Positions 1 through 23,874 of a stretch of DNA of 23,874 nucleotides are shown here, piece after piece. The notes beneath the pieces are model-generated. The model was not told where the DNA came from and did not search any database. It saw only the letters and a list, made by a program, of their open reading frames with translations. The stretch is from an uncultured Sphingobacteriaceae bacterium (GTDB taxonomy: Bacteria; Bacteroidota; Bacteroidia; Sphingobacteriales; Sphingobacteriaceae): assembly GCA_946887045.1 (NCBI GenBank), contig CAMPKC010000066.1, forward strand, positions 1-23,874, read 5' to 3'. Position numbers and translations under genes: made by a program. Position 1 is the stretch's first letter. Each line of letters starts with the position of its first letter.

Positions 1-2095
1 TTGCTAATCCCACCATCGATTTGCTAATGCCAGAAACGGTGCCAGTAAATGTTGGAGATGCTAATGGTGCTTTTAAAGCTACATCTGAGTTGCTGGCTTT
101 TGCGTCTAATGCAGTTTGAGTCGCTGTTGAAACTGGTTTATTCGCATCGCTTGTATTATCGGCATTTCCTAAGCCAACCATAGATGCCGTGATGCCAGAA
201 ACAGTTCCTGTAAATGTTGGGGATGCTATTGGCGCTTTTAAAGCTACATCTGAGTTGCTGGCTTTTGCGTCTAAAGCAGTTTGAGTCGCTGTTGAAAGCG
301 GCTTATTCGCATCGCTTGTATTATCTATGTTTCCTAAGCCTATCATCGTTGCAGTAATACCTGATACCGTCCCGGTAAATGTTGGAGATGCTAATGGTGC
401 CTTTAAAGCTACATCTGAGATGCTGGCTTTTGCGTCTAATGCAGTTTGGATAGCTGTTGAAACTGGTTTATTCGCATCACTGGTGTTATCGACGTTTCCT
501 AAGCCTACCATTGTTGCAGTAATACCTGCTACTGTACCAGTAAATGTTGGTGATGCTATTGGTGCCTTTAAAGCTACATCTGAGTTGCTGGCTTTTGCGT
601 CTAAAGCAGTTTGAGTTGCTGTTGAAAGCGGCTTATTCGCATCGCTTGTATTATCTACGTTTCCTAAGCCTACCATCGTTGCAGTAATACCTGCTACCGT
701 ACCAGTAAACGTTGGTGATGCTAATGGCGCTTTTAAAGCTAAATCTGCATTGGATGCCTTTGCATCTAATGCATTCTGAGTTGCAGTAGACACTGGTTTA
801 TTCGCATCACTGGTGTTATCGACGTTTCCTAAGCCTACCATTGTGGCGGTAATGCCCGATACTGTCCCTGTAAATGCGGGCGAGGCTAAAGGCGCTTTCA
901 ACGCTAAATCTGTATTCGATGCCTTTGCATCCAAGGCGGTTTGCGTAGCTGTTGAAACGGGTTTAAGTAGATCTGCTGTATTATCAACATTCCCTAATCC
1001 TACTTTTGAAGCGCTGATTCCTGCCGCAATTTTTGCATCTGTTACATTCGCATCTAAAATCTTAGCTGTTGTAATTTTCCCATCTCCTATTACCGGTAAA
1101 TCCGATGTTCCTGTTAAATCACCAGACAATTGTATTTTGCCTTTTGTGCTTATACTCGCATCGGGTATCGCATTTGAAGCAATTGCTGCATCCACATATA
1201 TTTTTGTCGCTTTCTCAGTAGGATATTTTAAATCGGAATTAGATGCAAAGGTTCCGTCTGTACTTTTGTTAGCCACATTTTCCTTTGAAGCTTCTGCGGT
1301 TGTGGCACGTGTAGTTTCCGCTGTTAATGCATTGGAATTAGTTAAAATAGCCGCATCTACATACGCGGTGGTTGCTTTGTCGTTAAAATTCAGCCAGTCT
1401 GTTTTGCTTAAGTAACCATCAGTAGCAGCATCTGCTTTGCTTATTGACAGAGTAGCATTTCCACTCTGCATGGTAGAAGTTATCGGTAAATTTCCCGAGA
1501 TCGTACCGATTGCGGAAGCTGCATCGCTCGGAGTCCAGGCAGTGCCATTCCATTTAAGTATCTGCCCATTAACAGGTGCAACGGTGCTCAAGGCCGAACC
1601 TTGAAGTTTACTTACAGTTGGGTTAGGATAAGATCCGCTCAAATCGCCCTCTGCTTTGCCCTCAGGACTTGCGGTGGCTGCATGAATGGCATATGGAACC
1701 GACTGCAACTGAGAAGTGCCCATATTTGTAAAGCTATTGCCTCCCTGAGGATCTATTTCTACCTGCAGAAATTTATTACCGGTAGACCAAACTATCCCAG
1801 CCATTGTACCACTTCGCGAAAGAGCGCCGCTACTGCCAATCACTACAGTAAACAAACCAAATTTGTTAGTTGTAAGCTGGCGCGTTTCAGAATATACACT
1901 AGTGCTATTTGCACTCCCATCTCGGATTGTAAGCCGCAGCGTTATTGCCTGGTCCATAACAGGACTGCCATCAATTTTTCTGGCAACTCCCTGATAGTTG
2001 ATCTGGGGTAATTGCTGCGCCATTAATTGTGAACTGGTAAATAAGCTAAGTATAACAGCAATAAATAAAAATCGGATCGTGTAAATATCAGGCAT
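1..2095 (-). CDS. Secreted tail-fibre-like repeat protein, C-terminus beyond the left edge
   Basis: The frame is open on the minus strand from the ATG at 2095-2093 to the window edge (about 698 codons), with no stop. The N-terminus is a signal peptide (MPDIYTIRFLFIAVILSLF, ending LMAQ). Next comes a roughly 110-residue beta-rich domain starting QINYQGVARK and ending near LQSVPYAIHAATA. Bacteroidota surface proteins often carry this domain before a phage-like stalk. A linker with the phrase GDLSGSYPNPTV and NGQILKWNGTAW follows, then from about residue 365 a run of 55-residue units of the type GLGNVDNTSDANKPVSTATQ. The same phrase occurs in phage tail-fibre stalks, which form intertwined trimers. 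The C-terminal part, which might hold a chaperone or adhesin head, is not visible. It lies 18 bp downstream of the CHU_C gene and is probably co-transcribed. A trimeric surface fibre or adhesin is inferred; the ligand is unknown. Plus-strand ORFs across this span are shadows. Confidence 0.88.
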   Translation of the reverse strand, partial: MPDIYTIRFLFIAVILSLFTSSQLMAQQLPQINYQGVARKIDGSPVMDQAITLRLTIRDGSANSTSVYSETRQLTTNKFGLFTVVIGSSGALSRSGTMAGIVWSTGNKFLQVEIDPQGGNSFTNMGTSQLQSVPYAIHAATASPEGKAEGDLSGSYPNPTVSKLQGSALSTVAPVNGQILKWNGTAWTPSDAASAIGTISGNLPITSTMQSGNATLSISKADAATDGYLSKTDWLNFNDKATTAYVDAAILTNSNALTAETTRATTAEASKENVANKSTDGTFASNSDLKYPTEKATKIYVDAAIASNAIPDASISTKGKIQLSGDLTGTSDLPVIGDGKITTAKILDANVTDAKIAAGISASKVGLGNVDNTADLLKPVSTATQTALDAKASNTDLALKAPLASPAFTGTVSGITATMVGLGNVDNTSDANKPVSTATQNALDAKASNADLALKAPLASPTFTGTVAGITATMVGLGNVDNTSDANKPLSTATQTALDAKASNSDVALKAPIASPTFTGTVAGITATMVGLGNVDNTSDANKPVSTAIQTALDAKASISDVALKAPLASPTFTGTVSGITATMIGLGNIDNTSDANKPLSTATQTALDAKASNSDVALKAPIASPTFTGTVSGITASMVGLGNADNTSDANKPVSTATQTALDAKASNSDVALKAPLASPTFTGTVSGISKSMVGLA
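11..1000 (-). repeat. Six tandem in-frame 165-bp repeats, start of a seventh
   Basis: Unit starts (the first G of GLGN) fall at 1000, 835, 670, 505, 340, 175 and 10, exactly 165 bp (55 codons) apart. The units nearest the left edge are almost identical at the DNA level. The unit starting at 1000 is the most divergent (DLLKPV in place of DANKPV). Each encodes GLGNxDNTSDANKPxSTATQ, then TALDAKAS, then LKAPxASPTFTGTVSGIT. The regularity suggests expansion by unequal recombination or slippage, and copy number may vary between strains. Confidence 0.95.
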
Positions 2096-2113
2096 AGAGT
2101 TTGGTTAAGCAGA

Positions 2114-2644
2114 TCAATTTAATATGGTAATAAAGCCTTTTGCAAGGCCCGTTTTGCCATCTTTTCTTAATTCAAGGACATAATAATAAGTGTCCTGAGA
2201 GAGTGGGAGACCTGACATATCGCCTGCCCAGTTATTTTTATAATTTATGGTTTTATATACGATTCTGCCGGCACGGTCAAACACTGTCAATTCATTATCG
2301 GGATACCGTTCAAGGTCTTTTATTACCCATACATCGTTTTTACCATCTCCATTTGGAGTAAGAATATTATTCGGAAAAACTACAAACGCCTCTGTAATAA
2401 AGTGACCTGGAGAAACTGGCTGTAATACACCATTAGTGATAATTTGATTATCACTAATCATCGTTTCAATTACTGCAAGTTCTCCAATACTCCATTCGTA
2501 AATAATGTCGGTGTGGGTAGTGCTGCCGCCGGCTGTATTAATGGCGCCTGTACTGGCACTTTGTGCATTGCTGTTTAATGCTATAAACAGGCTTAGAAAA
2601 GACACCAATATAGATTTATTAAAATTGAAAATGTCTGATGACAT
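2114..2644 (-). CDS. Gliding-motility/T9SS-type C-terminal domain (CHU_C) protein
   Basis: The protein is 176 residues with a signal peptide at about 1-28 (hydrophobic core ILVSFLSLFIALNSNAQ). Residues 30-80 carry the IYEWSIGELAVIETM ... ITNGVLQP pattern, often found in small Bacteroidota secreted proteins. Residues 88-176 are a CHU_C domain: FPNNILTPNGDGKNDVWVI, then LTVFDRAGRIVYK, then NNWAGD...LPLSQDTYYYVLEL. This domain is a known type IX secretion C-terminal signal. It is the first gene of a minus-strand pair with the repeat protein at 2095. Almost the whole mature protein is a sorting domain, so it may act as an anchor or partner for the downstream fibre; that role is inferred. The plus-strand ORF at 2140-2361 is a shadow. 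Confidence 0.9.
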   Translation of the reverse strand: MSSDIFNFNKSILVSFLSLFIALNSNAQSASTGAINTAGGSTTHTDIIYEWSIGELAVIETMISDNQIITNGVLQPVSPGHFITEAFVVFPNNILTPNGDGKNDVWVIKDLERYPDNELTVFDRAGRIVYKTINYKNNWAGDMSGLPLSQDTYYYVLELRKDGKTGLAKGFITILN

Positions 2645-2740
2645 ACAGCGGAGATAAGTACTGTACGGTATACTACAAATCAGGTTTTAAGTTACAGGAA
2701 ACTTGATGATGTGAAATTTAAATAGATCTCAAAAAATTAA

Positions 2741-2995
2741 ACTGAGCCCTCGGTAAGGGTCGAAGCGATTAAGGTACTTCTTCGATGGGGCAGATCCAAA
2801 AAAGATTGGTCATTTAATTACTCATTTTCCGTAGTTATCAACCAAGAAGGCAAGTTACTATTTCGTCGGTCACGTATTTTTATAATGCCAGAGTTTGAGG
2901 AACGTATCAATAGCACGATACGAGGTGTAGTAAATGGCTATCTATCTGCATACTTAGACACGCATCCTGGCAAAACTTTTGATATACCACATTAG
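2741..2995 (+). pseudogene. Headless gene remnant, unrecognised
   Basis: The frame is open from just after TAA at 2738-2740 to TAG at 2993-2995 (84 codons). The only ATG is late, at 2885. The peptide has a protein-like composition (WSFNYSFSVVINQEGKLLF, later MPEFEERINSTIRGVVNGYL). The absence of a sensible start and the decayed neighbours suggest the 3' end of a lost gene. I do not recognise the family. Confidence 0.3.
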
Positions 2996-3106
2996 ACAAT
3001 CGTATTTATGAATGTAAGAGGTGTTAAGTAATAATAGCTCTATTTTACGCGTAAGTAATGGCCGCTTAGCCATTGAAGCGAATCGTTCTAGTGAGAGATA
3101 TTATAT

Positions 3107-3162
3107 TGCACATTTTCTTTTACAAGGGTATATAGATAAACAAACAGGTAAGAAAATGTGCA
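3107..3162. repeat. Perfect 13-bp inverted repeat, 30-nt loop
   Basis: Arms TGCACATTTTCTT (3107-3119) and AAGAAAATGTGCA (3150-3162) are perfectly complementary around a 30-nt AT-rich loop. The element sits about 40 bp upstream of the ATG of the dead M1 peptidase gene. A strong hairpin or operator is possible. There is no T-run, so it is not a standard terminator. A weak GTG-started ORF (3021-3224) spans it and I do not call that a gene. Confidence 0.6.
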
Positions 3163-3202
3163 TTAATAAGGATATATCTCTTTCTTCGCATGAACTAACC
3201 TT

Positions 3203-3912
3203 ATGCTATCAAGATCTCTACTAACCTTATTGATTTTAAGCTGCACTCAATTACAAGCAATCGCGCAACCTGCTAACATTCCTTCCAGACAAGATACGCT
3301 CAAAGGAAGTATAACACATGGTCGGGAATGGTTGGGATGTGAAGTATTATACACTTTCAATTGAGCCAGATTATAATAGTAAAACGATTCGGGGAAAGAA
3401 TAGCATTACATTTAAAGTAATCAAAAGTAACAAGGATAGATTGATGCAAATTGATCTGCAAGAGCCTCTAAGAATTGATAGTGCATTATTTGAAAGGGGT
3501 AAACTTGAAATTGAGAAAGAAGATAATGTCTGGGTTCTGAAAGTGCCAAGATTAAAAGTTGGGTCTGAAAGCACCATTGACATTTTCTATTCGGGTAAAC
3601 CCAAAGAGTCTACTAATCCTCCCTGGGATGGTGGCATTTCCTGGACAAGAGATTCTCTAGGAAGACCCTGGATTACTCTTGGAGCTCAACTAGTTGGTGC
3701 CAGTGTATGGTTTCCTTGCAAAGTGCATCAAAGTGACGAGCCGGACAACGGAGCTTCAATAAGCCATTACCGTTCCTGATACACTTGTAGCAATTGGAAA
3801 TGGCAGATTAAACGAACAGATAAACTATATGGATGGAACGGTGACTTATAAGTGGCAGGTTATAAATCCAATTAATAATTATGGTTTAGCTTTCTATGTT
3901 GGAAAGGTGTGA
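3203..3912 (+). pseudogene. M1-family aminopeptidase, frameshifted and truncated
   Basis: The ATG at 3203 starts a signal peptide (MLSRSLLTLLILSCTQLQAIAQ) and the familiar M1 N-terminus DTLKGSITHGREW. One extra base near 3331-3334 then breaks the frame. Reading resumes in another frame as WDVKYYTLSIEPDYNSKTIRG and runs through PPWDGGISW and GASVWFPCKVHQSDEPDNGA. A second extra base near 3764 breaks the frame again. The third frame gives SITVPDTLVAIGNGRL ... VINPINNYGLAFYVGK and stops at TGA 3910-3912. Intact Bacteroidota M1 peptidases are about 600 residues or more and carry HEXXH in the second half. Only about the first 240 residues remain, so the zinc site is absent and the gene is dead. 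Two single-base errors in one read could mimic this, but they would not explain the missing C-terminal half. Confidence 0.88.
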
Positions 3913-3969
3913 CAACAAGTAAGCAAGGGGGACAATTACCAAACTGGGTAGGGGTTAAAGTACTATTGA

Positions 3970-4013
3970 AGTACCTTTTAAGTACCCTTTCAGTACCTAT
4001 AAAGGACCTCTTA
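3970..4013. repeat. Four 11-bp tandem repeats (AGTACCTTTTA type)
   Basis: Units are AGTACCTTTTA (3970), AGTACCCTTTC (3981), AGTACCTATAA (3992) and AGGACCTCTTA (4003). They are followed by a partial inverted version, AAAAGGTACTTTA (4015-4027). The period is about one helical turn. The array lies just beyond the point where M1 homology ends, so it may mark a recombination junction or be a protein-binding array. Confidence 0.6.
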
Positions 4014-4133
4014 TAAAAGGTACTTTATCAGTGGCTGTTAGAACCCTTAATAATATTTAACCTTTAGCTTAACATTGTTTCACTCTTATTCTTGCCCGGG
4101 TGCCGTATACTTTCCTTACCAAAGCAACATCTT

Positions 4134-4300
4134 ATGGCTTTCTTAAATAGTGAATCGAACTTACAGGCAGCATCGGAAGTGTCTCTGCTTACAAACTTCC
4201 CGGTGTGGAAGGTACTGTGCTTCGCACGAAAGGTGGTGGAAATAAAAAGAAAATCCTCACTGCCGCCTCCTGTAAATTGACCCGGAAAACGCTCACTAGA
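4134..4300 (+). pseudogene. Fragment of a small Bacteroidota protein, frameshifted
   Basis: The ATG at 4134 gives MAFLNSESN. A frame change near 4161 then gives TGSIGSVSAYKLPGVEGTVL followed by RTKGGGNKKKI. The string resembles short Bacteroidota proteins of the KGILG-S-GKVG / DUF6266 style, from memory only. The frame then runs into the terminator of the adjacent sRNA-like unit without a proper C-terminus, so it is a truncated remnant. An antisense ORF at 4064-4342 is a shadow. Confidence 0.35.
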
Positions 4301-4314
4301 ACCTCTTATCAAAC

Positions 4315-4384
4315 AAAAAAAGGGTTGAACACCGTGGCCCAACCCTACATCTACCTATGAAAAACAAGCCCTTTGGGAGGGCAC
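4315..4384 (-). ncRNA. Family A sRNA-like unit, copy A1
   Basis: Read on the minus strand, it has a 5' hairpin with arms GCCC/GGGC (4368-4382). An unpaired stretch follows, complementary to CTACCTATGAAAAAC on the plus strand. Then comes a terminator hairpin GGGTTG/CAACCC (4322-4345) and seven Ts (4321-4315). Relative to copies A2 and A3, both stems differ in sequence but remain paired, which supports a structured RNA. The start near 4384 is inferred from the sigma-54-like element just upstream. Predicted length is about 70 nt. The role as an antisense regulator is inference. Confidence 0.6.
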
Positions 4385-4393
4385 ATATTGTAT

Positions 4394-4410
4394 TACAATC
4401 TAAATGCCAG
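4394..4410 (-). promoter_or_regulatory. Sigma-54-like element of A1, with upstream palindrome
   Basis: The minus strand reads CTGGCAT-N4-ATTGTA, i.e. GG-N10-GT, close to the sigma-54 pattern TGGCAC-N5-TTGC except that the -12 GC is GT. A palindrome CACAC-C-GTGTG lies at 4474-4484, about 70 bp upstream of the -24 box. That is a typical distance for an enhancer-binding-protein site. The three family A copies share this layout. No TAnnTTTG box is visible in the family. Confidence 0.4.
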
Positions 4411-4785
4411 TGCTTTAACTACTCCTACAGCTACTTTTTACCAAAGAGTAAGCTCATATTGAGAATTCACAGCCACACCGTGTGACTTAATTTCCCCTTC
4501 AACCTTTTAAAATTTTGCAGGCATAATAGCTATGTTTTTTGGAGTGGCAATGGAACTAATTGTCCGTATCCACGCAGACTTTACTCAATCGAGCTTTAGT
4601 ACGCTATATTTATTTCGTTTATGCTTGTGGGGATCGTTCTTGGAAAAGTGGCTGGAATCAAGTCGGCAAGGCGATTTAGATCACAGGTAACCTAAGAAAG
4701 GCATTAGGACTGCCCCCCTCTTTTTCAACTGTTATATCTAACAACTTAAAAAAGTGGTTTGAAAATCAGCGGATTAAGCTTAAAT
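4411..4785. other. Gene-poor stretch with decayed ORFs between A1 and B1
   Basis: It contains the conserved upstream part of repeat A1 (to about 4500). A 52-codon plus-strand ORF follows (4532-4690, starting MFFGVAMELIVRIHADF), then an open C-terminal-like tail ending SNNLKKWFENQRIKLK before TAA near 4787. None is recognised. They look like fragments of lost genes. Confidence 0.35.
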
Positions 4786-4845
4786 AAAAAAAGGTCTTCA
4801 AACGGGGAGAGTGAAGACCTTTTAACTAACCAATTATAAACCTGA
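4786..4845 (-). ncRNA. Family B sRNA-like unit, copy B1
   Basis: The minus-strand unit is about 60 nt. A 5' single-stranded stretch is complementary to AACTAACCAATTATAAACCT (plus strand 4824-4843). A terminator hairpin AGGTCTTCA/TGAAGACCT (4792-4820) follows, with C-rich loop CTCCCCGTT on the RNA strand, then a T-run (plus-strand A-run 4786-4792). Copy B2 at 17.8 kb keeps the 20-nt stretch and most of the loop exactly, but has one base pair fewer in the stem, a coordinated change on both arms. The promoter is at 4848-4877. The seed looks like an anti-leader for mRNAs with AACCAATTATAAACC before the start codon; that is inference. Confidence 0.68.
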
Positions 4846-4847
4846 CA

Positions 4848-4899
4848 CAAAAGTAGAAATTTTGCCATAAACACAAAGACTTTTAACAAAAATTAACAA
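4848..4899 (-). promoter_or_regulatory. Bacteroidota promoter of B1 with upstream TTAACAA direct repeat
   Basis: The minus strand has TTTG (4877-4874), an 18-bp spacer and TACTTTTG (4855-4848), matching TTTG/TAnnTTTG. Five bp upstream of TTTG lie two TTAACAA direct repeats (plus strand 4883-4889 and 4893-4899), 10 bp apart. B2 keeps the spacer length, the 5-bp gap and the repeat. Confidence 0.7.
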
Positions 4900-4935
4900 T
4901 TCGATAATAGTGAGATGGATTTGATGTAAAAAGCA

Positions 4936-4962
4936 AAACCCTTGCCTGGAAGACAAGGGTTT
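4936..4962 (-). terminator. Conserved hairpin upstream of B1, terminator-like
   Basis: Arms AAACCCTTG (4936-4944) and CAAGGGTTT (4954-4962) surround a 9-nt loop. On the minus strand the hairpin is followed by GCTTTTT. A diverged counterpart stands at the same place upstream of B2. It may end another RNA that starts near 5010, where the conserved block (plus-strand TATATTTGGATAGTT) lies. I see no clear promoter for that RNA. Confidence 0.45.
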
Positions 4963-5040
4963 GTATGAGGTATATTTGGATAGTTTGGTCTCTAAATGTA
5001 CATCCTTTTTTGATATTTGCAAAAAAATATAAAAAAAAGA

Positions 5041-5324
5041 TATCTGTATTACGAATTTCATAACAGATTCATACCGAATCCGGGATGCTAATGTTTACTT
5101 TATAATGTAGGATGTGAAGTGTTTTTTTCAAGGAGAAAGGTATTCAAGTTAACAGGAGCGTATTCACTGCTATTGTGGATGTGGCTTTGGAAATGCTTGT
5201 TCATGGCTTCTTTAAAAGGTTGCATCTGAGGTTCGACTTATAAGAGACCTTTCTACAGGAAGAGCGGAAATGGGTTGAAAGCTCTGGGCTGTTAACGACA
5301 GTTCTTAAGAAAGTGTTATTCAAT
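5041..5324. other. No recognisable gene
   Basis: Spacer between B1 and A2. A short open plus-strand stretch (about 5147-5241, peptide VNRSVFTAIVDVALEMLVHG) looks protein-like but has no start and no recognised family. The minus-strand ORF at 5201-5452 is an artefact of reading through the sRNA-like unit A2. Confidence 0.4.
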
Positions 5325-5394
5325 AAAAAAGGGTCGAATAGTTTAAATTCGACCCTACATCTACCTATGAAAAACAAGCCCGATGGGCGGGCGT
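5325..5394 (-). ncRNA. Family A sRNA-like unit, copy A2
   Basis: Minus-strand unit: 5' hairpin GCCCG/CGGGC (5378-5392), then a stretch complementary to CTACCTATGAAAAACAAG. The terminator hairpin has 9-bp arms GGGTCGAAT/ATTCGACCC (5331-5355) and is followed by a T-run (plus-strand A-run 5325-5330). Compared with A1, GGGTTG/CAACCC has become GGGTCG/CGACCC and the 5' stem has gained a pair. These are paired changes. The sigma-54-like element is at 5404-5420. Confidence 0.62.
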
Positions 5395-5517
5395 ATATTG
5401 TATTACAATCTGGATGCCAGTGCTTTAACAGGCCCGATAGTGGCTTTTTCATCGAAGAATAACCTCATATTGAGAATTCTCAGCCACATCGTGTGACTAA
5501 ATTTCCACTTTAAGCTT
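5331..5517. repeat. 187-bp exact duplication, left copy (contains A2)
   Basis: This segment appears base-for-base identical to 5758-5944. The flanks and the 240 bp between the copies are unrelated, so the duplicated unit is the sRNA-like gene plus its control region, not a larger block. Confidence 0.85.
5404..5420 (-). promoter_or_regulatory. Sigma-54-like element of A2
   Basis: The minus strand shows TGGCAT (plus 5414-5419), a 5-bp spacer and TTGTA (plus 5404-5408), giving GG-N10-GT. A near-palindrome CACAT-C-GTGTG lies at about 5484-5494 and a second palindrome TGAGAATTCTCA at about 5471-5482. A3 has the same layout 427 bp further on. Confidence 0.4.
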
Positions 5518-5750
5518 TTAAGAATTCATGAGGAGTCTCTGGATTATTACTTGATGAACTTTCATAAAAAAGGGCTGTTAGCCAGAGTTTTGCTTTTAAC
5601 TCGCCGAAGACTCAAATCTATAATTCTTGTTTTTCTTAATAAGGTTGAGGTATAATTAAGGGATCAATGGTCAGGATAAAAAATGTGGAGAACAGGAACA
5701 CGAGAGTAGGGAAATGGTCCCATTTGTGACTTCTTAAAAAACCTTATCAC

Positions 5751-5821
5751 AAAAAAAGGGTCGAATAGTTTAAATTCGACCCTACATCTACCTATGAAAA
5801 ACAAGCCCGATGGGCGGGCGT
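5751..5821 (-). ncRNA. Family A sRNA-like unit, copy A3
   Basis: Identical in sequence to A2 over RNA and control region. The terminator hairpin is at 5758-5782 with seven As on the plus strand at 5751-5757, the 5' hairpin at 5805-5819 and the sigma-54-like element at 5831-5847. The start near 5821 is inferred. The minus-strand ORF at 5664-5879 (MKKPLSGLLKHW...) is an artefact: its ATG is not conserved in A1, while the RNA structure is. Confidence 0.62.
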
Positions 5822-5944
5822 ATATTGTATTACAATCTGGATGCCAGTGCTTTAACAGGCCCGATAGTGGCTTTTTCATCGAAGAATAACCTCATATTGA
5901 GAATTCTCAGCCACATCGTGTGACTAAATTTCCACTTTAAGCTT
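5758..5944. repeat. 187-bp exact duplication, right copy (contains A3)
   Basis: Matches 5331-5517. Its right end (CTTTAAGCTT) overlaps the last codons and stop of the small gene at 5937-6266, so the arriving repeat appears to have supplied that gene's current stop codon. Confidence 0.85.
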
Positions 5945-6266
5945 GTGGCAGGTTGGTGTCTTTTCCATTCAGGTCGATTTTTCTAAACTTGAAAAACTTT
6001 CCTGCATGTTCTTCAATAAAATCCTGCATATCACAAACAGAAACATTTATTGACCTGTCGTAATGTTCCGTTAATAACAAAACTTCCTTGCAAAATTTAG
6101 AGAATTCATCCAGTGTCATACTTTCAATGACGTGTAGAAATTCGATCTTATTATAAAGTCCCCCGGGTAAAGCGCAATCTTGGATTATATCAGCTGCTTG
6201 TTTCATAAAATTATAATAATCTGAATAGCGTTTTAGTTTGCAGAAATCGTATTTGATTATGTCCAA
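5937..6266 (-). CDS. Small hypothetical protein, possibly C-terminally altered
   Basis: 109 residues, no signal peptide or membrane segment. The sequence is acidic and helix-rich (KRYSDYYNFMKQAADIIQDC ... FSKFCKEVLLLTEHYDRS ... FIEEHAGKFFKFRKI). I do not recognise the family. No in-frame ATG precedes it: an in-frame TAA lies just upstream, so the start is TTG at 6266 or the internal ATG at residue 21. The stop TAA lies inside the 187-bp repeat copy 5758-5944, so the last few residues come from the repeat and the original C-terminus may have been longer. It could be a decaying fragment, given the neighbouring pseudogenes. Confidence 0.45.
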   Translation of the reverse strand: MDIIKYDFCKLKRYSDYYNFMKQAADIIQDCALPGGLYNKIEFLHVIESMTLDEFSKFCKEVLLLTEHYDRSINVSVCDMQDFIEEHAGKFFKFRKIDLNGKDTNLPQA

Positions 6267-6618
6267 AATCGTGCAATCAAGTTATATCGCTTTTTTTTGA
6301 CATACCGGATTTGCGATCTAACGCTTGGTTTGCGGAACTATTAAGAATTGGCTCCTATGAACTTGGATAGTATTTTACAATATCATGTAAATATCCTATA
6401 AAATACCCTTTACCTGTCTAAGTAGATTTGTTAAACAACCTAATCAAACTTATAAACACAATCCTTCAATACTGACACAATTTGAAAGAACGGCCCGTAA
6501 ATCGGAGCCTTATCTAAAAGTTGCGAAGGCAAAATAAACCGATTGGAAGCATCATGCCCATATTACAGGCTTTGTTGTCTACAAAAATTTAATCTAACCA
6601 TTAAACCGTTTCTTAATA
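6267..6618. other. Intergenic region; possible promoter for the 6619 operon
   Basis: No gene is visible in these 352 bp. A TAnnTTTG match (TAGATTTG, 6423-6430, plus strand) could be a -7 box for the downstream operon, which would give a leader of about 185 nt. No TTTG is found 18-19 bp upstream of it, so the call is weak. Confidence 0.3.
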
Positions 6619-7728
6619 ATGCATGAATTTACATTAGATCTGAAAATAGCGGCACAAATGCCTTCGCGAAAAGACTGGAGGATTGGCGCTATCGGTTCAG
6701 GGGCAATTGTCCGTGGTTGTCATCAGGTGGCATATCGTAATGCTGGCTTTAATTCTTATGCAATCGCATCTCAAAACAGGGCAAAGGCAGAAGAGGTTGC
6801 AATTGAGTTTAACATCCCCAAGGTTTACGATTCCTGGCAGCAATTGATAAAAGATAAAAATATAGAGATCCTTGATATCGCTGTTCCACCGGATATACAA
6901 CTGGAAATAGTGCGGGAGGCGGTAAAAGAGAGAGATCATATTAAAGGAATACTCTGCCAGAAGCCACTGGCTATGAACCTTGAAGAGGCCAATGAAATAG
7001 TTCTCTTATGTGAGCGGGCAGGTATTAAACTGGCGGTTAACAGCAATATGCGGTACGACCAGTCGATACGTGCTTTAAAAACATTGCTCGACGAAAATTA
7101 CTTTGGCGAAATTGTTCTCGCTACAATTGATATGCGGGCAATACCTCACTGGCAGAAATTTCTTGAAAAGTACGACCGCCTTGAAATACTGAATATGGGA
7201 ATCCATCACATTGATACCTTCCGGTATCTGTTCGGAGATCCTGAAAAAGTGACGGCAATAACGCGGAGCGATCCGCGAACGAAGTTTTCTCACATCGATG
7301 GTATTACCCAATATACCTTTCAATATGCAGGCGGATTGATGGCAACGAGTTTGGACGATGTTTGGGCCTGGCAGGGAGATGGAACCCAAAAAGATATGTA
7401 TATCCGATGGCGGGTGGAGGGATTAGAGGGAATGGCTGTTGGTGAGATCGGCTGGCCTAAATTTCCGGAGAAAGGTTTAAGCACATTGAAGTTTACCACA
7501 AGGAAATTTCCGGATAAATGGGTTGAACCAAGCTGGGATACCGTTTGGTTTCCTGATGCTTTTGAAGGAACAATGGCTTCGTTACTGTGCGCTGTTGAAG
7601 AGGATAGATTGCCCGACATAAATGGTCGCGATAATCTGCATACAATGGCAACTATCGATGCTCTTTATTTATCTATCAAAGAAGAAAGAACTGTAAAGCT
7701 GTCCGAAACATTACAAACCCTCAAATAA
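6619..7728 (+). CDS. Gfo/Idh/MocA-family oxidoreductase
   Basis: 369 residues, normal for the family; no signal peptide, so cytoplasmic. The N-terminal Rossmann fold begins at WRIGAIGSGAIVRGCH (about residues 20-35), an NAD(P)-binding glycine-rich loop. The family EKP motif appears as CQKPLA (about 113-118), with Gln in place of Glu and the Lys kept. The catalytic-domain motif MGIHHIDTFRYLFG (about 193-206) supplies the usual His and Asp. Such enzymes oxidise or reduce sugars or polyols at a ring carbon; the substrate cannot be read from sequence. The first ATG is used; a second (residue 14, MPSRKDW) is also plausible. It ends 9 bp before the isomerase gene, so the two are probably co-translated partners. 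Confidence 0.9.
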   Translation: MHEFTLDLKIAAQMPSRKDWRIGAIGSGAIVRGCHQVAYRNAGFNSYAIASQNRAKAEEVAIEFNIPKVYDSWQQLIKDKNIEILDIAVPPDIQLEIVREAVKERDHIKGILCQKPLAMNLEEANEIVLLCERAGIKLAVNSNMRYDQSIRALKTLLDENYFGEIVLATIDMRAIPHWQKFLEKYDRLEILNMGIHHIDTFRYLFGDPEKVTAITRSDPRTKFSHIDGITQYTFQYAGGLMATSLDDVWAWQGDGTQKDMYIRWRVEGLEGMAVGEIGWPKFPEKGLSTLKFTTRKFPDKWVEPSWDTVWFPDAFEGTMASLLCAVEEDRLPDINGRDNLHTMATIDALYLSIKEERTVKLSETLQTLK

Positions 7729-7737
7729 CCAATATAA

Positions 7738-8655
7738 ATGATCTCAGTAGGTATTTTTAATGGATACTATCCATACACGCTTGAAGAAACAATCAGCAAG
7801 GTAAAAAAAGACGGATTCAATTGTATTCAGCTTGATCTGAGTTTTAAAGACTTCGACCTGAACGACCCTCATACTTTACCTCAAACGCTTACAATCGAAA
7901 AAGCCCGGACTATACGTAATGCTTTTCGTGATGCAAACATTGAAATTGTCGCTATTTCCGGATATACAAACCTTATTTCTCCTGATCCTGAAAAAAAGCG
8001 TAAGAATATAGAATATGTGAAAACCCTGTTAAAGTTCGCCCGCGAATTCGGAACACCGTATGTGATCAGCGAAACCGGAACTTATGAACCAAGCAGTGAC
8101 TGGGTTTTTCATGAAAAAAATGCTACCGAAGAGGCTTTTCAGGAAATTAAAGCAGTAATTGAGGAACTCGCTGAATATGCCTGGAAGCATGATGCCGTAT
8201 TCCTGGTAGAAAACTACGTAAACAATGTCATTGGAAGTGTTGATCAATTATTGAGGTTATTCCAAGAGGTAGATCATCCGGGTTTAGGTCTTCTTATGGA
8301 TCCGACCAATTACTTCAATGGCGCAAATATTAAGAATGTTGATGCAGAACTCTGCCGGATTTTTAATGCCCTGGGCGACAAGATAAAGATTGCTCATGCC
8401 AAAGACATCAAACAGGCAGAGAGCAATGAAGAAAAACATGCAGCTATTGACGCAGTAGAATCTCATACCTTCCGTGGTGCTGGTGATGTTGAACTTCCAG
8501 CGGCCGGGCTTGGAGTGCTTAATTATGAATTGTATTTAAAGCTACTTTCCAAAAGACATCCAAATATTCCACTAATTATCGAGCATTTAGACGAAGAAGA
8601 TATTCCACGGGCGAAACAATTTGTAGATGATACTTTAAAAGCAATTGGCGCATAA
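7738..8655 (+). CDS. Sugar phosphate isomerase/epimerase, TIM-barrel (AP endonuclease 2 superfamily)
   Basis: 305 residues, typical length, no signal peptide. The TIM-barrel start is MISVGIFNGYYPYTLEETI. The metal-site strands look present: LVENYVNN (Glu), LGLLMDPTNYF (Asp), IKIAHAKD (His) and LIIEHLDEED (Glu). The family binds a divalent metal and isomerises, epimerises or dehydrates sugars and inositols. It follows the Gfo/Idh/MocA gene after 9 bp, a common pairing in glycoside and inositol catabolism where the dehydrogenase makes a keto sugar and the barrel enzyme acts on it. The exact reaction is unknown. Confidence 0.88.
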   Translation: MISVGIFNGYYPYTLEETISKVKKDGFNCIQLDLSFKDFDLNDPHTLPQTLTIEKARTIRNAFRDANIEIVAISGYTNLISPDPEKKRKNIEYVKTLLKFAREFGTPYVISETGTYEPSSDWVFHEKNATEEAFQEIKAVIEELAEYAWKHDAVFLVENYVNNVIGSVDQLLRLFQEVDHPGLGLLMDPTNYFNGANIKNVDAELCRIFNALGDKIKIAHAKDIKQAESNEEKHAAIDAVESHTFRGAGDVELPAAGLGVLNYELYLKLLSKRHPNIPLIIEHLDEEDIPRAKQFVDDTLKAIGA

Positions 8656-8687
8656 TATTTGGCTCCTGGTTTAAGGCTCTGCGCTAT

Positions 8688-8762
8688 CCTCCGCTGGCGG
8701 AGGTGGTTGAAGCATCAATGAGGAACGTGTTTAATTCCACCCTCTACCTCCGCCGGCGGGGG
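8688..8762. repeat. REP-like pair of GC-rich palindromes
   Basis: Palindrome 1 has arms CCTCCGC/GCGGAGG (8688-8694, 8697-8703). Palindrome 2 has arms CCTCCGCC/GGCGGGGG (8747-8754, 8755-8762, one G-T pair). Flanking GGTGG and CCACC can also pair. It is far richer in GC than the surrounding AT-rich DNA and lies between two genes of the cluster. It resembles dispersed intergenic REP elements and could also act as an mRNA stability or termination element. Confidence 0.65.
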
Positions 8763-8826
8763 ACATTATGACACCTTAGCCTTTATGACGTCATATTTAT
8801 CTTTAAAATATTAAAATTTTATTACC

Positions 8827-9657
8827 ATGAACGACTTGAAATTAAGCACTGAACAGAAAGCCGCATATAACGACGACGGCTACCTTATTGTCAAAAACTT
8901 TTTAACTAAAGAAGAAGTCGGCTTGCTCTATAACCTGGCTACCGGCGACGATGTTTTGAAAGACAAAGCATTTGATTTTAACGACCAATCAGGAAAGCGC
9001 ACAAAGCTGACACTGTGGTTTACGCCCGGCGACGATGCCTACGGGTTGTTAACACGCAGCGAGGCTCTGGTTCAATCCGTGCAGGATTTACTGGGTCCTG
9101 GAGAAGTGTGCCATTTTCATTCAAAACTAATGCAAAAAGAGCCGCAGGTGGGCGGCGCCTGGGAATGGCATCAGGATTATGGCTACTGGTATAAGAACGG
9201 ATTTTTATTCCCCGATGCAATGATTAGCGTGATGCTTGCACTTAGCGAAGCGACTGTAAAGAATGGTTGCTTGCAGGTATTGAAAGGTTCCCACAAAACG
9301 GGGCGCCTGGAGCACAGTTTTGCAGGTGAGCAACAAGGTGCTGATATGGATTTTGTAAATGAGGCGATGGGCCGGTTTGAACGGGTGTATGTGGAGCTGG
9401 AGCCCGGCGATTTATTGTTCTTTCACAGCAATACCTTGCACATGTCCGAAGCAAATGCTTCCGATAAGCCACGTTGGTCGATGATATCGGCTTATAACCT
9501 GAGCTATAATAAACCTTTCCGGGAAAAGAATCTATCGTGCATTACGCCTGTACAAACGGTTCCAAATGATGCGGTAATATTATCTAAGGCGAAAGGTTTA
9601 TCAGCAGACAGAGATTTTCTTCAAAAAGAAGATGAAATAACTCTGAAGGTTAAGTAA
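8827..9657 (+). CDS. Phytanoyl-CoA dioxygenase (PhyH) family protein
   Basis: 276 residues, usual length, cytoplasmic. The N-terminus YNDDGYLIVKNFLTKEEV is typical of PhyH. The Fe(II) facial triad is intact: H115 and D117 in EWHQDYGYW and H205 in NTLHMSEAN, with R216 in KPRWSM as the likely 2-oxoglutarate anchor. The family uses O2 and 2-oxoglutarate to hydroxylate small molecules. The substrate is unknown, but the position between two sugar isomerase genes suggests a sugar-derived or natural-product substrate. It is 171 bp from the previous gene, with the REP-like element between, so it may have its own transcript. A TGACGTCA palindrome lies at 8786-8793; its meaning is unclear. Confidence 0.88.
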   Translation: MNDLKLSTEQKAAYNDDGYLIVKNFLTKEEVGLLYNLATGDDVLKDKAFDFNDQSGKRTKLTLWFTPGDDAYGLLTRSEALVQSVQDLLGPGEVCHFHSKLMQKEPQVGGAWEWHQDYGYWYKNGFLFPDAMISVMLALSEATVKNGCLQVLKGSHKTGRLEHSFAGEQQGADMDFVNEAMGRFERVYVELEPGDLLFFHSNTLHMSEANASDKPRWSMISAYNLSYNKPFREKNLSCITPVQTVPNDAVILSKAKGLSADRDFLQKEDEITLKVK

Positions 9658-9683
9658 TTTATTTTAACGATTCAACTGACAGA

Positions 9684-10505
9684 TTGGAATTTAAATTTTT
9701 TTGCCCCAGGTGGGGGAGTGAACAAATAAGTTGGGATGTATTTTGCCGGAAGGTAAAAGACGAGGGGTATGACGGTGTGGAATATGGTATTCCAAACGAG
9801 GTTGCTGTAAAGGAGCTGGATGAAGCATGGAATAATTTTGAGAAATATGGTTTAGAAGTTATTCCTCAGCATTATGGTACTTATGATGCGGTATTCTCAA
9901 AGCACTTTGATAATTATGCAGACTGGCTGGAAATGGTGATGCCTTACCGGGCGCTTAAAATAGACTCTCAAACCGGAAAGGATTATTTTTCTTTTGAACA
10001 AAATAAGCAGCTTATAGACCGGGCGGCAGAGCATTCGCGGATAACGGGTGTTGAGGTATTTCATGAAACGCATCGTAACAAGTTTACGTTTGCCTGCCAC
10101 ATTACCGCTGAATATCTCAGAAAAATTCCTGAACTACAAATTACTCTCGATGCATCACATTGGGTAAATGTGGCTGAATCTTTTTTAGGAGATCAGCAGG
10201 AAGCTATGGATTTGGCAATTATGCGCACCGAACATATTCATGCCCGTGTTGGATATCCTGAAGGTCCGCAGGTTCCAGATCCGGCAGCGCCCGAATGGAA
10301 CGAAGCCTTGCAGTATCATCTAAACTGGTGGGATCAAGTTGTTGAACGTAAACGATCTGAAAGCGATTCCTTAGTAACTATCACTCCCGAATTCGGCCCG
10401 TATCCATATATGGTGCATTTGCCCTATTCACAGAAACCTATTTCTGATCAGTGGACAAACAATGCTTATATGATGAACTTGCTGAAAGATCGGTATTGTA
10501 AATAG
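9684..10505 (+). CDS. Sugar phosphate isomerase/epimerase, second TIM-barrel enzyme
   Basis: 273 residues with a TTG start at 9684. No in-frame ATG occurs nearby, and MEFKFFCPRWGSE is the expected N-terminus for this subgroup. Candidate metal and active-site residues lie in VEVFHETHRNKF, LQITLDASHW, TEHIHARVGYPEGPQV and TITPEFGPYPY. The HARVGYPEGPQV segment marks a subgroup different from the isomerase at 7738, so the two are not recent duplicates. It is 26 bp after the PhyH gene and likely co-transcribed. The reaction is unknown; it probably works on the product or substrate of the neighbouring enzymes. Confidence 0.87.
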   Translation: MEFKFFCPRWGSEQISWDVFCRKVKDEGYDGVEYGIPNEVAVKELDEAWNNFEKYGLEVIPQHYGTYDAVFSKHFDNYADWLEMVMPYRALKIDSQTGKDYFSFEQNKQLIDRAAEHSRITGVEVFHETHRNKFTFACHITAEYLRKIPELQITLDASHWVNVAESFLGDQQEAMDLAIMRTEHIHARVGYPEGPQVPDPAAPEWNEALQYHLNWWDQVVERKRSESDSLVTITPEFGPYPYMVHLPYSQKPISDQWTNNAYMMNLLKDRYCK

Positions 10506-10623
10506 CGGTCGCGGAAGACCTTTTCAGATATGTGCAGCGAATTGAAAGATAAATTATCAAACGAATACGAAGAGGGTCTTCAGAGGCTTCATTTATAAAT
10601 TAATCTATATAGCTAGCGCAGTA

Positions 10624-10649
10624 TGAAATAGCCTTGTTTGGCTATTTCA
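10624..10649. terminator. Hairpin between convergent genes
   Basis: Arms TGAAATAGCC (10624-10633) and GGCTATTTCA (10640-10649), perfect 10 bp with a 6-nt loop. It lies between the plus-strand isomerase and the minus-strand kinase, which converge. T-runs are poor, so efficiency is uncertain, but the position fits a bidirectional terminator. Confidence 0.6.
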
Positions 10650-10681
10650 GTTAGCAAGGGCAAGCCGCGGCATAAGCTTGT

Positions 10682-11854
10682 CTAATGATCTGGTAAAGTA
10701 AACCAAAATGTAGAGCCCTCATTAATCTGGCTTTCCACACCGATTTCCCCGCCATGGCTTTTTATAATTTCGGATGCTATATATAGTCCTAACCCGAGTC
10801 CGGATTTTTGTTTTTCTCCTTTTTTAACTTGATAGTAACGATCAAATAAATGTGGAAGTTCTTCCGGAGGAATGCCTTCCCCTCTGTCTTTAACCGATAT
10901 TTTGACGCAATTATCGAGTTTTTCAACGTGTATTGCTATCTCTTCAGATTGGGGAGCATATTTAACTGCATTATTAACAAAATTCACCAGTATCTGATCA
11001 ATTTTACGACGATCAGCGTACACCGCGATGGATAAATCGCCTGAATGTGTTACGTAGTGTTTTCGATCTAACCATACATGATCACAACAGCTTTCTATTA
11101 CCTCAGAAAGGGTAAATTTCCGCTTATTAAGTGTGAGTTGTCCACGTTCGAATTTAGAGGTGTTTAAAAGGTCCTCCACCAGATGGATTAATTTCCCAGT
11201 ATAAAGCTGGGCTTCGTGTGCAAGGCTGGTTACTTTTTCGGTTATAACAGAGTCCTTATTTATCATTCTGTTCAGTAATTGTAATACTGCTTTCAGACTG
11301 GTTATAGGAGTTTTTAACTCGTGACTTGCTATGCTGATAAATTCTTCTTTTTGGAGTTGTAGTGCATGTTTCTCTGTTATGTCTTCTATTATAGTGTACC
11401 CGGAGGTTTCGCCTTTATCAGGAAATAAAATAGAAGTAACGTTCACCCATATTATCGATCCGTCCTTTTTGATAAGTGTAGTTTCCAGACTAAAAGATGG
11501 AGTCGATTTGTTCCATAACTGGTCCTGTAAGTCTTGCCAGTGCGAATGGTGATGTTTGGGAGAGTAATCCAAAATGCGGGTGCCCAAAAGATCTTCTTTA
11601 GAAGAATATCCCAGCAAAGTTACCATCGCTGGATTAACCTGGATAATCTTAAGATCAGAAGATATAACTTTATTTCCGAGAGTGGAGAGTTCAAAAATTG
11701 TTCTGAAACGTATTTGACTTTCTTCATAAGCCAATTGTCCTTTCTCCGGGTTCTCAGCGGATTGCAGTTGCTGGATTTCCTTTCTTAAAGCAGCATTTTC
11801 TTCCTTTAATACACTAATTGCTTCAAGATATTTATTAGGGTCTTCTATTTCCAT
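10682..11854 (-). CDS. Soluble PAS-domain sensor histidine kinase
   Basis: 390 residues, no membrane segment, so a cytoplasmic sensor. Residues 6-35 are a short coiled coil (YLEAISVLKEENAALRKEI). Residues 45-165 form a PAS domain with PAC (VNPAMVTLLGYSSKEDLLG, IIEDITEK). HisKA has the H-box SIASHELKTP with phosphoacceptor H178. HATPase_c has N-box LVNFVNNAVKYAP (289-301), G1 DRGEGIP (323-329) and G2 GLGLGLYIASEI. All catalytic motifs are present. No response regulator is adjacent, so it is an orphan kinase. The signal is unknown; its position beside the imu operon need not mean a shared function. Confidence 0.93.
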   Translation of the reverse strand: MEIEDPNKYLEAISVLKEENAALRKEIQQLQSAENPEKGQLAYEESQIRFRTIFELSTLGNKVISSDLKIIQVNPAMVTLLGYSSKEDLLGTRILDYSPKHHHSHWQDLQDQLWNKSTPSFSLETTLIKKDGSIIWVNVTSILFPDKGETSGYTIIEDITEKHALQLQKEEFISIASHELKTPITSLKAVLQLLNRMINKDSVITEKVTSLAHEAQLYTGKLIHLVEDLLNTSKFERGQLTLNKRKFTLSEVIESCCDHVWLDRKHYVTHSGDLSIAVYADRRKIDQILVNFVNNAVKYAPQSEEIAIHVEKLDNCVKISVKDRGEGIPPEELPHLFDRYYQVKKGEKQKSGLGLGLYIASEIIKSHGGEIGVESQINEGSTFWFTLPDH

Positions 11855-12101
11855 TGCGTTTAAATCAATGCCTGGTTCTAAGAAACGTCGTGATCTCAGA
11901 TGTGTTGTAAGCTAAGAAAAGATTTACATAGATTGAATTTTAGTAATTACTTCTAATATATTACTTTCCTATGCCCGACATTTGCTGCTTGTTGCTCTTT
12001 AAATAGGGTTAAAATTTGGCTTAACATGGTTATCGTGTCAGCCAGGTGAAAAATACAACTATTTCTGCAGCACTAACCCTGAACCGGGCGAATCAACTTA
12101 A

Positions 12102-15100
12102 TTATTTAAAATTCCTGGCCTTGGGATATACCTCTTTCTCTGTAACTTCTCGTACCTGCGATTTTTTATGCCCAGCCGGGAAAAACGTTTTTTCATCAGC
12201 ACGGGATAAAGTCAGCACCGGCTGGTTCTCGTTTTCCATTGCCGTGAGTCCTCCCAGCAATTTTGACAAATCAAAACATCGTTTCGCTATTACATGAGTT
12301 ACTTCGCCCTCCCGTTGAAGTCTACCTTCCACCATCAACAATTTCGCTCCGAGGATCTCTTTTCTGTAAGTTTCAAACAACTTTTGAAAAACTACAAGGT
12401 TTGAAAACCCTGTCTCATCCTCGATGGTAATAAAACAAATACCTGCAGCTGTGCCGGGGCGTTGCCGTACCAACACTAAACCTGCTACTTTTATTAAGGT
12501 TCCATCTTTTACATCTTTAAGCTCTTTTGAGGATAAAATATGCAATAACTGAAGCTTCTCTCTTATAAAACTAAGAGGATGTGCTTTTATTGATAAAGCT
12601 GTGCTTGCATAGTCCTGTACCACATGTTCACCTTCAGTCATAAAGGGAAGGCTGATCTGAGTTTCGGTAGTACTTTCTGATGGCTGTCCCTCAAAAAGTG
12701 CAACAGGCCGGTCGTATAAAGCCGAAACTTCCCATAGCGCCTGCCGGCGATCAAGACCAATTGATCTGAAGGCATCCGCATCGGCCAGCATCTCCAGGGT
12801 CGATTGTGATATCCCAATATCCATTAAAGCAACAATGCTTTTATACCCTGCTGTTCGTGCATTTACCAGGGTCTCCATATCTTCCGCTTTCAACCCTTTC
12901 ACCTGCCGGAAGCCAAGACGGATGGTATAATACCGGCCTGTTTTCTCTTCCAGGGTATTATCCCAGTAAGAGTGATTGATATCCACGGGCATAAACTCAA
13001 CACCATGTTTGCGGGCATCAATAACAATCTGCGCAGGCTGGTAAAAGCCCATTGGCATGCTGTTAAGCAGGGCGGCTGCAAACACATCCGGATAATGGTA
13101 TTTGATCCATGAAGAAACATACACCAGCAATGCAAAACTGGCGGCATGGCTCTCAGGAAAGCCATAGCTGCCAAAACCCTCTAGCTGTCTGAATACACGC
13201 TTTGCAAATTCTTCTGTATAGCCTTTTGCTGTCATACCATTAACCAGCTTCTTTTCGAATTGGCTAACCAAGCCTTTCGCTTTGAATGTTGCCATGCTTC
13301 GTCGCAGCTCATCAGCCTCGGAGGGTGTAAAGCCTGCAGCTACGATAGCTATTTCCATGGCTTGTTCCTGGAAGAGTGGAACGCCTAAAGTTCTTCCAAG
13401 GATATCTTCTAATTCTTTAGACGGATATTCTACAGGTTCTTCCCCATTTCTGCGTCGCAGGTAAGGATGTACCATGTCGCCCTGTATAGGTCCCGGCCGC
13501 ACTATCGCTACCTCGATCACCAAATCATAAAAGCATTTGGGTCGTAACCTCGGAAGCATCGTCATCTGCGCCCTGCTTTCAATCTGGAAGACACCTATCG
13601 TATCAGCATGACTGATCATCTCATAAACTTTTGGGTCGTCCTGAGGAATATTAGCTAAGGTCATATCCTGTTCGTAATGCTTCTTTGCAAGATCGAATGC
13701 CTTACGGATGCAGGTTAGCATGCCCAATGCCAAAACATCCACCTTTAAAAATCCCAGGGCTTCAATATCATCTTTGTTCCATTCTATATTCGTACGGTCT
13801 TCCATCCGTGCATTCAGAATAGGGCACAGATCAGAAAGTTTGTCCTGAGTGATCACAAACCCGCCGGTATGCTGTCCTAATTGTCTTGGGAAACCAATCA
13901 TCTGACTGGTCAGTTCAAGTACCTTTCGTAAATGAGGGTCCCGGGGATTAATTCCCTGCTCAGTCAGACGTTCCTCATCAAATGCTTCGTAAGAACTCCA
14001 GACTGAGGCAGAAAGACGGGTAATCGTATCGGCAGATAATCCCATTGCTTTCCCTACATCTCTGACGGCACCTTTAAAATGAAGCTGAGTAACAGTAGCA
14101 ACAACAGCAGCACGGTCGCGGCCATATTTATTATAGATGTATTGCATCACCTCTTCACGCCGTTCATGCTCGAAGTCTACATCAATATCAGGCGGCTCAT
14201 CACGGGCATCAGACATAAAGCGGGCAAAAAGCAGTTTAAATTTGGAGGGATCAACCGAAGTAATTCCTAAGCAATAGCAAACTGTAGAATTAGCCGCAGA
14301 TCCACGGCCCTGACATAGAATGTTCCGCTCTCTTGCAAAGCTGACAAAATCATAAACGGTCAGGAAGTAAGAAGCGTAGTTCTTTCGCTCCATGAACTCC
14401 AGTTCATATTCGATCATTTTCCTGATATCGGCCGGTATATCTTCGCCAAACTTTTCCCTGGCACCACGCCATGCAAGCATTACCAGTTCTTCTTGTGGTG
14501 TACGTCCTTCAGTGGTAATTTCATCAGGATAGATATATTTTAGTTCGCTAAGCGAAAACTGGCAGGCTGCTGCAATCTCCTGTGTACGTTTAATTGCATC
14601 AGGGTATTGTCTGAACAGACGCTGCATCTCATCTATCGGCTTTATAAATCTTTCAGCATTTTGATGGAGCCGGAAACCTGCATTGTGAATGGTGCATTTT
14701 TCGCGGACGCAGGTTAAAATATCCTGTAATTCTCTCCGCTCTAAATTATGATAATGTACATCGTTAGTGGCTACCAGCGGTATGTCCAGTCGTTTCGATA
14801 GTTGTGCAAGCCTGTAAAGTTTTTTGTTGTCATCGCCCAGATAAGAACGACTGGCGGCGATATAAACATTGGTGTCAAAAGCCTCTTTATACTCTTTCAA
14901 TTGCTGCTCAAAGGAGGGTTCAAAGTTGAACGTATCTGTTAGTTCGGCAGGTGGGATGACGATGAACTTGTTTCCTTCAGCATGTTCATATACATCTTTT
15001 TTATAAAGGATGCATTTGCCTTTTTCAGCACGAAGATTTCCTTTACTAAGCAATGCGGAGAGTCTGCTGTAAGCATCCCGGTTGGTAGGGTAAGTCAGCA

Positions 15101-15323
15101 GACTGGCGCCGTCCATTAAATTAAGCCGGCAGCCCGGAATTAAAGTTAAGCCTTTTGCTTTTGCCGCCACATGTGCCCGTACAATTCCGGCAAGGGTATT
15201 CTGATCGGTGATAGCAATTTTCGTATAGCCCAGGTCGGCTGCCTGCTGTACCAATTCCTCGGGATGGGATGCTCCCCGAAGGAAACTGAAGTTGCTGGTT
15301 ACCTGTAATTCTGTGTAGCTCAT
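12102..15323 (-). CDS. dnaE2: Error-prone DNA polymerase III alpha subunit DnaE2 (ImuC)
   Basis: 1073 residues, typical for DnaE2 and shorter than replicative DnaE. The N-terminal PHP domain opens with LQVTSNFSFLRGASHPEELV. The polymerase core shows RGSAANSTVCYCLGIT (about 340-355), PDIDVDFEHERREEV with catalytic D381 and D383, and LKVDVLALGML with D529 as the third acidic residue. A helix-hairpin-helix region follows, then a C-terminal OB fold (TLIKVAGLVLVRQRPGTAAG, about 930 on). It extends primers across lesions as part of the SOS mutasome with ImuA and ImuB. It starts 10 bp after imuB and is the last gene of the operon. Confidence 0.96.
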   Translation of the reverse strand: MSYTELQVTSNFSFLRGASHPEELVQQAADLGYTKIAITDQNTLAGIVRAHVAAKAKGLTLIPGCRLNLMDGASLLTYPTNRDAYSRLSALLSKGNLRAEKGKCILYKKDVYEHAEGNKFIVIPPAELTDTFNFEPSFEQQLKEYKEAFDTNVYIAASRSYLGDDNKKLYRLAQLSKRLDIPLVATNDVHYHNLERRELQDILTCVREKCTIHNAGFRLHQNAERFIKPIDEMQRLFRQYPDAIKRTQEIAAACQFSLSELKYIYPDEITTEGRTPQEELVMLAWRGAREKFGEDIPADIRKMIEYELEFMERKNYASYFLTVYDFVSFARERNILCQGRGSAANSTVCYCLGITSVDPSKFKLLFARFMSDARDEPPDIDVDFEHERREEVMQYIYNKYGRDRAAVVATVTQLHFKGAVRDVGKAMGLSADTITRLSASVWSSYEAFDEERLTEQGINPRDPHLRKVLELTSQMIGFPRQLGQHTGGFVITQDKLSDLCPILNARMEDRTNIEWNKDDIEALGFLKVDVLALGMLTCIRKAFDLAKKHYEQDMTLANIPQDDPKVYEMISHADTIGVFQIESRAQMTMLPRLRPKCFYDLVIEVAIVRPGPIQGDMVHPYLRRRNGEEPVEYPSKELEDILGRTLGVPLFQEQAMEIAIVAAGFTPSEADELRRSMATFKAKGLVSQFEKKLVNGMTAKGYTEEFAKRVFRQLEGFGSYGFPESHAASFALLVYVSSWIKYHYPDVFAAALLNSMPMGFYQPAQIVIDARKHGVEFMPVDINHSYWDNTLEEKTGRYYTIRLGFRQVKGLKAEDMETLVNARTAGYKSIVALMDIGISQSTLEMLADADAFRSIGLDRRQALWEVSALYDRPVALFEGQPSESTTETQISLPFMTEGEHVVQDYASTALSIKAHPLSFIREKLQLLHILSSKELKDVKDGTLIKVAGLVLVRQRPGTAAGICFITIEDETGFSNLVVFQKLFETYRKEILGAKLLMVEGRLQREGEVTHVIAKRCFDLSKLLGGLTAMENENQPVLTLSRADEKTFFPAGHKKSQVREVTEKEVYPKARNFK

Positions 15324-15333
15324 AATTTATCCC

Positions 15334-16836
15334 TCATGCAAAAAAACCATGCACAAACCACTGTTTCCTTTCACTTCCTCCATAATGCCCTAGCCTGAAT
15401 AACCAATATCGCTGCCCGTCCTGATCTTCCACATTATAATAATCTCTATGTTCACCACCTTCAATCCACCATTCCCGTTCAATCCGTTCCGGGCCGTCGG
15501 CCTTTTTAATGTGGTGCACCTTGCCCTTGTACCGAAACATCAGAGGCGGATAATCGGGTATTGGTGCTGTCACATCTACTGGTTCGGGCTTGCCTAAAAG
15601 CCTTATCGGCCTTGGTTTGTCGTTGCGCCACGGGATAATAGCAGGTTCTTGCAAAGAGGATGCTTGCTTAATGGATCGTTCGGGCCAGTAATGCTCATCC
15701 GGAACGTAGCGGTGAATAGTTCCTGCGCCAACTTTAGCCGTTATTCTGTCGAGAAGTTCAGTTACCTCTTCATTGTCAAGCCCCGACTTCCCTGCCCATA
15801 AAGCCTCCTGAGATGGCGAAACATCTTCCACTTCTAATGCTTCCAGAATAAATAACTCCATTCCAAGTCCCGGAGCAATTGAGGATACTTTCAATTCAAA
15901 CAGCTTAAAAAGATGCTGAACATGATGTGTGGACTTATTGGTCCCAATCTCTACCCGCTGAATTTTCCCATCCACACGATAACAGCTAAGAGTTGCTTTC
16001 CTGATTCCCTTACCTTCTTGCCGCAGACGCAGACAAAGTGCTTCCAGTAAGCGTTTAATCGCGATCTCAATTCCTATAGCTGTACGAATAGGTTCCATAC
16101 ATGGCAATCGTTCCTGCCAGGGTTCGGGTACTATTATTGGCTGAATATATTCTTCTACCTGACCGAGTGCTTGTGCAAGTCGTAACAACAGACCCTCACC
16201 AAAACGCCTGCGCAAAGCCGAACGGGGCATACTGATAAAGCTTCCAATTGTATACAGCCCCAGTTTTTGCAGCCGGGCCAGAACTGTTGCCTCTAAACGC
16301 AACGCAACAGCAGGCAAGGGGATTAAGGCAGAGTGATGTGTGCCATTTTCAATAATGGGACTTATCTGTCCGAAACGTGAAATGGCCCAGGCTGATCCGA
16401 TGGTATCGGCTATGGCGGCACGTACGTCATAACCCGAACCGCGTAAACGTGTTACAATCTCTTTCAAATAAGACCGTTCACCGCCCCAGAGATGAGGGCA
16501 GCCGCTAATGTCAAGAATCAATCCGTCCGGAAGATCCAGTGCCACGATAGGGGTGTAGCGGATGCACCATTTCCCAAATGCTTTCAGCAGGTTTTCCGCC
16601 CGGTCCGGTTTTTCATCAAATACCTGTAAGCCGGGAACCATTGCCTTTGCATCGGCTACAGGCATCCCCGCTCGTATTCCATGTAATTCAGCAACAGCAG
16701 AGGTTGCTGTAATCGTCTTGCGACCACGATCGGGGGCAGCAAAAACAAAAGGTAATTGCTTTAATTCCGGCCGGCGTATCGTGAGCCAGTCTGTCGTTAA
16801 ATGACGGAACCATATGGTAGCATAGCGTTTCTGCAT
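15334..16836 (-). CDS. imuB: ImuB, Y-family polymerase-like mutasome protein
   Basis: 500 residues. The N-terminus (YATIWFRHLTTDWLTIRRPE) lacks the Asp of a working Y-family motif I. Where active enzymes have SxDE, this one has ALDLPDGLILDISGCPHLWG. Both features are typical of catalytically dead ImuB. The little-finger region follows at about 240-370. The C-terminus (LMFRYKGKVHHIKKADGPER ... EREWW ... YYNVEDQDGQRYWLFRLG) is the tail domain usual for this family (DUF6504 type). ImuB is an adaptor joining ImuA, DnaE2 and the sliding clamp. It is 9 bp from imuA and 10 bp from dnaE2, a tight operon. Confidence 0.95.
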   Translation of the reverse strand: MQKRYATIWFRHLTTDWLTIRRPELKQLPFVFAAPDRGRKTITATSAVAELHGIRAGMPVADAKAMVPGLQVFDEKPDRAENLLKAFGKWCIRYTPIVALDLPDGLILDISGCPHLWGGERSYLKEIVTRLRGSGYDVRAAIADTIGSAWAISRFGQISPIIENGTHHSALIPLPAVALRLEATVLARLQKLGLYTIGSFISMPRSALRRRFGEGLLLRLAQALGQVEEYIQPIIVPEPWQERLPCMEPIRTAIGIEIAIKRLLEALCLRLRQEGKGIRKATLSCYRVDGKIQRVEIGTNKSTHHVQHLFKLFELKVSSIAPGLGMELFILEALEVEDVSPSQEALWAGKSGLDNEEVTELLDRITAKVGAGTIHRYVPDEHYWPERSIKQASSLQEPAIIPWRNDKPRPIRLLGKPEPVDVTAPIPDYPPLMFRYKGKVHHIKKADGPERIEREWWIEGGEHRDYYNVEDQDGQRYWLFRLGHYGGSERKQWFVHGFFA

Positions 16837-16845
16837 CTCATCCTC

Positions 16846-17586
16846 CTATCCGGCTTGTCGTGATTGCTCTTCTGTGATGGATAAATGAGTTTTCTCATCA
16901 ATCACTGGAACAAAGCTTCCGGCATACCATTCAATCGTCCATGAGCCCGGATTCCCATTGCGTACTTTCAGCAGTTCAACGTTCCACCGCGGGAAGCCCA
17001 GGCCGGGCATTCCGTCTTCCAGTTCACTTGGCAGCGGACTAATCCTCCAGCGAGCCACACAAGCCGTTGTACTCAGTTTTTTTGTGTTTTTTCTCAGGAT
17101 GAAGCCTGTTACCCGACTTTTTTCAACTACCAATTGCAATCTTCGCGATTCTGTGAAGCTTATCTCGCCAACTTCGGCAATCACGGCAGCAAGTGAGTCG
17201 CATTTTAGCGCTTCTTCCATCACCCAGAGGATATCTCTTTCGCGTTTCAGATCAATAAAGATGATACGATCCGAATCTACACCAAAGCTTTTTAGTGCTG
17301 GCGGAAACACCGAACGAGTGGTGCTGATCCACAAAGAAATACCGCTTTGTTGCATCAATACTTCCAATAGGCCGCCCAAAAATCCTCCGCAAGCTGCAGC
17401 ATGTTCTTGTTCTTCGATTAAAAATTCATGTATTGCTCCGGTAGGAAATACCTTATTAGGAAAGGCAGCTTCTACCGGCTCCAATCCGGCAAAACGGGTA
17501 ACGCCGGTTTCAGGAACCTTAAAGCCCTGCCAATGCAAAATGTTTTTTTGCAGCTTGTTAATAATTTCCTTTTTGCTGGCAAGCAT
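16846..17586 (-). CDS. imuA: ImuA, RecA/SulA-like mutasome protein
   Basis: 246 residues, first gene of the cassette. It shows the ImuA pattern: an N-terminal helix (IINKLQKNILHWQG), FPTGAIHEFL at about 46-55, a degenerate ATP-loop region (AACGGFLGGLLEVLM) and the RecA-like core (SLWISTTRSVFPPALKSFGV, DRIIFIDLKRERDILWVMEE, RRLQLVVEKSRVTGFILR). Family members act with ImuB and DnaE2 in damage-induced mutagenesis. ATG at 17584-17586 gives the expected start. The promoter and a candidate operator lie 27-54 bp upstream. The 213-codon plus-strand ORF opposite it is a shadow. Confidence 0.93.
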   Translation of the reverse strand: MLASKKEIINKLQKNILHWQGFKVPETGVTRFAGLEPVEAAFPNKVFPTGAIHEFLIEEQEHAAACGGFLGGLLEVLMQQSGISLWISTTRSVFPPALKSFGVDSDRIIFIDLKRERDILWVMEEALKCDSLAAVIAEVGEISFTESRRLQLVVEKSRVTGFILRKNTKKLSTTACVARWRISPLPSELEDGMPGLGFPRWNVELLKVRNGNPGSWTIEWYAGSFVPVIDEKTHLSITEEQSRQAG

Positions 17587-17612
17587 AGTTCATGATTAAT
17601 AAAGAAGAACAG

Positions 17613-17640
17613 CAAAAATAATGCTAAAAATGTTAGTATT
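17613..17640 (-). promoter_or_regulatory. imu operon promoter with candidate SOS operator
   Basis: The minus strand has a -7 box TATTTTTG at 17620-17613. Immediately upstream, in the -7/-33 spacer, lies an inverted repeat AATGCTAA-N5-TTAGTATT (plus strand 17620-17640) with one mismatch. A repressor bound there would block the promoter. LexA is the natural candidate for an imu operon, but the identity of the repressor is inferred. No good -33 box is seen. Confidence 0.5.
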
Positions 17641-17833
17641 TTGATTTATTGAAAATATTTTAAAATGAAGTGATTGAAAACAGGATCATTGCGAACTGTG
17701 CCTTCTTGTACGCTCGTTGGTGAATAACATCAATCTTTGCGAACTACGATGTGTAGGAGATCTTTTGGGTTTGATTGTGATCGGGTATTTTCAGAATTGT
17801 TAGCAGGGGGATACAGTGGGAATTCTTTTAAAC

Positions 17834-17892
17834 AAAAAAAGTCTTCAAACGGGGAGGATGAAGACTTTTTAACTAACCAATTATAAACCTGA
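17834..17892 (-). ncRNA. Family B sRNA-like unit, copy B2
   Basis: Same build as B1, 13 kb away. A 5' stretch is exactly complementary to AACTAACCAATTATAAACCT (plus strand 17871-17890). The terminator hairpin is AGTCTTCA/TGAAGACT (17840-17866) with a C-rich loop sharing CTCCCCGTT with B1, followed by a run of Ts (plus-strand A-run 17834-17840). The stem lacks one G-C pair present in B1. The minus-strand ORF at 17730-17936 is an artefact across this unit. Confidence 0.68.
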
Positions 17893-17894
17893 GA

Positions 17895-17946
17895 CAAAAA
17901 TAGTAATAGTATTATAATTTCAAAAGAATTTAACAAAAATTAACAA
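17895..17946 (-). promoter_or_regulatory. Promoter of B2 with TTAACAA direct repeat
   Basis: The minus strand has TTTG (17924-17921), an 18-bp spacer and TATTTTTG (17902-17895). TTAACAA repeats lie at 17930-17936 and 17940-17946, 5 bp beyond TTTG, exactly as at B1. The spacer bases themselves differ between copies, so the conserved parts stand out. Confidence 0.7.
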
Positions 17947-17982
17947 TTTCGTAATTAATCCTCGGAATCGTTGTAAAAGAAA

Positions 17983-18008
17983 AACCCTCACCTGATGAGG
18001 CAAAGGTT
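17983..18008 (-). terminator. Conserved hairpin upstream of B2
   Basis: Nested stems AACC/GGTT (17983-17986, 18005-18008) and CTCA/TGAG (17987-17990, 17996-17999) with a bulge. TTTCTTTT follows on the minus strand. It is the counterpart of the hairpin at 4936-4962. Beyond it, plus-strand TATATTTGGATAGTT (18017-18031) and CTTTTTT-GATATTT are shared with B1. The rest of 18040-18264 is the AT-rich leader of the GH95 gene, where I see no clear promoter. Confidence 0.4.
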
Positions 18009-18264
18009 CGTATGTTTATATTTGGATAGTTCAGTCCCTAAAACTACTGCTTTTTTCGATATTTTCAAATATTTATTGTTAGGGCTGTCTAAATTGCAAT
18101 ATTTTCAATTTTTCCTTTATCAGTGGCGGCTTTGTTATTTTGTTAAGCCTTAACAATATTTTATTAAAGAGTAAGTTGACTAATCTTCATCTTGCTATCA
18201 GCGGGAGTGTTTAAACTAAATAACTATTATTGCAATAATTCTATTAATCTTTTAAAAACCTGTT

Positions 18265-20577
18265 ATGAAATACGTTAAGCTCATATCTATCTTTTTCTTG
18301 CTTTTTTCGGGAGCTTCAATATTTGCCCAGCAAGAATCTGAGGAACTTAAGATATGGTTCAATCATCCTGCCCTAAGTTGGAATGAAGCTTTACCGGTGG
18401 GAAATGGAAGATTGGGAGCTATGGTATTTGGTTATCCATTATCAGAGCGACTGCAGCTTAATGAGGAAACGGTATGGTCCGGGCAGCCTGTGGATTTTGT
18501 AAACCCCACATCTAAAGCGGTATTGCCGCAAATCAGGAAATTGCTCTTCGAGGGAAAATATGCTGAAGCTCAAAAGCTGGCGCAGGAGAAGATGATGGGA
18601 AAAGGGAAAAATTTGGGATCATACCAAACTCTTGGCGATATGCTTATTGATATGGAAGTTCCTCAGAGTAGCGATGTTTCAAATTACCGCAGGGAACTGG
18701 ACCTTGAAACGGCCGTAGCTAAAGTTGTATTTCAGGCTGGAAATGTTATCTATACCCGCGAAGTATTTTCTTCAAAACCAGGCGAGGCAATTGTAGTGAG
18801 ATTAACAGCAAGTAAGCCCGGGGCTTTGACTTTTAATCTGAAGCTTCAAAGGCCAGGCAATAAAGCCTTAATCGAATATTCAGGAAATGGTATCAGTATG
18901 TCTGAACATGTTGATAATGGAAATGGGGTGAAGCTGGTGTCGAAAGCCGGATTAATAAACGAGGGAGGAACAGTAGTGGCAACTTCAAGCCATCTTAGAG
19001 TAGAGAAGGCAAATTCGGTAACGATTTATTTAACCGCAAACACAGATTATTGGAAAAAACAGCCCGAGCCGCTTTCCGCAAAGCAGTTGGCGAATGCCCT
19101 GAAAGTTTCTTACGATAAGCATATCGCGGATCATATCGCAGATTATCAGAAATATTTTAAACGGGTGGATCTGGATTTGGGCTCGACTAACGCTACGCTT
19201 TTTCCTACAGATTCAAGACTTAATGCTTTGCAGAAGGGGAATATAGATCCGCAGCTGATAAAGCTTTACTATCAGTTTGGGCGTTATCTTTTAATCAGCA
19301 GTTCACGGCCGGGAGATCTGCCTGCAAATTTGCAGGGTATATGGTCGGATGGATTAAGTGCGCCCTGGTCTGCTGATTATCATATCAATATTAATATTCA
19401 GATGAATTATTGGCTGGCAGAACAGACAAATTTGTCTGAGATGCACACCCCTTTCTTTGATTTTATTGACGCACTTAGACCCGACGGAAGAAAAACTGCC
19501 AGGGATATGTATGGCATGAAAGGCATTGTTGCACACTATACAACGGATGTATGGCATTATACTGAAACCTCAGGAAATGTTCAGTATGCGATGTGGCCAA
19601 TGGGCTTGGGATGGAGTGCCCAGCATTTGTGGGAGCATTACCTTTTTACAGAAGATAAGAAAACTTTAGCTGAACAGGGATACCCGATAATGAAAGAGGC
19701 TTCAGAGTTTTATGTCAATTGGCTTATAGAAAACCCGGTGACTAAACAGCTTGTTTCCGGACCTTCAACTTCTCCGGAAAATACTTTTCTCACTAAAGAC
19801 GGTGAAAAGGCCACCATGGTGATGGGACCAACGATGGATCATATGATTATTCGCGATTTATTGGAAAATACTATAGCTGCAAGTAAAGTATTAAAGAAAG
19901 ATGCTGTTTTCCGCCGCAGACTTGAATCTATATTATCTCGCTTAGCGCCAACAAAAATTGGAAGGGATGGCAGGATTATGGAGTGGACCGAGGAATTTAA
20001 AGAACCTGAGCCAGGGCATAGACACATTTCTCATTTGTTCGGATTGCATCCCGGAAGGCAGATAACAGCCCAGAAAAGTCCGGAGCTTTTAGCGGCAGCC
20101 CGTAAAACTATTGACCATCGATTGGCTAATGGCGGAGGCCATACAGGATGGAGCCGGGCCTGGATTATCAATTTCTTTTCCAGACTTCAGGACGGAGAGG
20201 AGGCATACAAAAACCTCATTGCGCTTTTACAAAAGTCTACGCTTCCAAATCTATTTGATACTCATCCGCCATTTCAGATCGATGGTAATTTTGGAGCCAC
20301 TGCGGGTATTACAGAAATGCTATTACAAAGCCATGCCGGTGATGTGCATCTTCTCCCTGCATTACCATCTGCCTGGCCAAAAGGATTTATTCACGGTCTT
20401 TGCGCCCGTGGGGGATTTGAACTGGATATCGACTGGGATAATGGGAAACTTAGCAAAGTGTCTGTTCTTTCGAAATTGGGTAATAAATGTATACTCCGAT
20501 ATGGGGACAAAGTGATTACATTTCAAACCGAGAAAGGAAAGTCCTATACTTTTGATGGAGCCCTGGGACGTTTATAG
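18265..20577 (+). CDS. GH95 alpha-L-fucosidase, secreted
   Basis: 770 residues with a signal peptide (MKYVKLISIFFLLFSGASIFAQ), so periplasmic or outer-membrane facing. The N-terminal GH95 beta-domain begins LKIWFNHPALSWNEALPVGN and continues LNEETVWSGQ. The (alpha/alpha)6 catalytic domain shows LPANLQGIW (352-360), YHININIQMNYWLAEQTNL with N375 and N377 (the Asn pair of the inverting mechanism), DGRIMEWTEEF with E573 as likely general acid, PEPGHRHISHLFGLHPG, and FQIDGNFGATAGI with D673. Known GH95 members release alpha-1,2-fucose or alpha-L-galactose; the exact linkage cannot be read. No SusC/SusD is in view, so it may belong to a small locus or work with the FGE-like gene downstream on sulfated fucose glycans. 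Confidence 0.95.
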   Translation: MKYVKLISIFFLLFSGASIFAQQESEELKIWFNHPALSWNEALPVGNGRLGAMVFGYPLSERLQLNEETVWSGQPVDFVNPTSKAVLPQIRKLLFEGKYAEAQKLAQEKMMGKGKNLGSYQTLGDMLIDMEVPQSSDVSNYRRELDLETAVAKVVFQAGNVIYTREVFSSKPGEAIVVRLTASKPGALTFNLKLQRPGNKALIEYSGNGISMSEHVDNGNGVKLVSKAGLINEGGTVVATSSHLRVEKANSVTIYLTANTDYWKKQPEPLSAKQLANALKVSYDKHIADHIADYQKYFKRVDLDLGSTNATLFPTDSRLNALQKGNIDPQLIKLYYQFGRYLLISSSRPGDLPANLQGIWSDGLSAPWSADYHININIQMNYWLAEQTNLSEMHTPFFDFIDALRPDGRKTARDMYGMKGIVAHYTTDVWHYTETSGNVQYAMWPMGLGWSAQHLWEHYLFTEDKKTLAEQGYPIMKEASEFYVNWLIENPVTKQLVSGPSTSPENTFLTKDGEKATMVMGPTMDHMIIRDLLENTIAASKVLKKDAVFRRRLESILSRLAPTKIGRDGRIMEWTEEFKEPEPGHRHISHLFGLHPGRQITAQKSPELLAAARKTIDHRLANGGGHTGWSRAWIINFFSRLQDGEEAYKNLIALLQKSTLPNLFDTHPPFQIDGNFGATAGITEMLLQSHAGDVHLLPALPSAWPKGFIHGLCARGGFELDIDWDNGKLSKVSVLSKLGNKCILRYGDKVITFQTEKGKSYTFDGALGRL

Positions 20578-20612
20578 ACTTTCAAACAAAGTATTGCATT
20601 GATAAAAGCTTA

Positions 20613-20653
20613 GCAGAATTATTATGCTTTAGACGCTAATTATATTATTCTGC
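20613..20653 (+). terminator. Weak hairpin after GH95
   Basis: Arms GCAGAAT (20613-20619) and ATTCTGC (20647-20653), partly extendable inward, followed by GTTTATT. The loop is long, so this is a tentative terminator. Confidence 0.3.
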
Positions 20654-20722
20654 GTTTATTATTCAGCGGTAAATCGACAAGCCGGATTTTTATTATTTTG
20701 AGATAAGACAATCGAATTAAGC

Positions 20723-21835
20723 ATGATACAAGATCATCCCGTGTTTAAAACGGTAAGTGCAGTCTGCATGGTTGGGTTTCTGAGCTTTTGTTCTCAGGAG
20801 CGAAATTCTTTATCGACAATAGATGACAGTGATACTTTAGTTTCCGAAATAATTTCAATAGATGATATAGAATTTAACGGCGACACCTCTAAAAAAGGCA
20901 TGGTTTATATTGCAGGTGGCGAATTTATGATGGGCGGCGATAACGAGCAGGCCAGCAGAGATGAATATCCAAAACATAGGGTTATTGTAAGTGCCTTTTA
21001 TATGGACGAGCATGAGGTGACCAATGCCCAGTTTTCTAAATTTGTTGAAGCTACCGGTTATGTAACCACCGCCGAGCAGAAGCCCGACTGGGAGCAGTTA
21101 AAAAAGCAGTTGCCGCCCGACACGCCGAAGCCGGATGAAAGTCAGCTGGTACCAGCATCCCTGGTATTTACACCGCCTTCTGCAAAAGTAGATTTAAAGG
21201 ATTATTCGCAATGGTGGCGCTGGGTTCCCGGAGCAAGCTGGAAACATCCGGAAGGTCCTGAGAGTGATCTTAAAGGGAAGGAGAATTATCCTGTGATTCA
21301 CGTAAGCTGGGATGATGCGATGGCTTATTGTAAATGGGCCGGCAAGCGTTTACCCACCGAAGCCGAATGGGAATTCGCCTCCCGCGGAGGCCTGAAAAAT
21401 AATATTTATCCCTGGGGGAACGAACATATAAACACAGGAAAGCCAAAAGCTAATTCCTGGGAGGGAAGTTTTCCTGATAATAACACGGCTGTCGATGGAT
21501 TTAATGGCCTAGCTCCTGTTAAATCTTTTCCGGCAAACGGATATAAGCTTTACGATATGGCGGGCAACGTTTGGGAATGGTGTTCGGATTGGTATCGGGA
21601 CGATTACTATCAGGTTGTCAATAATCCCGTCGGAATAACTAACCCACAGGGACCTTCGGATAGTCATGACCCGGATGAGCCTACTGTTCCAAAAAAAGTT
21701 GCGAGAGGAGGTTCATTTATGTGTAATGATAGTTATTGCTCGGGCTACAGGTCTTCCAGAAGGATGAAAAGTTCTCCGGATTCCGGAATGAGCAACATGG
21801 GATTCAGGTGTGTAAAAGATGCAGGTACTAAATGA
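20723..21835 (+). CDS. Formylglycine-generating enzyme family (SUMF1/FGE-sulfatase domain), exported
   Basis: 370 residues. The N-terminus has a hydrophobic stretch ending FLSFC23, a possible lipoprotein signal with an unusual Phe before the Cys. A linker follows, then the FGE domain from about residue 57: GMVYIAGGEFMMGGDNEQA, HEVTNAQFSKFVEATGY, VIHVSWDDAMAYCKWAGKRL, PTEAEWEFASRGG and YDMAGNVWEWCSDWY. The active-site segment RGGSFMCNDSYCSGYRSSRR keeps both cysteines (C334, C339), as in copper-dependent true FGEs, and SNMGFRC closes the domain. Many SUMF1-like proteins have lost these cysteines, so real sulfatase activation is plausible. It would act on exported sulfatases or fold intermediates outside the cytoplasm. 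The next gene overlaps its stop. Location and substrate are inferred. Confidence 0.9.
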   Translation: MIQDHPVFKTVSAVCMVGFLSFCSQERNSLSTIDDSDTLVSEIISIDDIEFNGDTSKKGMVYIAGGEFMMGGDNEQASRDEYPKHRVIVSAFYMDEHEVTNAQFSKFVEATGYVTTAEQKPDWEQLKKQLPPDTPKPDESQLVPASLVFTPPSAKVDLKDYSQWWRWVPGASWKHPEGPESDLKGKENYPVIHVSWDDAMAYCKWAGKRLPTEAEWEFASRGGLKNNIYPWGNEHINTGKPKANSWEGSFPDNNTAVDGFNGLAPVKSFPANGYKLYDMAGNVWEWCSDWYRDDYYQVVNNPVGITNPQGPSDSHDPDEPTVPKKVARGGSFMCNDSYCSGYRSSRRMKSSPDSGMSNMGFRCVKDAGTK

Positions 21836-22029
21836 GACGGAAATATAAAATAGTGGGATCAGTGTTTATCGCGTTTGTATTATCTTCCTGTTTACCGGAG
21901 GATAATAAAGTGATGACGACATCAAGCGAAAGCGTTAAAGCTCAAAAGGATAAATGTTGCACATCAAATATTCCGGCCCGTTTTCCCGTAAAAAACAATA
22001 ATATACCACGGCCCGCTACCGATAAATAG
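21832..22029 (+). CDS. Tiny Cys-Cys lipoprotein coupled to the FGE gene
   Basis: 65 residues. Its ATG (21832) overlaps the TGA of the FGE gene (ATGA), implying translational coupling. The lipoprotein signal is clear: MRRKYKIVGSVFIAFVLSSC, lipidated at C20. The mature part is about 45 residues with KDKCCTSNIPARF near the middle and a basic, Pro-rich end. From memory, a CC-x-x-NIP-x-RF motif recurs in small proteins next to Bacteroidota FGE-like genes; I cannot verify this here. A partner or metal-handling role for the FGE is a hypothesis based on the Cys pair, the coupling and the copper need of FGEs. Confidence 0.75.
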   Translation: MRRKYKIVGSVFIAFVLSSCLPEDNKVMTTSSESVKAQKDKCCTSNIPARFPVKNNNIPRPATDK

Positions 22030-22145
22030 CTCTGAAAGTTTTTGAGAATCCATTCACAACGATTTTTCTTTAATTAGCCATTCGCATCTGATGGTCGTTA
22101 AATATTATTTAGATTTAAAGCCTTTTTAGGATAGGATTAACGGTA

Positions 22146-23874
22146 ATGAAAAAACAATTTGAAAGTTTTGAGGGATACTTAAATGGAGAGCTGTACTACA
22201 ATGATTCGGCATTTCATCAAACTCAATTACTAGCATACTCAACTGATGCTTCTGTGTATCAGGAGAAGCCGCTTGCCGTTGCCTTGCCAAAAAACAATGA
22301 CGATATAAAATTACTGATAGATTTTGCCACACGCTACAAATTAACTTTAATTCCGAGGGCGGCGGGTACCTCATTAGCGGGGCAGGTGGTAGGCAATGGG
22401 ATAGTGGTAGACATCTCTAAACATTTCAACAAAATAATCGAGGTAAACAGTGCCGAAAGCTGGGTCAGGGTGCAACCGGGGGTGATAAGAGATGATTTGA
22501 ACTTTTACTTGCGGCCTTACGGACTGATGTTTGGTCCGGAAACATCTACCGCTAACCGGGCTATGATTGGCGGAATGGTCGGCAATAACTCTTGCGGTTT
22601 ACATAGCATTGTGTGGGGAGCAGTTAGGGATCATTTATTGGAAGCTACGGTTATTCTTAGCGATGGATCTGAGGTGATATTAAAGCCGGGAGATCTGAGT
22701 GTGCCCGGCGAAAAAAGTTTTAAGACTGAGATTTATGAATCTTTAGTGTCTTTATTATCTGACGAAAGCAATAAGGAATTAATTAAAAGAAACTTCCCAA
22801 AATCTACTGTCGTTCGCCGAAATACAGGTTATGCCCTTGATGCCTTACTGGCCATGCAGCCTTTCAATCAGGAAGGAAAAGATTTTAATTTGTGCAGTTT
22901 GCTCGCGGGTTCAGAAGGAACACTGGCGTTTATAAGTGAGGTGAAACTCAATTTATTGCCCTTGCCCCCGAAAGAGACGGCGGTAATATGTATCCACTGT
23001 AATTCTCTGGACGATGCTTTAAGAGCTAACATTGTTGCCCTGGAGCATAAACCAATGGCCTCAGAGCTTGTAGATAAATACATTCTCGATTTTACTATTG
23101 GCCATCCCGAATATCAAAAGAACCGGTTTTTTATTGAGGGCGACCCTGCAGCGATTTTAATAGTGGAATTTATGTGCCATGATAAGCAGGAACTTCAATT
23201 AAAGGTTGATGAGCTGATAAGCAATTTACAAAATACAGGTTTCGGTTATGCATATCCTGTTTTATACAACGTAGATACGGTTTACGCCTGGGATGTTCGT
23301 AAGGCCGGATTAGGCTTGTTGCGTAATCTGCGAGGCGATAGTCAGCCGGTTAATTTAATTGAAGACTGTGCAGTTTCGCCTCAGGAATTGCCTGAATATA
23401 TCCAGGATCTCCAGCTGATTTTGGATAAATATCAGGTAAAAGCATCGTATTATGCACATGCGGGGGCAGGCGAATTACACGTCGAGCCAATCATAAACTT
23501 AAAAACGAAACAAGGATTATCGACCTTCAGAAATGTATTAGCCGAGACTGTTGAACTCGTAAAAAAGTACAAAGGTTCTTTATCTGGAGAACACGGAGAT
23601 GGCCGTTTACGCGGCGAGTTTATACCGGCAATGCTGGGCAATGAAACATACCTGCTTTTTGAAAAAGTAAAGGCGATTTTTGATCCAAATAATATTTTTA
23701 ATGCAGGGAAAATAACCAAAACACCTGCCATGGATACGCATTTAAGGGTTAAGGAGGGGGCTGGTCCCGTTGAAGCATCAACCACCTTTGACTTTTTATC
23801 TACAGGTGGTATTCTGGGTCTGGCAGAAAAATGTTCAGGCTCTGGCGATTGCCGAAAAAGCGCCATCTCTGGCG
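22146..23874 (+). CDS. FAD-linked, 4Fe-4S D-2-hydroxyacid dehydrogenase, C-terminus beyond the right edge
   Basis: 576 codons are visible, open to the window end. The FAD-binding (PCMH) domain has LIPRAAGTSLAGQ (about 68-80), GPETSTANRAMIGGMVGNNS (130-149) and LAGSEGTLAFISEV. The FAD-oxidase C-terminal domain has YYAHAGAGELHVEP and SGEHGDGRLRGEF, the metal and substrate region of the D-lactate / D-2-hydroxyglutarate dehydrogenase group, then FDPNNIFNAGKI. The frame continues into an iron-sulfur module starting CSGSGDCRKS, as in large (about 950-1000-residue) YdiJ-like fusions. Such enzymes oxidise D-2-hydroxyacids and pass electrons to the respiratory chain. The substrate is undetermined. ATG at 22146 fits the expected N-terminus. 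It is a separate transcription unit from the FGE pair, 116 bp upstream. Confidence 0.92.
   Translation, partial: MKKQFESFEGYLNGELYYNDSAFHQTQLLAYSTDASVYQEKPLAVALPKNNDDIKLLIDFATRYKLTLIPRAAGTSLAGQVVGNGIVVDISKHFNKIIEVNSAESWVRVQPGVIRDDLNFYLRPYGLMFGPETSTANRAMIGGMVGNNSCGLHSIVWGAVRDHLLEATVILSDGSEVILKPGDLSVPGEKSFKTEIYESLVSLLSDESNKELIKRNFPKSTVVRRNTGYALDALLAMQPFNQEGKDFNLCSLLAGSEGTLAFISEVKLNLLPLPPKETAVICIHCNSLDDALRANIVALEHKPMASELVDKYILDFTIGHPEYQKNRFFIEGDPAAILIVEFMCHDKQELQLKVDELISNLQNTGFGYAYPVLYNVDTVYAWDVRKAGLGLLRNLRGDSQPVNLIEDCAVSPQELPEYIQDLQLILDKYQVKASYYAHAGAGELHVEPIINLKTKQGLSTFRNVLAETVELVKKYKGSLSGEHGDGRLRGEFIPAMLGNETYLLFEKVKAIFDPNNIFNAGKITKTPAMDTHLRVKEGAGPVEASTTFDFLSTGGILGLAEKCSGSGDCRKSAISG

Follow-up and report, generated by a model that had tools for sequence, protein, structure and literature searches.

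The window analysed here, the whole 23,874-nt stretch of a contig from an uncultured Sphingobacteriaceae bacterium, carries three minus-strand units of about 200 nt (A1, approximately 4313 to 4515; A2, 5320 to 5517; A3, 5747 to 5944) that are very probably copies of a trans-acting, base-pairing sRNA of most sampled Sphingobacteriaceae, one that would silence mRNAs at their start codons. This appears to be a real sRNA family, and neither Rfam nor the literature searched was found to contain it. Rfam returned no family at gathering score for the window copies or for copies in 8 + 2 further loci (L255 of the second set overlaps L089 of the first), and a copy in L212 overlapped RF00519 (suhB/mmgR) below threshold, at 23.7 bits against a gathering score of 41. 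The RNA was likewise found undescribed in Rfam 15 at gathering score and in a literature search that left aside bioRxiv preprints and most subscription papers. The features of the three units are as follows, where A1 and A3 belonged to the training copies of the covariance model (R1) and their scores are to be read accordingly.

4314..4391, minus strand: sRNA copy A1 (5' hairpin, seed, intrinsic terminator); covariance model R1 78.2 bits, E 1.1e-16; fold
4346..4365, minus strand: A1 seed, RNA GUUUUUCAUAGGUAGAUGUA, antisense to UACAUCUACCUAUGAAAAAC; at least 120 exact genome matches; unpaired in the fold
4394..4409, minus strand: A1 sigma-54-type -24/-12 promoter TGGCATTTAGATTGTA; core at fixed distance in other copies
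4471..4487, no strand assigned: A1 candidate activator site (UAS), inverted repeat AGCCACACCGTGTGACT, proposed from the sequence
5323..5401, minus strand: sRNA copy A2; covariance model R1 79.9 bits, E 4e-17; fold
5356..5375, minus strand: A2 seed; sequence match
5404..5419, minus strand: A2 sigma-54-type promoter TGGCATCCAGATTGTA; core at fixed distance in other copies
5482..5498, no strand assigned: A2 candidate UAS, inverted repeat AGCCACATCGTGTGACT, proposed from the sequence
5750..5828, minus strand: sRNA copy A3; covariance model R1 78.5 bits, E 9.5e-17
5783..5802, minus strand: A3 seed; sequence match
5831..5846, minus strand: A3 sigma-54-type promoter TGGCATCCAGATTGTA; core at fixed distance in other copies
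5909..5925, no strand assigned: A3 candidate UAS, inverted repeat AGCCACATCGTGTGACT, proposed from the sequence
5937..6266, minus strand: 109-aa ORF, its stop codon at the border of unit A3 on the upstream side; no match in the Pfam scan

Comparison of the units revealed 99% identity between A2 and A3 across 198 nt, with unrelated flanks and gene-poor surroundings, and 84% identity between A1 and the other two across 98 nt. The duplicated unit is longer than a sequence-only reading of this DNA had drawn it, such that it also takes in the sigma-54-type promoter and about 100 nt upstream of that promoter. The window has three exact matches to the pattern CTACCTATGAAAAAC and four matches when up to three mismatches are allowed, the latter count being reached in 1 of 100 shuffles. 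Each copy encodes an RNA of about 72 nt consisting of a 5' hairpin, the unpaired GUUUUUCAUAGGUAGAUGUA and a terminator, and folding of the minus strand, which covered A1 and A2, gave both a 5' hairpin of 5 bp, an unpaired linker of 21 nt and a terminator stem of 10 bp with a U-run (fold z of -1.07 for A1, with 26 of 200 shuffles folding equally well, and -3.42 for A2). Searches of plasmid records gave zero matches. Elsewhere in the window, positions 1 to 960 hold five direct repeats (300 nt, 165-nt spacing) that are 77-86% identical to the first.

Evaluating the structure across related genomes, we assembled a test set of 69 regions from 16 genomes, mostly picked for many copies, together with the window, which yielded 89 model hits (three in the window); four of the 89 lack the core, and the hit in L270 corresponds to a target site instead. 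Covariation among these hits, a result favoured because the alignment was fitted to the tested structure, revealed changes on both sides in all 14 modelled pairs, with 299 double-changed cells against 86 +/- 12 after shuffling, a covariation score of 0.714 against at most 0.191 with slid partners, and 91.9% of cells paired across the structure against 68.9% when shuffled. All five pairs of the 5' hairpin were double-changed and 83.4% of its cells paired, while 96.6% of cells paired in the terminator helix. The sequence-only reading had proposed three sRNA-like units with structure under selection, pointing to a GGGUUG/CAACCC to GGGUCG/CGACCC exchange in the terminator and to a 5' stem of changing length. 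The copies and their folds are present, the terminator exchange is real and compensatory, and the covariation bears out the selection, but the stem measures 5 bp in both A1 and A2 and it is instead the loop-closing pair that changes, from U-A to G-C.

The family is widespread in Sphingobacteriaceae, and its strong matches, as sampled, are confined to them. The 20-mer TACATCTACCTATGAAAAAC has exact matches in at least 120 genome stretches, and the genus-naming titles among the matches listed all belong to Sphingobacteriaceae; one of the exact matches (L074) falls outside the sRNA copies. A covariance model built from 61 diverse copies, two of them from the window, matched 235 of 251 sampled Sphingobacteriaceae genomes at 1-12 copies per genome. 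Across the phylum, 12 of 296 sampled genomes matched, eight of them strongly and already among the genomes of the family search, the remaining four weakly (E 0.001-0.01), and no strong match outside Sphingobacteriaceae appeared in that sample. Some loci hold arrays of 3-4 copies (L212, L249, L251, L253 and L255). The constant part, as read from the copies, is UCAUAGGUAGAUGU(A/G), and the U-run before it varies.

We then linked the seed to candidate targets. The seed had been read as antisense to a start-codon region, and its complement CATCTACCTATGAA is indeed also found at real start codons in related genomes. A pattern designed to avoid most sRNA copies, DNNNNTCTACCTATGAA, was present in 128 of 251 genomes, part of which are still sRNA copies, against 85 for a permuted pattern (105 matches). 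Neighbouring bases that formed no part of the search extend the complement among the matches listed (A in 118/150, C in 87/150), and once 13 TTACA contexts, among them several sRNA copies, are set aside, the bases are CA in 67/137 of the matches listed. Thirty DNNNNTCTACCTATGAA loci gave 31 sites, five of them inside sRNA copies, and in 10 of the 26 non-sRNA sites the ATG opens a reading frame of at least 100 aa, versus 2 of 30 permuted controls (p 0.005); keeping the five sRNA-copy sites, the count is 10/31 (p 0.013). Sixty extra stretches hold 61 sites, 36 of which open a reading frame of 45 aa or more, but they constitute no test because they were mostly picked for the CATC extension.

The same candidate target families recur, as grouped partly by eye: a protein of about 50 aa (15 loci), a GH76 lipoprotein (4), an ECF sigma factor (3) and GSDH (2), of which one ~50-aa protein, one GH76 and two ECF sigma members were Pfam-scanned. 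SDR candidates were found at L322 and L367, and among the candidates seen once are a lipocalin, a histidine methyltransferase and glycosyltransferases. The one ~50-aa member scanned had no Pfam match. A fresh sampling of this protein that ignored its leader found it in 18 of 151 genomes, often as tandem pairs, with 7 of 28 ORFs matching at least 8 nt of the site adjoining the ATG and two more carrying CATCTACCC; in tandem pairs (L423-L451), one partner can bear the seed complement at its start. The L074 hydrolase, which has a perfect 20-nt site, was considered as a conserved target and rejected: among the 10 orthologue starts recognised in 30 loci, only one, the original, has the full site.

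The seed-shuffling energy evidence for targets is weak. Across 789 start windows, 5-19 of 100 shuffles preserving CAU and the U-run reached the real counts of strong duplexes at 8 of 9 cut-offs. At the strictest cut-off none of 100 did, but all three windows lie in L074 and L128, both found through the seed; without them nothing stands out. An earlier version with plain shuffles had looked strong, but its shuffles lost CAU and it was superseded by the CAU-preserving one. The window RNA carries two of the marks of a trans-acting sRNA: its own promoter motif and an intrinsic terminator bounding an RNA of 50-200 nt, and a seed that is conserved, left unpaired and able to match translation start regions, a complementarity for which the energy test alone is weak. 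In the mechanism we propose, the stable 5' hairpin and the terminator would keep the seed unpaired and open, the core UCAUAGGUAGAUGU would pair with mRNAs bearing (A)CAUCUACCUAUGA over the start codon, and this pairing would block translation initiation. The RNA would have to be expressed and to pair directly, with repression as the predicted sign of its regulation, and the proposed start-codon silencing is well supported by sequence.

The constancy of the core beside an adjoining U-run that varies would also suit a protein-binding site, such that the RNA soaks up an RNA-binding protein as a sponge and its complementarity to start codons arises incidentally. There is a possible precedent in RbpB, a global RNA-binding protein that binds the FopS RNAs of Bacteroides (PMC11697453). 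We consider this reading unlikely, as start codons are enriched for the complement, the match runs on past the bases searched, and related genes carry it repeatedly; the two roles are mutually compatible.

The promoter motifs differ between copies. Among 174 distinct pooled copies, 92 have a sigma-A-like promoter motif, 46 a sigma-54 -24/-12 motif, 11 an ECF-like motif and 25 none that we recognised, such that 149 of 174 carry a recognised motif at a fixed distance; these counts are not census proportions because the genomes were chosen. By motif, A1, A2 and A3 of the window belong without exception to the sigma-54 class. Within 126 exact-seed matches (including one non-sRNA, L074), 33 have GGCA[CT]N5TTG with the GG lying 41-47 nt before the seed, and this motif occurs once elsewhere, and TAnnTTTG lies 26-31 nt upstream of the seed 85 times, with its other occurrences at 33 nt (one) and scattered over 37-224 nt (21). 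The 85 core-bearing model hits divide into 26 with a sigma-54 box, 18 with a sigma-A box, 11 with a GTAAC-type/CGTA box, which we take to resemble ECF promoters, and 30 with none; in a control zone 60-180 nt upstream, the sigma-54, sigma-A and ECF patterns occurred 0, 5 and 2 times. RpoN was present in 20/20 genomes tested, and the count of PF00158 was unspecific, 14/14 control genomes also matching. Neither the promoters, of the sigma-54 class or any other, nor the family-wide distribution figure in the sequence-only reading.

A half-site, TTCTACA/TGTAGAA, lies upstream of 18 of 46 sigma-54 copies versus 6 of 92 sigma-A copies, a hint of a link between this motif, chosen after looking at the data, and sigma-54 copies. 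Three copies without a recognised promoter (L219, L234 and L243) have, by eye, their apparent start just past the end of an ORF and are possibly 3'-UTR-derived. The identical seed would stand behind different promoters, with sigma-A-like versions often near ubiX, sigma-54 versions often in arrays, and ECF-like versions besides, so that different signals would carry one silencing message.

The proximity to ubiX raises the reading that the RNA is a cis-acting leader or attenuator whose terminator controls the downstream gene. Nine of 10 sigma-A loci inspected on the same strand have an ORF of at least 100 aa 46-82 nt past the core (the L018 locus ended without an ORF), and six of the seven ORFs scanned match PF02441 (UbiX family), L033 matching nothing. 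We regard this reading as quite unlikely, however, in that the RNA is repeated 3-4 times in the arrays named above, the sigma-54 copies L015 and L016 adjoin Ferritin_2 ORFs instead, and the complement recurs at unrelated start codons. That the units are a functionless mobile or decaying MITE-like repeat, as the near-identity of A2 and A3 between unrelated flanks in a gene-poor stretch could suggest, is very improbable given the covarying helices, which already contradict it, the fixed promoter spacing and the presence in 235/251 genomes. Hardest of all to credit is a plus-strand MKNK... peptide as the product, named beforehand as the alternative that would overturn the sRNA: that reading does contain an ATG, but the peptides read from it in sRNA copies run from 5 to 60 aa and diverge after the first residues, and the promoters and the terminator U-run fit the minus strand.

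Some sites may be decoys for the putative trans-acting sRNA. A seed complement followed immediately by a terminator was found at 4/61 + 5/31 sites versus 0/30 controls (pooled 9/92, p 0.07). In L305, L324, L396 and L401 an intrinsic terminator directly follows the seed complement, and these are possible sponge sites; by eye, the site in L305, L396 and L401 lies just past an ORF-like end, ...KQAA. Seven further loci (L371, L378, L381, L388, L397, L406 and L411) hold a conserved RNA-like stretch, TGGGTTTAATCAATAGTTTAAATTAATTAGGGGAAAG plus a terminator-like end, with the seed complement on its 5' side; six of the seven have a downstream ORF with a similar N-terminus, the one scanned being an acyl-CoA dehydrogenase, and in the four loci scanned against Rfam nothing matched the stretch at gathering score. 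The terminator-linked sites and the acyl-CoA dehydrogenase leader stretch could be decoys. It is possible, though we hold it tentatively, that sigma-A, sigma-54 and ECF pathways send out, across the whole family, one unvarying antisense 'word' directed at start codons and buffered by decoys, forming a global start-codon silencing network in a phylum not known to have Hfq; if so, the ECF sigma factor among the candidate targets could close a loop.

A second repeat, which we assume to be the family B of the sequence-only reading, lies at 4780-5030 and 17827-18076 as a conserved RNA-like module with minus-strand GGTTTATAATTGGTTAG followed by a terminator. Its 17-nt element CTAACCAATTATAAACC is present in 181 of 251 family genomes at up to 19 per genome, a reversed control giving 2 matches in all. 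Families A and B had been envisaged as layered silencing of adjacent parts of one translation start region, which we reject because no ATG-started ORF of at least 100 aa begins within 60 nt downstream of family B at 47 places in 30 loci. The sRNA unit, its selected structure and its start-codon seed thus survive from that interpretation, and the layered system does not. By eye, 37 of the 47 places (L465-L489) have a T-arm-like tRNA end before the module, and L481 (100-560, minus strand) has much of a tRNA-like sequence there. We do not claim family B as a tRNA trailer because no tRNA is called at these loci by ARAGORN (9 loci) or by Rfam at gathering score (5 loci).

The logic of the sRNA family recalls known systems. 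Qrr1-5 of Vibrio act redundantly: their promoters are of the sigma-54 kind and served by an NtrC-type activator, their pairing region does not vary, and they rely on Hfq and LuxO; sigma-A or ECF versions of Qrr with the same seed are not known to us. The window RNA shares redundancy with Qrr and, by motif only, the sigma-54 promoter (3/3 window copies, 46/174 copies), but it differs in phylum and sequence, and the Rfam scans, with no family at gathering score, give no sign of homology to Qrr. The enterobacterial sRNAs MicA, RybB and MicL depend on sigma-E, an ECF factor, and shut down numerous mRNAs by acting close to the start codon, each from one promoter class as far as we know; we liken the window RNA to them by its proposed mode of action.

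Also close in design is FopS of Bacteroides thetaiotaomicron, a set of multi-copy paralogous sRNAs with a conserved single-stranded seed and a terminator; there, FopS and GibS pair near start codons and repress, FopS numbers 12-15 copies per genome in Bacteroidaceae with its seed in an unpaired 5' stretch and sigma-ABfr promoters, and the family has been deposited in Rfam (PMC11697453). Both RNAs are multi-copy in Bacteroidota, with one conserved unpaired seed, a terminator and start-codon complementarity, whereas ours has a covarying 5' hairpin ahead of the seed in place of a hairpin-free 5' seed before the terminator, 1-12 copies, a Sphingobacteriaceae distribution and three promoter classes. 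A FopS assignment by Rfam finds no family at gathering score in the window copies and 10 loci. The window RNA would be akin to FopS and Qrr in logic and, by the tests made, a member of neither.

To our knowledge, post-transcriptional control in Bacteroidota has been little studied beyond Bacteroides. The unchanging seed, the three types of promoter and the recurrent target candidates named above make the putative regulation, including the activators and physiological signals presumed to act on it, directly testable in culturable Pedobacter, Mucilaginibacter and Sphingobacterium of soil and water, where the family may offer a natural experiment on how a single RNA message gets coupled to different signals.
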